NCBI RefSeq assembly: GCF_017114865.1
Contig: NZ_JADEYH010000012.1
Location: forward strand, 1-64,000
Length of the DNA: 64,000 bases
DNA from: Streptomyces verrucosisporus
GTDB lineage: Bacteria; Actinomycetota; Actinomycetes; Streptomycetales; Streptomycetaceae
Direction of reading: 5' to 3'
Translations under genes and position numbers: made by a program
The notes under the pieces: model-generated
What the model was told of the DNA's origin: nothing
Seen by the model: only the letters and a program-made list of their open reading frames with translations
The model's database searches: none
Shown: positions 1 through 64,000 of the stretch, one piece after another
Position numbering within the stretch: position 1 is the first letter of the stretch
Layout of the letters: each line of letters starts with the position of its first letter

Positions 1-18
1 ATGGCGCGCCTGCGCTGA
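1..18 (+). CDS. possible 3' end of an upstream gene
   Basis: The first 18 bases read as five codons and TGA in frame 1 and may be the tail of a gene that starts before the window. Nothing identifies the product. The strong hairpin at 122-148 would suit as its terminator. Confidence 0.3.
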   Translation: MARLR

Positions 19-121
19 GCACACCCGCACCGGGCACGTCCGCGCCGGGCGGCCGGGGCATTCTCCGCCCCGCTTCCACCCGATACCCGCGGGCCACACC
101 TCCACACACGCGCACGGCAGG

Positions 122-148
122 GCCCCGCACACCACGAGTGTGCGGGGC
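122..148 (+). terminator. rho-independent-type hairpin
   Basis: A perfect 11-bp stem (122-132 with 138-148) around a 5-nt loop. It lies in the 182-bp gap before the FAH gene and probably ends the upstream transcript. There is no long T-run, as is usual in Streptomyces. Confidence 0.6.
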
Positions 149-200
149 TTACCCTTGAGTGTCATCTCCCACCCGCGATCAACGAGGGGCAGCACCACCC

Positions 201-983
201 GTGCGCATCGCCAGATTCTCCATCGACGGCAACGTCGCGTTCGGAGTCGTGGAAGGGGACGCGGGCAGCGCCGACGGCCTCGTCCTCGACATCATCAAGG
301 GCCACCCCTTCGCCGAGTTCGAGCGCTCGGGCAAGAGGGTCCCCCTGGACAAGGTGCGGCTGCTGCCGCCCGTGCTCCCGAACAAGGTGGTGGCCATCGG
401 CCGCAACTACGCCGAGCACGCGGCGGAGATGGGCGGCGAGGTCCCCGAGGTGCCGGTCGCGTTCTTCAAGCCCTCCACCTCGGTGATCGGCCCCGGCGAC
501 CCGATCGTCTACCCGTCCTTCTCCCGTGAGGTGCACCACGAGGCCGAGCTGGCCGTGGTCATCGGCCGGATGTGCAGCCAGGTGCCCCGTGAGCGGGTGG
601 CGGACGTGGTCCTCGGCTACACCTGCGCCAACGACGTCACCGCCCGCGACATCCAGCGCACCGAGTCCCAGTGGGCCCGGGCCAAGGGCTTCGACGGCTC
701 CTGCCCGCTGGGCCCGTGGGTGGTCACCGACGTCGACCCGGCGGACCTGGCCGTCATGTGCACCGTCAACGGGGAGCAGCGGCAGCTCGGCCGCACCGGC
801 CAGATGGTCCGCTCGGTGGAGGACCTGGTCGTCCACATCACCGAGGCGATGACACTGCTCCCCGGGGACGTCATCCTCACCGGCACCCCGGCGGGCGTCG
901 GCCCCATCAACGTCGGCGACGAGGTCGCCGTCACCATCGAAGGCATCGGCACTCTCACCAACAAGGTGATCAAGCGTGGCTAG
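201..983 (+). CDS. fumarylacetoacetate hydrolase (FAH) family protein
   Basis: 260-aa cytoplasmic enzyme of the FAH superfamily, whose members hydrolyse or isomerise beta-diketo acids (acylpyruvases, HHDD isomerases). The metal-binding pattern [11 protein letters not shown] (ExE type), the AIGRNYAEH segment, the NDVTARD motif and the TGTPAGVG motif near the end are all present. GTG at 201 was chosen because a purine-rich GAGGGG lies about 10 nt upstream and the ORF upstream of it is not family-like. The stop overlaps gltX by 8 bp, so the two are probably co-transcribed and translationally coupled. The exact substrate cannot be read from sequence. Confidence 0.9.
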
Positions 984-2466
984 CGCATCTGACGTACGCG
1001 TACGGTTCTGTCCCTCGCCGACCGGCAACCCCCATGTGGGCCTGGTCCGAACCGCCCTGTTCAACTGGGCGTTCGCCCGGCACCACGGCGGCACCCTGGT
1101 CTTCCGCATCGAGGACACCGACGCGGCCCGCGACTCCGAGGAGTCCTACGAGCTGCTGCTGGACTCGATGCGCTGGCTGGGACTGACCTGGGACGAGGGC
1201 CCCGGGGTCGGCGGCCCGCACGCCCCCTACCGCCAGTCGCAGCGCATGGACGTCTACGCCGACGTCGCCGGCAAGCTGATGGAGGCCGGCCACGCCTACC
1301 GCTGCTACTGCACCGCCGGGGAACTGGAGGAGCGGCGCGAGGCCGCCCGAAAGGCCGGCAAGCCCTCCGGCTACGACGGCAAGTGCCGCACTCTCACCGG
1401 GGAGCAGAAGGCCGCGTACGAGGCCGAGGGCCGCGCCTCCATCGTCCGCTTCCGGATGCCGGACGAGGCGATCACCTTCACAGACCTGGTCCGCGGCGAG
1501 CTGACCTTCACCCCGGAGAACGTCACCGACTACGGCATCGTCCGCGCCAACGGCGCCCCGCTGTACACGCTGGTCAACCCGGTCGACGACGCCCTGATGG
1601 AGATCACCCACGTCCTGCGCGGCGAGGACCTGCTCTCCTCCACCCCCCGCCAGATCGCGCTGTACCGGGCGCTGGCGGAGATCGGCGTCGGAGGCGGGAG
1701 CACTCCTCGGTTCGGGCACCTGCCGTATGTGATGGGGGAGGGCAACAAGAAGCTCTCCAAGCGCGACCCGCAGTCCTCGCTCAACCTCTACCGCGAGCGC
1801 GGCTTCCTGCCCGAGGGCCTGCTCAACTACCTGGCCCTGCTGGGCTGGTCGATCGCCGAGGACCGCGACATCTTCTCGCTGGAGGAGATGGTCGCCGCCT
1901 TCGAGATCGGCGACGTCAACGCCAACCCGGCGCGCTTCGACCTCAAGAAGTGCGAGGCCATCAACGCCGTCCACATCCGGGACCTGGACACCAAGGAGTT
2001 CATCGCCCGCTGCGAGCCGTGGCTGACCGCCCCGCACGCCCCCTGGGCGCCCGAGAGCTTCGACCGCGCCGCCTTCGAGGCGCTCGCGCCCCTGGCCCAG
2101 ACCCGCCTCACCGTCCTGTCCGACATCACCGCCAACGTCGACTTCCTCTTCCTGGACGAGCCGGTTCAGGACGAGGCGGCCTGGAACAAGGCCATGAAGC
2201 CCGGCGCGGACGCCCTGCTGCGCACCGCGCGGGCGAAGCTGGCCGGGGCCGAGTGGAACGCCGACGCACTGAAGGCGGCCGTCCTGGCCGCCGGCGAGGA
2301 GCACGGGCTCAAGCTCGGCAAGGCCCAGGCCCCGGTCCGCGTCGCCGTCACCGGCCGCACCGTCGGACTGCCCCTGTTCGAGTCCCTGGAGATCCTGGGC
2401 CGGGAGCGCACCCTGTCCCGCGTGGACGCCGCTCTGACCAGGCTGGAGGCCGCCGCGCAGGCGTGA
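976..2466 (+). CDS. gltX: glutamyl-tRNA synthetase
   Basis: 496-aa class I aminoacyl-tRNA synthetase. The HIGH-type signature is [10 protein letters not shown] near the N-terminus and the KMSKS-type loop is KLSKRD at about residue 259. Known biology: actinobacteria make Gln-tRNA(Gln) indirectly, with a non-discriminating GluRS charging tRNA(Gln) with Glu and GatCAB amidating it. It is therefore notable that the next genes downstream are tRNA-Gln and two tRNA-Glu. The GTG start overlaps the stop of the FAH gene. A hairpin at 2497-2527 follows. Confidence 0.96.
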
Positions 2467-2496
2467 GCCGCCGATGAGGGCGTGGAAACCCTGTGA

Positions 2497-2527
2497 GGGA
2501 GGCCGGGAGCTCTGCTCCCGGCCTCCC
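2497..2527 (+). terminator. terminator hairpin after gltX
   Basis: Perfect 14-bp stem (2497-2510 with 2514-2527) and a 3-nt loop, 30 bp after the gltX stop. The rest of the 2528-2861 gap holds no supportable gene. It probably contains the tRNA promoter. Confidence 0.7.
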
Positions 2528-2861
2528 CGGGCTTTCCGGGACGAACCTCGCCCGCACCCTCGCAGGCGGAACTCCTCCGCCGACGGCGGTGGGGAGCGGA
2601 CGCAGCCCACCGCGGCGGCCGGGCCCGATCCCGTGCCGGAAGGAGGCCCCGAAGCGCAGGCGGGGCCGCAGCGGTCGCCATGCGTGCGGGAGCGGTGCCG
2701 TTGGTGGGTGTTTCCGGCCGCCGGCGACCCGGCGGGAACTCGTTTTGGAGCACGGGCTTCCATCGGGTAATGTTCTTCCCGTCGCCAGGCGGAACGGGCC
2801 GAAAAGCCGGAGAAGCAAGGCGGTCACCAGGACAAGAGTTCCGCAAGAGCTTGAGTTCCGG

Positions 2862-2933
2862 TGGGGTATGGTGTAATTGGCAGCACGACTGATTCTGGTT
2901 CAGTTAGTCTAGGTTCGAGTCCTGGTACCCCAG
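2862..2933 (+). tRNA. tRNA-Gln (CTG anticodon)
   Basis: 72-nt cloverleaf. The acceptor strands 2862-2868 and 2926-2932 pair perfectly with G2933 as discriminator. The anticodon arm is ACTGA-TTCTGGT-TCAGT with anticodon CTG, and the T-loop is TTCGAGT. CCA is not encoded. Confidence 0.95.
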
Positions 2934-2957
2934 CGCGATCTTCCCAGCAAGATCCAA

Positions 2958-3030
2958 GCCCCCGTTGTGTAGCGGCCTAGCACGCCGCCCTCTCAAGGCG
3001 GTAGCGCCGGTTCGAATCCGGTCGGGGGTA
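2958..3030 (+). tRNA. tRNA-Glu (CTC anticodon), copy 1
   Basis: 73-nt cloverleaf. Acceptor GCCCCCG pairs with CGGGGGT, the anticodon stem-loop is CCGCC-CTCTCAA-GGCGG (anticodon CTC) and the T-loop is TTCGAAT. CCA is not encoded. It lies 24 nt after tRNA-Gln. Confidence 0.95.
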
Positions 3031-3058
3031 CTCGCGGTCCTTCGGGATCGCTGCTGGG

Positions 3059-3131
3059 GCCCCCGTTGTGTAGCGGCCTAGCACGCCGCCCTCTCAAGGC
3101 GGTAGCGCCGGTTCGAATCCGGTCGGGGGTA
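3059..3131 (+). tRNA. tRNA-Glu (CTC anticodon), copy 2
   Basis: Identical over its 73 nt to the copy at 2958-3030 and separated from it by 28 nt of different sequence, so it is a tandem duplication of the tRNA body only. A terminator follows directly. Confidence 0.95.
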
Positions 3132-3141
3132 CAAGCGAGGG

Positions 3142-3172
3142 AAGGCCCTCCGCTTCGGCGGAGGGCCTTATT
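3142..3172 (+). terminator. tRNA operon terminator
   Basis: 12-bp perfect stem (3142-3153 with 3158-3169) closed by a TTCG tetraloop and followed by TATTCGTT. It ends the tRNA-Gln/Glu/Glu transcript. Confidence 0.85.
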
Positions 3173-3179
3173 CGTTGTT

Positions 3180-3227
3180 CCGCCGGTGTTTCCGCGGCGA
3201 GGCGCCCCGCCGCGGAAACACCGGCGG
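3180..3227. terminator. bidirectional terminator between tRNAs and ndgR
   Basis: 20-bp inverted repeat (3180-3199 with 3208-3227) just past the ndgR stop (reverse gene). It probably terminates ndgR and insulates it from the tRNA operon. Confidence 0.75.
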
Positions 3228-3232
3228 GGCGT

Positions 3233-3952
3233 TCAGCCGCCGTTGCGGCGCAGCGCCTCGGTGAGGCGGCCGGCGGCCTCCACGATCGCCTGGGCGTGCA
3301 TCCGGCCCGGGTGGCGGGTCAGGCGCTCGATCGGGCCCGAGACCGACACCGCCGCCACCACGCGGTTGGACGGGCCGCGCACCGGTGCCGAGACCGAGGC
3401 GACACCGGGCTCGCGCTCACCGATGGACTGGGCCCAGCCGCGCCGCCGCACTCCCGAGAGGGCCGTCGCCGTGAAGCGGGCGCCCTGCAGCCCCCGGTGC
3501 AGCCGCTCGGGCTCCTCCCAGGCCATCAGGACCTGAGCCGCCGAGCCGGCCTTCATCGGGAGTGTGGAGCCGACCGGCACGGTGTCCCGCAGCCCGGACA
3601 GCCGTTCCGCCGCGGCGACGCAGATCCGCATGTCCCCCTGGCGGCGGTAGAGCTGGGCGCTCTCCCCGGTGATGTCGCGCAGGTGCGTGAGCACCGGGCC
3701 CGCCGAGGCGAGCAGCCTGTCCTCGCCCGCGGCGGCGGCCAGCTCGGCCAGGCGCGGACCCAGGATGAAACGGCCCTGCATGTCGCGGGCCACGAAGCGG
3801 TGGTGTTCCAGCGCCACCGCGAGCCGGTGCGCCGTGGGGCGCGCGAGCCCGGTCGCTCCGACCAGCCCGGCGAGGGTGGCCGGACCGGACTCCAGAGCGC
3901 TCAATACCAGAGCCGCCTTGTCGAGTACGCCGACGCCGCTAGAGTTGTCCAT
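3233..3952 (-). CDS. ndgR: IclR-family regulator NdgR
   Basis: 239-aa IclR-type transcription factor with an N-terminal winged helix (about residues 10-60) and a C-terminal effector domain. It is transcribed divergently from leuCD. In Streptomyces the protein at this position is NdgR, which regulates leuCD and other amino-acid genes. ATG at 3952 was chosen because the protein then matches the family length (about 238 aa); the longer open frame upstream runs into the intergenic region. The 152-bp gap to leuC should hold both promoters and the NdgR operator, although I could not define the operator by eye. Confidence 0.93.
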   Translation of the reverse strand: MDNSSGVGVLDKAALVLSALESGPATLAGLVGATGLARPTAHRLAVALEHHRFVARDMQGRFILGPRLAELAAAAGEDRLLASAGPVLTHLRDITGESAQLYRRQGDMRICVAAAERLSGLRDTVPVGSTLPMKAGSAAQVLMAWEEPERLHRGLQGARFTATALSGVRRRGWAQSIGEREPGVASVSAPVRGPSNRVVAAVSVSGPIERLTRHPGRMHAQAIVEAAGRLTEALRRNGG

Positions 3953-4104
3953 GCAACGATATTCACGTCTCACATTACGAAACGCAAGTTCCTTTTCCCC
4001 GGGAACCCGCCAAGCTGGGGTGACAGTCGCCACCCCGCCCGTGCGGAGGCGGCGGCACGGATGTCGAGACGAGGCCGGCAGTGCGGCCGGTCGGAGGGAA
4101 AGCG

Positions 4105-5529
4105 ATGGGACGGACACTCGCGGAGAAGGTCTGGGACGACCACGTCGTCCGGCGCGCGGAAGGCGAGCCCGACCTCCTCTTCATCGACCTGCACCTGCTG
4201 CACGAGGTCACCAGCCCCCAGGCGTTCGACGGGCTGCGCAAGAACGGGCGCCGGGTGCGGCGCACCGACCTCACCATCGCCACCGAGGACCACAACACCC
4301 CCACCCTGGACATCGACAAGCCCATCGCCGACCCCGTCTCGCGCACCCAGCTGGAGACGCTGCGCAAGAACTGCGCGGAGTTCGGGGTGCGGCTGCACCC
4401 GCTGGGCGACGTCGAGCAGGGCGTCGTCCACGTCGTGGGACCGCAGCTCGGGCTGACCCAGCCGGGCATGACGGTGGTCTGCGGCGACAGCCACACCTCC
4501 ACGCACGGCGCCTTCGGGGCGCTGGCGTTCGGCATCGGCACCAGCCAGGTCGAGCACGTCCTGGCCACCCAGACCCTGCCGATGGCGCCCTTCAAAACCA
4601 TGGCGGTCACGGTCAACGGCGAGCTGCCCGAGGGCGTGACCGCCAAGGACCTGATCCTGGCGATCATCGCCCGGATCGGCACCGGCGGCGGCCAGGGATA
4701 TGTGATCGAGTACCGCGGCGAGGCCATCGAGAAGCTGTCGATGGAGGCGCGGATGACCATCTGCAACATGTCCATCGAGGCCGGCGCCCGCGCGGGCATG
4801 ATCGCCCCGGACGAGACCACCTTCGCCTACCTCGAAGGGCGCGAGCACGCGCCCAAGGGCGCCGACTGGGACGCGGCCGTGAAGTACTGGCGCACCCTGC
4901 GCACCGATGAGGGCGCCGTCTTCGACCACGAAGTGGTCATCGAGGCCTCCGAGCTGGCGCCGTTCGTGACCTGGGGCACCAACCCCGGCCAGGGCGCGCC
5001 GCTGAGCGCGAGCGTGCCGGACCCGGCCTCCTTCACCGACCCCAGCGAGAAGCTGGCCGCCGAGAACGCGCTGAAGTACATGGGCCTGACCGCCGGGCAG
5101 CCGCTGCGCGAGATCGCCGTGGACACCGTGTTCGTCGGATCCTGCACCAACGGCCGCATCGAGGACCTGCGCGCGGCCGCCGCCCTGCTCAGGGGCCGCA
5201 AGGTCGCCGACGGGGTGCGGATGCTGGTGGTACCCGGCTCGGTACGGGTGGCGCTCCAGGCCGTCGAGGAGGGTCTGGACAAGGTGTTCACCGAGGCCGG
5301 CGCCGAGTGGCGGCACGCGGGCTGCTCGATGTGCCTGGGCATGAACCCTGACCAGCTCAAGCCCGGTGAGCGCTCCGCGTCCACCTCCAACCGCAACTTC
5401 GAGGGCAGGCAGGGCAAGGGCGGCCGTACCCATCTGGTCTCCCCGCAGGTGGCCGCCGCCACCGCGGTCCTGGGGCATCTGGCCTCACCCGCCGACCTGT
5501 CCGATGTACGCGAGCCCGCGGGAGTCTGA
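4105..5529 (+). CDS. leuC: 3-isopropylmalate dehydratase large subunit
   Basis: 474-aa aconitase-superfamily subunit of isopropylmalate isomerase, second step of leucine biosynthesis. Fe-S cluster cysteines are visible in GSCTNGR (about residue 347) and CSMCLG (about 407 and 410). The ATG at 4105 has a strong GGAGGGA site. leuD follows after 9 bp, giving a two-gene operon. The divergent ndgR is its expected regulator. Confidence 0.96.
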
Positions 5530-5538
5530 GGAAAAGCC

Positions 5539-6132
5539 ATGGAAGCCTTCACCACCCACACCGGCCGCGCCGTCCCGCTGCGCCGCTCCAACGTCGACAC
5601 CGACCAGATCATCCCCGCGCACTGGCTGAAGAAGGTCACCCGCGACGGCTTCGAGGACGGCCTGTTCGAGGCCTGGCGCAAGGACGGGGAGTTCGTGCTC
5701 AACCGGCCGGAGCGGCAGGGCGCCACCGTCCTGGTGGCCGGGCCCGACTTCGGCACCGGCTCCTCGCGCGAGCACGCCGTCTGGGCGCTGCAGAACTACG
5801 GCTTCAAGGCCGTGATCTCCTCCCGCTTCGCCGACATCTTCCGCGGCAACTCGCTGAAGAACGGCCTGCTGACCGTCGTCCTGCCGCAGCCGACCGTGGA
5901 CGCGCTGTGGGAGCTGACGGAGGCCGACCCGACGGCCGAGGTCACCGTCGACCTGGTGGCCCGCAAGGTCACCGCGCCCGGTGTCGAGGCCGACTTCGAG
6001 CTGGACGAGAACGCCCGCTGGCGGCTGCTGGAGGGGCTGGACGACATCAGCATCACCCTGAGGCACGAGGAGGACATCGCCGCGTACGAGGCGAAGCGCC
6101 CCTCCTTCAAGCCGCAGACGCTCCCCGCCTGA
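5539..6132 (+). CDS. leuD: 3-isopropylmalate dehydratase small subunit
   Basis: 197-aa swivel-domain subunit that pairs with LeuC. The family motifs [10 protein letters not shown] near residue 20 and [13 protein letters not shown] near residue 75 are clear. It is encoded 9 bp after leuC in the same operon. The hairpin at 6185-6219 ends the transcript. Confidence 0.96.
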
Positions 6133-6184
6133 CGACCTGTACCCCGTACGCCCGCCCGTCGCGGCGGACGCACGCGCACCCCTT

Positions 6185-6219
6185 CGAGCGCCCCCGGCTC
6201 CGCGAGCCGGGGGCGCTCG
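6185..6219 (+). terminator. leuCD terminator
   Basis: 16-bp perfect stem (6185-6200 with 6204-6219) with a 3-nt loop, about 50 bp after leuD. Confidence 0.8.
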
Positions 6220-6361
6220 GGCGTACGGGCGGGCACACGGAGAAGGAGGAGAGGTCCAAGTTCCTTGTCACTGGGCACAGTTGCCTCACCCGTACGTGTC
6301 CGTCCGCGGCGTGTTGGGGCCGACCGGGGTGACAACTCACCTTCAATGGCACAATCGGTGC

Positions 6362-6622
6362 ATGGACAGCGACGGCCAACTTCCCCTCTACGACCTCGTC
6401 GCCGCCCGGCTGAAGGACGCGCACACCATGGTGCGCGCGCTGCAAGTGCCCGACGACGTACGGGCGGCGCTCGTCCGCAGGCTCCTGGCCGTCACGGCCG
6501 CCGCGAAGCACGACCTGGGCGGCGCGGCACGGCGGCTGGACCGGCTGATGGAGGACATCCGGGCCGGTGACGGCCTCTTCCCCGGAGAAGGTGAAGACCG
6601 GTGCGCGGACCGAAGTGCGTGA
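6362..6622 (+). CDS. conserved hypothetical protein between leuD and hupS
   Basis: 86-aa protein, predicted helical, rich in Ala, Arg and Asp, with no signal peptide or membrane segment. ATG at 6362 starts MDSDGQLPLYDL. I recall small proteins of this kind between leuD and the HU gene in other Streptomyces but know no function. The upstream ribosome site is weak, so the start could be elsewhere. It ends 125 bp before hupS. Confidence 0.7.
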   Translation: MDSDGQLPLYDLVAARLKDAHTMVRALQVPDDVRAALVRRLLAVTAAAKHDLGGAARRLDRLMEDIRAGDGLFPGEGEDRCADRSA

Positions 6623-6651
6623 TGGTCTATTTCGTTGCGACACAAGGGTGA

Positions 6652-6701
6652 TTCGCACGTTTCGCGTTTGATTTGCGGTAAATATCTGCCTAACGTGCGA
6701 A
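6652..6701 (+). promoter_or_regulatory. hupS promoter with flanking inverted repeat
   Basis: A vegetative-type promoter TTGATT (6668-6673), 17-bp spacer, TAACGT (6691-6696) precedes hupS. A perfect 10-bp inverted repeat (6652-6661 and 6692-6701) brackets it, with the right arm overlapping the -10 box. The arrangement suits a regulator that closes the promoter. Confidence 0.55.
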
Positions 6702-6747
6702 AAAGCTTGGACAGATTCGTTCCGGCAATGCCTCCGAAGGGGAAGAC

Positions 6748-7386
6748 GTGAACAAGGCGCAGCTCGTTGAAGCAATTGCCGACAAGCTCGGCGGACGACA
6801 GCAGGCCGCCGACGCGGTCGACGTGGTGCTGGACGCGATCGTCCGTGCGGTCGTCGCCGGCGACCGGGTCTCGGTCACCGGATTCGGCTCGTTCGAGAAG
6901 GTGGAGCGCCCGGCCCGCTACGCCCGCAACCCGCAGACCGGCGAGCGCGTCAGGGTCAAGAAGACCTCCGTTCCGCGTTTCCGAGCCGGTCAGGGCTTCA
7001 AGGATCTGGTCAGCGGCGCCAAGAAACTCCCCAAGGGCGGCGAGGTGGCCGTGAAGAAGGCCCCCAAGGGCAGCCTCTCGGGTGGGGCCGGTGCCACCAC
7101 CCGCAAGGCGGCCGCCAAGAAGGCCGCCGCCAAGAAGGCGGCCCCGGCGAAGAAGGCCGCGGCGAAGAAGACGGCGGCGAAGAAGACGGCGGCGAAGAAG
7201 ACCACCGCCAAGAAGACGGCGGCCAAGGCCACCCCGGCGAAGAAGACGGCGGCGAAGAAGACCACCGCCAAGAAGACGACCGGAAAGAAGAGCGCCGGAA
7301 AGGCCGTCGCCAAGAAGGCGCCCGCCAAGAAGGCTCCCGGCCGCAGGACCTCGGCGCGCAAGAGGGCGGCGACCCGCAGGAAGTGA
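6748..7386 (+). CDS. hupS: HU-family nucleoid protein with histone H1-like tail
   Basis: 212-aa DNA-binding protein. Residues 1-90 are a typical HU domain (starts VNKAQLVEAIA, DNA-contact arm RNPQTGERVRVKK). Residues from about 100 are a Lys/Ala tail built from tandem AAKK, TAKK and PAKK repeats like histone H1. In Streptomyces this two-domain HU is HupS, which compacts the nucleoid during sporulation. The GTG at 6748 has an AAGGGGAAG site. A hairpin follows at 7445-7473. Confidence 0.95.
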   Translation: MNKAQLVEAIADKLGGRQQAADAVDVVLDAIVRAVVAGDRVSVTGFGSFEKVERPARYARNPQTGERVRVKKTSVPRFRAGQGFKDLVSGAKKLPKGGEVAVKKAPKGSLSGGAGATTRKAAAKKAAAKKAAPAKKAAAKKTAAKKTAAKKTTAKKTAAKATPAKKTAAKKTTAKKTTGKKSAGKAVAKKAPAKKAPGRRTSARKRAATRRK

Positions 7387-7444
7387 GTCGCGGGAAGGGG
7401 TCCACGGGAAGTGAGCCGGGCACACGGGCATGCGGTGACCGCGC

Positions 7445-7473
7445 CGGGCCGGACTCCAGGGGAGTCCGGCCCG
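7445..7473 (+). terminator. hupS terminator
   Basis: 13-bp perfect stem (7445-7457 with 7461-7473), 59 bp after hupS. The remaining gap to 7784 is GC-rich and has GGGGGCGCCCCC-type palindromes near 7705 and related C-rich repeats, but no supportable gene. Confidence 0.75.
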
Positions 7474-7784
7474 CGGTCCGTCCCGGGACCGCCGTCCGGC
7501 CGGGCCAGGCGCCCGGTTCGTCCGGTGCCGTGTCGCTCGGGGTCTGCCCGGCGGCGGGGCTCCCCTCCCCGGTATCCCGGCATCCGGCCGGGAGCGCCCC
7601 CAGGTGCCGCGGCCTCCCCGGGCCCGCAGGGCCGAGGGGACACGATCGCCAGGCGGCCGTAAGCCGCGTGCACTCGTCCCGCCCGGGCTCTCGGCCAACG
7701 CGGCACGGGGGCGCCCCCAGGCAGGAGGCCGGGGAAGCGGCGAGCGGGGTGAACCCCGGCCGATACGGCACTAGGCTCGGCGCC

Positions 7785-8024
7785 ATGCAGGCCACCGCGT
7801 ACACCTACGACCCCGCGACCCGCAGCGGCAGCGTGCTCCTCGACGACGGCACGCCCCTCCCCTTCGACACCGAGGCGTTCGACGCGGGGGGCCTGCGGCT
7901 GCTGCGCCCGGGGCAGCGGGTACGGATCGAGACCGAGACCGAGACCCTGACCGGCACCGAAACAGGAACCGGCGCCGGCGCAGGGCGCCGCCGGATCACG
8001 CTGGTGACGCTGCAGACGTTCTGA
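7785..8024 (+). CDS. small conserved protein, OB-fold/cold-shock-like
   Basis: 79-aa protein. The pattern GSVLLDDGTPLPF followed by LRPGQRVRIE resembles the beta strands of cold-shock-type OB folds, though without RNP motifs, so the fold is an inference. The C-terminal third is low-complexity Thr/Glu/Gly. Its last 29 bp overlap the 3' end of the convergent cofC gene. Confidence 0.65.
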   Translation: MQATAYTYDPATRSGSVLLDDGTPLPFDTEAFDAGGLRLLRPGQRVRIETETETLTGTETGTGAGAGRRRITLVTLQTF

Positions 8025-8679
8025 GCGTGTGCGGGCCCACGCCCAGGGCCAGCGCCGCGGCCAGATCCTCGCCGGTGTCCACATCCCGGCGGACGCTGTC
8101 CACCCCGGACAGGACGATCTCCGCCGCCCCGGAGCGCAGGTGACGGACGCGTGAGGCGCCTCCGAAGGCCGGGGCCAGAGCGGCCCCGCCGGACGCGGCG
8201 AGCAGCGTGGTGCCGACCTCGGCGGCATCGGCCAGGAAGGCCCGGCGGTGCGCCCGTGCCGCCTCCAGTACCCGGCCCAGTTCCGTGGGGCGCAGGGCGG
8301 GCAGATCGGCGTTGAGCGCGGCCACCGAGGCGCCGGGACGCTCCAGCCGTACGACCGCCTCGCCGTGCTCCAGCGCGGCGTTCATCCCGGCGCCCGGCGC
8401 GTCCGGCACGATCCGCGCTCCCAGAGCGGCCAGTTCCGCGCCCGCGAGCGGATCGTCCGTGACGATCACCACATCACCCACCGCCGCGCAGGCCAGTGCC
8501 GCGGCGACGGTGTCCTGGGCGAAGGCCAGGGCCAGTGCGGGCCGTAGCCCGCTCCCCGCCGCCGGGGCCAGCCTGCTCTTCGCCAGAGCCAGGGGTTTGA
8601 GGGGCACCACCAGGGTCCATTCCCGGGCCGCCGCGGCCCACGCCGCCGTGTCGTCGCGATGCATCGGCACCATTCTCAC
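7996..8679 (-). CDS. cofC: 2-phospholactate/phosphoenolpyruvate guanylyltransferase (F420 pathway)
   Basis: 227-aa nucleotidyltransferase of the CofC/FbiD family, which activates 2-phospholactate or PEP with GTP in coenzyme F420 synthesis. The N-terminal [14 protein letters not shown] signature, VVIVTDDP and LNADLPAL segments match the family. GTG 8679 gives the longest product. ATGs at 8673 and 8664 are equally possible because no strong ribosome site is visible. It is convergent with the 79-aa gene. Confidence 0.88.
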
Positions 8680-8809
8680 CCGCCGCCGGAGTCGCCCGGG
8701 GCTTTACGGGGTTACGGTGTGCTCGACAGGGCGACGACCCGGGGCGACACTTGTGCGGTTGTTCCCGGCGGCGCGTGTGCCGCAGCAGGCAAGAGGAGAT
8801 GGTGTCCGG

Positions 8810-9652
8810 GTGTCCCGCCGCAGAATCGGCTTCTGGTACCGCTTTGCCGCGGTTTTGGCGAAACCGCCCCTGGTGGTGCTGTTCAAGCGGGACTGGCGCG
8901 GAATGGAGCATATTCCTCAGGAGGACGGATTCATCACCGTGGTGAATCACAACTCCTATCTGGATCCGCTCTCCTACGCCCACTACCAGTACAACACCGG
9001 CCGCGTCCCCCGTTTCCTGGCCAAGGACTCCCTGTTCAAGGGCGGATTCGTCGGCGCGGTGATGCGCGGCACCGGGCAGATCCCCGTCTACCGCGAGACC
9101 GCCGACGCCGTGAGCGCCTTCCGCGCCGCCGTCGAGGCGATCGACAAGGGCGAGTGCGTGGCGTTCTATCCCGAGGGCACCCTCACCCGCGACCCGGACA
9201 TGTGGCCGATGGAGGGCAAGACCGGCGCCGCCCGCGTCGCCCTGATCACCAGGGCGCCCGTCATCCCCGTCGCGCAGTGGGGCGCCAACGAGGCCGTACC
9301 GCCGTACGCGGGGATCAAGAAGATCCGGTTCTTCCCGCGCAGGACGCTGAAGGTGCTGGCCGGGCCGCCCGTCGACCTGTCCCGGTTCTACGACCGCGAA
9401 CCCACCGCGGAACTGCTGCGCGAGGTCACCGACGTCATCATGGACGCGATCACGCAGCTGCTGGCCGAGGTGCGCGGCGAACCCGCGCCCGCCCAGCGCT
9501 ACGACCGCCGCCGGGCGCTCGCGCAGGGCCGGCGCGGCCCCGCCGCCAAGGCGGCCACGGGCCACGGCCCCGCCGCGCACGGCGCCGGCACGGAGCCGGC
9601 CACCGGCCGGAAGACCGCCGGCCGCACGGTAGCCGAGGGAGAGAGCGCGTGA
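8810..9652 (+). CDS. plsC: 1-acyl-sn-glycerol-3-phosphate acyltransferase
   Basis: 280-aa membrane-associated acyltransferase making phosphatidic acid. The catalytic NHNSYLD (H-x4-D) box and FYPEGT substrate box are present. Residues after about 230 form an Ala/Gly/Arg-rich tail. The GTG at 8810 lies 10 nt after AGGAG. It overlaps gpsA by 4 bp (GTGA), which places two glycerophospholipid genes in one operon. Confidence 0.92.
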
Positions 9653-10650
9653 CGCGAGTCGCCGTCTACGGCACCGGATCCTGGGGCACCGCCTTCGCGA
9701 TGGTGCTCGCCGACGCCGGCTGCGAGGTGACCTTGTGGGGGCGCCGTGCGGAGCTGGCCGAGGCGGTCAACACCACCCGTACCAACCCCGACTACCTGCC
9801 CGGGATCGTCCTCCCCGAGGCCGTGCGCGCCACCACCGACCCGGCCGAGGCCGCGGCCGGGGCCCACTTCACGGTGCTGGCCGTGCCCTCCCAGACCCTG
9901 CGCGGCAACCTCTCGGCCTGGAAGCCGCTGCTGCCGCCGCACACCGTGCTCGTCTCCCTGATGAAGGGCGTCGAACTCGGCACCGCCAAGCGGATGAGCG
10001 AGGTGATCGAGGAGGTCGCCGGGGCCGGCCCGGACCGGATCGCCGTGCTGTCCGGCCCCAACCTGGCCCGCGAGATCGCCGACCGGCAGCCCGCCGCCTC
10101 GGTCGTCGCCTGCCGCGACGAGGATGTGGCCCGCAGGCTCCAGGCCGCCTGCCACACCCCCTACTTCCGCCCCTACACCAACACCGACATCGTCGGCTGC
10201 GAACTGGGCGGGGCGGTGAAGAACGTCATCGCGCTGGCGGTCGGCATCGCCGACGGCATGGGCCTGGGCGACAACGCCAAGGCCTCGCTGATCACCCGCG
10301 GCCTGGCCGAGACCACCCGGCTCGGCCTGGCCATGGGCGCCGACGCGCACACCTTCGCCGGCCTGGCGGGCCTGGGCGACCTGGTCGCCACCTGCTCCTC
10401 GCCGCTGTCGCGCAACCACACCTTCGGCACCAACCTCGGCAGGGGCATGACCCTGGCGGAGACCGTCGCGGCGACCCGGCAGACCGCCGAGGGCGTCAAG
10501 TCCTGCGAGTCGGTACTGGACCTGGCCCGGCGGCACGGTGTCGAGACGCCCATCACCGAGACGGTCGTCGACATCGTCCACGACGGCAAGCCGCCGCTGG
10601 TCGCCCTCAAGGAACTGATGTCGCGCAGCGCCAAGCCCGAGCGCCGCTGA
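9649..10650 (+). CDS. gpsA: NAD(P)-dependent glycerol-3-phosphate dehydrogenase
   Basis: 333-aa cytosolic enzyme reducing dihydroxyacetone phosphate to glycerol-3-phosphate. It has the Rossmann motif GTGSWGTA at the N-terminus, the catalytic-lysine region [11 protein letters not shown] (about residue 190), GLGDL and GRNH-like SRNHTFG segments. It is translationally coupled to plsC. ddlA starts 38 bp downstream. Confidence 0.96.
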
Positions 10651-10688
10651 CCGCCCACCACCGTCACGTCAGGTAATCTCGCCCGGAT

Positions 10689-11855
10689 ATGAGCAGCCAG
10701 TCCTTCTCCCCAGGCCCCCAGACGCCCCCGCCCCCCGGCCGGCGGCCGCGTGTCGCCGTCGTCTTCGGCGGTCGCAGCTCCGAACACGGGATCTCCGTGG
10801 TCACCGCGGGCGCCGTGCTGCGCGCCATCGACCGCAACGCCTACGACGTCCTGCCCATCGGCATCACCGCCGACGGCCGCTGGGCGCTGACCGCCGACGA
10901 CCCCGAGCGGATGGCGATCGCCGACCGCGCACTGCCGAGCGTGGAGCAGCTCACCGAGTCCGACACCGGCTCCGTACTGCTGCCCTTCGAGCCGGACAAC
11001 CGCGAGGTCGTCTACAGCGAGCCGGGCTCGGTGCCCAAGGTGCTCGGGGAGGTCGACGTCGTCTTCCCCATGCTGCACGGCCCGTACGGCGAGGACGGCA
11101 CCCTCCAGGGCCTGCTGGACCTGGCCGGGGTGCCCTACGTCGGCTCGGGTGTGCTGGCCTCGGCGGTCGGCATGGACAAGGAGTACATGAAGCGGGTCTT
11201 CACCTCCTTCGGGCTGCCCGTCGGGCCCTACACGGTGGTCAGGCCGCGCGAGTGGGAGCAGGACGAGAAGGCCGCGCGGAAGAGGATCGTGGACTTCGCG
11301 GCCGACCACGGCTGGCCGGTCTTCGTCAAGCCCGCCCGGGCCGGATCCTCCTTCGGCATCACCAAGGTCGAGGACCTGGCGGGTCTGGACGAGGCGATCG
11401 CCGAGGCGCGGCGCCACGACCCCAAGATCATCGTCGAGTCCCTGCTGCGCGGCCGTGAGATCGAGTGCGGCGTCCTGGAGTTCGAGGACGGCCCGCGCGC
11501 CAGCCTGCCGGCCGAGATCCCGCCGGCCACGGCCCACGACTTCTACGACTTCGAGGCGAAGTACATCGACTCCGCCGAGGGCCTGGTGCCCGCCCCGCTG
11601 ACCGACGAGCAGACCCGCGAGGTCCGGGAGCTGGCGGTGCGCGCCTTCGACGCGGCCTCCTGCGAGGGCCTGGTCCGCGCGGACTTCTTCCTGCTGGACA
11701 GCGGCGAGTTCGTCATCAACGAGATCAACACGATGCCCGGCTTCACGCCCATCTCCATGTACCCGCGGATGTGGGAGGCCAGCGGGGTCGGCTACCCGGA
11801 GCTGGTCGACCGCCTCATCAGGGCCGCCCTGCGCCGCCCGACCGGCCTGCGCTGA
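10689..11855 (+). CDS. ddlA: D-alanine-D-alanine ligase
   Basis: 388-aa ATP-grasp enzyme making the D-Ala-D-Ala dipeptide for peptidoglycan. It starts with FGGRSSEHGIS, has the MLHGPYGEDG loop, the KPARAGSSFG ATP-binding segment and INEINTMPGFT metal site. It is longer than many ligases because of an N-terminal Pro-rich stretch. It is likely co-transcribed with gpsA. Confidence 0.95.
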   Translation: MSSQSFSPGPQTPPPPGRRPRVAVVFGGRSSEHGISVVTAGAVLRAIDRNAYDVLPIGITADGRWALTADDPERMAIADRALPSVEQLTESDTGSVLLPFEPDNREVVYSEPGSVPKVLGEVDVVFPMLHGPYGEDGTLQGLLDLAGVPYVGSGVLASAVGMDKEYMKRVFTSFGLPVGPYTVVRPREWEQDEKAARKRIVDFAADHGWPVFVKPARAGSSFGITKVEDLAGLDEAIAEARRHDPKIIVESLLRGREIECGVLEFEDGPRASLPAEIPPATAHDFYDFEAKYIDSAEGLVPAPLTDEQTREVRELAVRAFDAASCEGLVRADFFLLDSGEFVINEINTMPGFTPISMYPRMWEASGVGYPELVDRLIRAALRRPTGLR

Positions 11856-11922
11856 CCGGCCTGCGCGGATTCGCTCCGGGCCGCGAGGGGCGCGCGGGCC
11901 CGGAGGCGGGGACGGCGGGACG

Positions 11923-12435
11923 TCACAGCGGCTTCCCAGGGACCGTCTGCCGCACCGCGTCGGCGAGGTCGACCAGGGCGTTGACCTCGGGCGCGTACGC
12001 GTCGGGGACGGTCACCCGGACGAAGACCTCGCGTTCGAGGAGGGTGAACCGGTGGCCGCCGCCCTGCTCCTCCAGCAGCCAGGAGACCCCGTTCACCTCC
12101 ACCGAATCGGAGAGGGGGTTGTAGTGTTCACTGCCGGGCGTGAGGACCTCGGGCCGCGGCACTCCGCAGCCCAGTTCGATCGCGGGTTCGCCCCACACGG
12201 CGGCGAACCGCGTCTCGGGCTCGATCTCACCCCGGGGCTGCCCGTCCACCTCCTCGGGCAGCGCGCCGTACAGCTCGCGGCAGATGCCGGCGGCCTCGCC
12301 CGCAGGGCTCGGTACGGGCGGGCCGGAGCGGTCGCCGCCGGACGGCGTGCAGCCGGCCGCCGCGGCGAGCACGGCGAGCACGGCGGCCGGCTTACGGAGG
12401 GCGGACGGCAGGGAGCGGTGGGACACGGAGCTCAC
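11923..12435 (-). CDS. DUF3515 putative lipoprotein
   Basis: 170-aa exported protein. The N-terminus has basic residues, a hydrophobic stretch and a lipobox ending AAAAGC (Cys about residue 29). The rest fits the DUF3515 family common next to ddl and thiL in Streptomyces. Function is unknown. It is convergent with ddlA, and the reverse-strand RAM protein lies upstream, 19 bp away. Confidence 0.85.
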   Translation of the reverse strand: MSSVSHRSLPSALRKPAAVLAVLAAAAGCTPSGGDRSGPPVPSPAGEAAGICRELYGALPEEVDGQPRGEIEPETRFAAVWGEPAIELGCGVPRPEVLTPGSEHYNPLSDSVEVNGVSWLLEEQGGGHRFTLLEREVFVRVTVPDAYAPEVNALVDLADAVRQTVPGKPL

Positions 12436-12454
12436 CGGGCGAGCATACGGGGGG

Positions 12455-12688
12455 CTACAGATGCACGACCGGGCAGGTCAGGGTGCGGGTGATGCCCTCC
12501 ACGTGCTGGATGCGGGCCACCACCATGCGACCCAGGTCGTCCACCGTGTCGGCCTCGGCCCGCACGATCACGTCGTAGGGACCGGTCACGTCCTCGGCCC
12601 GGACCACTCCCGGAATCGCGCCGACGACCTCGGCGACGGACGACGCCTTGCCGACCTCCGTCTGGATCAGGATGTACGCCTGTACCAC
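12455..12688 (-). CDS. stand-alone Lrp/AsnC ligand-binding (RAM) domain protein
   Basis: 77-aa protein consisting only of the alpha-beta RAM effector domain of Lrp/AsnC regulators (starts MVQAYILIQTE, GPYDVIVRAEAD in the middle). It has no helix-turn-helix. Known stand-alone members form oligomers and are thought to bind amino acids. It lies just upstream of the DUF3515 gene on the same strand. Confidence 0.9.
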   Translation of the reverse strand: MVQAYILIQTEVGKASSVAEVVGAIPGVVRAEDVTGPYDVIVRAEADTVDDLGRMVVARIQHVEGITRTLTCPVVHL

Positions 12689-12864
12689 GGAACCTCCAGG
12701 GCGGCCACGAGGATCATGGGGGAAGAAGGGACGCCACGGTACCGCGTCACCCGTACCGCCGGGGAGACCCGCACCGCGGGCGGGCGCGGCGGTACGGCGG
12801 CGCGGGGAGCCGGACCGGCGGCCGCGGCGGTACCGTTCGAGCGCACGGAAGAAGGGGCACGACG

Positions 12865-13881
12865 ATGCTGAGTTCTCCCGGGGGGCAGCCTCCCCCCGGA
12901 TTCCCCGGGGGCGCCCCCAGGACTCCCGGCCGTACCGTGGGGGAGCTCGGGGAGTTCGGACTGATCCGCGAGCTGACCTCGCGGATCACCCCCACCCCGG
13001 CCGTACGGATCGGTCCGGGCGACGACGCGGCCGTGGTCGCCGCGCCCGACCGGCGCGTGGTGGCCAGCACCGACCTGCTGCTGGAGGGGCGGCACTTCCG
13101 GCGAGACTGGTCCACCGCCTACGACGTCGGCCGCAAGGCCGCGGCGCAGAACCTGGCCGACATCGCCGCCATGGGAGCCGAGCCCACCGCGCTGCTGCTC
13201 GGCCTCGTCGTGCCCGCCGAACTCCCCGCCACCTGGCCCACCGAGCTGATGGACGGTCTCCACGACGAGTGCCAGGTCGCCGGCGCGGCCGTGGTCGGCG
13301 GGGACGTGGTGGGCGGCGAGACCATCACCGTGGCCATCACCGCGCTGGGCGACCTGCACGGACGCGAGCCGGTCACCCGCTCCGGGGCGCGGCCCGGCGA
13401 CACCGTCGCGGTGACCGGCTGGCTGGGCTGGTCGGCCGCCGGGTACTCGGTGCTCGCCCGCGGGTTCCGCTCACCGCGGGCCTTCGTCGAGGCCCACCGC
13501 CGCCCCGAGCCGCCGTACCACGCGGGCCCGGCGGCTGCGGAGCTGGGCGCGACGGCGATGACGGACGTCAGCGACGGGCTCATCGCCGACCTCGGGCACA
13601 TCGCCGAGGCCAGCAAGGTCCGTATCGACATCCGCTCGTCGGCCCTCGACGTCCCCGTCCAGATGTCCGACATCGGGCAGGCGGTGGGCATCGACCCGCT
13701 GCAGTGGGTCCTCACCGGGGGCGAGGACCACGCGATCGTCGCGGCCTTCCCCGCGGACGCCAAACTCCCCGCCCGCTGGCGCCGTATCGGCGAGGTGCTG
13801 CACCCCTCCGCCGCGCCGCAGGTCACGGTGGACGGCGCCCCGTGGGACCGGGCGGGCGGCTGGGACCACTTCGGCGACTGA
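12865..13881 (+). CDS. thiL: thiamine-monophosphate kinase
   Basis: 338-aa PurM-fold kinase converting ThMP to ThDP. The GPGDDAAVV metal/ATP loop, the STDLLLEGRHF and MTDVSDGL motifs are clear. The first about 24 residues (Pro/Gly-rich PGGQPPPGFPGG) come from a palindromic C/G-rich repeat and precede the conserved TVGELGEFGLI start of the family, so the extension is unusual and a GTG at about 12947 could be the true start. thiD follows 120 bp downstream. Confidence 0.93.
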   Translation: MLSSPGGQPPPGFPGGAPRTPGRTVGELGEFGLIRELTSRITPTPAVRIGPGDDAAVVAAPDRRVVASTDLLLEGRHFRRDWSTAYDVGRKAAAQNLADIAAMGAEPTALLLGLVVPAELPATWPTELMDGLHDECQVAGAAVVGGDVVGGETITVAITALGDLHGREPVTRSGARPGDTVAVTGWLGWSAAGYSVLARGFRSPRAFVEAHRRPEPPYHAGPAAAELGATAMTDVSDGLIADLGHIAEASKVRIDIRSSALDVPVQMSDIGQAVGIDPLQWVLTGGEDHAIVAAFPADAKLPARWRRIGEVLHPSAAPQVTVDGAPWDRAGGWDHFGD

Positions 13882-14001
13882 CCCGCTGCCGCCGCCGCTC
13901 TCGCGGACCTGGTCGCTCGCCGAGGGGGGTTGCTCAGCCGATGGTTGCTGTGAACATGGGCGCGAGTCGCCCGACGGAGGAGGCGGCTTAGGCTGCGGGG
14001 T

Positions 14002-14823
14002 ATGCGTACACCACCACCGCGCGTCCTCACCGTCGCCGGGTCCGACTCCGGCGGCGGAGCGGGCATCCAGGCCGATCTGAAGACCATGCTCGCGCTCGGC
14101 ACCCACGGGATGAGCGTGCTCACCGCCGTCACCGCGCAGAACTCCCAGGGCGTGCAGGGCGCCTGGGAACTGCCGGCCGAGGCGGTGCGGCAGCAGTTCC
14201 GCAGCGTCGTGGACGACATCGGGGTGCAGGCGGTCAAGACCGGCATGCTGGCCACCGCAGAGCTGGTCGCGACGGTCGCAGGTCTGCTGGACGGCCTCGC
14301 CGCGCCCGTGGTCGTCGATCCCGTCGGGGTCTCCAAGCACGGCGACCCACTGCTGGCCGCCGAGGCGCTGGAGACGGTGCGCGCCGAACTGCTGCCCAGG
14401 GCCACCGTCGCCACCCCCAACCTGGACGAGGTGACCCAGCTCACCGGCGTACGGGTGGAGCGCGAGGCCGATCTGCCGCGTGCGGCGGAGGCGGTGCTGG
14501 CGTACGGGCCGCGGTGGGCGCTGATCAAGGGCGGCCACCTCAAGGACGGGGCGGACGCGGTGGACCTGCTCACCGACGGCGATGCCGAGCACTGGCTGCG
14601 CGCGCCCCGTCACGACAACCGCCACACCCATGGAACCGGCTGCACCCTGGCCGCCGCGATCGCCGCGCGGCTGGCGAAGGGGCGCACGGTCCCGGAGGCG
14701 GTCACCGACGCCAAGGAGTACGTGACGGGCGCCATCGCCGCGGGCTTCGCGCTGGGCGGCGGCATCGGCCCCGTGGACCACGGCTGGCGGCTGGGACGGG
14801 AGGTTCCGGAAGGAGCGGCCTGA
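14002..14823 (+). CDS. thiD: hydroxymethylpyrimidine (phosphate) kinase
   Basis: 273-aa ribokinase-fold enzyme phosphorylating HMP and HMP-P for thiamine synthesis. It has the [13 protein letters not shown]-terminal motif, the TAQNSQGVQ segment and the anion-hole/catalytic [15 protein letters not shown] motif. It pairs functionally with thiL. No TPP riboswitch is recognisable upstream. A long bidirectional hairpin follows. Confidence 0.96.
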
Positions 14824-14858
14824 GCGGCCGTTCCGGCCCGCCGCACAGCGGCGGGAGG

Positions 14859-14913
14859 CGGTTACGCGGGAAGGCCGGTCCACCCGAGGTGGACCGGCCT
14901 TCCCGCGTAACCG
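14859..14913. terminator. bidirectional terminator between thiD and rpmB
   Basis: 26-bp perfect stem with a 3-nt loop (14859-14884 with 14888-14913) between two convergent genes. Confidence 0.9.
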
Positions 14914-14991
14914 GCAAAGTGGCCGCGCTGCGCGTTGCGTCAGCGCGAGACCGGATCACCCCCGCCGCACGGCGGGGGAGAGGTCATGCGC

Positions 14992-15177
14992 TCAGCGCGA
15001 GACCTTGCCGGCCTTGATGCACGAGGTGCAGACGTTGAGCCGCTTCGGCGTCCGACCGACCATCGCACGCACCCGCTGGATGTTGGGGTTCCAACGGCGG
15101 GGCGTACGGCGGTGCGAGTGCGAGATGTTGTTGCCGAAGCCCGGCCCCTTGCCGCAGACGTCGCAGTTGGCAGCCAC
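14992..15177 (-). CDS. rpmB: 50S ribosomal protein L28
   Basis: 61-aa ribosomal protein of the zinc-binding (C+) type, with cysteine pairs CDVC near the N-terminus and CTSC near the C-terminus. It is a single gene on the reverse strand, divergent from the DAK-kinase gene. Streptomyces also encode zinc-free L28 paralogues under Zur control. Confidence 0.96.
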
Positions 15178-15451
15178 GGGTCACTCCAAAGACTTCAGAT
15201 GCACTTACAGTGAAATCCCGGCGTCGGCAGGATCAGAGGATGACCGGCACTGCCAGGGAATTGGATAGAGCCCGAGCGGGTCGGGCAACCGGGGAAGCAT
15301 ACCTCGCCCCCGTCCGGACCATGAAATTACCACGGCCCCGCACCGTCGCCCCGGCCCCGCCCCCGGTCGCGGAGCGTGCCGGGCACTAGCCTTCGCCCGT
15401 CGCAGATGTCCTTCCCGGCCGCCCGGCCGCAAGCCCTCAGGAGGCCCGTCC

Positions 15452-17125
15452 GTGCCGCATCCGCTCGACGCCGCCACGGTACGGGAGTGGAGCGCCCAGG
15501 CGCTCGACGCGCTGGGCCGCGCCCGCGAGACCATAGACGCGATCAACGTCTACCCGGTCGCGGACGCCGACACCGGCACCAACCTCTACCTGACCGCGGA
15601 GTCCGCCGCCCGGGCCGTCGAGGCCGCCTGCGCGGGGGAGCCCACCCCGGCCCAGGCGGTGCGGGCCATGGCGCACGGCGCGCTGATCGGCGCACGCGGC
15701 AATTCCGGGACGATCCTGGCGCAGCTGCTGCGCGGCATGGCCGAGGAGATAGCCGAGGCCGAGAACGGCGGAAGCGGCGGGCCGCACGAGCGCGCCGGGG
15801 ACGACGGGGAACCGCTGCGGCGCGCCCTGGTGCGTGCCGCGGCCGCGGCACGGGCCGCGGTCGCGCACCCGGTGGAGGGCACCGTGCTCACCGTGGCCGC
15901 GGCGGCGGCCGGCGCGGCGGCGGACACCGCCGGGGACTGCGCCGCGGTGGCCCGCGCCGCCTGGTCCGCGGCCCGCACGGCCCTGGAGGCCACCCCCGGG
16001 CAGCTCCCGGCGCTCTCCCGCGCGGGCGTGGTGGACGCGGGCGGCTACGGCCTGGTCACCGTGCTGGGCGCGCTGGTGGCCGTGCTCTCCGGGGAGCGGC
16101 CCGAGGCTCCGGCCGCCGGGCGGTCCGGAACGTCCGGCCCGGCCCCGGATCCGCTCCCGGCCGACGCGGGCTGCGCGGCCTCAACGGAGCAAACCGGCCC
16201 GGCCTGCGAGGTCGTCTACCTGCTGGAGGCCGGGGACGACGCCGTGGCCGCCCTGCGCACCCGGCTCGACGCCCTGGGCGACTCCCTGGTGGTGGTCGGC
16301 GGCGACGGGCTGTGGAACGTCCACGTCCACGTGGACGACGCCGGAGCGGCGGTGGAGGCCGGGATCGAGGCCGGACGCCCCTTCCGCATCCGGATCACGC
16401 ACTTCGGCGTCCGGGGCGGCGACCGGCACGCCGACCGTACGCCCGCGCACGCCCCCGACCGTGCCGCCCGCCGCGCCGTGGTCGCGGTGGTGCCCGGTGA
16501 CGGGCTGGCCGAACTGTGCGCCGAGGCGGGCGCCATCACCGTCACCGCGCGCCCCGGGGAGCCGCCCGCCAGCGGGGAGCTGGCTCAGGCGCTGCTGCGG
16601 ACGGGCGCGCCCGAGGCGGTCCTGCTGCCCAACGACCCCGAGCTGCGGCATACCGCCGCCGCGGCCGCCGAACAGGCCCGCGCCGAGGGGATGCGGGTCG
16701 CCATCATCCCCACCCGCTCCCCGGTGCAGGGCATCGCCGCGCTCGCCGTGCACGAGCCCGGCCGCCGCTTCGACGAGGACGTCGTCGCCATGACCTCCGC
16801 GGCCGGGGCCACCCGGTACGGGGAGCTGTGCGTCGCCGAACGGCAGGCATGGACCACCGCGGGCATCTGCCAGGCCGGGGACGTCCTCGGTCTGATCGAT
16901 GGGGACGTGGCGCTGATCGGCGCGCGGGCGGCGGACGTGGCCGCGGCCGTGCTGGACCGGATGCTCTCGGGCGGCGGCGAGCTGGTGACCCTGGTGGTCG
17001 GCGCGGACGCGCCCGCGGACCTGGCCGATCACCTGGAGGAGCATGTGCGCCGCAACCACCTGGCCGTCGACACCCTCGTCCACGAGGGACGCCAGAGCGG
17101 CCCGCTGCTGATCGGCGTGGAGTGA
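15452..17125 (+). CDS. DAK1/DegV-linked fatty-acid-kinase-like protein (FakA/YloV family)
   Basis: 557-aa protein. The N-terminal DhaL-type nucleotide domain (about 1-210) has NVYPVADADTGTNLYLT and HGALIGARGNSG, the Mg/ATP signatures. The C-terminal part matches FakA-family proteins, which phosphorylate fatty acids bound by FakB (DegV). The GTG at 15452 has an AGGAGG site. recG follows 67 bp downstream, a pairing conserved across bacteria. Confidence 0.88.
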   Translation: MPHPLDAATVREWSAQALDALGRARETIDAINVYPVADADTGTNLYLTAESAARAVEAACAGEPTPAQAVRAMAHGALIGARGNSGTILAQLLRGMAEEIAEAENGGSGGPHERAGDDGEPLRRALVRAAAAARAAVAHPVEGTVLTVAAAAAGAAADTAGDCAAVARAAWSAARTALEATPGQLPALSRAGVVDAGGYGLVTVLGALVAVLSGERPEAPAAGRSGTSGPAPDPLPADAGCAASTEQTGPACEVVYLLEAGDDAVAALRTRLDALGDSLVVVGGDGLWNVHVHVDDAGAAVEAGIEAGRPFRIRITHFGVRGGDRHADRTPAHAPDRAARRAVVAVVPGDGLAELCAEAGAITVTARPGEPPASGELAQALLRTGAPEAVLLPNDPELRHTAAAAAEQARAEGMRVAIIPTRSPVQGIAALAVHEPGRRFDEDVVAMTSAAGATRYGELCVAERQAWTTAGICQAGDVLGLIDGDVALIGARAADVAAAVLDRMLSGGGELVTLVVGADAPADLADHLEEHVRRNHLAVDTLVHEGRQSGPLLIGVE

Positions 17126-17192
17126 GCACGGTGGGCGCGGGGAGTGGGGCGGGCGGGTCGCGCGGCCCGCTCTGTCGGCGGCGTGGTGTGCA

Positions 17193-19463
17193 ATGGGGTA
17201 CGTGCCCGCGCTGGAAGAGAACACGCAAGATCCCCTGACGGAACCGCTGCGAAAGGTGCTCGGCGGCACCACCGCGAAGGTGATGGCCGAGCACCTCGGC
17301 CTGCGCACCGTCGGCGACCTGCTGCACCACTACCCGCGGCGGTACGCCGAGCGCGGCGAGCTGACCCGGCTGGCCGACCTGCCGCTGGACGAGCACGTCA
17401 CCGTCGTCGCCCAGGTCGCCGACTCCCGGGTGCTCACCTTCAACCAGGGCCGCGGCAAGCGCCTGGAGGTCACCCTCACCGACGGCAGCGGCCGCCTCCA
17501 GCTGGTCTTCTTCGGCAGGGCCGTCCACCACCACCACAAGGAGCTGCTGCCCGGCCGCCGAGGGATGTTCGCGGGCAAGGTCGGTGTGTTCAACCGGAAG
17601 CTCCAGCTCTCCCACCCCGCCTACGAGCTGCTGGGCGCCGGCAGCGGAGCGGAGGCGGTGGACGCCTTCGCCGGCAGGCTCATGCCGATCTACCCGGCGT
17701 GCAAGCAGCTGGAGTCGTGGAAGATCGCCAAGGCCGTCGCCACGGTGGTGGACTCCCTGCTGGCCACCGGCTGGGCGGGCGTCGCCGATCCGCTGCCCGC
17801 CGCCCTGCGCGCCGAGCGCGGCCTGCCCACGCTGCCGGAGGCGCTGGAGAAGGTCCACCGGCCGCGCGCCAAGGCCGACGTGGAGCTTGCGAGGGCCCGG
17901 CTGAAGTGGGACGAGGCGTTCGTCCTCCAGGTCGCTCTGGCCCGCCGCCGCCTGGCCGAGGGCCAGTTGCCGGCCGTGGCGCGCAGGCCGCGCGAGGACG
18001 GGCTGCTGGACGCCTTCGACGCCCGGCTGCCCTTCACCCTCACCGACGGTCAGCGGGCCGTCAGCCGGGAGATCTTCGACGACCTGGCCACCGAGCACCC
18101 CATGCACCGCCTCCTCCAGGGCGAGGTCGGCTCCGGCAAGACACTGGTGGCGCTGCGCGCCATGCTCGCGGTGGTGGACGCCGGCGGGCAGGCCGCGATG
18201 CTCGCCCCCACCGAGGTGCTGGCCCAGCAGCACCACCGCTCGATCACCGAGATGATGGGCGAGCTGGCCGAGGGAGGGATGCTCGGTGGCACCGAGCACG
18301 CCACCAGGGTCGTGCTGCTCACCGGTTCGATGGGGGCCGCCGCCCGCCGCCGGGCCCTGCTGGACCTGGCCACCGGCGAGGCCGGGGTCGTCATCGGCAC
18401 CCACGCCCTGATCGAGGACAAGGTGGGCTTCCACGACCTGGGCCTGGTCGTGGTCGACGAACAGCACCGCTTCGGCGTCGAGCAGCGCGACGCCCTGCGC
18501 TCCAAGGGCAGGCAGCCCCCGCATCTGCTGGTGATGACCGCCACACCCATCCCGCGCACGGTCGCCATGACGGTCTTCGGCGATCTGGAGACCTCCGTGC
18601 TGGACCAGCTCCCGGCCGGGCGCTCTCCCATCGCCAGCCATGTCGTGCCCGCCGCCGAGAAGCCCCACTTCCTCGCCCGCGCCTGGGAGCGGGTGCGCGA
18701 GGAGGTGTCGGCCGGACACCAGGCCTACGTGGTCTGCCCGCGCATCGGCGACGAGGAGGAACCCGCCGGCGCCCGGCGGGGCGGTGGAGGCGGCGAGGAC
18801 GAGGGGAGCGGCGAGGACGAGGGGGGCGCCGACGGCGCGGACGAGCGCCGCCCGCCGCTGGCCGTGCTCGACGTGGCCGGACAGCTCGCCGACGGGCCGC
18901 TCAAAGGCCTGCGGGTGGCCGCGCTGCACGGCCGGATGCAGCCGGACGCCAAGGACGAGGTGATGCGCCGCTTCGCCGCGGGCGAGCTGGACGTCCTGGT
19001 CGCCACGACCGTCATCGAGGTCGGGGTGAACGTGCCGAACGCCACCGTGATGGTGATCATGGACGCGGACCGCTTCGGCGTCTCCCAGCTCCACCAGCTG
19101 CGCGGCCGGGTCGGGCGCGGCAGCGCGCCGGGCCTGTGCCTGCTGGTCAGCGAGGCCCCCGAGGGCAGCCCCGCCCGCGCCAGGCTGGGAGCGGTCGCCG
19201 CGACGCTGGACGGCTTCGAGCTGTCCCGCATCGACCTGGAGCAGCGCCGGGAGGGCGATGTGCTGGGCCAGGCGCAGTCCGGCACCCGCTCCTCCCTGCG
19301 GATGCTCGCCGTCATCGACGACGAGGAGGTCATCGCGGCCGCCCGGGAGAAGGCGACGGAGATCGTCGCCGCCGACCCCGAGCTGGAGCGCCTGCCGGAG
19401 CTGCGCGCGGCCCTGGAGGCCCTGCTGGACGCCGAGCGCGAGGAGTACCTGGAGAAGGGCTGA
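17193..19463 (+). CDS. recG: ATP-dependent DNA helicase RecG
   Basis: 756-aa branch-migration helicase for stalled forks. It has the wedge domain at the N-terminus, Walker A GEVGSGKT at about 309, DEQH-box region VVDEQHRFG at about 419 and the QLRGRVGRG motif VI. An acidic Gly/Glu/Asp-rich insertion of about 30 residues (about 522-555) sits in the helicase C domain and is unlike most bacterial RecG. GTG at 17202 is an alternative start. Confidence 0.95.
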   Translation: MGYVPALEENTQDPLTEPLRKVLGGTTAKVMAEHLGLRTVGDLLHHYPRRYAERGELTRLADLPLDEHVTVVAQVADSRVLTFNQGRGKRLEVTLTDGSGRLQLVFFGRAVHHHHKELLPGRRGMFAGKVGVFNRKLQLSHPAYELLGAGSGAEAVDAFAGRLMPIYPACKQLESWKIAKAVATVVDSLLATGWAGVADPLPAALRAERGLPTLPEALEKVHRPRAKADVELARARLKWDEAFVLQVALARRRLAEGQLPAVARRPREDGLLDAFDARLPFTLTDGQRAVSREIFDDLATEHPMHRLLQGEVGSGKTLVALRAMLAVVDAGGQAAMLAPTEVLAQQHHRSITEMMGELAEGGMLGGTEHATRVVLLTGSMGAAARRRALLDLATGEAGVVIGTHALIEDKVGFHDLGLVVVDEQHRFGVEQRDALRSKGRQPPHLLVMTATPIPRTVAMTVFGDLETSVLDQLPAGRSPIASHVVPAAEKPHFLARAWERVREEVSAGHQAYVVCPRIGDEEEPAGARRGGGGGEDEGSGEDEGGADGADERRPPLAVLDVAGQLADGPLKGLRVAALHGRMQPDAKDEVMRRFAAGELDVLVATTVIEVGVNVPNATVMVIMDADRFGVSQLHQLRGRVGRGSAPGLCLLVSEAPEGSPARARLGAVAATLDGFELSRIDLEQRREGDVLGQAQSGTRSSLRMLAVIDDEEVIAAAREKATEIVAADPELERLPELRAALEALLDAEREEYLEKG

Positions 19464-19577
19464 CGGGGGCGGGCGGGCCCGCCAGGTGTCCGCCGCGCGC
19501 CTATCGTGGTGGGGCGGCGGTCCGCCGGGCCGCCGCCCCACCAACCCCTGCCCCAGCACCCTGGAGACGGTGAAGCG

Positions 19578-20171
19578 ATGACCCGCGTGATCGCCGGAGC
19601 GGCCGGCGGACGACGCCTGGCGGTGCCGCCCGGCCAGGGCACCCGCCCGACCTCCGACCGGGCGCGCGAGGGGCTGTTCTCCACCTGGGAGTCGCTGCTC
19701 GGCCCGCTGGCGGGCCTGCGGGTGCTCGACCTGTACGGGGGCTCGGGCGCGGTCGGCCTGGAGGCCCTCTCGCGCGGCGCGGTCCACGTCCTGCTGGTCG
19801 AGTCCGACGCCCGGGCCGTGCGCACCATCCGCCAGAACGTCCGCGGCCTCGGCCTGCCCGGCGCCGAGGTGCACGCCGGCCGGGCGGAGCAGACGGTGCG
19901 CGCGCAGGCCCCCGCGGAGCCGTACGACGTGGTGTTCCTCGACCCGCCGTACGCCGTCGGGGACGAGGAGTTGCGCGAGATCCTTCTCACACTCCGTACC
20001 CGGGGGTGGCTCGCGGGCGGCGCCCTCGCCACCGTGGAACGGAGCACCAGGGGCGGCGAATTCCGCTGGCCCGCCGGTTTCGAGGGGCTGCGGTCGCGTC
20101 GCTACGGCGAGGGAACGCTCTGGTACGGTCGCGCCGCCGAAGAAGCCGAAGAGGTCACCGACGCGTCATGA
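19578..20171 (+). CDS. rsmD: 16S rRNA (guanine966-N2)-methyltransferase
   Basis: 197-aa SAM-dependent methyltransferase. It has the GGRRLAVPPG N-terminus, the SAM loop LDLYGGSGAVGLEALSRG and the catalytic DPPY tetrapeptide (about residue 121). The ATG at 19578 was preferred to the longer frame because a GGAGACGG site precedes it and the family begins TRVIAGAAGGR. coaD starts just downstream. Confidence 0.94.
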   Translation: MTRVIAGAAGGRRLAVPPGQGTRPTSDRAREGLFSTWESLLGPLAGLRVLDLYGGSGAVGLEALSRGAVHVLLVESDARAVRTIRQNVRGLGLPGAEVHAGRAEQTVRAQAPAEPYDVVFLDPPYAVGDEELREILLTLRTRGWLAGGALATVERSTRGGEFRWPAGFEGLRSRRYGEGTLWYGRAAEEAEEVTDAS

Positions 20172-20197
20172 CCCGTACGGAGAGCGAGGAAACGCCA

Positions 20198-20677
20198 GTG
20201 CGCCGCGCCGTCTGTCCGGGGTCCTTCGACCCCATCACCAACGGACACCTCGACATCATCTCCCGCGCCTCCAGGCTCTACGACGAGGTGTACGTCGCGG
20301 TGATGATCAACAAGTCCAAGCAGGGCCTCTTCGCCGTCGAGGAGCGCATCGACCTGATCCACCAGGTCACCGCCGAGTACGGCAACGTGCGCGTGGAGGC
20401 ATTCCACGGACTGCTGGTGGACTTCTGCAAGCAGCGCGACATCCCGGCCATCGTCAAGGGTCTGCGGGCGGTCAGCGACTTCGACTACGAACTGCAGATG
20501 GCCCAGATGAACAACGGGCTGTCCGGGGTGGAGACGCTGTTCGTGCCCACCAATCCGACCTACAGCTTCCTCTCCTCCAGCCTGGTCAAGGAGGTCGCGG
20601 CCTGGGGCGGCGACGTCTCCCACCTGGTGCCGCCCCAGGTGCTCCAGGCTCTGCGCGAGCGGCTGTCCCACCCCTGA
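20198..20677 (+). CDS. coaD: phosphopantetheine adenylyltransferase
   Basis: 159-aa nucleotidyltransferase in coenzyme A synthesis. The N-terminal CPGSFDPITNGHLDII (T/HxGH motif) and C-terminal SSSLVKEVA are diagnostic. GTG 20198 gives the family length with a GCGAGGAA site. An ATG at 20168 overlapping the rsmD stop would add ten residues. Confidence 0.95.
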   Translation: MRRAVCPGSFDPITNGHLDIISRASRLYDEVYVAVMINKSKQGLFAVEERIDLIHQVTAEYGNVRVEAFHGLLVDFCKQRDIPAIVKGLRAVSDFDYELQMAQMNNGLSGVETLFVPTNPTYSFLSSSLVKEVAAWGGDVSHLVPPQVLQALRERLSHP

Positions 20678-20780
20678 CGCGGCCGGCCGCCCCGCCCGGC
20701 CGCACCCGGTTCCTGGGAGCCGGCGGGCCCGTGCCCGGACCGGTTCCCGCATCCGCTGTCGCACCGGCGGCCGCTGCCCG

Positions 20781-20794
20781 TACAGTCGCTCCCG
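20781..20794 (+). promoter_or_regulatory. possible leaderless promoter
   Basis: TACAGT at 20781-20786 lies 7 bp before the GTG at 20794, the usual distance from a -10 box to a transcription start. No ribosome site is present, so the gene may be leaderless. Confidence 0.4.
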
Positions 20795-21942
20795 TGGACG
20801 TACAGCAGAAACTCGACGACATCGTCGCGACGGTCGAAGGCGCCCGCTCCATGCCCATGTCGGCCTCCTGCGTGGTCAACCGCGCGGAGCTGCTGGGGAT
20901 GCTGGAGGAGGTGCGGCAGGCGCTGCCGGGCTCGCTCGCCCAGGCCCAGGAGCTGATCGGCGACCGGGAGCAGATGATCGCCGAGGCCCGGCAGGAGGCC
21001 GAGCGGATCATCGACTCCGCACAGGCCGAGCGCGGCTCGCTGGTCTCCGGCACCGAGATCGCCCGCCGTGCGCAGGAGGAGGCCGACCGCATCCTCGCCC
21101 AGGCGCGTCAGGAGGCCGAGGGGATCCGGGCCGAGGCCGACGACTACGTCGACAGCAAGCTCGCCAACTTCGAGGTCGTCCTCAGCAAGACCATAGGCTC
21201 GGTCGACCGCGGGCGGGAGAAGCTGCTGGGCCGGGACCCGGGCGCCGACCCATACGGCGAGGAGGGCGGCGAGGACATCCCGGAGCGCTCCGCCGACCCC
21301 GCCGAGCTGCGGGAGCGCGCCGACACCTATGTGGAGGCACAGTTCCGGGCCTTCGAGGCGGTGCTGTCCAAGACCCTGGAGGCGGTCGGGCGCGGCCGGC
21401 AGAAGCTCACCGGCCACCGGCCCATCGACGAGCTGGGCGCCCATCTGGCCGCCCAGGACGAGCACGGGCAGCAGAGCGACGCCGACTACTTCGCGGACCT
21501 CGCCGCCGCCTCCCACGAGCCGCAGCAGCCGCAGCAGCCGCAGCGGCCCCGGCAGATGCCGCAGGTCCCCGTGCAGCCGCCGCAGCAGCCCGCGTACGAG
21601 CCGCAGCAGCCGCAGCAGGACCCGTACGCCTACCAGCAGGGCGGTTACGGCTATCCCCAGGAGGGCTACCCGCAGGAGTACGGGCAGCCGCAGCAGGACC
21701 CGTACGCCTATCAGCAGCAGTCCCCGCCGCAGCCCGCCTACCAGCCGCAGCAGCCGCAGCAGGGCGGTTACGGCTATCCCCAGGAGGGTTATCCGCAGGA
21801 GTACGGGCAGCCGCAGCAGGATCCGTACGCCTATCAGCAGCAGTCCCCGCCGCAGCCGTCCGCGGCGCTCGACGAGACCAGCTTCTTCGACACCAGCATG
21901 ATCGACATGGAGCAGCTGCGGCAGTACGAGCAGGGCCGCTAG
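20794..21942 (+). CDS. coiled-coil protein with Gln/Pro/Tyr-repeat tail
   Basis: 382-aa cytoplasmic protein. The first about 130 residues form a long Glu/Ala/Arg-rich coiled coil like DivIVA or ATP-synthase b-subunit proteins. A second helical copy of the FEVVLSKTIGSVDRGREKL unit recurs as FEAVLSKTLEAVGRGRQKL near residue 190. From about 245 the tail is a disordered array of QPQQ, DPYAYQQ and GYGYPQEGYPQEYG repeats, with a near-exact duplication in DNA. Conserved between coaD and DUF177 in Streptomyces. Function unknown; a scaffold role is a guess. Confidence 0.8.
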   Translation: MDVQQKLDDIVATVEGARSMPMSASCVVNRAELLGMLEEVRQALPGSLAQAQELIGDREQMIAEARQEAERIIDSAQAERGSLVSGTEIARRAQEEADRILAQARQEAEGIRAEADDYVDSKLANFEVVLSKTIGSVDRGREKLLGRDPGADPYGEEGGEDIPERSADPAELRERADTYVEAQFRAFEAVLSKTLEAVGRGRQKLTGHRPIDELGAHLAAQDEHGQQSDADYFADLAAASHEPQQPQQPQRPRQMPQVPVQPPQQPAYEPQQPQQDPYAYQQGGYGYPQEGYPQEYGQPQQDPYAYQQQSPPQPAYQPQQPQQGGYGYPQEGYPQEYGQPQQDPYAYQQQSPPQPSAALDETSFFDTSMIDMEQLRQYEQGR

Positions 21943-22099
21943 CCCCGTCGCCCGGCGCTCCACCGGTCCGGCGTCCCGCCGGACCGGTGTCCGGTCGGCC
22001 CGGATTGGGTCCGGGGCGGCCGGTCCAGTATCCTGGCCATTCGGTCGTGGTCCGCCCGCGACGTTCGGCTGCCCAGAACGCAGGAATCGGAGCCAGCCG

Positions 22100-22759
22100 G
22101 TGTCAGACCGTAGAAAGCAGGAAGCCCTGAACGCCCCCCTCGACCCCCGCTCCCCCCTCGTGCTGGACACGCGCGAGCTGGGGCGCCGTCCGGGTGCGCT
22201 CAAGGAGCTCTCCCGGACGGTCCCGGCTCCCGGGGATCTCGGCATCGAGGTCATCGGGGTGCCGAAGGGCTCGCCCATGGAGCTCGACCTCCGCCTGGAG
22301 TCGGTCATGGAAGGGGTGCTCGTCACGGGCACCGCCCGTGCGCGACTGGAGGGGGAGTGCGTAAGGTGTCTGGAGCCGCTGGAGCAGGAATGCGAGGCGG
22401 ACTTCCAGGAGATGTTCTCCTACCCCGACGCCGACGACCGGAGCCGCTTCGCGGACACCGGCGACGACGCCGAGGACGAGGAGACGTTCCAACTCGAGGG
22501 AGACCTGCTCGACCTCGAGCCCGTGCTGCGCGACGCGGTGGTGCTGTCACTGCCGCTGCAGCCGGTGTGCCAGGAGGACTGCCCCGGACTCTGCCCCCGC
22601 TGCGGGGCGAGGCTCGCGGACGACCCCGGGCACGACCACAACGAGGCCGTCGACATCCGGTGGGCGGCTCTCGAAGGACTCGCCGGCTCCATGCGGGACG
22701 GCGAGAAGGACGAAGACAACGCACCCCGCACTGCCGGGGACGATCCACAGGAGAAATAG
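22100..22759 (+). CDS. DUF177 (YceD-like) protein
   Basis: 219-aa protein of the DUF177 family, usually encoded just before rpmF and implicated in 23S rRNA maturation in plants and bacteria. Cysteine pairs in CVRC and CPRCGARL suggest zinc binding. The C-terminal tail is Asp/Glu-rich. It lies 2 bp upstream of rpmF, so the two are in one operon. Confidence 0.88.
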
Positions 22760-22761
22760 CC

Positions 22762-22935
22762 GTGGCTGTTCCGAAGCGGAAGATGTCGCGCAGCAACACG
22801 CGCCACCGCCGGTCGCAGTGGAAGGCTGCGGTCCCGACCCTGGTGAAGTGCGAGCGCTGCCAGGAGCCCCGTCAGCAGCACATCGCCTGCCCGAACTGCG
22901 GCACCTACAACCGCCGCCAGGTCCTCGAGGTCTGA
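22762..22935 (+). CDS. rpmF: 50S ribosomal protein L32
   Basis: 57-aa ribosomal protein, zinc-binding form with CERC and CPNC pairs. The GTG start has an AGGAG site 7 bp upstream within the end of the DUF177 gene. rnc follows after 7 bp. Confidence 0.97.
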
Positions 22936-22942
22936 TCGGCTG

Positions 22943-23755
22943 GTGACGGGCTCCATGTCAGACGCCACTACGCCCGGAGACCTTCCCCGCAACGACGGGG
23001 GTGAGACGGCGCAGAGGGCGGGTCTGGTGGACGCGGCATCGTCCCACACGCTTCTGGAAGGGCGGCTCGGGTACCAGCTCGAGTCCGCCCTTCTGACGCG
23101 TGCGCTGACGCACCGCAGCTACGCGTACGAGAACGGCGGTCTGCCCACCAACGAACGCCTGGAGTTCCTGGGGGACTCCGTGCTGGGCCTGGTGGTCACC
23201 GACACCCTCTACCGAACCCATCCCGACCTGCCCGAGGGGCAGCTCGCCAAGCTTCGCGCGGCGGTGGTCAACTCCCGTGCGCTGGCCGGGGTCGCCCGCG
23301 GTCTCGATCTGGGCGCCTTCATCCGGCTCGGCCGGGGCGAGGAGGGCACCGGCGGCCGGGACAAGGCGTCGATCCTCGCCGACACCCTGGAGGCCGTGAT
23401 CGGCGCGGTCTACCTCGACCGGGGACTGGAGGCGGCCAGCGAGCTGGTGCACCGGCTCTTCGACCCCCTGATCGAGGAGTCCTCCAACCTCGGTGCCGGA
23501 CTGGACTGGAAGACCAGCCTCCAGGAACTGACCGCGGCCGAAGGGCTGGGGGTCCCGGAGTACCTGGTCACCGAGACCGGCCCCGACCACGAGAAGACCT
23601 TCACGGCTGCCGCCCGCGTCGGTGGTGTCGCGTACGGCACCGGCACCGGCCGCAGCAAGAAGGAGGCCGAGCAGCAGGCGGCGGAGGCCGCCTGGCGCGC
23701 CATCCGGGCCGCCGCCGACCAACGGGAGGGCCAGAGGGCCGAGAAGGTCTCCTGA
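22943..23755 (+). CDS. rnc: ribonuclease III
   Basis: 270-aa double-strand-specific endoribonuclease (AbsB in S. coelicolor, a global regulator of antibiotic synthesis). The [13 protein letters not shown] catalytic signature (about 70-82) and second Asp/Glu in [10 protein letters not shown] are present. A dsRNA-binding domain follows (about 180-255). GTG 22943 or ATG 22955 may be the start. Confidence 0.95.
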
Positions 23756-23885
23756 CCGGCCCGGATCCCACCCCGCCGCGCCTATCGCCCACCCGCCCGG
23801 AATCCGGACGGGTGGGCGCGTCGTTCCACCAGTGCCCCGCACCGCCTCCCGCCGGCGCGGGATTTCCATCGATGAGGAGCCGTCG

Positions 23886-24746
23886 TTGCCAGAGCTGCCC
23901 GAGGTCGAGGTCGTCCGGCGCGGACTCGAGCGCTGGGTCGGCGGTCGCACCATCGCCGGAACCGAGGTGCTTCACCCCCGGGCGATCCGCCGCCACCTCG
24001 CCGGAGCGGAGGACTTCGCCGACCGGCTGTGCGGGGCGCGCGTCGGCGTGCCGCTGCGCCGAGGCAAGTACCTGTGGCTGCCGCTTCAGGACACCGGCCA
24101 GTGCGTCCTGGCCCACCTCGGCATGAGCGGGCAGCTGCTCGTCCAGCCCCAGGACACCCCCGACGAGAAGCACCTGCGCGTCCGCGTCCGCTTCGCCGAC
24201 GAAGCGGGCACCGAGCTGCGCTTCGTCGACCAGCGCACCTTCGGCGGGCTGTCGCTGCACGCCACCACTGACGACGGCCTGCCCGACGTCATAGCCCACA
24301 TCGCCCGCGACCCGCTGGACCCGGCCTTCGACGAGGCGGCCTTCCACACCGCCCTGCGCCGCCGCAGCAGCACGCTCAAGCGGGCACTGCTCGACCAGTC
24401 CCTGATCAGCGGGGTCGGCAACATCTACGCGGACGAGGCACTGTGGCGCTCGCGGCTGCACTACGACCGTCCCACCGCCACCCTCACCCGCCCGCGCACC
24501 GCCGAACTCCTCGGCCATGTCCGCGACGTGATGAACGCGGCCCTCGCCGTCGGCGGCACCAGCTTCGACAGCCTCTACGTCAACGTCAACGGGGAGTCGG
24601 GTTACTTCGAACGCTCCCTGGACGCCTACGGCCGGGAGGGCCTGCCCTGCCGCCGCTGTGCCGCGCCGATGCGCCGCAGCCCCTGGATGAACCGCTCCAG
24701 CTACTTCTGCCCGCGCTGCCAGCGCCCGCCCCGCCCGGCGCGCTGA
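23886..24746 (+). CDS. mutM: formamidopyrimidine-DNA glycosylase
   Basis: 286-aa repair enzyme excising 8-oxoguanine. The start must be the TTG at 23886: the next codons give PELPEVE, and the catalytic nucleophile is the proline exposed after removal of Met1; no in-frame ATG or GTG lies nearby. A GAGGAG site is about 8 nt upstream. It has [13 protein letters not shown] for the helix-two-turn-helix and a C-terminal zinc finger CRRC...CPRC. The AICE attL site starts 48 bp after the stop. Confidence 0.96.
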
Positions 24747-24794
24747 ACACCGCCCGCGGCCCGCATGCGGTGGGGGTGCCCGGCGGGAGGCCGA

Positions 24795-24807
24795 TCAGAA
24801 GCCGAAG
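24795..24807. other. attL core
   Basis: 13-bp core TCAGAAGCCGAAG, identical to attR. It follows mutM by 48 bp. Sequence to its left is chromosomal, and to its right is the attP arm of the element, whose first codons (AAG TGA) would finish the integrase gene in the excised circle. Confidence 0.85.
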
Positions 24808-24825
24808 AAGTGACGCGGGCCCTCG

Positions 24826-24837
24826 CTGACCTGGGGG
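24826..24837 (+). repeat. 12-bp putative integrase arm site, left copy
   Basis: CTGACCTGGGGG, identical to 34424-34435. In the excised circle the two copies would flank the core in direct orientation, 18 bp and 4 bp away, as expected of arm-type integrase sites. Confidence 0.5.
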
Positions 24838-24843
24838 CCTTCC

Positions 24844-24900
24844 GGCGACCAACGCTGTGACCTGCGGCTTACCCGCCGACGGTTGTCAACGTTGGTCGCC
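24844..24900. repeat. 11-bp inverted repeat near attL
   Basis: GGCGACCAACG (24844-24854) and its exact complement (24890-24900) with 35 bp between. It may bind Xis or Int, or be a hairpin. The interval 24808-25041 holds no convincing gene. Confidence 0.5.
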
Positions 24901-25041
24901 TTTGGCTGCCCTCGGACGGCCCAGCGACGGCCCGAGCGGAGGTGCTTCGGCGCACCTCTCGATGCGAACCACCGATGGGGCGTCGGCCTCGGTCGCGCTG
25001 GTTGCTGTACAGCACCGGTCCTGAAGATCGCTGACCCGCCC

Positions 25042-25320
25042 CTACTCCTTGATCTTGACCTGGAAACCAAGGCGCTTCAGCCATGCGGCCGCATGCTCCT
25101 TGCCACCGCTGAACTCGCCGGAAGTCAGCGCCCGTCCCTGGTCCCACTTATGTGCTACTCCGGCGATCGCCTTCGAGTCGTACTCCCGCCCCTCGTGCAC
25201 GAGAACGTACGATCGGGCTTCTCCGAAGCCGTACTTCGACAGGAACGCCTCACGTCCTGCCTCGTCGTACTCTTCGATGACCTTGAGTACGGATTCCCGT
25301 GTGATCGCTCCTCTGCGCAT
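25042..25320 (-). CDS. stand-alone protein resembling the ScoMcrA N-terminal head domain
   Basis: 92-aa protein with the pattern TRESVLKVIEEYDEAGREAFL, KYGF, VLVHEGREYDSKAIAGVAH and LTSGEFSGG, ending in a short LKRLGF strand. From memory this matches the N-terminal head domain found on ScoMcrA-type restriction endonucleases that cut modified DNA. Those proteins continue into SRA/HNH domains; here the gene stops after the domain. There is no clear ribosome site before ATG 25320. It may be a remnant, an antirestriction protein or an independent small protein. GC is lower than in its neighbours. Confidence 0.7.
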   Translation of the reverse strand: MRRGAITRESVLKVIEEYDEAGREAFLSKYGFGEARSYVLVHEGREYDSKAIAGVAHKWDQGRALTSGEFSGGKEHAAAWLKRLGFQVKIKE

Positions 25321-25694
25321 GGATGAAGGCTACGGCTGGGGCTGACAACGTGGTGACGATCTCGGTCAACTTGTTGGTAGGTGGAGGTTTCCGGGGGCAC
25401 GGCCTGCGGCTACGACTTGAGGTCGGCGGAGCGGGTTTGGCCGGTGTCCTGCCTGGGCTGGGGTCGGGCATGATCAGGGGGCCGTACGCTGGTTGGCAAC
25501 TCGGGCAGGCTTTGGACCTGCCCGCAATGTGTCCGAGTGGCCCCCTGGTCGTGCCCGACGCGGGTCCCGGACCGGGCAGGTGGGTAAAGCCGTGGAGCCG
25601 ACCGCCCCCAGCCCCGGCCTGGTCTTTTCGCCCCCTTGCGGGCGCGGGCGGGTGACGGCGCGCGGCCCCGGCGGCGAAGACGAGGAGGGGCCAA

Positions 25695-25756
25695 GCGCGG
25701 CGGCGCCCGGCCCGGCGCCGCCGCGCTGTGCGCGGCACCTGATCCCTGTGGGATCA
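25695..25756. repeat. stacked hairpins in the AICE non-coding region
   Basis: A perfect 13-bp stem (25695-25707 with 25714-25726) and, 13 bp on, a 7-bp stem with a 3-nt loop (25740-25746 with 25750-25756). They lie in the 25321-26044 gap of the element, which has no convincing gene. Candidate roles are the single-strand origin or cis transfer locus, or an accessory-gene terminator. Confidence 0.5.
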
Positions 25757-26044
25757 AGACTGCCCTTGGCAGACGTGGAGGCCGGGAACCGTGGGACGCG
25801 TCTTCGTGTTCCTGGTGTGCTGTGCACGGCCCTGCCTGCTTCCGCCGGTCCAGAGATGCCGGCCGTTGTGGTCGCCCCGTGGTTGGGGGCCAGTCGGACG
25901 CAGCGGCGGGCAGGCCAGGGGCTGTCCGGGGTTGCTGGAGCTGCGGTTTGGCGGCTCGGGTTGGCGGTGGTCGGTGGACCGTTCCCGGCGGCCGGGCAAG
26001 CGAGCGGAGCGAGCCTTGATGAGGTAGAGAAACCTGTAACAGTC

Positions 26045-26545
26045 CTACGTGGGGCGCTGGAACAGTGCACCTGACTTCCGGTGCTCCAGGTCGACCAACC
26101 TGACCAGGGTGAACCCTTGGCGCTCGTAGTAGCGGTGCAACCCTGGATTGGTCTTCCACGCGTCCAGGCGCAACCACCCCTTGCCCTGCTGAGCGGCACG
26201 CTTGGTAGCCCAGTCCAGCATCACGGCCCCAACATCCCGCCCCGCCGCTGCCCGGCTCGTCGCCATGCGGTGAACGTAGAGCGCGCTGCCGGGGTCGTCG
26301 GCCTCGGTCCAGAACTCCGGGTCGGCGTGGTCGTCCACGGTGATCGTGCCGATGGGCCGGTCCTCGTCATCGACCGCCAGGAAGCACTCGGCGTGCCTGA
26401 TGGCCTTCTGGATGCGGTCGCGGTGGGGCGGGAACTGCCACTGGTCGATCCCGCGTGAGGCGAGCCACTCGGACGCTTCGATCAGAAGCTCCTCGACGGT
26501 CGGCAGCTCCTCGGCGCTCGCGGGCCGGATGCGGAGTCCGCTCAT
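26045..26545 (-). CDS. GNAT-family N-acetyltransferase
   Basis: 166-aa acetyltransferase. It begins LRIRPASAEELPTVEEL, has the beta4/alpha3 acetyl-CoA region with VHRMATSRAAAGRDVG, then LRLDAW and YYERQGF at the C-terminal fold end. Substrate unknown. Its ATG overlaps the stop of the GntR gene by 4 bp (ATGA), so repressor and acetyltransferase are one transcript, and the acetyltransferase may be autoregulated with it. Confidence 0.9.
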   Translation of the reverse strand: MSGLRIRPASAEELPTVEELLIEASEWLASRGIDQWQFPPHRDRIQKAIRHAECFLAVDDEDRPIGTITVDDHADPEFWTEADDPGSALYVHRMATSRAAAGRDVGAVMLDWATKRAAQQGKGWLRLDAWKTNPGLHRYYERQGFTLVRLVDLEHRKSGALFQRPT

Positions 26546-27318
26546 GACTGGTCCGCGGGCGTCTCGCGGCGTCGCTCGTAGGAGATCACGTGACGGTCGC
26601 CGGGTAGGACCGAGATCGCGACTCGGACGGGCTTGCCTTCCTCGGTGTACCCGGTGCACACGTGGTAGCCGACGGGCGTTCCGGGTGCCAACTCCAATCG
26701 CCGTACCTCGTCGGGGGTGGGCATGCGGACGTATAGCTCATCGATGGCCCGCTCCTGGCGGTAGCCGAGTCCGGCCAGCACCTCGTTCGCGCCCTCGGGG
26801 ATGCTCTCGGGCCGCATGATCGGGGTGTCCCGCACCAGGTCGAGCGGGAAGAAGCTGTCGTTGATGTTGAACGGCTCGCCGTCCAGGTAGCGGACTCGGC
26901 GGCGGGTGACGACGAGTTGTCCGGCTTCGAGCTGGAGGCGCTTGGTCACCTCGGCGGTCGGCTCCACGATGCTGACCTCGATGGTCTGCTCGGGGTCGCG
27001 GCCCTGATGCTCGGTCATGAAGGCGTCCATCTCCGGCGTGTACGGCCGGGGGCGGAACTCCGCCTGGGGTCGGAAGACCATCGGCTTGCGCTCGCGGACG
27101 AAGTACCCGACGGGGCGCTTGGAGACGATCAACCCTTCGTTGACGAGGATGTCCAGCGCCGCGCGAACCGTGCCGCGCGTCACGCCGTACTCGTCGGTGA
27201 GCTGGGCCTCTGTCGGCAACTTGGCGCCGGGCGCGAGAGTGCCGGCCGCGATCTGCTGACGCAGGTCGTCAGAGATCTGCTGCTTGTAGGTGCCGCGACC
27301 GACCTTCTTGACTGCCAT
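26542..27318 (-). CDS. GntR/HutC-family repressor, KorSA-like
   Basis: 258-aa regulator with an N-terminal winged helix (about 10-75, GTYKQQISDDLRQQIAAG ... VTRGTVRAALDIL) and a C-terminal UTRA effector domain. Its position, divergent from the transfer genes, matches KorSA of pSAM2, which represses the tra/rep genes and itself. The 171-bp divergent gap contains two related inverted repeats that fit as its operators. Confidence 0.9.
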   Translation of the reverse strand: MAVKKVGRGTYKQQISDDLRQQIAAGTLAPGAKLPTEAQLTDEYGVTRGTVRAALDILVNEGLIVSKRPVGYFVRERKPMVFRPQAEFRPRPYTPEMDAFMTEHQGRDPEQTIEVSIVEPTAEVTKRLQLEAGQLVVTRRRVRYLDGEPFNINDSFFPLDLVRDTPIMRPESIPEGANEVLAGLGYRQERAIDELYVRMPTPDEVRRLELAPGTPVGYHVCTGYTEEGKPVRVAISVLPGDRHVISYERRRETPADQS

Positions 27319-27343
27319 GCCTCCATGAAACGCCGCGCGACCT

Positions 27344-27361
27344 GCATTGTCCAGTCAATGT
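27344..27361. promoter_or_regulatory. KorSA-like operator, imperfect copy
   Basis: GCATTGTCCAGTCAATGT, an imperfect palindrome with outer half-sites like those at 27413-27430, located 26 bp upstream of the repressor start. It fits autorepression. Confidence 0.55.
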
Positions 27362-27372
27362 GGCCAAAGCCC

Positions 27373-27402
27373 TTGACGGAGCGCCGCCGAGGGGTCAACA
27401 TC
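27373..27402 (+). promoter_or_regulatory. putative promoter for the transfer operon
   Basis: TTGACG (27373-27378), 18-bp spacer, CAACAT (27397-27402). The perfect operator begins 10 bp after it, over the expected transcription start. Confidence 0.45.
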
Positions 27403-27412
27403 TGAACTGTTC

Positions 27413-27430
27413 GCATTGTTCAAACAATGC
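27413..27430. promoter_or_regulatory. KorSA-like operator, perfect palindrome
   Basis: GCATTGTT-CA-AACAATGC, perfect 8-bp arms, 60 bp before the first forward gene. The TTGT/ACAA half-site style suits GntR-type repressors. Confidence 0.65.
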
Positions 27431-27489
27431 AGACGTTGATCTGACCCGTGGGTAGTGCCTGCTGCCCTCCCCTGAGAGGAAGTCCTGTC

Positions 27490-27840
27490 ATGGCGTCTTT
27501 CAAGATCGACCTGTCGACCGCTGCGGTGATCGTGGCGACCGCCCCGCAGCCGAAGATCGCGAACCGGCGGACCGGTGAGATCGCCACCGACCCGGAGACC
27601 GGCGCGCAGCTGATGACGGTGGGCCTGATGGTGGTGGACGACGGTGAGGCCAACCTGCTGGACAAGGTCACGGTGCTGGAGACCGGCATCACCGGGGAGC
27701 TGACCACCGGGGCGCCGGTGGGAGTGACCGGGCTGCGGGCGCGGGAGTGGGAGAACGTCTTCAACGGCGAGAAGCGGCAGGGCATCTCCTTCCGCGCGGT
27801 GGCCATCACCCCGATGGTCCCGGCGACGGTGCAGGGCTGA
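27490..27840 (+). CDS. small conserved AICE protein upstream of tra
   Basis: 116-aa soluble protein, beta-rich, without signal or membrane segments. It is the first gene of the forward transfer operon, with a GAGAGGAAG ribosome site, and ends 5 bp before tra. Similar small proteins precede tra in other Streptomyces AICEs as I recall, but their role is unknown. Confidence 0.8.
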   Translation: MASFKIDLSTAAVIVATAPQPKIANRRTGEIATDPETGAQLMTVGLMVVDDGEANLLDKVTVLETGITGELTTGAPVGVTGLRAREWENVFNGEKRQGISFRAVAITPMVPATVQG

Positions 27841-27845
27841 GCGCC

Positions 27846-29186
27846 GTGTCGAACCTGACCGCTGTGGTGCTGGTGGTCGCCGTGGTGGCCGGTGGCGGGC
27901 TGCTGGCTCGCCGCCGGTTCCCGGCCGCGTGCTGGGTGCTGGCCGGGTTGCCGGTGGCCTGGGTGCGGCTGCACCTGACGTATGCGGCCACGATGGAGGT
28001 GTGCGGGCTGACCGTCACCCCGTCGCGGGCGCGGGCCTTTCTGACCCGGACGGTGGCCCGGCGGGAGGTCCGGCCGGTGGCTCCGCGGATTGTGCGGGTG
28101 CGGCCCAGCGCGACGGGGCTGCGGGTGCGGCTGCGGCTTCCGGCCGGGCTGGAACCGGCGGATGTGGCGGCGGCCTCGGTGCGGCTGCGCCATGCCTGGG
28201 GTGTGCACGCCGTGCACGTGGCGGAGATCAAGCCGGGTGTGGTGGAGCTGCGGATGACCGGCTACGACGTCCTCAAGCGGGTGCGGATGCCGCGCCGGGG
28301 CCTGCCCACCGGTGCGCTGGTGGTGCCGGTGGCGCTGCGCGAGGACGGCACCCCGTTCGTGCGCGACTACCGGGCCATTCCGCACGCGCTGACGCTGGGT
28401 GCGAACCAGTCGGGCAAGTCGATGTATCTGCGCAACCTGATCACCGCGCTCGCGGCCCGGCCGGTGGCGCTGGTCGGGATCGACTGCAAGCGCGGGGTGG
28501 AGCAGCGCCGCTTTGGTCCGCGGCTGTCGGCGCTGGCCACCACTCCGGATGAGGCCTCCGGTCTGCTGGCCGCCCTGGTGGCGGTGATGGAGGAGCGCTT
28601 CGACCTGCTCAGCGAGCGGGGTGTCTCCGATGTCTGGGACCTGCCCGCCGAGCTGCGGCCAACTCCGGTGGTGGTGCTGGTGGATGAGGTGGCCGAACTG
28701 TTCCTGGTTGCCGCCAAGAAGGACGAGGCCCGGCGGGATGAGATGGTCACCCGTCTGGTGCGGCTGGCGCAGATGGCCCGCGCGGTCGGCATCTACCTGG
28801 AGATCTGCGGCCAGCGCTTCGGCTCCGACCTGGGCAAGGGCGCCACCCTGCTGCGCGCGCAGCTCACCGGCCGGGTGGTGCACCGGGTCAACGACAAGCA
28901 GACCGTCGAGATGGGGCTGAACGACATCGCCCCCGAGGCCATTCCGGTGGCTACCACCATCGCCCCGGACCGGCCCGGCCTGGCCGTGGCCGGGGACGCC
29001 TCCGGCGCCTGGTCCCGCATCCGCACCGTGGAGATCGCCCCGGACACGGCGGCGGCCGTCTGCCGCACCTTCGCCCACCTCACCCCCGACCTTCCGGCCC
29101 TCGCCGCCTGGCGGCCCGCCGCCCCGGCCGTACCGGATGCGGGTGAGCGGCCGTCGCTGGTCAAACCGGCCCCGGTCACCGACTAA
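27846..29186 (+). CDS. FtsK/SpoIIIE-type DNA translocase, plasmid transfer protein Tra
   Basis: 446-aa conjugation motor. Two hydrophobic segments near the N-terminus (about 5-25 and 30-48) anchor it, followed by an ATPase with Walker A GANQSGKS (about 184) and Walker B VVVLVDEVAEL (about 276). Known biology: TraB/TraSA-type proteins move double-stranded DNA between mycelia as hexamers. The GTG at 27846 follows the previous stop by 5 bp. Confidence 0.92.
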   Translation: MSNLTAVVLVVAVVAGGGLLARRRFPAACWVLAGLPVAWVRLHLTYAATMEVCGLTVTPSRARAFLTRTVARREVRPVAPRIVRVRPSATGLRVRLRLPAGLEPADVAAASVRLRHAWGVHAVHVAEIKPGVVELRMTGYDVLKRVRMPRRGLPTGALVVPVALREDGTPFVRDYRAIPHALTLGANQSGKSMYLRNLITALAARPVALVGIDCKRGVEQRRFGPRLSALATTPDEASGLLAALVAVMEERFDLLSERGVSDVWDLPAELRPTPVVVLVDEVAELFLVAAKKDEARRDEMVTRLVRLAQMARAVGIYLEICGQRFGSDLGKGATLLRAQLTGRVVHRVNDKQTVEMGLNDIAPEAIPVATTIAPDRPGLAVAGDASGAWSRIRTVEIAPDTAAAVCRTFAHLTPDLPALAAWRPAAPAVPDAGERPSLVKPAPVTD

Positions 29187-29267
29187 CCCCCTCTCCCCTT
29201 ACCGGTGGGCGCGGCCGTCTTCGCGCCGTGTCCCTACCCCCGCCATGCCTGAAAGGAGGTGCTCCCC

Positions 29268-29996
29268 GTGCGCACCAAACTCCGCCTCGACGCCGTGCTG
29301 ATCCAGGCCGTCATCGCCGGTGCCCTGTCGTTCGCCCACCTGCACGACCTGGCCGCGGCGGCCGGTCAGGACGGCTGGAAAGCCTGGGCCTACCCCATCA
29401 GCGTGGATCTGCTGCTGGTCGCCGCCTGGCACCGCATCCGCACCCTGCAAGCCGCCGACCTTCCGGCGGGCTCGGCCTGGTGCTGGTTCGTCATCGCCCT
29501 CGCCGCCTCGCTGGGCGCGAACGTGGCCACCGCCGGACTGCTGGACCTCACCGACGTGCCCGCCTGGCTGCGCATCCTCGTCGCCGGATGGCCCGCGCTG
29601 GCCTTCTTCGGCGGCACCCTGCTGGCCCACACCACACCCGACACCACCCCGGAGCCGGAGCCGGATGCGCCGGCCACCGCGCCCGGCCCGGCTGCCCCGG
29701 TCGTCGAACGCGCACCGGAACCGGCCGCCCCGGCTGTCGAGCCGGATCCGGTCCCCGAACTCGACCCCGCCCCGGCCCCGGTGGCGCCCGAACCGGCCCC
29801 GGCTGCCGACCCGGCTCCGGCTCCGGCTCCGGCTGCTACGGCGGTGACGGTTCCGGCCGCGCTGGTCGAGCACGCCCGCAAGGTCGCCGACGCCCACCGC
29901 GCCCGCACCGGCACGCCCATCGACCCCGACACCCTGCGCGCCCGCCTCGGGGTGCCCGCCCCGATGGCCGACGCCATCGCCGCCCAACTCACCTGA
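29268..29996 (+). CDS. DUF2637 membrane protein (SpdB-like)
   Basis: 242-aa protein with four predicted membrane helices in the first about 120 residues (e.g. AVIAGALSFAHL, FVIALAASLGANVATAG, ILVAGWPALAFFGGTLL), then a Pro/Ala/Glu-rich linker with PAP repeats and a helical C-terminus. It starts at GTG 29268 after AAAGGAGGT. SpdB-type proteins help spread the element within the mycelium. Confidence 0.85.
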   Translation: MRTKLRLDAVLIQAVIAGALSFAHLHDLAAAAGQDGWKAWAYPISVDLLLVAAWHRIRTLQAADLPAGSAWCWFVIALAASLGANVATAGLLDLTDVPAWLRILVAGWPALAFFGGTLLAHTTPDTTPEPEPDAPATAPGPAAPVVERAPEPAAPAVEPDPVPELDPAPAPVAPEPAPAADPAPAPAPAATAVTVPAALVEHARKVADAHRARTGTPIDPDTLRARLGVPAPMADAIAAQLT

Positions 29997-30014
29997 CAGG
30001 AGGACTGATCCGCC

Positions 30015-30191
30015 ATGGCCGGACGTGAACCCGACCGCTCCGACTTCCTCGACGCCGCCCGCGAGATGGCCGACACCGGCCGCCCCGAGCTGGCCCGGTG
30101 GCTCGCCGAGGAAGCCGCCGACCGCACCACCGACCCCGACGAAGCGGCCTACATCCTGGCCAGCTACCCCGACCCCACCACCAAGGAGTGA
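30015..30191 (+). CDS. small acidic AICE protein
   Basis: 58-aa protein (starts MAGREPDRSDFLDAAREMAD, ends DPTTKE), predicted helical. An ACAGGAGG site lies 10 nt upstream of the ATG, and the next gene starts 2 bp after the stop, so it is within the transfer operon. No function is known. Confidence 0.75.
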   Translation: MAGREPDRSDFLDAAREMADTGRPELARWLAEEAADRTTDPDEAAYILASYPDPTTKE

Positions 30192-30193
30192 CC

Positions 30194-30382
30194 ATGCCGC
30201 GCCCGAACCGCTTCCGCGACGTGCTCCGCGTCGGCCCGGTCCAGGTCGGCACCTACTACGACGGCCGGGGCCGCGACAAGCACACCGCCGCCTGCACCGC
30301 CCCGCGCTGCGGCTTCTCCGCCGACTACCACAGCCGCTCAGCCGCCGAGCTGGCCGCCCGCACCCACCGCTGCACCGCCTGA
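30194..30382 (+). CDS. mobile-element transfer protein (SpdA-type, small)
   Basis: 62-aa basic protein. The segment GPVQVGTYYDGRGRDKHTA and CTAPRCGFSADYHSRSAAEL are typical of small proteins annotated as mobile element transfer proteins in Streptomyces AICEs. The two cysteines and two histidines could bind metal. Role in intramycelial spread is inferred from position. Confidence 0.85.
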   Translation: MPRPNRFRDVLRVGPVQVGTYYDGRGRDKHTAACTAPRCGFSADYHSRSAAELAARTHRCTA

Positions 30383-30405
30383 CCCCCTGGAAGGGAGCAC
30401 CCGCG

Positions 30406-30753
30406 ATGTCGATGTTCCGCCCCACCTACCCGCCGCCCGACACCTACACCGCCCCGGCCATGCCCGCGGCCCCGTCCCCGTCCTCGGCCGTGCCGCTGGT
30501 CCCCGCCGACCCGGACCCGACCCCGGCCACCGCACCCGTGCCCGCCCCGGCTTCGGTGCCGCCCAGGCCGGTCCTCCAGCTCACCCCCGGCGCCCTGGTC
30601 ACCGTCGCCGCCGGTGGCACCGCCGCCGTCCTGGTCGTCGGCACGGTGCTGGTCTCCCTGCTCCTGGCCGTCGCCGTCACCGCCACCTCGGTCGCGGTCT
30701 GCGCGGTCGTCCTGCGCTCCCTGCTCAACAACCAGCACGGCCGGGGCCGGTGA
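30406..30753 (+). CDS. SpdD-like protein with one membrane segment
   Basis: 115-aa protein. A Pro/Ala-rich N-terminal half is followed by a single long hydrophobic helix (about 72-105, VTVAAGGTAAVLVVGTVLVS) and a short basic tail. It has an AAGGGAG site upstream. Similar to SpdD proteins, which act in intramycelial spread. Confidence 0.75.
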   Translation: MSMFRPTYPPPDTYTAPAMPAAPSPSSAVPLVPADPDPTPATAPVPAPASVPPRPVLQLTPGALVTVAAGGTAAVLVVGTVLVSLLLAVAVTATSVAVCAVVLRSLLNNQHGRGR

Positions 30754-30760
30754 TCACCGC

Positions 30761-31312
30761 ATGGACACCCACCACCTGATCGCCGCCGCCCTGCCCGCGC
30801 TGGGCTGGGCCGTCCACGGCGGCCTGCTGGCCCGCCGCCTGGCCAGTGCCCGCCGGGATCCGCTGACCGGGCTGCACACCCGCGCCGGATTCACCGCCCG
30901 CGCCGAACGGATCCTGGCTACCTCTCCGGCCGCGCTGGTGCTGCTGGTGGACCTGGACGACTTCAAGGCCGTCAACGACACCCACGGCCACGCCGCCGGG
31001 GACGCCATCCTGACCGCCACCGCCGACCGGCTGACCCGCTGGTGCGCACGGCACGGAATCGCCGCCCGCCTCGGCGGAGACGAGTTCGCCGCCGTCGTCA
31101 CCAACCCGGCCCGCACCTGCGGCCTGGCCGCGCTGCGCGAGGACCTGCGCCAGCCGGTCGCCCACGGCGGTCGCCTGCTGCCGGTCTCGGCCTCGGTCGG
31201 CTCCTGCTCCCGCACCGAGCTGCCGGTACCGACCCTGACCGACGCCCTGTCGGCGGCCGATGCGGCGATGTACGCGGCCAAGGGCCACGGCAGGCGCAAC
31301 ACCCACAACTAA
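30761..31312 (+). CDS. GGDEF-domain diguanylate-cyclase-like protein
   Basis: 183-aa protein: a short hydrophobic N-terminus (about 5-28) and one GGDEF domain. The metal-site Asp region LLVDLDDFKAVND (about 66-78) and the intact GGDEF motif (residues 105-109) are there, so activity is possible. The usual I-site RxxD five residues before GGDEF is absent, so no product inhibition is expected. It lies 7 bp after the SpdD gene and may couple c-di-GMP, which controls Streptomyces development through BldD, to transfer. Confidence 0.92.
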   Translation: MDTHHLIAAALPALGWAVHGGLLARRLASARRDPLTGLHTRAGFTARAERILATSPAALVLLVDLDDFKAVNDTHGHAAGDAILTATADRLTRWCARHGIAARLGGDEFAAVVTNPARTCGLAALREDLRQPVAHGGRLLPVSASVGSCSRTELPVPTLTDALSAADAAMYAAKGHGRRNTHN

Positions 31313-31407
31313 GCGGCTCCCGGGGCGGCCTCAACCGCCAAGTTTCCGCCGCCCCGGATGCCTCCTTTCCCTTCCAGATCCGCAGATCCGAAAGAGAGGA
31401 CCTCATC

Positions 31408-31590
31408 ATGCCCCAGCACGCTCCGCACCGGCCGATCTGCCGCGACTGCGACGGCTTCCCGGCCGTGGCCATCACCACCGGCACCCGCCACCGCGACGGC
31501 TCCCGCGTGACCGTCCGCGTGGTCTGCCCGGCCTGCCGAGGCACCGGCCACGCCCCCCGCACCGCGGCCCTGGTCCGCGCCGGGCGGTGA
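31408..31590 (+). CDS. small zinc-ribbon protein
   Basis: 60-aa protein with two CxxC knuckles (CRDC and CPAC), the second followed by RGTGHAPR as in DnaJ-type zinc ribbons. It has AGAGAGGA upstream and overlaps the possible GTG start of rep. No known function; small zinc proteins next to Rep are usual in AICEs. Confidence 0.8.
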   Translation: MPQHAPHRPICRDCDGFPAVAITTGTRHRDGSRVTVRVVCPACRGTGHAPRTAALVRAGR

Positions 31591-31598
31591 CCGCGCCC

Positions 31599-32984
31599 AT
31601 GACCGACGCCGCCACGCTGGCGGGGGTGGACCCGATCACCTGGCAGGACTTCCTGCGGGTGGCCGGGTCCCCCGGCTTTGACCGCTGGCAAGAGCAGGTG
31701 CGCCGCACCGGCGGCTGCGCCGACCCCATCCACCTGACCGGCTCCACCAAGACCCTCGACCGCATCACCGGCACCGTCCTGCACGCCTACTCCACCGATG
31801 GTGAGCCCGGCGGCCGCCTGCGGGTGGCCTGCGGCAACCGCCGCGCCTCGCGCTGCCCGTCCTGCGCCTGGACCTACGCCGGAGACACCTTCCACCTCAT
31901 CCGCGCCGGACTGACCGGCGACCGCTCCAAGGGCGTGGCCGAGACCGTCCGCGACCACCCCCGCGTCTTCGCCACCCTCACCGCACCGTCCTTCGGCCCG
32001 GTGCACAACCGTCCCGCCCGCGGCCGGTGCCGCTGCGGTGCCCGCCACCGCGAGAACGCGCCCGAGCTGGGCACCCCGCTCGACCCCGACACCTACGACT
32101 ACGCCGGGGCGGTGCTGTGGAACAACCACGCCTCCGAGCTGTGGCGGTACTTCACCATCTACCTGCGCCGGGAAGTCGCCCGCCAGACCGGACGGACCCA
32201 GAAAGCCTGCCACCAGGTGCTGCGAGTGGCGTTCGGCAAGGTCGCCGAGTACCAGCGCCGGGGCGCGGTCCACTTCCACGCCGTCATCCGCTTCGACGGC
32301 CCCGACGGACCCGCCTCCGCCCCGCCCCAGTGGGCCACCGTGGAGCTGCTGACCAACGCCATCCGCGCCGCCGCCGCCCGCGTCGCCATCACCGTGCCCG
32401 CCGCCGGCACCCAGCCCGCCCGCACCCTGCGCTGGGGCACCCAGCTCGACATCCAGCCCATCGGCGCCTTCGACGGCGGGGAGATCACCGAACAGGCCGT
32501 CGCCTCCTACGTCGCCAAGTACGCCACCAAGGCCGCCGAGACCACGGGCACGGTGGACCACCGGGTCGGCAGCGTCGAGGCCCTCGATCTGCTGGACGTG
32601 CCCGAGCATCCCAGGCGGCTGATCGCGGCCTGCCTCGACCTGCACCGGTTCTACCCGGATCGGAAGCTGTGGGCCTGGGCGCACATGCTCGGCTTCCGGG
32701 GCCACTTCTCCACCAAGTCGCGCCGCTACTCCACCACCCTCGGCGCGCTGCGCCAGGTCCGCGCCGACTACCGCGCCGCCGAACAACGCGCCGCCCTCGG
32801 CCTGCCCGATCCCGACGACCGCCCCGAGGCGACCGTGCTGACCGTCGCCCACTGGGCCTACGCCGGGCACGGCCACACCGCTGGCGAGTCCTGGCTCGCC
32901 TCCCAGATCGCCCGCGACATCCGCGCATCCCGCGACGCAGCACGCGAAGCACGCGCAGACCTCGAAGCACAAGGAGAGTGGTGA
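31599..32984 (+). CDS. rolling-circle replication initiator, RepSA-type
   Basis: 461-aa protein, near the 459 aa of pSAM2 RepSA. It has a zinc-finger pair RCPSC (about 88), the HUH motif VHFHAV (about 226) and the catalytic tyrosine motif YVAKYATK (about 304). This makes the element able to replicate as a circle after excision. A GTG at 31587 overlapping the previous stop is an alternative start. xis begins 2 bp after the stop. Confidence 0.92.
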   Translation: MTDAATLAGVDPITWQDFLRVAGSPGFDRWQEQVRRTGGCADPIHLTGSTKTLDRITGTVLHAYSTDGEPGGRLRVACGNRRASRCPSCAWTYAGDTFHLIRAGLTGDRSKGVAETVRDHPRVFATLTAPSFGPVHNRPARGRCRCGARHRENAPELGTPLDPDTYDYAGAVLWNNHASELWRYFTIYLRREVARQTGRTQKACHQVLRVAFGKVAEYQRRGAVHFHAVIRFDGPDGPASAPPQWATVELLTNAIRAAAARVAITVPAAGTQPARTLRWGTQLDIQPIGAFDGGEITEQAVASYVAKYATKAAETTGTVDHRVGSVEALDLLDVPEHPRRLIAACLDLHRFYPDRKLWAWAHMLGFRGHFSTKSRRYSTTLGALRQVRADYRAAEQRAALGLPDPDDRPEATVLTVAHWAYAGHGHTAGESWLASQIARDIRASRDAAREARADLEAQGEW

Positions 32985-32986
32985 CC

Positions 32987-33181
32987 ATGGCCCGTCCGCT
33001 CCCGGCCCGCTACCTGACCCCGGTGGACGTGGCCGACTTGTTCGGCGTGCCGGTGGAGACGGTCTACCAGTGGCGGCGCAAGGGCACCGGTCCCCGCGGC
33101 TTCCGGGTCGGCCGTCATCTGCGCTTCGACCCCGAGGACGTGCGGCGCTGGGTGGCCGAGCAGATGGGGGCGGCTGCCTGA
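32987..33181 (+). CDS. xis: excisionase, MerR-like helix-turn-helix (Xis)
   Basis: 64-aa DNA-binding protein of the winged-helix MerR/Xis type, with LTPVDVADLFGVPVETVYQW and the GFRVGRHLRFDPEDV wing. Its stop overlaps the integrase start in TGATG. Together with Int it directs excision. Confidence 0.9.
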   Translation: MARPLPARYLTPVDVADLFGVPVETVYQWRRKGTGPRGFRVGRHLRFDPEDVRRWVAEQMGAAA

Positions 33182-34512
33182 TGGCCGGACACATCCAAGA
33201 CCGCTGGTTCAAGACCGTGCCTGGTCCGGACGGCAAGCCGGTCAAGGTCAAGACCGCCCGCCATGGCAAGGGTCTGCGCTACCGCGCTCGGTACGTCGCC
33301 CCGGACGGCACGGAGAAGAGCCAGTCCTTCCCCGACAAGGCCAAGCGCAAGGCGGAAGCCTGGCTCGCCAAGATCGGGGCCGACCTGGCGCGGGGTGACT
33401 ACGTCGATCCGGCGTCGGGTCGTGTCACGTTCCGGGAGTACGTCGCGGACTGGATCAAGACGCAGACCACCGACCCGGCTACGCGGGGATCCGTCGAGAT
33501 GCGGCTACGGCTGCACGCGGTCCCGTACCTGGGCTCTCGGACGATGGGGACGATCCAGCCGTCGCATCTGCGGCTGTGGATGCGGCAGATGGAGGACGCC
33601 GGACTGTCCCCGGCCTACCGCCGGGTGATCTTCGCGCACGTCTCGACGGTCTTCACTGCTGCCGTGGAGGATCGCGTGATCCGCGAGAACCCGTGCCGGG
33701 CCCGGTCGGTCAAGGCTCCCCGGCCCGACCCACGCAAGGTCAAGCCGTGGTCAGAGGAACGTGTGATGGCGGTCCGCTCGCAGCTCCCGGACGGCTACCG
33801 CGCGATGGTCGAGCTGGCGGCGGGCTGTGGGCTGCGGCAGGGGGAGGTCTTCGGCCTGGCCGTGGAGGACCTCGACTTCCTCGGCGGCCTGGTGCACGTC
33901 GTCCGCCAGGTCAAGTTGCTGGACAACCGGCCGGTCTTCGCTCCGCCCAAGGGCGGCAAGGAACGGGACGTACCGCTGCCGGAATCCGTGGCGGCCGTCC
34001 TGGCCGACCACATCACGCGGCACAAGCCGTGCGAGATCACGCTGCCGTGGAAGACGCCGGACGGCCCGCCGGTGACGGCGACGCTCCTCTTCTCCAGCCC
34101 GACCGGGCTGCCGCTGGACCGGAACCGCTTCAACGATCGCGTGTGGAGGCCGGCACTTCGGGCTGTCGGTGTGCCGACGGGCCGGGAGAACGGCATGCAC
34201 GCGCTACGGCACTTCTACGCTTCGGTCCTCCTGGACGCGGGGGAGAGCATCAAGGCCCTGAGCGAGTACCTGGGGCACCACGATCCGGGCTACACCCTGC
34301 GGACGTACACGCACCTGATGCCGACGAGTCAGACGCGGACCCGTGCCGCTGTGGATCGGGTCTTCGGCGGCCCGATGGGTTCCGGTGACGGCCCGGAGAC
34401 GGCCCAGGGACCGGATCAGGGCTCTGACCTGGGGGATTCTCAGAAGCCGAAGTTCTGTGTCCACCAGGGGCCGCCCTCGGCGAAGTGCGCACCCACGCCC
34501 AGGGTCCGGTAG
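33181..34512 (+). CDS. int: tyrosine site-specific integrase
   Basis: 443-aa recombinase. It has an arm-binding N-domain, a core-binding SAM-like domain (about 80-180) and a catalytic domain with Arg in CGLRQGE (about 219), HxxR in HALRH (about 340-344), LGHH and Tyr in TYTHL (residue 376). The gene runs across attR: its last 19 codons come from the antisense strand of the host CAP gene. In the excised circle it would end after KPKK, giving 425 aa. The two forms differ only in the tail. Confidence 0.95.
   Translation: MAGHIQDRWFKTVPGPDGKPVKVKTARHGKGLRYRARYVAPDGTEKSQSFPDKAKRKAEAWLAKIGADLARGDYVDPASGRVTFREYVADWIKTQTTDPATRGSVEMRLRLHAVPYLGSRTMGTIQPSHLRLWMRQMEDAGLSPAYRRVIFAHVSTVFTAAVEDRVIRENPCRARSVKAPRPDPRKVKPWSEERVMAVRSQLPDGYRAMVELAAGCGLRQGEVFGLAVEDLDFLGGLVHVVRQVKLLDNRPVFAPPKGGKERDVPLPESVAAVLADHITRHKPCEITLPWKTPDGPPVTATLLFSSPTGLPLDRNRFNDRVWRPALRAVGVPTGRENGMHALRHFYASVLLDAGESIKALSEYLGHHDPGYTLRTYTHLMPTSQTRTRAAVDRVFGGPMGSGDGPETAQGPDQGSDLGDSQKPKFCVHQGPPSAKCAPTPRVR
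34424..34435 (+). repeat. 12-bp putative integrase arm site, right copy
   Basis: CTGACCTGGGGG, inside the 3' end of int and 4 bp before the core. Identical to the copy at 24826-24837. Confidence 0.5.
34440..34452. other. attR core
   Basis: Same 13 bp as attL. Read on the reverse strand it is the end of the CAP gene (the last base of a codon, Phe, Gly, Phe, stop), so the integrated element restores the host coding sequence exactly. Confidence 0.85.
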
Positions 34513-35381
34513 TCGCAGTTGAGGATGTTGGCGCGGTGGCCGGGGCTGTCCATCCAGGCGTCCATCACCGCCTGTGCGTCGGCCTGGCCGCGGGCTATGT
34601 TCTCGCCGCCGAGGTTGTCGATGCCCGCCGCCTCGGCGCGGTCCCAGGGGGTCTCGCCGTCGGGGCCGGTGTGGGAGAAGAATTCCCGGGCGGCCATGTC
34701 CCGGCTGAAATCCTCGGCCAGTCGGGCCAGTTCGGGGTCGGCGGTGACCGGCCGGCAGCCGGCCTCGGCCCGTTCCAGGTTGACCAGTCTCAGCACCTCC
34801 GCCTCGGCGGCCGTCTCCTCGTCGAGGGAGGGGAGGCCGGGCGCGGTGGGCTTCCGGGAGGAGGCGGAGGGCTCGCCGGGGCTTCCGGAGGACTCGCGGA
34901 CGGCGTCGTCGCCCGCGCCGTCCTTCCCGGCGGGGGGTGTACTGCCGCGTGACGGGGTGGGCTCGGCCGACTTCTCCGAGGGCGTGGCCTCCGGTTTCTC
35001 CGGCTCTTGGCCGCGCGAGGCCCCGGGGTCGGGGGAGGCGGTGCGGCCGTCGCCGGGGCCCGCGGCGGGGCCCTCTCCGCGGTCGTCAGGGGCCGGTGTC
35101 GCCGCGCCCTGGGTCCGCAGGTCCCGCAGATCGTCCGGGGCCACGCCGGAGGGGGAGGCGAACCCGCCGACGGTGTAGTCGCCGTTCGGGCCGGGCAGCA
35201 GTCCCGAGGCCACCGCCACGGCGCCCATCGCCATCGCGGCCGAGGCCCCGAGGAGGCCGGTGCGGACGGGGACGGCGCTCCGCCTGCGGTGCGGGCCGCG
35301 GTGGCGTCCGCCCGCCGCGTGGCGGTCGGAGGTGACGGGGGCCGGTGCTGGAACCGGTTCGGCGCGGCGGTGGCGTCCCAT
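34440..35381 (-). CDS. CAP/SCP-domain secreted protein (integration target)
   Basis: 313-aa protein. It has a basic N-terminus and one hydrophobic segment (about 42-62, export signal or anchor), a Pro/Ser/Glu-rich linker (about 90-180) and a C-terminal CAP domain (about 190-313) with FFSHTGPDGETPWDR, GGENIARG and SPGHRANIL. CAP proteins in bacteria are secreted and of unknown role. The AICE has inserted at its stop codon without altering the protein. Confidence 0.92.
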   Translation of the reverse strand: MGRHRRAEPVPAPAPVTSDRHAAGGRHRGPHRRRSAVPVRTGLLGASAAMAMGAVAVASGLLPGPNGDYTVGGFASPSGVAPDDLRDLRTQGAATPAPDDRGEGPAAGPGDGRTASPDPGASRGQEPEKPEATPSEKSAEPTPSRGSTPPAGKDGAGDDAVRESSGSPGEPSASSRKPTAPGLPSLDEETAAEAEVLRLVNLERAEAGCRPVTADPELARLAEDFSRDMAAREFFSHTGPDGETPWDRAEAAGIDNLGGENIARGQADAQAVMDAWMDSPGHRANILNCDYRTLGVGAHFAEGGPWWTQNFGF

Positions 35382-35416
35382 CTGCTGCAGTCCTCACGTG
35401 ATCGGCGTCACTTATG

Positions 35417-35432
35417 TCACTCGAAAGAGTGA
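35417..35432. promoter_or_regulatory. palindrome upstream of the CAP gene
   Basis: TCACTC-GAAA-GAGTGA, a 6-bp inverted repeat 36 bp upstream of the CAP start and in its promoter region. Could be an operator. The regulator is unknown. Confidence 0.4.
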
Positions 35433-35552
35433 GTCCCGTTGCGGCGTGACTGTACGGCATCCCTGAGAGTCGCAGGAGCGGATGGCGGAAACGCCGGAGG
35501 GGGCGGCGGGCGGGGCGCGCGGGAGCGGCGCGCGTCCGGATAGCGTGCGCTC

Positions 35553-35870
35553 ATGAGTACGAACACGGAGGGCATCGGCGCAGGCGCGGCCGGGGAGACC
35601 GTGCGGATGACGGCCTGGGTGCGCGGACGGGTGCAGGGGGTCGGCTTCCGCTGGTTCACCCGGGCCAGCGCGCTGCGGATCGGTGGCCTGGAGGGCTTCG
35701 CGCTCAATCTCGGCGACGGCCGGGTCCAGGTGGTCGCCGAAGGGCCGCGCGATCGCTGCGAGCTGCTGCTGGGATGGCTCCGAACGGGTGATACGCCGGG
35801 CCGGGTCGAAGGGGTGACCGAGATCTGGGGTCCGCCGCGAGGCGGCTACGAGGGCTTCGCGATCCGATGA
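35553..35870 (+). CDS. acyP: acylphosphatase
   Basis: 105-aa small hydrolase of acyl phosphates. The conserved [14 protein letters not shown] segment supplies the catalytic Arg, and [16 protein letters not shown] supplies the catalytic Asn. It is a single gene, divergent from the CAP gene. Confidence 0.94.
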
Positions 35871-36020
35871 TCCAAAGTGGTTGCCTTTCCCCCCGTGACG
35901 TGCAAGGCTGCGGCCAGCGTCGCCCCTGTGGAACCCCGCGAGCCCTCCGGCAGATTGAGTGCCGTCGAGTCAAGGCCGCCGGGGCTCGTGGCGTGATCGT
36001 GTTGACCGTCAAAACTTTTG

Positions 36021-36105
36021 GTGAGACTCTGGAAGCCCCGCGCACCGCAGCTGTTCTGCCTTGGGAATGAAGGCCGAACGGCAACCGCGGGTGCGAATCC
36101 CTCAC
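36021..36105 (+). ncRNA. candidate structured leader RNA before the 69-aa gene
   Basis: The interval 35871-36153 has no gene but folds on inspection. An outer stem pairs 36021-36025 with 36101-36105, an inner stem pairs 36037-36042 with 36086-36091, and a hairpin pairs 36058-36062 with 36070-36074 around a 7-nt GGGAATG loop. A T-loop-like GGGTGCGAATCCC sits at 36089-36101. It is not a standard tRNA and I cannot assign a riboswitch class. Confidence 0.35.
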
Positions 36106-36153
36106 GACCCACCACCGTTCCGGTCGGTCATTCAGTGTGGAGGACCATCCATC

Positions 36154-36363
36154 ATGGCAAAGGCGCTTCTCGGTTACGTCGGCGGTTCCGACCCCCGAGT
36201 CCTCGCCGAGATGCGACGGCTGCAGCAGCGTGTTCAGGACCTGGAATCCGAGCTGGTACGGATTCAGGCCGAGAACGACGCGCTGTCGGCCGCCGCTGCA
36301 CGGCACGGCGACTCGTTGCTGGAGAGCATCGACGTATCCAAGGCGGAGCCTGCGCTCACCTGA
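36154..36363 (+). CDS. small conserved coiled-coil protein upstream of smc
   Basis: 69-aa protein beginning MAKALLGYVGGSDPR, then a heptad-rich helix (about 18-50, LQQRVQDLESELVRIQAEN). A GGAGGA site is 8 nt upstream. The short length and strong coiled coil suggest a dimerising partner protein. Function unknown. Confidence 0.8.
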   Translation: MAKALLGYVGGSDPRVLAEMRRLQQRVQDLESELVRIQAENDALSAAAARHGDSLLESIDVSKAEPALT

Positions 36364-36541
36364 CCTCCCGGTCCGGGGAACGCAGCGCCAAGCCGCTGGA
36401 GAAAACTGCAAGGGACGCTTCGGCGTCCCTTCGTCGTTTCCGGCCGGAGCCGTGGCGCCTACCGTGTGATGTGCCCCACCCGTTCAGCGGCGAAACTCGC
36501 TTCGGCCGTGAAACGGGCACCTGGGAGTAAAGTCCGGGTAC

Positions 36542-39500
36542 GTGCACCTCAAGAGCCTGACCCTGCGCGGGTTCAAGTCCTTCGCCTCGGCCACGACACT
36601 GCGCTTCGAGCCGGGCATCACCTGCGTGGTGGGTCCCAACGGCTCCGGCAAGTCCAACGTCGTGGACGCCCTGTCGTGGGTGATGGGCGAGCAGGGCGCC
36701 AAGTCGCTGCGCGGCGGCAAGATGGAGGACGTCATCTTCGCGGGGACGGCGGGCCCTTCCGGCCGTCCCCCGCTCGGCCGGGCCGAGGTCTCCCTGACCA
36801 TCGACAACTCCGACGGTGCTCTGCCCATCGAGTACACCGAGGTCACCATCACGCGGATCATGTTCCGCAACGGCGGCAGCGAGTACCAGATCAACGGCGA
36901 CACCTGTCGGCTGCTGGACATCCAGGAGCTGCTGTCGGACTCCGGCATCGGCCGTGAGATGCACGTCATCGTCGGCCAGGGGCAGCTCGACTCCGTCCTG
37001 CACGCGGACCCGGCCGGCCGCCGGGCCTTCATCGAGGAGGCCGCCGGCGTCCTCAAGCACCGCAGGCGCAAGGAGAAGGCGTTGCGGAAACTGGACGCGA
37101 TGCAGGCCAACCTCGCCCGTGTCCAGGACCTCACCGACGAACTGCGCCGCCAGCTCAAGCCGCTGGGGCGGCAGGCGGCCGTCGCCCGCCGGGCCGCGGT
37201 GATCCAGGCGGACCTGCGCGACGCCCGGCTGCGGCTGCTGGCCGACGACCTGGTGGCCCTGCGCGCGGCACTGAAGGCCGAACTCGCCGACGAGGCCGCG
37301 CTCAAGGAGCGCAAGGAGTCGGTGGAGGCCGCGCTCGGGGAGGCGCTGCGGCATGAGGCGGCGCTGGAGCAGCAGGTCAGGGAGCTGTCCCCGCGGCTGG
37401 AGCAGGCGCAGCAGACCTGGTACGAGCTGTCGCAGCTCGCCGAGCGGGTGCGCGGCACCGTGAGCCTGGCCGACGCCCGGGTCCGCAGTGCGTCCGCCGA
37501 GCCCGTCGAGGAGCGCCGGGGGCGCGATCCGGAGGACATGGAGCGCGAGGCGGCCCGGGTCCGTGAGCAGGAGGCGGAGCTGACGGCCGCGCTGGAGGCG
37601 GCGAGCCGGGCTCTGGAGGACACCGTCGCCCACCGCGCGGAGCTGGAGCGCGCCCTGGCCGACGAGGAGCGGCGGCTGAAGGACGCCGCCCGCGCCATCG
37701 CCGACCGCCGCGAGGGGCTGGCCCGGCTGCACGGCCAGGTCACCGCCGCCCGCGGCCGGGCCACCTCCGCGCAGGCCGAGATCGACCGGCTGGCCATCGC
37801 CCGGGACGAGGCGGCCGAGCGCGCGGCGGCGGCCCGGGAGGAGTACGAGGCGCTGCGGGCCGAGGTGGACGGGCTGGACGCGGACGACGCCGAGCTGGCC
37901 GAGGGCCACGAGGCGGCCGGACGGGAGCTGGCCGGGGCCGAGGCGGAGCTGAGCGCGGCCCGCGAGGCGCTGTCGGTCGCCGAGCGGGAACGCGCGGCGA
38001 CCGCCGCCCGCCGTGACGCCCTGGCCCTGGGGCTGCGCCGCAAGGACGGCACCGGCACCCTGCTCGGCGCCGGCGGGGAACTCACCGGACTGCTCGGCCC
38101 GGCCGCCGAACTCCTCACCGTCACACCCGGTTTCGAGGTGCCCGTCGCCGCAGCTCTCGGCCCGGCCGCGGACGCCGTGGCCGTGGACGGCCCGGCCGCC
38201 GCCGCCGAAGCCCTGCGCCTGCTGCGCGGACAGGACGCCGGCCGTGCGGCGCTGCTGCTCGGCGGCGCGCCTTCGCAGGAGCCGCCCGGCGCCCCGGGCG
38301 TACCCGGTGCGCGGTGGGCCGCGCAGCTGGTGTCGGGGCCGGACGCCCTGCTGCCCGCCGTGCGGCGGCTGCTGCGCGGCGTGGTGGTGGTCGACGTCCT
38401 CCGGGACGCGGTGGAGCTGGTGACCGCCCGCCCGGAGCTGACCGCCGTCACCGTCGAGGGGGATCTGCTCGGCGCCCACTTCGCGCAGGGCGGTTCCGCC
38501 GGCGCGCCGTCGCTGCTGGAGGTACAGGCCTCGGTGGACGAGGCCGCCGCGGAGCTGGCCGAGCTGGACGGCCGCTGTGAGGTGCTGGCCGAGGAGCGGG
38601 AGAGGGCCCGGGAGCGGCGGCGCGAGTGTGCCGTCCGGGTCGAGGAGCTGGGGGCGCGGCGCAGCGCGGCCGACAGGGAGAGGTCGCAGGTCGCGGGCCG
38701 TCTCGGGCGGCTGGGTGGACAGGCGCGGGCCGCGGCGGGGGAGGCCGAGCGCGCGGCGGCGGCCGTGGCCAGGGCGGAGGAGGCGCTGGCGCGGGCCCGC
38801 GAGGAGGCCGAGGAGCTGGCCGGGCGGCTGGCGGCGGCCGAGGAGCAGCCGGGCGAGGAGGAGCCGGACACCTCGGTGCGCGACCGGCTGGCGGCCGACG
38901 GCGCCAACGCCCGGCAGACGGAGATGGAGGCCCGCCTCCAGGCGCGCACCCACGAGGAGAGGGTCAAGGGGCTCGCCGGACGAGCGGACTCCCTGGACCG
39001 GGCGGCGCGTGCCGAACGGGAGGCGCGGGCGCGCGCGGAGCGCCGGCGCACCCGGCTGCGGCACGAGCGGGAGGTGGCCTCGGCCGTCGCCTCCGGTGCC
39101 CGGCAGTTGCTGGCGCACGTGGAGGTGTCGCTGGCGCGTGCCGGGGAGGAGCGGGAGGCCGCCCGGAGCGCCAAGGCCGGGCGGGAGCGCGAACTGGCCG
39201 CCGAGCGCGACCGGGGGCGGCAGCTGAAGGAGGAGCTGGACAAGCTCACCGACTCCGTGCACCGCGGCGAGGTGCTGGGCGCCGAGAAGCGGCTGCGGAT
39301 CGAGCAGTTGGAGACCCGGTCCCTGGAGGAGCTGGGTGTGGAGCCGGCCGTACTGGTCCGTGAGTACGGCCCCGACCAGCCGGTGCCGCCGTCGCCGCCG
39401 GCCGATGGGGAGGAACTGCCCGAGGACCCCGGGCATCCGCGCAACCGCCTGGTCCCCTTCGTCCGTGCCGAGCAGGAGAAGCGGCTGCGGGCGGCCGAGC

Positions 39501-40108
39501 GGGCGTACCGGCAGCTGGGCAAGGTGAACCCGCTGGCGCTGGAGGAGTTCGCGGCCCTGGAGGAGCGGCACCGCTTCCTCGGCGAGCAGCTGGAGGACCT
39601 GAAGAAGACCCGCGCGGACCTGCTGCAGGTGGTCAGGGAGGTCGACGAGCGGGTCGAGCAGGTCTTCACCGAGGCGTACCGCGACACCGCCCGGGAGTTC
39701 GAGGGCGTCTTCTCCCGGCTGTTCCCCGGCGGCGAGGGGCGGCTGGTCCTCACCGACCCGGAGAACATGCTCACCACGGGGGTGGACGTCGAGGCCCGGC
39801 CGCCGGGGAAGAAGGTCAAGCGGCTGTCGCTGCTGTCGGGAGGCGAACGCTCGCTGACGGCCGTGGCGCTGCTGGTGTCGATCTTCAAGGCGCGGCCCAG
39901 CCCGTTCTACGTCATGGACGAGGTCGAGGCGGCGCTGGACGACACCAACCTCCAGCGGCTGATCGGGATCATGAGGGAGCTCCAGGAGAGTTCCCAGCTC
40001 ATCGTGATCACCCACCAGAAGCGGACCATGGAGGTCGCCGACGCCCTGTACGGCGTCTCGATGCAGGGCGACGGGGTGTCCAAGGTCATCAGCCAGCGGC
40101 TCCGCTGA
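36542..40108 (+). CDS. smc: chromosome segregation ATPase SMC
   Basis: 1188-aa condensin. It has Walker A GPNGSGKSNVVDAL (about 30), two long Glu/Arg/Ala coiled coils (about 165-500 and 680-1010), a hinge between them, the ABC signature LLSGGERSL (about 1097) and Walker B VMDEVEAALDD (about 1122). It works with ScpAB, encoded elsewhere, to compact sporulation chromosomes. GTG start at 36542. Confidence 0.97.
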   Translation: MHLKSLTLRGFKSFASATTLRFEPGITCVVGPNGSGKSNVVDALSWVMGEQGAKSLRGGKMEDVIFAGTAGPSGRPPLGRAEVSLTIDNSDGALPIEYTEVTITRIMFRNGGSEYQINGDTCRLLDIQELLSDSGIGREMHVIVGQGQLDSVLHADPAGRRAFIEEAAGVLKHRRRKEKALRKLDAMQANLARVQDLTDELRRQLKPLGRQAAVARRAAVIQADLRDARLRLLADDLVALRAALKAELADEAALKERKESVEAALGEALRHEAALEQQVRELSPRLEQAQQTWYELSQLAERVRGTVSLADARVRSASAEPVEERRGRDPEDMEREAARVREQEAELTAALEAASRALEDTVAHRAELERALADEERRLKDAARAIADRREGLARLHGQVTAARGRATSAQAEIDRLAIARDEAAERAAAAREEYEALRAEVDGLDADDAELAEGHEAAGRELAGAEAELSAAREALSVAERERAATAARRDALALGLRRKDGTGTLLGAGGELTGLLGPAAELLTVTPGFEVPVAAALGPAADAVAVDGPAAAAEALRLLRGQDAGRAALLLGGAPSQEPPGAPGVPGARWAAQLVSGPDALLPAVRRLLRGVVVVDVLRDAVELVTARPELTAVTVEGDLLGAHFAQGGSAGAPSLLEVQASVDEAAAELAELDGRCEVLAEERERARERRRECAVRVEELGARRSAADRERSQVAGRLGRLGGQARAAAGEAERAAAAVARAEEALARAREEAEELAGRLAAAEEQPGEEEPDTSVRDRLAADGANARQTEMEARLQARTHEERVKGLAGRADSLDRAARAEREARARAERRRTRLRHEREVASAVASGARQLLAHVEVSLARAGEEREAARSAKAGRERELAAERDRGRQLKEELDKLTDSVHRGEVLGAEKRLRIEQLETRSLEELGVEPAVLVREYGPDQPVPPSPPADGEELPEDPGHPRNRLVPFVRAEQEKRLRAAERAYRQLGKVNPLALEEFAALEERHRFLGEQLEDLKKTRADLLQVVREVDERVEQVFTEAYRDTAREFEGVFSRLFPGGEGRLVLTDPENMLTTGVDVEARPPGKKVKRLSLLSGGERSLTAVALLVSIFKARPSPFYVMDEVEAALDDTNLQRLIGIMRELQESSQLIVITHQKRTMEVADALYGVSMQGDGVSKVISQRLR

Positions 40109-40220
40109 GCTTTCCCGGCGAGGAGCGGTGCCGGGCGGGATGCCCCGGCCCTTCACTCATGCTTCACTTCCTGAACGAAAAATGTTACAGCCTGAGACTG
40201 TTCCGGATGTCTCTCCTCTA

Positions 40221-40248
40221 TTGACTTCAATTTTTGAATGAATAGTCT
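40221..40248 (+). promoter_or_regulatory. glcP promoter with central palindrome
   Basis: TTGACT (40221-40226), 16-bp spacer, TAGTCT (40243-40248). The palindrome TTCAA-TTT-TTGAA (40226-40238) sits in the spacer. The 40109-40365 gap is notably A/T-rich in this part and has no gene. Confidence 0.5.
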
Positions 40249-40365
40249 CTGCATGGTCTGCCATGCCTTCAAGCGGCGGCATGCGGTTGCGTGTGCCGGG
40301 TAAAAGGCGGCAACCACTTGGCACCCCACCCGGCATCGCCGCCGGGAACCGCAGGAGTACACAAC

Positions 40366-41799
40366 GTGACCAGCACCGCGCAGGTGAGGCCGGACGGACC
40401 GGGCGCCCCGGCCGGACGGCAGCAGCACCTCAGACACGTCGCCTTCATCGCAGCCGCGGCGGCGATGGGAGGCTTCCTCTTCGGCTACGACAGCTCCGTC
40501 ATCAACGGCGCGGTCGAGGGCATCCGGGGCAGATTCGACGTCGCCTCCGGCGTGCTGGCGCAGATCATCGCCGCCGCCCTGATCGGCGCCGCGATCGGCG
40601 CGGCCACCGCGGGCCGGCTCGCCGACCGGCTCGGCCGCATCCGGGTGATGCAGATCGCCGCGGTGCTCTTCGGCCTCAGCGCCGTCGGCTCCATGCTCCC
40701 CTTCACCATGTGGGACCTGGCCTTCTGGCGGACCCTGGGCGGCGTCGCCATCGGCATGGCCTCGGTGATCGCGCCCGCCTACATCGCCGAGGTGGCCCCG
40801 GCCGAGCACCGCGGCCGGCTCGCCTCCTTCCAGCAGGCCGCGATCGTGCTGGGCATCGCCGTGTCCCAGCTGGTCAACTGGGGCGTGCTCAACCTCGCCG
40901 ACGGCGAGCAGCGCGGCAGTCTGCTGGGCGTGGAGGCCTGGCAGCTCATGCTCGGCATCGAGCTCGCCCCCGCCCTGCTGTACGGACTGCTGACCCTGCG
41001 CATACCCGAGTCCCCGCGCCACCTCGTCGCCCAGGGACGCACGGACGAGGCCAGGGCCGTCCTCGCGGGCGTCGAGGCCCGGGGGAGCGACCTGGACGCC
41101 AGGATCGCCGAAATCCGCGAGCGCATGCGCGGCGAGCGCAGGCCGAGCCCGCGCGACCTGCTGGGAGGGCGCTTCGGTCTGCTGCCGATCGTCTGGGTGG
41201 GCATCGGCCTGTCGCTGTTCCAGCAGCTGGTTGGCATCAACGTGATCTTCTACTACAGCGCCTCGCTGTGGCAGTCGGTCGGCATCGACCCCGGCAGCTC
41301 GTTCTTCTACTCCTTCACCACCTCGATCATCAACATCGTCGGCACGGTGATCGCGATGCTCCTGGTGGACCGGGTCGGACGCAGGCCGCTGGCCCTGACC
41401 GGCTCCGCGGGCATGGCGCTCTCGCTGGGCGCCGCGGCCTGGGCCTTCTCCTTCAAGAGCGGTACCGGCGACGACATCACGCTGCCCGACACCCAGGGCA
41501 CGGTCGCGCTGATCGCCGCGCACTCCTTCGTGCTCTTCTTCGCCCTCTCCTGGGGCGTGGTGGTCTGGGTGATGCTCGGCGAGATGTTCCCCAACCGCAT
41601 CCGCGCCGCCGCCCTCGGCGTCGCAGCCGGAGCCCAGTGGGTGGCGAACTGGCTGATCACCGTCACCTTCCCGAGCCTGTCGGACTGGAACCTGTCGGGC
41701 GCGTACGTCATCTACACCGTCTTCGCGGCCCTGTCGATCCCGTTCGTCCTGAAGTTCGTGCCGGAGACCAAGGGCAGGGCACTGGAGGAGATGGGCTGA
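40366..41799 (+). CDS. glcP: MFS sugar-proton symporter, glucose permease
   Basis: 477-aa major facilitator of the sugar porter type, 12 membrane helices. It has GFLFGYDSSVINGA in helix 1, the cytosolic GRLADRLGR loop, PESPRHL before the central loop, QQLVGINVIFYYSA in helix 7 and the C-terminal PETKGRALEEM. The S. coelicolor gene at this position, between smc and ftsY, is glcP1, the main glucose permease. The GTG at 40366 has a CAGGAG site. Confidence 0.88.
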   Translation: MTSTAQVRPDGPGAPAGRQQHLRHVAFIAAAAAMGGFLFGYDSSVINGAVEGIRGRFDVASGVLAQIIAAALIGAAIGAATAGRLADRLGRIRVMQIAAVLFGLSAVGSMLPFTMWDLAFWRTLGGVAIGMASVIAPAYIAEVAPAEHRGRLASFQQAAIVLGIAVSQLVNWGVLNLADGEQRGSLLGVEAWQLMLGIELAPALLYGLLTLRIPESPRHLVAQGRTDEARAVLAGVEARGSDLDARIAEIRERMRGERRPSPRDLLGGRFGLLPIVWVGIGLSLFQQLVGINVIFYYSASLWQSVGIDPGSSFFYSFTTSIINIVGTVIAMLLVDRVGRRPLALTGSAGMALSLGAAAWAFSFKSGTGDDITLPDTQGTVALIAAHSFVLFFALSWGVVVWVMLGEMFPNRIRAAALGVAAGAQWVANWLITVTFPSLSDWNLSGAYVIYTVFAALSIPFVLKFVPETKGRALEEMG

Positions 41800-41838
41800 C
41801 CCGCGTCCAGGCCCCGCGCCACGGCCCGCCCACGCGGC

Positions 41839-41884
41839 GACGAGCGCCGTTTCGGCCCGCCCACGGGCCGAAACGGCGCTCGTC
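41839..41884. terminator. glcP terminator
   Basis: 20-bp perfect stem (41839-41858 with 41865-41884) and a 6-nt loop between glcP and ftsY. Confidence 0.85.
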
Positions 41885-42006
41885 CGCGTCCTTGACCGAT
41901 ACTGGGACGCGTTGTGACTCCGGCTCCGAAGGAGCTTCTCGCCCGGCCCGAACGGCTCTGCGGCGGGCAGACCCTGCCCGTGACGCAGGTAACTCTCTAG
42001 GGAACC

Positions 42007-43248
42007 ATGGACATCCTCATTCTCGTTGTCGTCATCGCCGTGGTCGCCGTCGTGGCGATCGGCGGACTGGTGGTCACCGGCGTCCGCAGGAAGAAGACGC
42101 CACGGCTGGACCGCTCCGCACCGCCCCCGACCATCACCGCGCCCCCGACCGAACCGCAGGTCGGCGAGGAGGCCGGGCCTCCCCGCGCGGAGGAACGCCG
42201 CACCATCGAAGAGGTCGAGCTGCCGCAGCCCCCGGTCGGGGCGACGGACGCGGAAGCGGCGGCGCCCCCCGCGCCCCCGCAGCCGGAGGCCCCCGAGATC
42301 GAGGTGCCCGCGCCCACCGCCGGACGCCTGGTGCGGCTGCGCGAGCGCCTGTCGCGGTCCCAGAACACCCTGGGCCGCGGTCTGCTCACCCTGCTCTCCC
42401 GCGACCACCTCGACGAGGACACCTGGGAGGAGATCGAGGACACCCTGCTCACCGCCGACGTCGGCGTCGCCCCCACCCAGGAGCTGGTCGAGCGGCTGCG
42501 CGAGCGGGTGAGGGTACTGGGCACCCGTACCCCCGCCGAACTGCGCGCGCTGCTGCGCGAGGAACTGCTGGCCCTGATCGGCACCGACCTGGACCGCACC
42601 GTCCACACCGAGGGCGGCGTGTCCTCCGAGGGCGTGGTGCGGCCGGGCGTGGTGCTGGTCGTCGGCGTCAACGGCACAGGCAAGACCACCACCACCGGCA
42701 AGCTCGCCCGCGTCCTGGTCGCCGACGGCAGGTCGGTCGTGCTCGGCGCCGCCGACACCTTCCGCGCCGCCGCCGCCGACCAGCTCCAGACCTGGGGCGA
42801 GCGCGTCGGCGCCCGTACCGTGCGCGGCCCCGAGGGCGGCGACCCGGCCTCGGTCGCCTTCGACGCGGTCAAGGAGGGCATCGGCGAGAGCGCGGACGTG
42901 GTGCTCATCGACACCGCGGGACGGCTGCACACCAAGACCGGCCTGATGGACGAGCTGGGCAAGGTCAAGCGAGTGGTGGAGAAGCACGGCCCGGTCGACG
43001 AGGTCCTGCTTGTCCTGGACGCCACCACCGGCCAGAACGGGCTGATCCAGGCCCGGGTCTTCGCCGAGGTCGTGGACATCACCGGCATCGTGCTCACCAA
43101 GCTCGACGGCACGGCCAAGGGCGGCATCGTCATCGCCGTCCAGCGCGAGCTGAACGTCCCGGTCAAGCTGGTGGGCCTGGGCGAGGGGGCGGACGATCTG
43201 GCGCCGTTCGAGCCGGAGGCGTTCGTCGACGCCCTGATCGGCGACTGA
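42007..43248 (+). CDS. ftsY: signal recognition particle receptor FtsY
   Basis: 413-aa GTPase. It has an N-terminal membrane helix (about 2-24, ILILVVVIAVVAVVAIGGLVV), an acidic Pro-rich A region and the NG domain with GVNGTGKTTTTGKLA (about 219), DTAGR, and TKLDGTAKGG. It docks SRP (Ffh, encoded in this window) at the membrane. Having a full transmembrane segment is typical of actinobacterial FtsY. Confidence 0.96.
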   Translation: MDILILVVVIAVVAVVAIGGLVVTGVRRKKTPRLDRSAPPPTITAPPTEPQVGEEAGPPRAEERRTIEEVELPQPPVGATDAEAAAPPAPPQPEAPEIEVPAPTAGRLVRLRERLSRSQNTLGRGLLTLLSRDHLDEDTWEEIEDTLLTADVGVAPTQELVERLRERVRVLGTRTPAELRALLREELLALIGTDLDRTVHTEGGVSSEGVVRPGVVLVVGVNGTGKTTTTGKLARVLVADGRSVVLGAADTFRAAAADQLQTWGERVGARTVRGPEGGDPASVAFDAVKEGIGESADVVLIDTAGRLHTKTGLMDELGKVKRVVEKHGPVDEVLLVLDATTGQNGLIQARVFAEVVDITGIVLTKLDGTAKGGIVIAVQRELNVPVKLVGLGEGADDLAPFEPEAFVDALIGD

Positions 43249-43267
43249 CGTACCGGGGGCACCGGGC

Positions 43268-43303
43268 GCCCCGCCGCGCGCACGGCCGAGGCCGCGGCGG
43301 GGC
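43268..43303. terminator. bidirectional terminator between ftsY and the prim-pol gene
   Basis: 11-bp perfect stem (43268-43278 with 43293-43303) between convergent genes. Confidence 0.65.
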
Positions 43304-43312
43304 CCGGAAGGT

Positions 43313-44002
43313 TCAGGAACCGGGCAGCTCGCGGTGGCAGACGTACGCCAGGGTGCCCAGCAGCAGCCTGGCCTGCGGGGGACGGCCGGCCCCCTCCAGC
43401 GTGGGCGGCCGCAGCCACCGGACCGGGCCGAGCCCGCCGAGGTCGGAGGGCGGAGCGGTGACGTGGTCGCCCGGGCCGAGGCCGTGCAGATCGAGCACGG
43501 CGTCGTCCCAGCCCATCCGGTACAGCAGACGGGGGAGGCCGGCGGCGGCGCCGGTGGCCACGAAGAACCAGGCGCGGCCGTGCGGGGTGACGGCGACCGG
43601 CCCGAGCGGCAGCCCCATCCGCTCCAGCCGGGCCAGCGCGCGGCGCCCGGCGGACTCGGAGACCTCGATGACGTCGAAGGCGCGGCCCACCGGCAGCAGC
43701 AGGGCCGAGCCCGGAACCCGCTCCCAGGCCGCGGTCGCCTCGTCCAGCGTCGCGCCGGCCGGCACCAGGAGCGACTCGTCCAGGGGGTGGGCGCCTGGTG
43801 AGGGGCACCGCGGGGTGCCGCAGGAGCACTCGGTCCGGCCGCCGACACGCGTGGCGCGCGCTCCCGGGACCACGTCCCAGCCCCACAGACCGGTGTACTC
43901 GGCCACCGCCGTGCACACCGGGGCGCGGCGGTGGCGCCGGGTGCCGGACCGCAACTCCCGGAGCTCCCGGATCTCGCGGATGCTGCCGATTGTGAAGCCC
44001 AT
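43313..44002 (-). CDS. bifunctional DNA primase/polymerase-like protein
   Basis: 229-aa protein similar to actinobacterial prim-pol (AEP) domain proteins: the zinc-knuckle region CSCGTPRCPSPGAHP followed by a fold with GRAFDVIEVSE. The catalytic acidic motif of true primases is incomplete (a D-x-E variant at most), so polymerase activity is uncertain. It is conserved next to nsdA in Streptomyces. Start ATG 44002 was chosen by family length and because the longer frame is unsupported. Confidence 0.75.
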   Translation of the reverse strand: MGFTIGSIREIRELRELRSGTRRHRRAPVCTAVAEYTGLWGWDVVPGARATRVGGRTECSCGTPRCPSPGAHPLDESLLVPAGATLDEATAAWERVPGSALLLPVGRAFDVIEVSESAGRRALARLERMGLPLGPVAVTPHGRAWFFVATGAAAGLPRLLYRMGWDDAVLDLHGLGPGDHVTAPPSDLGGLGPVRWLRPPTLEGAGRPPQARLLLGTLAYVCHRELPGS

Positions 44003-44386
44003 GCCCCCTCCAACGGGTCCCGCGTGCTCTTGGTTACGAAACCGTCGCACAGAGCGACGCCGGGCGGTCCGGGTCGAAGCGGGGCGACGGGATCTCTGTG
44101 AGGGGGTGCGCCGGTCTTCGCGCGCCCCCGGTGTGCATCGCTTCAACCGGTTGTGGCCGCCCTGGGTCAAGTGAACCGCGCGAAACGCTGCTTGAGTTCA
44201 TTCGAAGGGGTGGCGAATGGTGGCGGTTTTGCAATTTCACTCGTCACGCCAGTGATCGTAGGATTACTTTCGGTTCACACGGTGGCACAGAGGCACGGAG
44301 AGACGCCCTGCGTGCGCCTATGCCAGAGGCATGCCGAGAGGGCATCCGAGGACAGGACGCGTACGGGCCGGGATGGGGGCGTTCCA

Positions 44387-45910
44387 GTGGGCGGCAACGG
44401 CAGCAGCGGCGGAGTCGGCACCGCCGGGAAGCACCCGAACGGACAGCTCGCCTCGTGGTTCGCGCGCAGCGGCTGGTCCAAGGGAGAGCTGGCCCGGCAG
44501 GTGAACCGCCGCGCACGCCGGATGGGCGCGCACCACATCAGCACCGACACCTCCCGGGTGCGCCGCTGGCTCGACGGCGAGCAGCCCCGAGAGCCGATCC
44601 CGCGCATCCTCTCCGAACTGTTCTCCGAACGCTTCGGCCGTGTGGTCGCCGTCGAGGAGCTCGGACTGCGCACCGCCCGCCCGACGGCCTCCGACGGCGG
44701 CGTGGACCTGCCCTGGACGGGGCCGCAGACCGTGGCGATGATCAGCGAGTTCTCGCGCAGCGACCTGATGCTGGCCCGCCGGGGCTTCCTCGGCACCTCT
44801 CTGGGCATGGCCGCGGGGCCCGCGCTGATCGAGCCGATGCAGCGCTGGCTGGTGCCCGCCCCCGCCGCCCCGGCGCCCGGCGAGTACTTCCCCGGCGCGC
44901 AGCCGGCCCCCGCCCGGGATCCCGGCACACGGGGCGACGGCGGGCTGTCGGGCCCGGAACTGGAGCTGCTGGAGCAGACGATCGTGATGTTCCGCCGGTG
45001 GGACGCCCAGTGCGGCGGCGGGCTGCGGCGCAAGGCCGTCGTCGGCCAGCTCCACGAGGTCACCGACCTCCTCCACGAGCACCACGCCGAGCCGGTGCGG
45101 CGGCGGCTGTTCCGCGCCACCGCCGAGCTGGCGGAACTGGCCGGCTGGATGAGCTACGACGCCGGGCTCCAGCCGACCGCGCAGAAGTACTTCGTCCTCG
45201 CCCTGCACGCGGCCAAGGAGGCCGGCGACCGGCCGCTGGGCTCGTACGTGCTCTCCGGCATGGGCCGCCAGATGATCCATCTGGGCCGGCCCGAGGACGC
45301 GCTGGAACTGGTGCACCTCGCGCAGTACGGCGGCCGGGAGGACGCCACCCCCCGCACCCAGGCCATGCTCCACGCGGTGGAGGCGCGCGCGTACGCCAAC
45401 ATGGGGCGGCCCGACAAATGCCACCGGGCGGTGCGGATGGCCGAGGAGACCTTCGCCGAGGCCACCGAGGGGGACGGAGACCCGGACTGGATCGGCTTCT
45501 TCTCCGAGGCCGAGCTGAACGCCGAGAACGCCCACTCCTACCGGGACCTCGCCTATGTGGCGGGCCGCAGCCCCGCCTACCTCTCGCTCGCGCAGCCGGC
45601 GATGCGGAAGGCCGTGGAGCTGTTCGGCCGCGAGTGCGGCGGCGGCAGCGGCCACCAGCGCTCCTACGCGCTCAACCTCGCCGGCATGGCCAGTGTCCAC
45701 CTGCTGCAGCGCGAACCCGAACAGTGCGCCGAGATGGCCGGCCGGGCGCTGGCGGTGGCCAAACGCCTGCGCTCGGAACGGGTCGACAACCGCATCCGCA
45801 GGACCGTGGCCACGGCGTCCCGCGAGTTCGGGGACGTCGCGGAGGTCGCGGAGCTCACCGAACGGCTCGCCGACGAGCTGCCCGAGCCCGAGGCCGCCCT
45901 CGCGGGCTGA
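44387..45910 (+). CDS. nsdA: NsdA, negative regulator of antibiotic production and sporulation
   Basis: 507-aa protein with an N-terminal helix-turn-helix-like region (about 20-75, WFARSGWSKGELARQVNRRA), a Gly/Pro linker and a long C-terminal array of TPR-type helices. In S. coelicolor NsdA represses actinorhodin, CDA and methylenomycin synthesis and differentiation. GTG 44387 gives the family-like start VGGNGSSGG; the ORF upstream is not conserved-looking. Confidence 0.9.
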   Translation: MGGNGSSGGVGTAGKHPNGQLASWFARSGWSKGELARQVNRRARRMGAHHISTDTSRVRRWLDGEQPREPIPRILSELFSERFGRVVAVEELGLRTARPTASDGGVDLPWTGPQTVAMISEFSRSDLMLARRGFLGTSLGMAAGPALIEPMQRWLVPAPAAPAPGEYFPGAQPAPARDPGTRGDGGLSGPELELLEQTIVMFRRWDAQCGGGLRRKAVVGQLHEVTDLLHEHHAEPVRRRLFRATAELAELAGWMSYDAGLQPTAQKYFVLALHAAKEAGDRPLGSYVLSGMGRQMIHLGRPEDALELVHLAQYGGREDATPRTQAMLHAVEARAYANMGRPDKCHRAVRMAEETFAEATEGDGDPDWIGFFSEAELNAENAHSYRDLAYVAGRSPAYLSLAQPAMRKAVELFGRECGGGSGHQRSYALNLAGMASVHLLQREPEQCAEMAGRALAVAKRLRSERVDNRIRRTVATASREFGDVAEVAELTERLADELPEPEAALAG

Positions 45911-46125
45911 GCGGGCCCGGAAACCGCGCCGCCGGCCCGTCCCCCGCCCCTGCCCCACCGTCCTTTCCCGGCCGCCCACCGCACGGCTCCCGGGTTGTCA
46001 TACGACCGTGCCTCCGGGCCGTACCGCGCCCGCTCCGCGCAGCGGTCGTGCCCGGTCACGGAGGTGCGCCGCACGGGCGGCCGGGGGCCGGGCCGGCGGC
46101 GGCGCTGTTCCGGCCCGCGGGTGTG

Positions 46126-46172
46126 TTCACCCGGGCGTAACAGAGGGCGCGCCTTCGTCACGACCGCGAAAC
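46126..46172 (+). promoter_or_regulatory. two GlnR-type boxes upstream of amtB
   Basis: TTCAC-N6-GTAAC at 46126-46141 and GTCAC-N6-GAAAC at 46157-46172, 15 bp apart. Both match the Streptomyces GlnR pattern gTnAC-n6-GaAAC. They lie 100-146 bp before amtB, fitting nitrogen-limited activation of the operon. Nothing else stands out in the 45911-46271 gap. Confidence 0.75.
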
Positions 46173-46271
46173 GCCGCGCCGCATCGGCGGAAACGGAGCT
46201 CCTGGAATCTGTGGCTCATCCTGATCCCCAGATCCGCCCCCACGGGTCGCGTACGCGAGGAGACGCCCACA

Positions 46272-47902
<1,631 letters not shown>

Positions 47903-47924
47903 GCCGGCCGGAGCGGGAGGCCAC

Positions 47925-50375
47925 GTGACCACGGGATCCGGCGACCCCGGCAACTACGCGGCGGCCCGGCTGCGCCTCCTCGGTGGGGGAGCGCGCTCCG
48001 GGCCGCCGCGCCGCCGGGCCCTGTCCGGCCTCACCGACGCCTGGCTCGCCTCGCTGCTGGGCGAAGCGGGCGAGGGGATCGCGCTCGTGGCCGTCGGCGG
48101 CTACGGCCGCGGGGAGCTCTCCCCGCGCAGCGATCTGGACCTGCTGCTGCTGCACACCGGACGCGACGCGCACGAGGTCGCCGCCCTCGCCGACAGCCTC
48201 TGGTACCCCGTGTGGGACCTCGGGATCGCCCTGGACCACTCGGTGCGCACCCCGGAAGAGGCGGAGAGGGCCGCGGCCGGCGACCTCAGGGTGCAGCTCG
48301 GGCTGCTCGACGCCCGGCACATCGCCGGAGACCCGCGGCTCACCGCCGCCCTGCGCACCCGGATGCTCGCCCGCTGGCGCACCGGCGCCCACCGGCTGCT
48401 GCCCGAACTGCGCGAGGCGGCCCTGGAGCGCGCCCGCCGCCACGGCGAGCTGCGCTTCCTCCTCGAACCCGACCTGAAGGAGGCCCGCGGCGGCCTGCGC
48501 GACGCCACCGCCCTGCGCGCGGTGGCCGCCTCCTGGCTGGCCGACGCGCCCCGCGAAGGGCTGGAGGAGGCACACCGCACCCTCCTCGACGTACGCGACG
48601 CCCTCCATCTGACCACCGGCCGCGCCACCGACCGGCTCGCCCTCCAGGACCAGGACCAGGTCGCCGCCGCCCTCGCCCTGGAGGACGCGGACGCGCTGCT
48701 GCGCCGCGTCTACGAGGCGGCCCGGGTGCTCTCCTACGCCTGCGACGTCACCTGGCGCGAGGTCGACCGGGTGCTGCGTGCCCGCCGCCCGGGGCCGCGG
48801 CGCGCCCGGCGGCCGGCCGAGCGCACCCCGCTGGCCGACGGTGTCGTGGTGCAGGACGGCGAGGTGGTGCTCGCCCGGACCGCGCGCCCCGAGCGCGACC
48901 CCGTGCTCCCGCTGCGCGCCGCCGCGGCGGCCGCCCAGGCCGGGCTGCCGCCCTCGCGCCCCGCCCTGCGGAGGCTGGCCGCCGCGGCGCCGCCGCTTCC
49001 GGTGCCCTGGCCGGCCGAGGCCCGTGAGGAGTTCGTCACCCTTCTGGGAGCGGGCGAGGCCGCCGTCGTGGTGTGGGAGGCTCTGGACGCGGAGGGGCTG
49101 GTCACCGCCTGGCTGCCCGAGTGGGAGCGGGTGCGCTGCCGCCCGCAGCGCAACCCCGTGCACCGCTGGACCGTCGACCGCCATCTGATCGAGACCGCCG
49201 CACGGGCCGGGGCGCACGTCCGCCGCGTCCGCCGCCCCGATCTGCTGCTGGTCGCCGCGCTGCTGCACGACATCGGCAAGGGCCGGCCCGGCGACCACAG
49301 CGTCGCGGGCGAGGCCGTCGTGCGCGACCTGGCCGCCCGGATGGGCTTCGGCGCCGCCGACACCGCGACCCTGGCCACCGTCGTCCGCCACCATCTGCTG
49401 CTGGCCGAGACCGCCACCCGGCGCGACCTGGACGACCCGGCCACCGTACGCACCGTGGCCGACGCCGTCGGCGACACCGGCACCCTGGAGCTGCTGCACG
49501 CGCTCACCGTGGCCGACGCCCTGGCCACCGGGCCGGCGGCCTGGTCGGCCTGGCGCGCGGGTCTCGTGGCCGATCTGGTCGGACGCACCGGCGCGGTGCT
49601 GGAAGGGGAGGCGGCGGAGGCAGCCGAGGGGACGGAGCGCAGGGAGCACCCCGCCCCACGGCCCACGGCCGGGGCCGAACGGCTGGCCGCGCAGGCGTGG
49701 CGCACCGGCGGGCCGGTGCTCTCCCTGCGCACCCGGGCCGGGACGCCGGCCGAGGCGGACGGGAGCGACCGGACAGGCTTCGCGGAGGAGGCGGGCCCCG
49801 AACCGGTCGGCGTCGAACTGCTTCTCGCCCTGCCCGACCAGCCCGGCGTACTGCCCGCCGCGGCCGGTGTCCTGGCCCTGCACCGGCTGACGGTGCGCGC
49901 CGCGGACCTGCAAGCCGTCGACCGGCCCGGCCGGGGGCGGGTGCTGCTGCTGAGCTGGCGGGTGGCCGCCGAGTACGGAACGCCGCCGCGGGCCGACCGG
50001 CTCCGCGCCGACCTGGTGCGTGCCCTGGCGGGCTCCCTGGACATCCCCGCCCGGCTCGCCGAGCGCGAGCGGGCCCACCTGGGCCGCGCCCGCCGGTACG
50101 GAGCCGGCTCCCCGCCGCCGAAGGTGACCGTCGCCCCGGCCGGATCACGGCTGGCGACGGTCATCGAGGTGCGTGCCCAGGACGCCCCGGGGCTGCTGTA
50201 CCGCATCGGACGGGCCCTGGAGGACGCCGGCGTCACCGTGCGCAGCGCCCGCGTCGGCACCCTGGGCGCCAGCGCGGTGGACGCCTTCTACGTCACCGGG
50301 CCCGACGGCGCCCCGCTGCCGCCGCGCGAGGCCGCCGGTCTCGCGGCGGAGCTGGAGCGGACCCTGGGCGGCTGA
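47925..50375 (+). CDS. glnD: GlnK adenylyltransferase/deadenylylase GlnD
   Basis: 816-aa PII-modifying enzyme. It has a nucleotidyltransferase domain with GYGRGELSPRSDLDLLLL (about 58-75), an HD phosphohydrolase domain with LLHDIGKGRPGDHS (about 447) and two ACT domains in the last about 180 residues for glutamine sensing. Known Streptomyces GlnD adenylylates GlnK. It is 22 bp after glnK. A Pro/Glu/Thr-rich linker separates HD and ACT parts. Confidence 0.95.
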   Translation: MTTGSGDPGNYAAARLRLLGGGARSGPPRRRALSGLTDAWLASLLGEAGEGIALVAVGGYGRGELSPRSDLDLLLLHTGRDAHEVAALADSLWYPVWDLGIALDHSVRTPEEAERAAAGDLRVQLGLLDARHIAGDPRLTAALRTRMLARWRTGAHRLLPELREAALERARRHGELRFLLEPDLKEARGGLRDATALRAVAASWLADAPREGLEEAHRTLLDVRDALHLTTGRATDRLALQDQDQVAAALALEDADALLRRVYEAARVLSYACDVTWREVDRVLRARRPGPRRARRPAERTPLADGVVVQDGEVVLARTARPERDPVLPLRAAAAAAQAGLPPSRPALRRLAAAAPPLPVPWPAEAREEFVTLLGAGEAAVVVWEALDAEGLVTAWLPEWERVRCRPQRNPVHRWTVDRHLIETAARAGAHVRRVRRPDLLLVAALLHDIGKGRPGDHSVAGEAVVRDLAARMGFGAADTATLATVVRHHLLLAETATRRDLDDPATVRTVADAVGDTGTLELLHALTVADALATGPAAWSAWRAGLVADLVGRTGAVLEGEAAEAAEGTERREHPAPRPTAGAERLAAQAWRTGGPVLSLRTRAGTPAEADGSDRTGFAEEAGPEPVGVELLLALPDQPGVLPAAAGVLALHRLTVRAADLQAVDRPGRGRVLLLSWRVAAEYGTPPRADRLRADLVRALAGSLDIPARLAERERAHLGRARRYGAGSPPPKVTVAPAGSRLATVIEVRAQDAPGLLYRIGRALEDAGVTVRSARVGTLGASAVDAFYVTGPDGAPLPPREAAGLAAELERTLGG

Positions 50376-50451
50376 CCGGACCGCGGGCGGGCGGATACTC
50401 TTGGAGGTCGACCGCCGACACCGCCACCAACGCGAAGGATCCGCGACCGAC

Positions 50452-52005
50452 GTGTTCGACACTCTCTCCGATCGCCTCACAGCGACGTTCAAGAACCTCA
50501 GGGGCAAGGGCCGTCTGAGCGAGGCGGACATCGACGCCACGGCGCGCGAGATCCGTATCGCCCTGCTGGAGGCGGACGTCGCCCTGCCCGTGGTCCGGGC
50601 CTTCATCAAGCAGGTCAAGGAACGCGCCCAGGGCGCCGAGGTCTCCAGGGCCCTGAACCCGGCCCAGCAGGTCATCAAGATCGTCAACGAGGAGCTGATC
50701 GGCATCCTCGGGGGCGAGACCCGCCGTCTGCGCCTCGCCAAGAACCCGCCGACGGTGATCATGCTCGCCGGTCTGCAGGGCGCGGGCAAGACCACGCTCG
50801 CCGGAAAGCTGGGCCGCTGGCTCAAGGCGCAGGGCCACGCCCCGCTGCTGGTCGCCTGCGACCTGCAGCGCCCCAACGCCGTCAACCAGCTCACCGTCGT
50901 CGCCGAGCGCGCGGGCGTCGGGATCTACGCGCCCGAGCCGGGCAACGGCGTCGGCGACCCGGTGAAGGTCGCCGAGGACTCCATCGAGTACGCCCGCGGC
51001 AAGCAGTACGACGTCGTCATCGTCGACACCGCCGGCCGTCTGGGCATCGACGCCGAGATGATGCGGCAGGCCGCCGACATCCGCGACGCCGTCCGCCCCG
51101 ACGAGACCCTCTTCGTCGTCGACGCCATGATCGGCCAGGACGCGGTCAACACCGCCGAGGCGTTCCGCGACGGCGTCGGCTTCGACGGCGTGGTGCTCTC
51201 CAAGCTCGACGGCGACGCCCGCGGCGGCGCGGCCCTGTCGATCGCGCACGTCACCGGCCGCCAGATCATGTTCGCCTCAAACGGCGAGAAGCTGGACGAC
51301 TTCGACGCGTTCCACCCGGACCGCATGGCGTCCCGCATCCTGGGCATGGGCGACGTCCTCAGCCTCATCGAGAAGGCCGAGCAGACCTTCAGCCGGCAAG
51401 AGGCCGAGCAGATGGCCGCCAAGCTGGCCAAGGGCCCCAAGGAGTTCACCCTCGACGACTTCCTGGCCCAGATGGAGCAGGTCCGCAAGATGGGCTCCAT
51501 CTCCAAGCTGCTGGGGATGATGCCCGGAATGGGGCAGATCCGGGAGCAGATCAACGACATCGACGAGCGCGACGTGGACCGCACCGCCGCGATCATCAAG
51601 TCGATGACCCCGGCCGAGCGCACCGACCCCACGATCATCAACGGCTCGCGGCGGGCCCGCATCGCCCGCGGTTCCGGCGTGGACGTCAGCGCGGTGAAGA
51701 ACCTCGTGGAGCGCTTCTTCGAGGCCCGCAAGATGATGTCGAGGATGGCCCAGGGCGGCATGCCGGGGATGCCCGGGATGCCGGGCATGCCGGGGGCGGG
51801 CGGCGCCCGGAAGAAGGGCAAGCAGCAGAAGAAGGCCAAGGGCAAGCAGCGCTCGGGCAACCCGATGAAGCGCAAGGCCGAGGAGCAGGCCGTGGCCGAG
51901 CGCCGCGCCGCGGGGCAGGGCGGCGCCTTCGGGCTGCCCGGCGGCCAGGGACCGGAGGACTTCGAGCTGCCCCAGGAGTTCAAGGACATGCTCCCGCCCA
52001 AGTGA
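50452..52005 (+). CDS. ffh: signal recognition particle GTPase Ffh
   Basis: 517-aa SRP54 protein. N domain (1-90), G domain with GLQGAGKTTLAGKLG (about 105), DTAGRLG, SKLDGDARGG, then the Met-rich M domain (about 300-450) that binds signal peptides and 4.5S RNA. A short MPGMPGMPG repeat (about 436-446) and a Lys-rich tail follow. GTG start at 50452. Confidence 0.96.
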   Translation: MFDTLSDRLTATFKNLRGKGRLSEADIDATAREIRIALLEADVALPVVRAFIKQVKERAQGAEVSRALNPAQQVIKIVNEELIGILGGETRRLRLAKNPPTVIMLAGLQGAGKTTLAGKLGRWLKAQGHAPLLVACDLQRPNAVNQLTVVAERAGVGIYAPEPGNGVGDPVKVAEDSIEYARGKQYDVVIVDTAGRLGIDAEMMRQAADIRDAVRPDETLFVVDAMIGQDAVNTAEAFRDGVGFDGVVLSKLDGDARGGAALSIAHVTGRQIMFASNGEKLDDFDAFHPDRMASRILGMGDVLSLIEKAEQTFSRQEAEQMAAKLAKGPKEFTLDDFLAQMEQVRKMGSISKLLGMMPGMGQIREQINDIDERDVDRTAAIIKSMTPAERTDPTIINGSRRARIARGSGVDVSAVKNLVERFFEARKMMSRMAQGGMPGMPGMPGMPGAGGARKKGKQQKKAKGKQRSGNPMKRKAEEQAVAERRAAGQGGAFGLPGGQGPEDFELPQEFKDMLPPK

Positions 52006-52057
52006 CCGCACGGAGGACCGACGAGGTGACGCCGCCCGCCGCGGGCCGGCGGCGCCC

Positions 52058-52879
52058 TCAGGTCATGGCGACCACGTAGCGGAACAGGTTCTGCATCCAC
52101 ACGGTGCCGTCCGGCCGTACGTGCGGGCGCAGCGCCTCGGCCAGCTCCTTGGCGACCTGCTCCTCGTCGGTCGCCCGGACGGCCGCGTCGTACAGCCCGG
52201 TCGAGACCAGCCCGCGCACCGCGCTGTCCAGGTCGGCGTAGCCGAAGGGGCACGCGACCCGGCCCGAGCCGTCGGGGCGCAGCCCGGCCCGTCGCGCCAG
52301 ATCCTCCAGATCGTCCCGGCCGCCCGGCCGCCAGCACCGGCCCGCCGCGCGCTCCGGCTCGGCCGGCCGCTGCGCCAGCCGCTGCGCCACCCGCAGAGCG
52401 GGGGCCGCGGCGCACCGCTCGGCCGGCCCCCAGCCCGCCAGCACCACCGGCACCCCGCGGCCGGCCGCCTGGGCCACCCGGGCGAGCACGGCGGCCTCCG
52501 GCAGGGCGTCGAAGGCGGTCACCAGCGTCGGAGGCGGCCCCTCGCGCAGCGCGGCACCGTCCGGTCCGCCGTCCGGCCCACCCGGCAGCACCCGCGCGGT
52601 CCAGTGCCGCGCGCCCCACTGCGGCTCCGGCAGCAGCCGCTGCCGGGCCAGCTCCAGGCGCGCCTCGTCGGTGTCCGTCCCCGTGACGGTCGCGCCCCGG
52701 GCCGCCGCCATCACCAGTGCCAGGCCCGAGCCGCAGCCCAGGCCCAGCACATGGGAGTGCCGTCCGACCTCGAACCGCTCGTATACCGCCTCGTAGAGCG
52801 GAACCAGCATCCGTTCCTGAATCTCCGCCCAGTCCCGGGCGGGCCGCGGGAGGTGCCGCTGTGCGAGCGTGGGTGCCAT
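52058..52879 (-). CDS. class I SAM-dependent methyltransferase
   Basis: 273-aa methyltransferase with motif I HVLGLGCGSGLALVMA (about 44-58) and a following acidic loop TGTDTDEARLEL. It is convergent with ffh. The ATG at 52879 has a good GGAATGGGGA site. Substrate unknown; the gene sits at a conserved place after ffh in Streptomyces. Confidence 0.85.
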   Translation of the reverse strand: MAPTLAQRHLPRPARDWAEIQERMLVPLYEAVYERFEVGRHSHVLGLGCGSGLALVMAAARGATVTGTDTDEARLELARQRLLPEPQWGARHWTARVLPGGPDGGPDGAALREGPPPTLVTAFDALPEAAVLARVAQAAGRGVPVVLAGWGPAERCAAAPALRVAQRLAQRPAEPERAAGRCWRPGGRDDLEDLARRAGLRPDGSGRVACPFGYADLDSAVRGLVSTGLYDAAVRATDEEQVAKELAEALRPHVRPDGTVWMQNLFRYVVAMT

Positions 52880-53100
52880 CGCAACATCCCCATTCCGATG
52901 GAAGGATCGCCGGATAACCGGCCGCCGTCTCGTCCCTTGATGAGGTCCTGGAAGTCCCCGAAAGCCAGGGAACTGCGCATCTGTCCCCGAGTCCAGAGGG
53001 GCGCCGGGGTGTTTCCACCACGCTTGCCCGCGCGCACTCCTACGTTCCCCCGGCAGTCCGGTTCACGCATCCGCAGCAGACCGCCGTAACACGCGCGACA

Positions 53101-54216
53101 TGGCAGAGGCCTCCGTGCTCACACCCCGGGCGGAGGACTTCCCGCGCTGGCACCAGGACGTGACCAACGAGACCGGGCCGGCAGACAACGGGCCGGTGCG
53201 CGGCACCATGGTCATCCGGCCGTACGGGTACGGGCTCCGGGAGCGGACGCAGCGGGAGACGGGCGCCCGCATCAAGGCGGCGGGCGCCGACAACGCGTAC
53301 TTCCCCCTGTTCATCCCCAGTCCTGCCTGACCAGGGAGGCCGAGCACGTCGGGGGCTTCGCCCCCGGGCCGGCCGTGGTCGCGCTCGGCGGGGGCGGGGC
53401 GCTGGAGGAGCCGGTGGTCGTCCGGCCGGCCTCCGGGACGATCGTCAACGAGTACTTCGCCAGGTGGGTGCAGAGCGACCGCGACCCGCCCTGCTGATCA
53501 ACCAGTGGGCCAACGTGGTGCGCTGGGAAAAGCGTCCGAGGGTCTTCCTGCGAACGAGTGAGTTCCTGCGGCAGGAGGGGCACACCGCCCACGCCACCCA
53601 CGAGGACGCGCGCGACTACGCCGCCCGCGTCCACCGCGGGGTCTGCCCCGACTTCATGGAGAACGTCCTGGCCATGGATGTCGTACTGGGCCGCAAGACG
53701 CCCCGGGAGCGCTTCGCGGGCGCCGTCAGCACCCTCACCCCGGAGGGCATGATGGGCGACGGCAAGGCCCCGCGGACGGGCACCGGCCACGAGCTGGGCC
53801 AGAACTTCGCCAGGGCGTTCGACACCCACTACCTGTCGAAGGACGGCGGGCGGGAGCCGGTCCGGCAGTCCTCCCGGGGGACCTCCCCCGGGTGGTCGGC
53901 GGCCTGATCATGGTGCACGGCGGTGACGGGGGCCTGCGGATCCCGCCGCGCCCGGCCCCCGTCCAGGCCGTCAAGGGAGTGCCGCTGCGCGTCGAGATCG
54001 GCCCGCGCGATCTGGGGAACGGCACCGCGACGCTGGTGCGCCGCATAGCCGGAGGGGGCTGGGCCCGCATTTCCCGGGCCGGCCCGGGCCCGGAGGGCGA
54101 GGCGCGGCTCGCGGAGCAGGGCGTCACGGTGCGCTGCCCGGTCGGCGAGGACGGGGCGGTACCCGAGTCCGACGACGCCCCCGGTACGGTGGCCGTGGCA
54201 GCCTGCTCCTATCTGA
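53101..54216 (+). pseudogene. decayed prolyl-tRNA synthetase (archaeal/eukaryotic-type) pseudogene
   Basis: Pieces of a ProRS are spread over three frames. First is LTPRAEDFPRWHQDVTNETG to PYGYGLRERTQ (53101-53330), then EAEHVGGFAP to RWVQSDRD, then LINQWANVVRWE to FARAFDTHYLSK (53498-53890), then PRDLGNGTATLVRRI and EGEARLAEQGVTVRC to 54216. Single-base losses in C-runs at about 53317, 53495 and 53889 shift the frame, and two in-frame segments are missing (about 50 and 60 codons). The motif PTSE region reads PASG. It cannot make a working enzyme. The intact proS must be elsewhere. Confidence 0.9.
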
Positions 54217-54439
54217 GACATCCCGGTGCCGTGGCGCGCCGGGGGCCTTTCGCGGCGCCGCGCGGGAGCCGGCGGGGCGCTCCGCCCGCCGACCGGCCGG
54301 TCCCCGCCCGGTCGGCTCCTCCCGGACCGGCAATACCCGTCCCGTCGGCGCGCATCAACCCGAACCGGCGGGTAGGTGCAAATTATTTGGGATGCCCCGT
54401 AATCGGAACACCGGGACACTCTGGCTCGTTGTGCACGAC

Positions 54440-55042
54440 GTGAGCACGACACCACCTGTACTCGCCGCCGAGCTGGCACTCGCCTGGGCCGACATTCAAC
54501 GGCACCACCCGGAGTTGCCCGACCTGGCCGCGCCCGAATCGCTGATCGGGGAGTCGTCGTCCGCCTGCGGCGCCGAGCTCTCCTTCGAACGGCTGCTGCA
54601 CGAGGCCGTCCACGGGATCGCCGCCGCCCGCGGAGTCCGGGACACCTCGCGTGCCGGCCGCTACCACAACCGCCGCTTCCTGGCGATCGCCGAGGAGATG
54701 GGCCTGGAGCACTCCGAGGAACCGCATCCGAGCAGTGGCTTCTCGCTGGTCGTGATGAAGCCCGAGACCAGAAGGCGCTACCGGCCCACCATCGAGAAGC
54801 TGCAGCGCGCCCTGCGCGCCCACAGCGCCGCCACCGCCACCGACACCTCCCGCGCCTTCCGCGGCCCCGCCGCGCGGCACGGTTCGTCGGGCGGCGGGGT
54901 GCGGGTCAAGGCCGTGTGCGACTGCGGGCGCAACGTCCGGGTCGTACCGTCCGTACTGGCCCAGGCGCCGATCATGTGCGGGGCCTGCGGGAAGCCGTTC
55001 CGCATCCCGGACAAGGAGAAGGAGGCGGTCGGGGTGGGCTGA
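54440..55042 (+). CDS. SprT-like zinc metalloprotease-fold protein
   Basis: 200-aa protein with the HExxH-type motif HEAVH (about 56) in LLHEAVHGIAAARG, a following YHNRRFLAIAEEMGLE segment and a C-terminal zinc ribbon CDCGRNVR...CGACGKPF. The fold resembles SprT proteins. A GTG at 54431 is an alternative start. It is conserved upstream of rpsP in Streptomyces. Role not known to me. Confidence 0.8.
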   Translation: MSTTPPVLAAELALAWADIQRHHPELPDLAAPESLIGESSSACGAELSFERLLHEAVHGIAAARGVRDTSRAGRYHNRRFLAIAEEMGLEHSEEPHPSSGFSLVVMKPETRRRYRPTIEKLQRALRAHSAATATDTSRAFRGPAARHGSSGGGVRVKAVCDCGRNVRVVPSVLAQAPIMCGACGKPFRIPDKEKEAVGVG

Positions 55043-55133
55043 GGCGCCGCGGATCCGGGCCGGGCCGGGGGCCGGGGAGGCCGGGGCACCGGCTGCCCCC
55101 GCGGGGTGCGGTACAAGAGGTGTGGCACAATGG

Positions 55134-55154
55134 GCGGCTGTACTCGACAGCCGC
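55134..55154 (+). promoter_or_regulatory. rpsP leader hairpin
   Basis: 8-bp perfect stem (55134-55141 with 55147-55154) a few bases after a -10-like CACAAT (55126-55131). It begins a leader of about 115 nt before rpsP, possibly an autoregulatory site. Confidence 0.45.
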
Positions 55155-55267
55155 ACAGGACCCCTCTCTCCTCCGGCTGACGCGTCCACTCGGACACTCG
55201 GGTACCACAACCCCACGTGGCATCCCGCCGTGTCCAACCACGCCAAAGACCAGGAGACACCACAGCC

Positions 55268-55702
55268 GTGGCAGTCAAGATCAAGCTGAAGCGACTGGGC
55301 AAGATCCGTTCGCCTCACTACCGCGTCATCGTCGCCGACTCCCGTACCCGTCGCGACGGCCGGGCCATCGAGGAGATCGGTCTGTACCACCCGGTGCAGA
55401 ACCCCTCCCGCATCGAGGTCGACTCGGAGCGTGTCCAGTACTGGCTGGGCGTCGGCGCGCAGCCGACCGAGCCGGTCCTGGCCATCCTGAAGGTCACCGG
55501 CGACTGGCAGAAGTTCAAGGGTCTGCCGGCCCCGGAGCCGATGAAGGTCGCCGAGCCCAAGGCCGACAAGCGCGTCCTCTTCGAGGCCGCCGCCAAGGAG
55601 TCGGCGGACGAGCCCAAGGGTGAGGCCATCACCCAGAAGGCGAAGAAGGCCGACAAGAAGGCGGACGAGGCCGAGGCCGCCGCCGAGTCGACCGAGGCGT
55701 GA
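55268..55702 (+). CDS. rpsP: 30S ribosomal protein S16
   Basis: 144-aa ribosomal protein; the first about 80 residues are S16 ([24 protein letters not shown]), and a Lys/Ala/Glu-rich tail of about 55 residues is typical of actinobacteria. GTG 55268 after CAGGAG. First gene of the rpsP-khpA (rimM-trmD) cluster. Confidence 0.97.
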
Positions 55703-55704
55703 CC

Positions 55705-55944
55705 ATGCTGGAAGAGGCCCTCGACCATCTGGTGAAGGGCATCGTCGACCACCCCGACGAGGTGCAGGTCGCCGCCCGCAACCTGCGTCGCGGGCGCGTG
55801 CTGGAGGTCCGGGTCCACCCCGACGACCTCGGCAAGGTGATCGGCCGCAACGGCCGCACCGCACGCGCGCTGCGCACCGTCGTGGGCGCTCTCGGCGGGC
55901 GGGGCGTCCGCGTCGACCTCGTCGACGTGGACCAGGTCCGCTGA
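55705..55944 (+). CDS. khpA: KH-domain RNA-binding protein KhpA
   Basis: 79-aa single KH domain with GxxG in KVIGRNGRTARAL (about 49). It is 2 bp after rpsP, and GTG 55699 overlapping the rpsP stop would add two residues. KhpA partners KhpB/Jag in other bacteria to control RNA and cell shape. Confidence 0.93.
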   Translation: MLEEALDHLVKGIVDHPDEVQVAARNLRRGRVLEVRVHPDDLGKVIGRNGRTARALRTVVGALGGRGVRVDLVDVDQVR

Positions 55945-55971
55945 GGGCCGCGGCAGACAACGCAGAGCACC

Positions 55972-56012
55972 GGCACGGGCCGGGAGCGGCACCGCCGCTC
56001 CCGGCCCGTGCC
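55972..56012 (+). terminator. hairpin between khpA and rimM
   Basis: 18-bp perfect stem (55972-55989 with 55995-56012), with a 5-nt loop. It could terminate or attenuate rpsP-khpA before rimM. Confidence 0.75.
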
Positions 56013-56059
56013 GTGACCGCCGGCGTACGGGAACCGGCGAGAACCTGGAGTGACGAGCA

Positions 56060-56659
56060 GTGCAGTTGGTAGTCGCGCGCATCGGCCGTGCCCACGGGAT
56101 CAAGGGCGAGGTCACGGTGGAGGTGCGCACCGATGAACCCGAGGCGCGCCTCGCTCCCGGCGCCGTCCTGGCCACCGACCCCGCCTCCACGGGCCCCCTG
56201 GCCATCGAGTCCGGGCGCGTCCACAGCGGCCGACTGCTGCTGCGCTTCGAGGGGGTGAGGGACCGCACCGCCGCCGAGGCGCTGCGCAACACCCTGCTGA
56301 TCGCCGAGGTCGACCCGGAGGAGACCCCCGAGGACCCCGACGAGTACTACGACCACCAGCTGGTCGACCTCGACGTCGTCACCCGCGACGGAACGCCCGT
56401 CGGCCGGATCGAGGAGATCGCCCACCTGCCCCACCAGGACCTGCTCGTGGTGCGCAGGCCCGACGGCGGCGAGGTGCTCGTCCCCTTCGTCGGTGAGATC
56501 GTCCCCGAGATCGACCTGGACGGCCAGCGGGCCGTCATCGATCCGCCGCCGGGGCTCATCGACGACCGGGCCGAGGTCGCCGGATCCCGTACCGGGGACG
56601 GTGCCGGGGACGGCGGCGGCGGTGCCCGGGACGGCGGGGACGGAGAGGACGGCGCCTGA
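56060..56659 (+). CDS. rimM: ribosome maturation factor RimM
   Basis: 199-aa 30S maturation factor that binds S19. N-terminal [15 protein letters not shown] and C-terminal PRC-barrel with [17 protein letters not shown] are present. The C-tail after about 172 is Gly/Asp-rich and not conserved. Its stop overlaps trmD (TGATG). Confidence 0.95.
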
Positions 56660-57480
56660 TGCGGATCGACGTCGTCACGATCTTCCCCGAGTACCTGGAG
56701 CCGCTGAACGTCTCCCTGGTGGGCAAGGCGCGTGCCCGCGGCCTGCTCGACGTACGCGTCCACGACCTGCGGCAGTGGACCCACGACCGGCACAGCACCG
56801 TCGACGACACCCCCTACGGCGGCGGCCCCGGCATGGTGATGAAACCCGAGCCGTGGGGCGAGGCGCTGGACTCGGTCATCGCCTCGGGCGGTGACGGGCA
56901 GGGCGAGGGACCGGTCCTGGTCGTCCCCACTCCCAGCGGCAGCCCGTTCACCCAGGAGACGGCCGTCGAACTGGCCGCAGAGCCGTGGCTGGTCTTCACC
57001 CCCGCCCGCTACGAGGGCATCGACCGCCGCGTCGTGGAGGAGTACGGCGAGCGCCTGCGGGTGCGCGAGCTGTCCATCGGCGACTACGTGCTGGCCGGTG
57101 GCGAGGCGCCCGTGCTGGTCATGGTGGAGGCCGTCGCCCGGCTGCTGCCCGGGGTCCTGGGCAACGCCGAGTCCCACCGCGACGACTCCTTCGCGCCCGG
57201 CGCCATGGCCGACCTGCTGGAAGGCCCCGTCTACACCAAGCCCCCTGTGTGGCGCGGCCGGGACATTCCCGAGGTGCTGCTCAGCGGCCACCACGGCAGG
57301 ATCGCCCGCTGGCGCCGCGACCAGGCGTTCCGCCGTACGGTGCGCCACCGCCCGGACCTGATCGAGAGGTGCGACCCCGCCGTGCTGGACGCCGACGACC
57401 GCGGGCTCCTGGCGGAGCTGGGCTGGACCGAGCGCCCCGACGGCCGATTTGGGCCCGCGGCCCGGGGCGTGGAAGAATAG
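56659..57480 (+). CDS. trmD: tRNA (guanine37-N1)-methyltransferase
   Basis: 273-aa SPOUT methyltransferase. It has [13 protein letters not shown], the [13 protein letters not shown] loop, [13 protein letters not shown] and the knot motif [17 protein letters not shown], all family hallmarks. Makes m1G37 in tRNAs and prevents frameshifting. Translationally coupled to rimM. Confidence 0.96.
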
Positions 57481-57569
57481 GCCGCTGCCTCGCGTCCGGC
57501 GCGCGACCCTGCCACAGGGGGATCAACGCCCGACCGGTACGGCGGCTCACCGAACCCAACGAACGATTC

Positions 57570-57593
57570 CGCCGATGACCTGTGGCATCGGCG
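57570..57593 (+). promoter_or_regulatory. rplS leader hairpin
   Basis: 8-bp perfect stem CGCCGATG/CATCGGCG around an 8-nt loop, ending at the rplS ribosome site GAGGAAAG (57593-57600). It could mask or position the ribosome site, as L19 leaders do elsewhere. Confidence 0.45.
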
Positions 57594-57609
57594 AGGAAAG
57601 CAGACGGTC

Positions 57610-57957
57610 ATGCACCTTCTCGACAGCGTCGACTCCGCCTCGCTGCGCAGCGACATCCCCACTTTCCGCCCCGGCGACACCGTCAACGTCCACGTGCGCG
57701 TCATCGAGGGCAACCGCTCCCGTGTGCAGCAGTTCAAGGGTGTCGTCATCCGCCGCCAGGGCTCCGGCGTCCGCGAGACCTTCACCGTCCGCAAGGTCAG
57801 CTTCAGCGTCGGCGTGGAGCGCACCTTCCCGGTGCACACCCCGGTCGTCGAGAAGATCGAGGTCGTCACCCGCGGTGACGTCCGCCGCGCCAAGCTGTAC
57901 TACCTGCGTGAGCTGCGCGGCAAGGCCGCCAAGATCAAGGAGAAGCGCGAGCGCTGA
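57610..57957 (+). CDS. rplS: 50S ribosomal protein L19
   Basis: 115-aa ribosomal protein at the 30S-50S interface. The [20 protein letters not shown] and [12 protein letters not shown] segments are diagnostic. It has its own leader after trmD. Confidence 0.97.
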
Positions 57958-58082
57958 TCCGCGGCCGGTCCGCGCGGTGGAGCGCCGGGCGCCCCGGCGT
58001 CCGGCGCCGCCCGTGGAGCACGGTCCCCGCGCCGCTGTCCGCACCGGTGTCCGCCGCGCCGCCGGGTTAGGCTCTCGGCTCG

Positions 58083-58724
58083 ATGAACACCGACGAACAG
58101 CACACGCGACCCATGGAGCGCGACCGCTCCTCCCGCCCCGTACGGGGCGGGAGGCGGCGGTCGCGCTTCGTGCGTTCCGGGGCCGCGGTGGCCGCGGTCG
58201 CCGTGCTGCTCCTGCTGGTCCACACGTCCGTGGCGGAACCCTTCCGCATCCCGAGCGGCTCGATGGGGAACACCCTCGAAGCGGGGGACCGCGTTCTGGT
58301 GAACAAGCTGGCGTACCGTTTCGGCAACCTTCCGGCGCGCGGAGACGTTGTGGTGTTCGACGGGACCGGTTCGTTCGACCGGGAGCCGTCGAGGGGGACC
58401 GACTACGTCAAGCGGGTCGTCGGAGTCGGCGGCGACAGGGTCAGGTGCTGCGACGAACGGGGGAGGATCGAGGTGAACGGCGAACCGGTGGACGAGACCT
58501 ATCTGCATCCCGGCGACCGGCCCTCGGCCGTCCCGTTCGACATCGCGGTTCCCGAGCGGCGGCTGTGGGTGATGGGCGACCACCGCTCCCGGTCGAGCGA
58601 CTCCCGGGACCACCTCGGGTCCCCAGGCGGCGGCACCGTACCGGTGGACAGGGTGATCGGCCGGGCCGACTGGATCGTCTGGCCGGCCGGCCGCTGGACC
58701 TCTCTGCGGGGCCGGGATGGGTAG
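58083..58724 (+). CDS. sipW: type I signal peptidase, paralogue 1
   Basis: 213-aa membrane-bound protease cleaving secretory signal peptides. One N-terminal membrane helix (about 36-50), catalytic Ser in IPSGSMGNT (about 59), catalytic Lys in YVKRVVGVGGD (about 108) and the C-terminal GDHRSRSSDSRDHLG box. It lacks the C-terminal anchor seen in paralogues 2-4. First of four tandem genes, matching S. coelicolor sipW-Z. A TAGGCT 10 bp upstream suggests a leaderless start. Confidence 0.9.
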   Translation: MNTDEQHTRPMERDRSSRPVRGGRRRSRFVRSGAAVAAVAVLLLLVHTSVAEPFRIPSGSMGNTLEAGDRVLVNKLAYRFGNLPARGDVVVFDGTGSFDREPSRGTDYVKRVVGVGGDRVRCCDERGRIEVNGEPVDETYLHPGDRPSAVPFDIAVPERRLWVMGDHRSRSSDSRDHLGSPGGGTVPVDRVIGRADWIVWPAGRWTSLRGRDG

Positions 58725-59787
58725 GCGCGGACGGCCGCGCGGCGGCCGGCGGGCGGACACCGCCCGCGGTGCCGCCCCGCCGGAGCTCAGGACCACGCTG
58801 CGCGGCCCCGGCGAGGGCCGGGCCGACAGGCGGCGCGCCGCCAAGCGGATCAGGCGGCGCCGGCGTCTGTCGGTGACCAAGGAGATCCCCGTCCTGGTGG
58901 GCGTCGCGCTGCTGATCGCGCTGGTGCTCAAGACGTTCCTGGTGCAGGCGTTCGTCATCCCCTCCGGCTCGATGGAGCAGACGATCAGGATCGACGACCG
59001 GGTGCTGGTGGACAAGCTGACGCCCTGGTTCGGCTCGCGCCCCGAACGCGGCGACGTGGTGGTCTTCAAGGACCCCGGGGGCTGGCTGCCCCCCGGGGAG
59101 GAGCCGGAGCGGGACGACCCCGTGGGCGTCAAGCAGGGCAGGCAGTTCCTGACCTTCATCGGCCTGCTGCCCTCCGCCGAGGAACAGGACCTGATCAAGC
59201 GGGTCGTCGGCGTCGGCGGGGACACCGTCGTGTGCTGCGACGAGGACGGCCGGGTGACGGTCAACGGCACGCCGCTGAACGAGCCGTACCTCCACCCGGG
59301 CAACGCTCCCTCGCAGATGGACTTCGAGGTGAAGGTGCCCGAGAACCGGATCTTCGTGATGGGTGATCACCGCTCGAACTCCGCCGACTCCCGCTACCAC
59401 CTGCAGGACCCGGGCAAGGGGACCATCCCCGAGAGCCTGGTGGTGGGCAAGGCCGTGGTGATCGCCTGGCCCTACTCCCACTGGCGACGGCTTGAGGAGC
59501 CCGGGACCTACGCGTCGGTGCCGGATCCGCGCGGCGAGACCGCCTCCGCGGCCGCGGGCGCCGACAATGGAGGAGGCGAAGACATGGTGCACGTACCGAG
59601 CCCTGCGGAACTCCCGCTCGTTATGGGAGTGGCAGGCGTGGGTCTGCACCGGCTGAGGCGCGGGCTGCAGCGCGGTAAGAGCGGTATCGGTGTGAGGAGT
59701 GGATGTGGGGGACGTGGCGGTCGGAGCGCGCTCCGACGCGGACGGGCCCGAGCGGCGGGCCGAGGGCGAGCCCGTGGGGCGCGGTGA
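58717..59787 (+). CDS. sipX: type I signal peptidase, paralogue 2
   Basis: 356-aa protease. Arg-rich N-terminus, membrane helix (about 65-82), Ser in IPSGSMEQT, Lys in LIKRVVGVGGD, then DHRSNSADSRYHL. The frame continues past a short C-terminal hydrophobic segment into an Arg/Gly-rich stretch that overlaps sipY by 83 bp in another frame. It starts within the end of paralogue 1 (8-bp overlap). Confidence 0.9.
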   Translation: MGRRGRPRGGRRADTARGAAPPELRTTLRGPGEGRADRRRAAKRIRRRRRLSVTKEIPVLVGVALLIALVLKTFLVQAFVIPSGSMEQTIRIDDRVLVDKLTPWFGSRPERGDVVVFKDPGGWLPPGEEPERDDPVGVKQGRQFLTFIGLLPSAEEQDLIKRVVGVGGDTVVCCDEDGRVTVNGTPLNEPYLHPGNAPSQMDFEVKVPENRIFVMGDHRSNSADSRYHLQDPGKGTIPESLVVGKAVVIAWPYSHWRRLEEPGTYASVPDPRGETASAAAGADNGGGEDMVHVPSPAELPLVMGVAGVGLHRLRRGLQRGKSGIGVRSGCGGRGGRSALRRGRARAAGRGRARGAR

Positions 59788-60616
59788 GGAAACGGCCGCG
59801 GGCCCGGACAGCGGAGAGAGAGTGACGGGAAAGAAGCAACGCTCCTTCCTGAAGGAACTGCCCATCCTCATCGGCATCGCGCTGTTGCTGGCCCTGGGAA
59901 TCAAGACGTTCCTGCTACAGGCGTTCTCCATCCCCTCCGACTCGATGCAGAACACCCTCCAACGGGGCGACCGGGTGCTGGTGGACAAGCTGACCCCCTG
60001 GTTCGGGGCCGAACCCGAGCGCGGCGAGGTCGTCGTCTTCCACGACCCGGGCGGCTGGCTCGATCCGTCGGTCCAGCAGGACACCAACGTCTTCCAGGAC
60101 TTCATGAGCTTCATCGGCCTGATGCCCTCCGCCGAGGAGCAGGACCTGATCAAGCGGGTCATCGCGGTCGGCGGCGACACCGTGGCGTGCGAGAAGAACG
60201 GCCCCGTCACGGTCAACGGCAAGGCTCTGGAGGAAGGGGCCTACGTCTACCCCGGGGACGCTCCCTGCGGCAGCGAGGGCTTCGGCCCGGTCAAGGTCCC
60301 CGAGGACCGGATCTGGGTGATGGGCGACCACCGCTCCAACTCGCTGGACTCCCGCTTCCACCAGCAGCTCCCCGGACAGGGGACGGTGCCCGTGGACGAG
60401 GTCGTGGGGCGGGCCGTGGTCAGGGCGTGGCCGATCGACCGCTGGGGCACCCTCCCGGTGCCCGACACCTTCGCCGAGCAGGGCCTGGCCGCGGCTCCCG
60501 CGGCACTGGGTCTGGCGGGCGCGGTGCCGCTGGTGATGTGGCGGCGGCGCCTGAGGGCGAGGGCCGAGAAGGGGAGCGCGGAAGGGGCCGCCTCGGCGTC
60601 CGGGGACGGCGTTTGA
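59705..60616 (+). CDS. sipY: type I signal peptidase, paralogue 3
   Basis: 303-aa protease with N-terminal and C-terminal membrane helices, Ser in IPSDSMQNT and Lys in LIKRVIAVGGD, and DHRSNSLDSRFHQ. GTG 59705 lies 5 bp after GAGGAG and was preferred to GTG 59699, whose own codon would overlap that site. A C-terminal hydrophobic segment near residue 270 resembles the unusual second anchor described for Streptomyces SipW/X/Y-type peptidases. Confidence 0.9.
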   Translation: MGDVAVGARSDADGPERRAEGEPVGRGEETAAGPDSGERVTGKKQRSFLKELPILIGIALLLALGIKTFLLQAFSIPSDSMQNTLQRGDRVLVDKLTPWFGAEPERGEVVVFHDPGGWLDPSVQQDTNVFQDFMSFIGLMPSAEEQDLIKRVIAVGGDTVACEKNGPVTVNGKALEEGAYVYPGDAPCGSEGFGPVKVPEDRIWVMGDHRSNSLDSRFHQQLPGQGTVPVDEVVGRAVVRAWPIDRWGTLPVPDTFAEQGLAAAPAALGLAGAVPLVMWRRRLRARAEKGSAEGAASASGDGV

Positions 60617-60724
60617 CGCCGTGAGCGTGACGGACGGACGGGGCGAGGGCTGACCCGGAAGCGTACCCGGGGGTAGGGTGCGGCGCAGACCGCCGGTGGA
60701 CCCAGACCTTTTCCGGGAGCGCGA

Positions 60725-61474
60725 GTGAGCAGAGCCGAACGTACCGGGAAAGGCCGCGGCCGTACGGGACAGGTGCTGTCGTCGGCGGCCGTGGCGATCG
60801 GCTGCGTCCTCTTCCTGGGCGGCTTCGTCTGGGCCGCGGTGCTGTACCAGCCCTACGCCGTGCCCACCGACTCCATGTCCCCCACCGTCGAGGCCGGGGA
60901 CCGGGTGCTGGCCGAGCGCATCGACGGGGACGAGGTCCGGCGCGGCGACGTCGTCGTCTTCCTCGATCCGCTGTGGGGCGACATGCCGATGATCAAGCGG
61001 GTCGTCGGCGTCGGCGGCGACACCGTGGAGTGCTGTGACAAACAGGGGAAGCTGACCGTCAACGGCGATCCCGTCGACGAGCCGTACCGGCTGGAGGAGG
61101 AACGGGCCTCCTTCTCCACCTTCGAGGCCTCCGTGCCCGAGGGGCAGCTCTTCCTCCTCGGTGACCACCGGGGAGGGTCACTGGACTCGCGCACGCACCT
61201 GGAGGACGCCAACAACGGCTCCGTGCTCCGGGAGGCGGTGACGGGCCGGGTCGACGCCACCGTCTGGCCGCTGGGCCACGCCGACATGGTCGACCGCCCG
61301 GCCGGTTTCGCGGACCTGCCCGGCGGGACCTCCCGGCCGGGGCCGCTGGGCCCCGCCCTGACCGCGATCGGGGTCGGCGCCCTGCTGATCCTGGGCGGCG
61401 CCGGCTACGGGGCGATCGGCTCGGTCCGCGGCAAGCGCGCGGAACTGACGCACAATGGGGGAACGCACGGCTGA
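60725..61474 (+). CDS. sipZ: type I signal peptidase, paralogue 4
   Basis: 249-aa protease with an N-terminal membrane helix (about 20-45), Ser in VPTDSMSPT, Lys in MIKRVVGVGGD, and GDHRGGSLDSRTH. A second hydrophobic segment (about 212-232) follows at the C-terminus. It is 108 bp after paralogue 3 and has a gap that may hold its own promoter. Confidence 0.9.
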   Translation: MSRAERTGKGRGRTGQVLSSAAVAIGCVLFLGGFVWAAVLYQPYAVPTDSMSPTVEAGDRVLAERIDGDEVRRGDVVVFLDPLWGDMPMIKRVVGVGGDTVECCDKQGKLTVNGDPVDEPYRLEEERASFSTFEASVPEGQLFLLGDHRGGSLDSRTHLEDANNGSVLREAVTGRVDATVWPLGHADMVDRPAGFADLPGGTSRPGPLGPALTAIGVGALLILGGAGYGAIGSVRGKRAELTHNGGTHG

Positions 61475-61487
61475 AGGGGAACACGCC

Positions 61488-61811
61488 ATGAGCGCCGAGG
61501 ACCTCGAGAAATACGAGACCGAGATGGAGCTGAAGCTCTACCGGGAGTACCGGGACGTCGTCGGCTTGTTCAGGTACGTGATCGAGACCGAACGCCGTTT
61601 CTATCTCACCAACGACTACGAGATGCAGGTGCACTCGGTTCAGGGTGAGGTCTTCTTCGAGGTCTCGATGGCCGACGCCTGGGTGTGGGACATGTACCGG
61701 CCGGCCCGTTTCGTCAAACAGGTGAGGGTACTCACCTTCAAGGATGTGAACATCGAGGAGCTCAACAAGAGCGACCTGGACCTGCCCGAGGACTCCGACT
61801 TCAAGAGGTGA
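61488..61811 (+). CDS. DUF2469 protein
   Basis: 107-aa conserved actinobacterial protein (starts MSAEDLEKYETEME, with YEMQVHSVQGEVFFEV and FVKQVRVLTFKDVN). Usually encoded between signal peptidases and yraN. Function unknown. ATG 61488 after AAGGGGA. Confidence 0.93.
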   Translation: MSAEDLEKYETEMELKLYREYRDVVGLFRYVIETERRFYLTNDYEMQVHSVQGEVFFEVSMADAWVWDMYRPARFVKQVRVLTFKDVNIEELNKSDLDLPEDSDFKR

Positions 61812-61995
61812 GGCCGGAGCCGGTCACCGCTTTTTCCGCTCCGGTCGCTCCAGCCGCTCCCGTCAACGCCGAGCTTGCGGAATGCCTCGTACGGGTGAGC
61901 GAGATATCCACAACCGACCGGTAGTCCACCGGATCCGACCATGATCACCCAAACCACCTCCCCGGCCGCCACAGTCGGCGCCGGAGGTGGTACCG

Positions 61996-62370
61996 ATGAA
62001 CAGCAGGAACGCACTCGGGCGCTACGGCGAGGACCTGGCCGCCCGCCGGCTGCGCGAGGCGGGCATGGCCGTCCTCGAACGGAACTGGCGCTGCCGCGAC
62101 GGCGAGATCGACATCGTCGCCCGGGACGCCGACGCGCTCGTCGTCTGCGAGGTCAAGGCGCGCCGGGCCGGCCCGTACGGGCACCCGATGTCGGCCGTGA
62201 CCCCGCGCAAGGCCGAGCGGCTGCGCAGACTCGCCTCCCGGTGGCTCAGCGAACGCTGGCTCGCCCGCTACGGCCGCCCGCCTACCGGAGGGGTGCGCAT
62301 CGACCTCGTCGGCGTCGTCCTGCCCGAGCGCGGCGCCCCCCGGGTGCAGCACGTCAGGGGGGTGGCCTGA
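61996..62370 (+). CDS. UPF0102 (YraN) nuclease-fold protein
   Basis: 124-aa protein with the PD-(D/E)xK-like fold: [24 protein letters not shown] and VCEVKARR (E-x-K). The ATG at 61996 has GGAGG 8 nt upstream. comM begins 1 bp after its stop. Confidence 0.94.
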
Positions 62371-62371
62371 C

Positions 62372-63982
62372 ATGGGCTTCGCCCGCACCTGCTCGGTCGC
62401 CCTCGTGGGTGTCGAGGGCGTGGTCGTAGAGGTCCAGGCCGACCTCGAACCGGGGCTGGCCACCTTCACCCTCGTCGGCCTGCCCGACAAGAGTCTGGTG
62501 GAGAGCCGCGACCGGGTCAGGGCCGCGGTCGTCAACTCCGGTGTCGACTGGCCCCAGAAGAAACTCACCGTCGGGCTCAGCCCCGCCTCGGTTCCCAAGA
62601 GCGGCAGCGGATTCGACCTCGCGGTCGCCTGTGCGGTGCTCGGAGCCGCCGAGCGGATCGACCCCCGCGAACTCACCGGACTCGTGATGATCGGCGAGCT
62701 GGGCCTGGACGGGCGCGTCCGGCCCGTCCGCGGCGTCCTGCCCGCGGTCCTGGCCGCCGCGGACGCCGGGTACCGCCAGGTCGTCGTCGCCGAGCAGACC
62801 GCGTCCGAGGCCGCGCTGGTCCCCGGCGTCTCCGTCCTCGGCGTCCGCTCCCTGCGCCAGCTCGTCGCCGTCCTCACCGACGCGCCCGTCCCCGAGGAGG
62901 AGTGCCCGGACGGGCACGGCACCGAGGCCACCATGCTCGCCGGTCTCACCGTGCCCGGCGCAGGCGGTGGGATCGCGGGGCTGGGCGGCGAACGACGTGT
63001 GGACCTCGCCGAGGTCGCCGGCCAGAAAGCCGCCCGCAGGGCCCTGGAGGTGGCCGCAGCGGGGCGCCACCACATCTTCTTCAAGGGGCCGCCGGGCGCG
63101 GGCAAGACCATGCTCGCCGAACGGCTTCCCGGACTGCTGCCGCCGCTCACCCCGAAGGAGGCACTGGAGGTCACGGCCGTCCACTCCGTCGCCGGGGCGC
63201 TGCCGCCAGGCCAGCCGCTGGTCGAGCGACCCCCCTACTGCGCCCCGCACCACTCGGCCACCACCGCCTCCCTGGTGGGCGGCGGCAGCGGTCTGCCCAG
63301 GCCCGGGGCCGTCTCCCTCGCCCACCACGGTGTGCTCTTTCTGGACGAGGCGGCCGAGTGCAGCGCGCGGGTGCTCGACGCACTGCGCCAGCCGCTGGAG
63401 TCGGGGCAGGTCGTCGTGGCCCGGGCCCAGGGCATGATGCGCATGCCCGCCCGCTTCCTGCTCGCCCTCGCCGCCAACCCGTGCCCCTGCGGCAGGCACG
63501 GCTCCCGGGGCGGCGGCTGTGAGTGCAGGCCCTCATCGGTCAGACGCTACCGGGCACGGCTCTCCGGGCCACTGCTGGACCGTGTCGACCTCCGGGTCAC
63601 CGTCGAACCCGTCACCCGCTCCGAGCTGACGGCCCCCGGCACCCGGCCGGAGTCCACCGAGACCGTGGCCGCACGCGTGCTCGCCGCACGCGAGCGCGCC
63701 GCCGCCCGCTACGACGGCACGCCCTGGCACACCAACAGCGAGGTCCCCGGCCACGAACTGCGGACCAGATGGCCCGGGAGCCCGGGAGCGCTCGGCCGGG
63801 CCGAGGAGGACATGGAACGCGGCCTGCTCACCGCACGAGGCCTGGACCGTGTCCTGCGGGTCGCCTGGACTCTGGCCGACCTGTCCGGTCGCGACCGGCC
63901 CATCGCCGAGGACGTGGACGGTGCGCTGGAACTGCGCACCGGTGTACGGCGCGGCACGGCACTCGCCGGAGGCCGGGCGTGA
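62372..63982 (+). CDS. comM: Mg-chelatase-like AAA ATPase ComM (YifB)
   Basis: 536-aa protein. N-terminal Lon-like domain (GLPDKSLVESRDRVRAAV), Walker A GPPGAGKTML (about 232), Walker B LFLDEAAE and the CPCG zinc-like motif. In naturally competent bacteria ComM is a branch-migration helicase; in Streptomyces it sits with dprA but its role is untested. Overlaps dprA by 4 bp. Confidence 0.94.
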   Translation: MGFARTCSVALVGVEGVVVEVQADLEPGLATFTLVGLPDKSLVESRDRVRAAVVNSGVDWPQKKLTVGLSPASVPKSGSGFDLAVACAVLGAAERIDPRELTGLVMIGELGLDGRVRPVRGVLPAVLAAADAGYRQVVVAEQTASEAALVPGVSVLGVRSLRQLVAVLTDAPVPEEECPDGHGTEATMLAGLTVPGAGGGIAGLGGERRVDLAEVAGQKAARRALEVAAAGRHHIFFKGPPGAGKTMLAERLPGLLPPLTPKEALEVTAVHSVAGALPPGQPLVERPPYCAPHHSATTASLVGGGSGLPRPGAVSLAHHGVLFLDEAAECSARVLDALRQPLESGQVVVARAQGMMRMPARFLLALAANPCPCGRHGSRGGGCECRPSSVRRYRARLSGPLLDRVDLRVTVEPVTRSELTAPGTRPESTETVAARVLAARERAAARYDGTPWHTNSEVPGHELRTRWPGSPGALGRAEEDMERGLLTARGLDRVLRVAWTLADLSGRDRPIAEDVDGALELRTGVRRGTALAGGRA

Positions 63983-64000
63983 CCGGCCGCGAGGAGCGCG
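63979..64000 (+). CDS. start of a downstream gene, probably dprA (partial)
   Basis: GTG 63979 overlaps the comM stop (GTGA), with CGGAGG 9 bp upstream. Only seven codons fit in the window. comM-dprA is the conserved order, so dprA is an inference from context. Confidence 0.5.

Follow-up and report, generated by a model that had tools for sequence, protein, structure and literature searches.

The window analysed here, a stretch of 64,000 nucleotides from Streptomyces verrucosisporus (contig NZ_JADEYH010000012.1), raises the question of why the conjugation operon of a mobile element should encode a GGDEF protein. A first-pass annotation of the window had proposed that this protein, described as 183 residues long with an intact GGDEF motif and no inhibitory RxxD site, allows the element to tune host development to its own transfer. 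The gene lies in a region that, judged from its gene content, is probably a pSAM2-type AICE spanning ~24.8–34.45 kb, in which a single unit holds an FtsK-type Tra, RepSA, Xis and a tyrosine integrase, as assigned by Pfam. The features of the element and its insertion site are listed below.

24795–24807 (+): putative left attachment core, the 13-bp direct repeat TCAGAAGCCGAAG, an exact copy of 34440–34452
26542–27318 (−): GntR/UTRA regulator that probably represses the transfer operon (Pfam GntR 3.7e-19, UTRA 2.4e-21)
27490–27840 (+): conserved 116-residue ORF preceding tra (without a Pfam match; syntenic in relatives)
27846–29186 (+): Tra, FtsK/SpoIIIE-type DNA translocase (Pfam FtsK_SpoIIIE 8.9e-32)
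29268–29996 (+): spread-module membrane protein of the DUF2637 family (Pfam DUF2637 9.6e-24)
30015–30191 (+): orfA, 58 residues (open frame, no Pfam match)
30194–30382 (+): SpdB, ‘mobile element transfer protein’ (the longer frame 30098–30382 matches Pfam SpdB, 2.7e-29)
30406–30753 (+): spdD-like membrane protein (named in the first-pass annotation; no credible Pfam family)
30761–31312 (+): GGDEF protein, predicted CdgD-family diguanylate cyclase (Pfam, motif, model and Foldseek)
31408–31590 (+): orfB, 60-residue CxxC zinc-finger-like ORF (weak DnaJ_CXXCXGXG match, 0.0019, below cut-off)
31599–32984 (+): RepSA replication initiator (Pfam RepSA 2e-154)
32987–33181 (+): excisionase-like HTH_17 protein, Xis (Pfam HTH_17 8.5e-14)
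33181–34512 (+): tyrosine integrase (Pfam Phage_integrase 9.8e-20)
34440–34452 (+): putative right attachment core (the 13-bp repeat, at the 3′ end of the CAP-domain host gene)
34440–35381 (−): CAP-domain host gene (Pfam CAP 3.8e-25)

The tra, spd and rep genes identified by Pfam on either side place the GGDEF gene inside the conjugation and spread operon, as had been noted. Its more precise assignment to the interval between spdD-like and rep genes holds on the upstream side, where seven bases separate the spdD-like stop codon from the GGDEF start codon, and requires amendment downstream, where orfB intervenes before repSA. We take the GntR/UTRA regulator to have a KorSA-like role. The region between its gene and tra (27319–27489) contains a perfect 18-base palindrome, GCATTGTT-CA-AACAATGC (with the central CA left out), and a second, imperfect palindrome, both of which are candidate operators for the regulator. 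A gene for a GNAT acetyltransferase (26045–26659, minus strand; Pfam 1.1e-11) adjoins the GntR gene, and the left part of the element contains a 92-residue ORF (25042–25320, minus strand) that has no Pfam match and presumably resembles the N-terminal domain of ScoMcrA-type restriction proteins.

The putative attachment site at the CAP gene looks like a recurrent insertion site, since sequence resembling the 3′ end of an integrase gene is found beside it in 3 of the 11 relatives’ loci compared (L244, L247 and L254). No clean empty attachment site could be aligned among these 11 loci. Locus L248 (genome G006) has the TCAGAAGCCGAAG core twice in the interval from mutM to the CAP gene, at a spacing of ~0.58 kb, which may be a scar left by a lost element.

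The GGDEF frame translates to 183 residues and a stop codon, and matches PF00990 over residues 31–179 (E 5.8e-30; 104.6 bits, where 23.8 is the cut-off). Translation, Pfam match and the RLGGDEF motif at residues 103–109 agree that the motif is intact; residues 96–99, where an RxxD site would be expected, read ARHG, which confirms that the inhibitory site is absent. Residues D64, K69, N72, D81, R103, the GGDEF sequence, K174 and R178 are all present, and correspond to metal, guanine and phosphate ligands if, as we assume, the PleD equivalences apply. The AlphaFold2 model (29 aligned sequences) has a mean pLDDT of 92.6 and contains a 28-residue N-terminal helix (residues 3–30) that runs into the GGDEF fold. 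The best Foldseek matches in the PDB are diguanylate cyclase GGDEF domains (4urs and 4urg, E ~1e-14), and 4yme is a further cyclase GGDEF domain among the nearest solved structures. The N-terminal helix is hydrophobic, with a 19-residue Kyte–Doolittle maximum of 1.66 that is borderline for a transmembrane segment; a stronger transmembrane assignment was dropped, just 11 of 56 proteins reaching 1.6. The gene is one of eight GGDEF matches in the whole genome and its homologs share the same slot in other elements, so the match is far beyond chance. The protein is therefore a predicted diguanylate cyclase of the CdgD family, for which enzyme activity is well supported at the level of sequence and model.

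The same arrangement recurs in other genomes. A search of 392 Streptomyces genomes with the window’s GGDEF protein, with matches listed to E ~2e-35, led to 80 fetched regions, 48 of which (L119–L166, from 41 other genomes, or 42 with the window’s own) combine at least 60% identity with the syntenic position and are referred to here as class A. DUF2637, SpdB and SpdD lie upstream of the GGDEF gene in all 48; Tra is found in 47 (the L155 stretch begins too late), and orfB and RepSA follow downstream in 47 (the L131 contig ends too early). Seven named loci, six from Streptomyces (L009–L013 and L015) and one from Streptacidiphilus (L014), have this gene order as well. The class A gene is patchily distributed, being present in at least 42 of the 392 genomes among the matches listed. 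When elements were sampled in the reverse direction, from 40 RepSA loci (approximately every fourth listed row, with a few end rows picked by hand), 13 were of the orfB type, and two of these carry the GGDEF gene (2 of 40 overall). The slot in the other 11 is without a coding-like ORF in eight cases and holds a small ‘MGLFS’ protein in three. Because the neighbors are constant in class A and yet so few sampled elements carry the gene, it is, as far as gene context indicates, an accessory cassette at a fixed position of the spread operon and not stray cargo. The 11 elements without it, eight of them with no coding-like ORF in its place, also indicate that it is dispensable for transfer.

Two further observations concern this slot. 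A small conserved ‘MGLFS/MGLRD’ protein fills the spdD–orfB interval of the GGDEF-less elements L212, L218 and L228. In L119 (genome G214), the GGDEF protein is 95% identical to that of the window, whereas Tra and SpdB are only 52% and 59% identical; given this disparity, the end of spdD and the GGDEF gene look to have been exchanged between elements by recombination.

The twelve catalytic and ligand positions are invariant across 55 full-length class A proteins, which have a mean pairwise identity of 68% and in which 46 of 183 columns are invariant (hypergeometric P of 1.9e-8 for all twelve falling in such columns). All 33 mobile relatives at greater distance keep these positions, save for R178, which is kept in 32 and falls in a gap in one, and RxxD is found in none of 89 aligned sequences. 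The truncated class A copy L159 was left out of the tree described below and of the invariance counts, and L167 was left out of the alignments on account of its frame. Over a final set of 27 class A loci (L120–L146; a first set omitted L159 and L157, a copy of L013), the median dN/dS of the GGDEF gene is 0.40, compared with 0.31 for Rep, 0.26 for Tra, 0.35 for DUF2637 and 0.58 for SpdB. The GGDEF gene is thus constrained much like the backbone genes.

The mobile GGDEF proteins extend beyond this one type of element. Among 118 GGDEF domains placed in a maximum-likelihood tree, the 88 from mobile elements form one clade (99/97), the bootstrap being incompletely settled and the unity of the clade being partly a matter of selection, as the mobile set was picked by similarity to the window protein. 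Outside it lie five chromosomal GGDEF domains of the window’s genome and 25 others, distant sequences in the tree being limited to 25; two of the genome’s own seven chromosomal domains (L007 and L008) gave local alignments too short for inclusion. Class A is not strictly a single clade within the tree (two label changes). A more distant set comprises 34 loci at 46–64% identity (L016, L017 and L167–L198). In 13 of these (class B), DUF2637, GGDEF and a large Tra are encoded side by side, frequently accompanied by a Prim-Pol and by HD, NUDIX and XRE genes, and DUF2637 is directly upstream of GGDEF in 11 and downstream within 0.7 kb in two. Five loci (class C) have another Tra, with DUF2637 within 0.75 kb upstream in three, and the remaining 16, several of them plasmid-like, have no high-scoring Tra of these types nearby.

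Relatives at E ≤1e-20 are also carried by 31 plasmids in PLSDB, 28 from Streptomyces and three from Kitasatospora, of which nine were inspected. One of them, the 18-kb NBC_00562, resembles an AICE in circular form and has the order DUF2637-GGDEF-FtsK-PrimPol-Int, and plasmids H3, H4, H5, H7 and H8 have the GGDEF gene ~4–9 kb upstream of a co-directional relaxase gene (mobF). No relaxase was found in the stretches inspected of H1 and H10, and the view of H6 is cut by the start of the record. The clade therefore adjoins FtsK-type transfer modules of three kinds as well as MOBF plasmids. Since FtsK-type and relaxase-type conjugation are both used, a target in the host is favored, and the common factor looks like the host rather than any one transfer machine. 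On plasmid pRVR1 (L239, 6947–9529), two WhiB-family genes and an Lsr2-like gene come straight after the GGDEF gene, forming a plasmid cluster of developmental or nucleoid regulators. Sampling across the class (394 genomes, 137 genera) gave 13 genomes with a match at E ≤1e-34, all of them Streptomyces, and the lineage appears confined to Streptomycetaceae in the collections examined. A phage origin was considered and set aside, the phage matches being weak (32–50% identity) and including no Streptomyces phage among the best 15 of 25.

The family to which the window protein belongs is that of CdgD, for which Liu et al. 2019 is the primary paper. In the portions of the published reports available to us, CdgD is a stand-alone GGDEF protein (SCO5345 in Streptomyces coelicolor, equivalent to SVEN_3999 and SSFG_02343) that lacks RxxD and is encoded within an operon, and the S. 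coelicolor protein is confirmed as a cyclase (PMC7911125). The same portions report that overexpression of cdgDgh arrests development and lowers moenomycin fivefold (PMC7911125), and that relatives are active or arrest development when overexpressed (PMC7911125, PMC7026642). Deletion of cdgD is described there as leaving morphology unchanged in S. venezuelae (PMC6205966) and S. ghanaensis (PMC7911125); in the latter it alters the moenomycin titre, in the opposite direction to other cyclases, which the authors relate to local signalling (PMC7911125). CdgD-FLAG is hardly detected in S. venezuelae, and the accessible literature treats CdgD as a poorly conserved chromosomal host cyclase.

Our comparison suggests a different origin. 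In genome G015, the coordinates of the eight GGDEF matches run parallel to the SVEN numbering of the full set of eight chromosomal GGDEF genes; cdgD falls at 4.336 Mb (minus strand). From this fit we infer S. venezuelae as the source of G015, and the class A AICE gene of L138 as its CdgD (SVEN_3999). The L138 protein lies in the full AICE gene order and is 74% identical to the window protein, which places the latter above the 45% identity cut for the CdgD family given in the available text of PMC6205966. The L138 protein lacks approximately six residues after HTRA (HTRAEHL, compared with HTRAGWTARAEHL in most relatives) and has an arginine in the N-terminal helix where relatives have glycine; these two changes could explain the poor detection of CdgD. 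An AICE named Sco5349 is listed in S. coelicolor in the accessible part of PMC3218068. The spacing of locus tags fits a position of SCO5345 within it, by analogy with the order GGDEF-orf-Rep-Xis-Int, in which the GGDEF gene is four genes before the integrase. We found no placement of CdgD in a mobile element in the open-access literature, as far as its text was available, and within that literature neither the mobile GGDEF clade in transfer modules nor the membership of CdgD in that clade appears to have been described.

c-di-GMP normally keeps Streptomyces in vegetative growth. On balance, we favor by a modest degree the idea that the window protein is a transfer-coupled CdgD-family cyclase that holds the mycelium in the vegetative state through host BldD while the element spreads. 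A GntR-type repressor would control the tra–spd–rep operon, as the divergent GntR gene suggests. Derepression of the transfer genes in the donor or in newly entered recipient mycelium would lead to production of the cyclase along with Tra, Spd and Rep, and in the absence of the RxxD product-inhibition site the enzyme would make c-di-GMP without feedback. The c-di-GMP would load host BldD, and probably also the RsiG–WhiG anti-sigma complex, such that hyphae would stay vegetative and the element would be copied and spread before they partition into spores. That the gene is expressed together with the transfer genes, and that spread benefits from it, is what we infer here.

The developmental role of c-di-GMP that the first-pass annotation invoked is partly upheld: the window’s genome has one match to the c-di-GMP-binding C-terminal domain of BldD (E 3.6e-38), and CdgD relatives are, in the available reports, active or development-arresting. 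Its further step, that the element may adjust host development to suit its transfer, goes further than these observations: morphology is reported unchanged when relatives are deleted, and most elements (11 of 13 sampled) lack the gene. Both points also count against the hold proposed here. Elements without a GGDEF gene also form pocks, so the enzyme would at most add to or tune the developmental delay. That intramycelial spread delays recipient development, visibly as pocks, is described in the accessible text of PMC9513070. A scan of the window with what we take to be the BldD-box consensus gave two one-mismatch matches, compared with 4.1 expected by chance, and thus no sign of BldD control. 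No mating experiment on a CdgD-type gene was found in the published literature searched.

A broader proposal, which we put forward tentatively and consider rather less probable, is that a dedicated mobile lineage of Streptomycetaceae cyclases serves as a developmental-hold effector. Its members would be expressed with the transfer genes, stop sporulation of the recipient until spread is complete and contribute to pocks, and CdgD would be an element gene and not a host regulator.

Ranked next after a vegetative hold, as an unlikely but serious contender, is local signalling, in which the cyclase would feed a partner in the spread apparatus such as DUF2637 and regulate transfer or septal passage directly, with little cell-wide effect. 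DUF2637 is upstream in 48 of 48 class A loci, immediately so in 11 of 13 in class B and, at a distance of no more than 0.75 kb, in three of the five class C loci; the modelled hydrophobic helix could anchor the enzyme, and the authors of PMC7911125 speculate, in the text available, on a local c-di-GMP compartment for CdgD. However, most elements have DUF2637 modules without a GGDEF gene, several plasmid-type relatives have no close DUF2637, and a search of 81 stretches from the elements for the BldD-type receptor motif RGD-x8-RxxD gave three matches, each in an apparently non-coding frame, and none in a plausible one. We also know of no c-di-GMP-binding role for DUF2637. It is distinctly less probable still that the gene is host-modulating cargo with no tie to transfer, producing a heritable shift in the carrier’s antibiotic output or development that would be advantageous in certain niches. 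The patchy distribution, the clean cassette in an otherwise empty slot and the effect that deleting a relative has on the moenomycin titre (PMC7911125, available text) would suit such cargo, but the gene sits in the middle of the transfer and spread operon, outside any cargo region, and its clade is found repeatedly in transfer modules. That the protein is an inactive remnant or non-catalytic seems very improbable, for although L159 is truncated and the hardly detectable CdgD of S. venezuelae is missing a short internal segment, the catalytic residues are invariant, dN/dS is 0.40 and a relative is reported active in the accessible text of PMC7911125.

If the vegetative hold is correct, it would provide a molecular handle on the delayed development of Streptomyces during conjugative spread, a question open since pocks were described, and would mean that selfish elements use the master developmental signal of their host. 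The patchiness of CdgD, the lack of a deletion phenotype and its poor detection in pure culture would then be expected of a repressed mobile-element gene, and studies of c-di-GMP in Streptomyces would be comparing strains that differ in mobile cyclases.

A diguanylate cyclase on an ICE is nothing new in kind. DgcK and DgcL of the SXT/R391 ICEs are likewise ICE-carried cyclases able to alter host behaviour; from their description in the available text, they differ in being cargo of Gammaproteobacterial ICEs (PMC10672970), elements with a type IV secretion apparatus, whereas the window element is an FtsK/Spd AICE with its GGDEF gene inside the spread operon and a sporulating host. The plasmid-borne pCdgG of S. 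venezuelae (pvnz37430) resembles the window protein, to go by its description in the accessible part of PMC6205966, in being a stand-alone GGDEF protein. CdgD shares the stand-alone GGDEF domain without RxxD and the location in an operon, and the inferred S. venezuelae gene (L138) has the same AICE order; the available literature, in contrast, presents it as a host cyclase with no conjugative element, and SCO5345 and SSFG_02343 are putative members of the clade. With the pSAM2-type AICE, the window element shares a GntR-type regulator, FtsK-type Tra, SpdB, RepSA, Xis and Int, and it differs in the extra GGDEF cassette between the spdD-like gene and orfB.

Follow-up and report, generated by a model that had tools for sequence, protein, structure and literature searches.

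Probable stop-codon loss carries an integrase reading frame through the attachment core of a pSAM2-like element in Streptomyces verrucosisporus

The element and its insertion site

The window, as the whole analysed stretch of 64,000 nucleotides of S. verrucosisporus contig NZ_JADEYH010000012.1 is called here, contains a 9.6-kb element flanked by mutM (fpg) and a gene for a CAP-domain protein. The element is bounded by two copies of a 13-bp core, TCAGAAGCCGAAG, one at each end (attL, 24795..24807; attR, 34440..34452), and these are exactly the two copies present in the 6.06-Mb genome. The host CAP-domain gene (34440..35381, minus strand; PF00188, E 3.8e-25) has the target site at its 3' end, and because its stop codon, on the minus strand, lies inside the attR core, integration restores the CAP 3' end. 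Empty sites, with contiguous mutM and CAP genes, occur in the related genomes G021 and G023, so that by comparison the predicted junctions are right; the site in G021 has a single core, TCAGAAGCCGAAG, at the CAP 3' end. The excised-form junction was absent from the viral contigs searched. Phages yielded no Int related to that of the window and no circle sequence, and a plasmid search returned two distant related Ints, with no circle sequence among them.

The genes of the element encode a GntR/UTRA regulator, an acetyltransferase, an FtsK/SpoIIIE transfer protein (27747..29186, plus strand; PF01580, E 8.9e-32), a DUF2637 protein, a RepSA-type replication initiator (31260..32984, plus strand; PF20199, E 2e-154), an HTH_17 protein that is a likely Xis and overlaps the int start (32987..33181, plus strand), and a tyrosine integrase. 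Int, an FtsK-like Tra and Rep between att repeats, with int adjoining one att site, is the arrangement by which AICEs were recognised, and the int/tra/rep/xis make-up matches that of the pSAM2-like AICEs (PMC3218068). On its predicted gene content, the element is thus a pSAM2-like AICE at the 3' end of a CAP-domain gene. The targets of most AICEs with a tyrosine integrase are tRNA genes, the pSLS subfamily excepted (PMC3218068). The present element differs from pSAM2-type AICEs in its target, the 3' end of a CAP protein gene, and in an int gene that runs through the core. About 570 bp of the element (30743-31314), overlapping most of an ORF with a GGDEF domain (30614-31312), are missing from the otherwise colinear elements of L033 and L034, which are introduced below.

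The integrase gene and its two predicted ends

The int gene (33181..34512, plus strand) encodes a tyrosine recombinase of 443 aa as integrated (Pfam PF00589, E 9.7e-20, residues 205-379). Its start, the ATG at 33181, shares sequence with the stop codon of the HTH/xis ORF upstream, and its end is the TAG at 34512; an alternative start was ruled out, since full-length relatives align from residue 1. The frame passes through the attR core at 34440-34452 as TCT CAG AAG CCG AAG and continues in the chromosome for 19 codons antisense to the CAP gene, followed by TAG (34453..34512, plus strand). In the circular form, where int would be joined to the sequence after the left core copy, it would end in AAGTGA (24808..24813, plus strand), giving a protein of 425 aa that terminates in SQKPKK. 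The first-pass annotation had read the same start and frame, the passage through the 13-bp core and both lengths, and we find it correct on each; that the predicted Int tails differ between the integrated and excised forms follows from the sequence.

Codon 413, CAG (34417..34419, plus strand), aligns with the TAG or TAA stop of 19 related elements and is the putative site of stop loss. Codons 414-424 (34420..34452, plus strand) derive from attP-side DNA and the core. About 34 residues separate the last residue of the Pfam catalytic match from the start of the extension. The structure predicted for Int from 12 sequences was of low quality over most of its length, with a mean pLDDT of 51 and values under 50 for residues 335-443.

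The DNA that the extension covers also carries a conserved motif, CTGACCTG, which lies between the int stop position and the core and is repeated across the core in attP; these repeats flanking the core are putative arm-type Int sites. The conserved repeat CTGACCTGGGGG, likely an arm-type site, adjoins the attR core (34424..34435, plus strand), and its second copy in attP is found at 24826..24837 (plus strand). Just inside the left end, at 24844-24900, there is a 14-nt inverted repeat (GGCGACCAACGCTG / CAACGTTGGTCGCC), possibly a terminator or a protein-binding site.

Where related integrases end

The 3' ends of int were read in frame in related elements from Streptomyces genomes. The counts refer to 25 elements, that of the window included, in which int adjoins the CAP-site core (attR); L120 and L108 were left out, as no CAP core was found beside their int. 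In 19 of the 25, int ends at one aligned TAG or TAA codon, 23 nt before the core, and the residues preceding this stop are usually DGPETAQ plus three more. Two others (L111 and L122) stop earlier, in another frame. Read-through is confined to the remaining four: the window, S. barkulensis (L033), Streptomyces sp. CNQ085 (L034) and G019 (L011/L113). At the stop position G019 has GGT, and the window, L033 and L034 have CAG, which a single base separates from TAG. Sequencing error as the cause of the CAG was ruled out, since the codon is common to three separately sequenced genomes. A maximum-likelihood tree built from the Int bodies unites the window, L033 and L034 with full support and sets G019 apart; because well-supported branches force two changes, read-through has two separate origins. 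The circle form of G019 would likewise end two codons past the core.

Both tails come from other sequence that happens to be read in frame. Matches to the antisense tail in relatives reach residue 442, and the tail aligns because it is chromosomal CAP-gene DNA, conserved as CAP is. The TGA that would close the circular form follows the left core in 14 of the 17 elements with a located left end; these include 11 of the 14 in which int stops short of the core. Since it is kept where int never reaches the core, this TGA is conserved as att DNA and not as the end of Int. Using the actual core sequences, we found that loss of the stop would carry int through the core in nine of the 19 elements that have it, and read-through is therefore an easy consequence of stop loss.

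Stop loss as the preferred explanation

We favour, with a probability of roughly 85%, the loss of a stop codon, the two tails being a by-product, most likely neutral, of att DNA that happens to follow int in frame. The usual int stop, 23 nt before the core, would have changed to CAG in the lineage of the window, after which translation of Int would continue through the DNA of the attP arm and core. Beyond the core, the chromosome would supply 19 codons of antisense CAP sequence and the circle AAG TGA, so that Int gains a short extension whose end is set by whatever follows the core. The direction of the change, its neutrality, and the actual translation and excision are presumed in this account, which is drawn from sequence comparison. 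Little effect of the extension would be expected, because it lies beyond the Pfam catalytic match and relatives end Int before it. Two features count against a neutral by-product: the extended frame is open in all three strains (window, L033 and L034), and the circle form of G019 has a matching end. In favour of it, the 12 codons of the extension (413-424), too few to test for selection, show non-synonymous differences only, one to two per pair, in contrast to the Int body.

In the Int body, codons 1-395, the window differs from L033 at 25 codons synonymously and at two non-synonymously, and from L034 at 34 and eight, respectively. Element and flanks could be compared on both sides with L034 only, L033 being without a left flank. 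Identity between the window and L034 is 94-96% in the element segments, 94% in the flanks and 90% in the CAP gene. Such similar divergence of element and chromosome fits vertical inheritance since a common ancestor, and so gives no hint of cycling between the integrated and excised states in this lineage. These figures would also suit a resident element that no longer excises, with a tail that is irrelevant and with the variation in the Int tail as early decay. We consider this unlikely, as the excess of synonymous changes is kept in the Int body, xis, rep and tra have open reading frames, and the two core copies do not differ.

Tail exchange in known systems and a possible switch

The first-pass annotation had proposed that the tail swap acts as a switch between integration and excision. 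The 425-aa circle form would then favour integration, and lower activity or instability of the 443-aa chromosomal form would make the integrated state more stable. Tail exchange as a principle is already known. In the Myxococcus phage Mx8, according to reviews, integration swaps a 112-residue C-terminus of Int for 13 residues and changes its activity (PMC6070905, PMC4701971), and in streptococcal ICEs at the rumA site att lies inside the integrase gene, and integration gives the integrase a different C-terminus and length (PMC4701971). As in Mx8 int/attP, the core of the window element lies inside the int reading frame and integration changes the C-terminus of Int. The two predicted proteins do differ, and the second lineage, G019, has the same arrangement. 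In contrast to Mx8, the exchange here involves one versus 19 residues past the core, and the change lies past residue 412, outside the Pfam catalytic match. The rumA-site ICEs differ in that they have a serine integrase and share the arrangement throughout, whereas here it is found with a tyrosine integrase and in a minority of the CAP-site elements only. We took conservation across related elements as the mark of an evolved switch, and found read-through in four of 25 elements, with two origins, as expected of a derived stop loss; in most CAP-site relatives Int terminates short of the core. With the TGA of the circle kept as att DNA and element and chromosome similarly diverged from L034, the proposed switch is not supported, and we rate it marginally below the non-excising resident element. 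Least probable of all is that, after stop loss, the short circle tail and the long antisense-CAP tail were co-opted, in parallel in G019, so that Int reports the integration state.

Read as stop loss, the locus is a further example of integration altering the C-terminus of an integrase; a limited literature search turned up no AICE described with this arrangement. It points to a simple route, in which a stop is lost shortly ahead of an att site and the att DNA happens to be free of stops in that frame, and it cautions that tail swaps of this kind can be accidental; they may also be a starting point for the evolution of switches such as the one in Mx8. A related element at a different attachment site (L012, in G200; core TCAGAACAGCCACAAC) also encodes an Int without the usual stop, which ends at a TGA right after TCAGAACAGCCACAAC.
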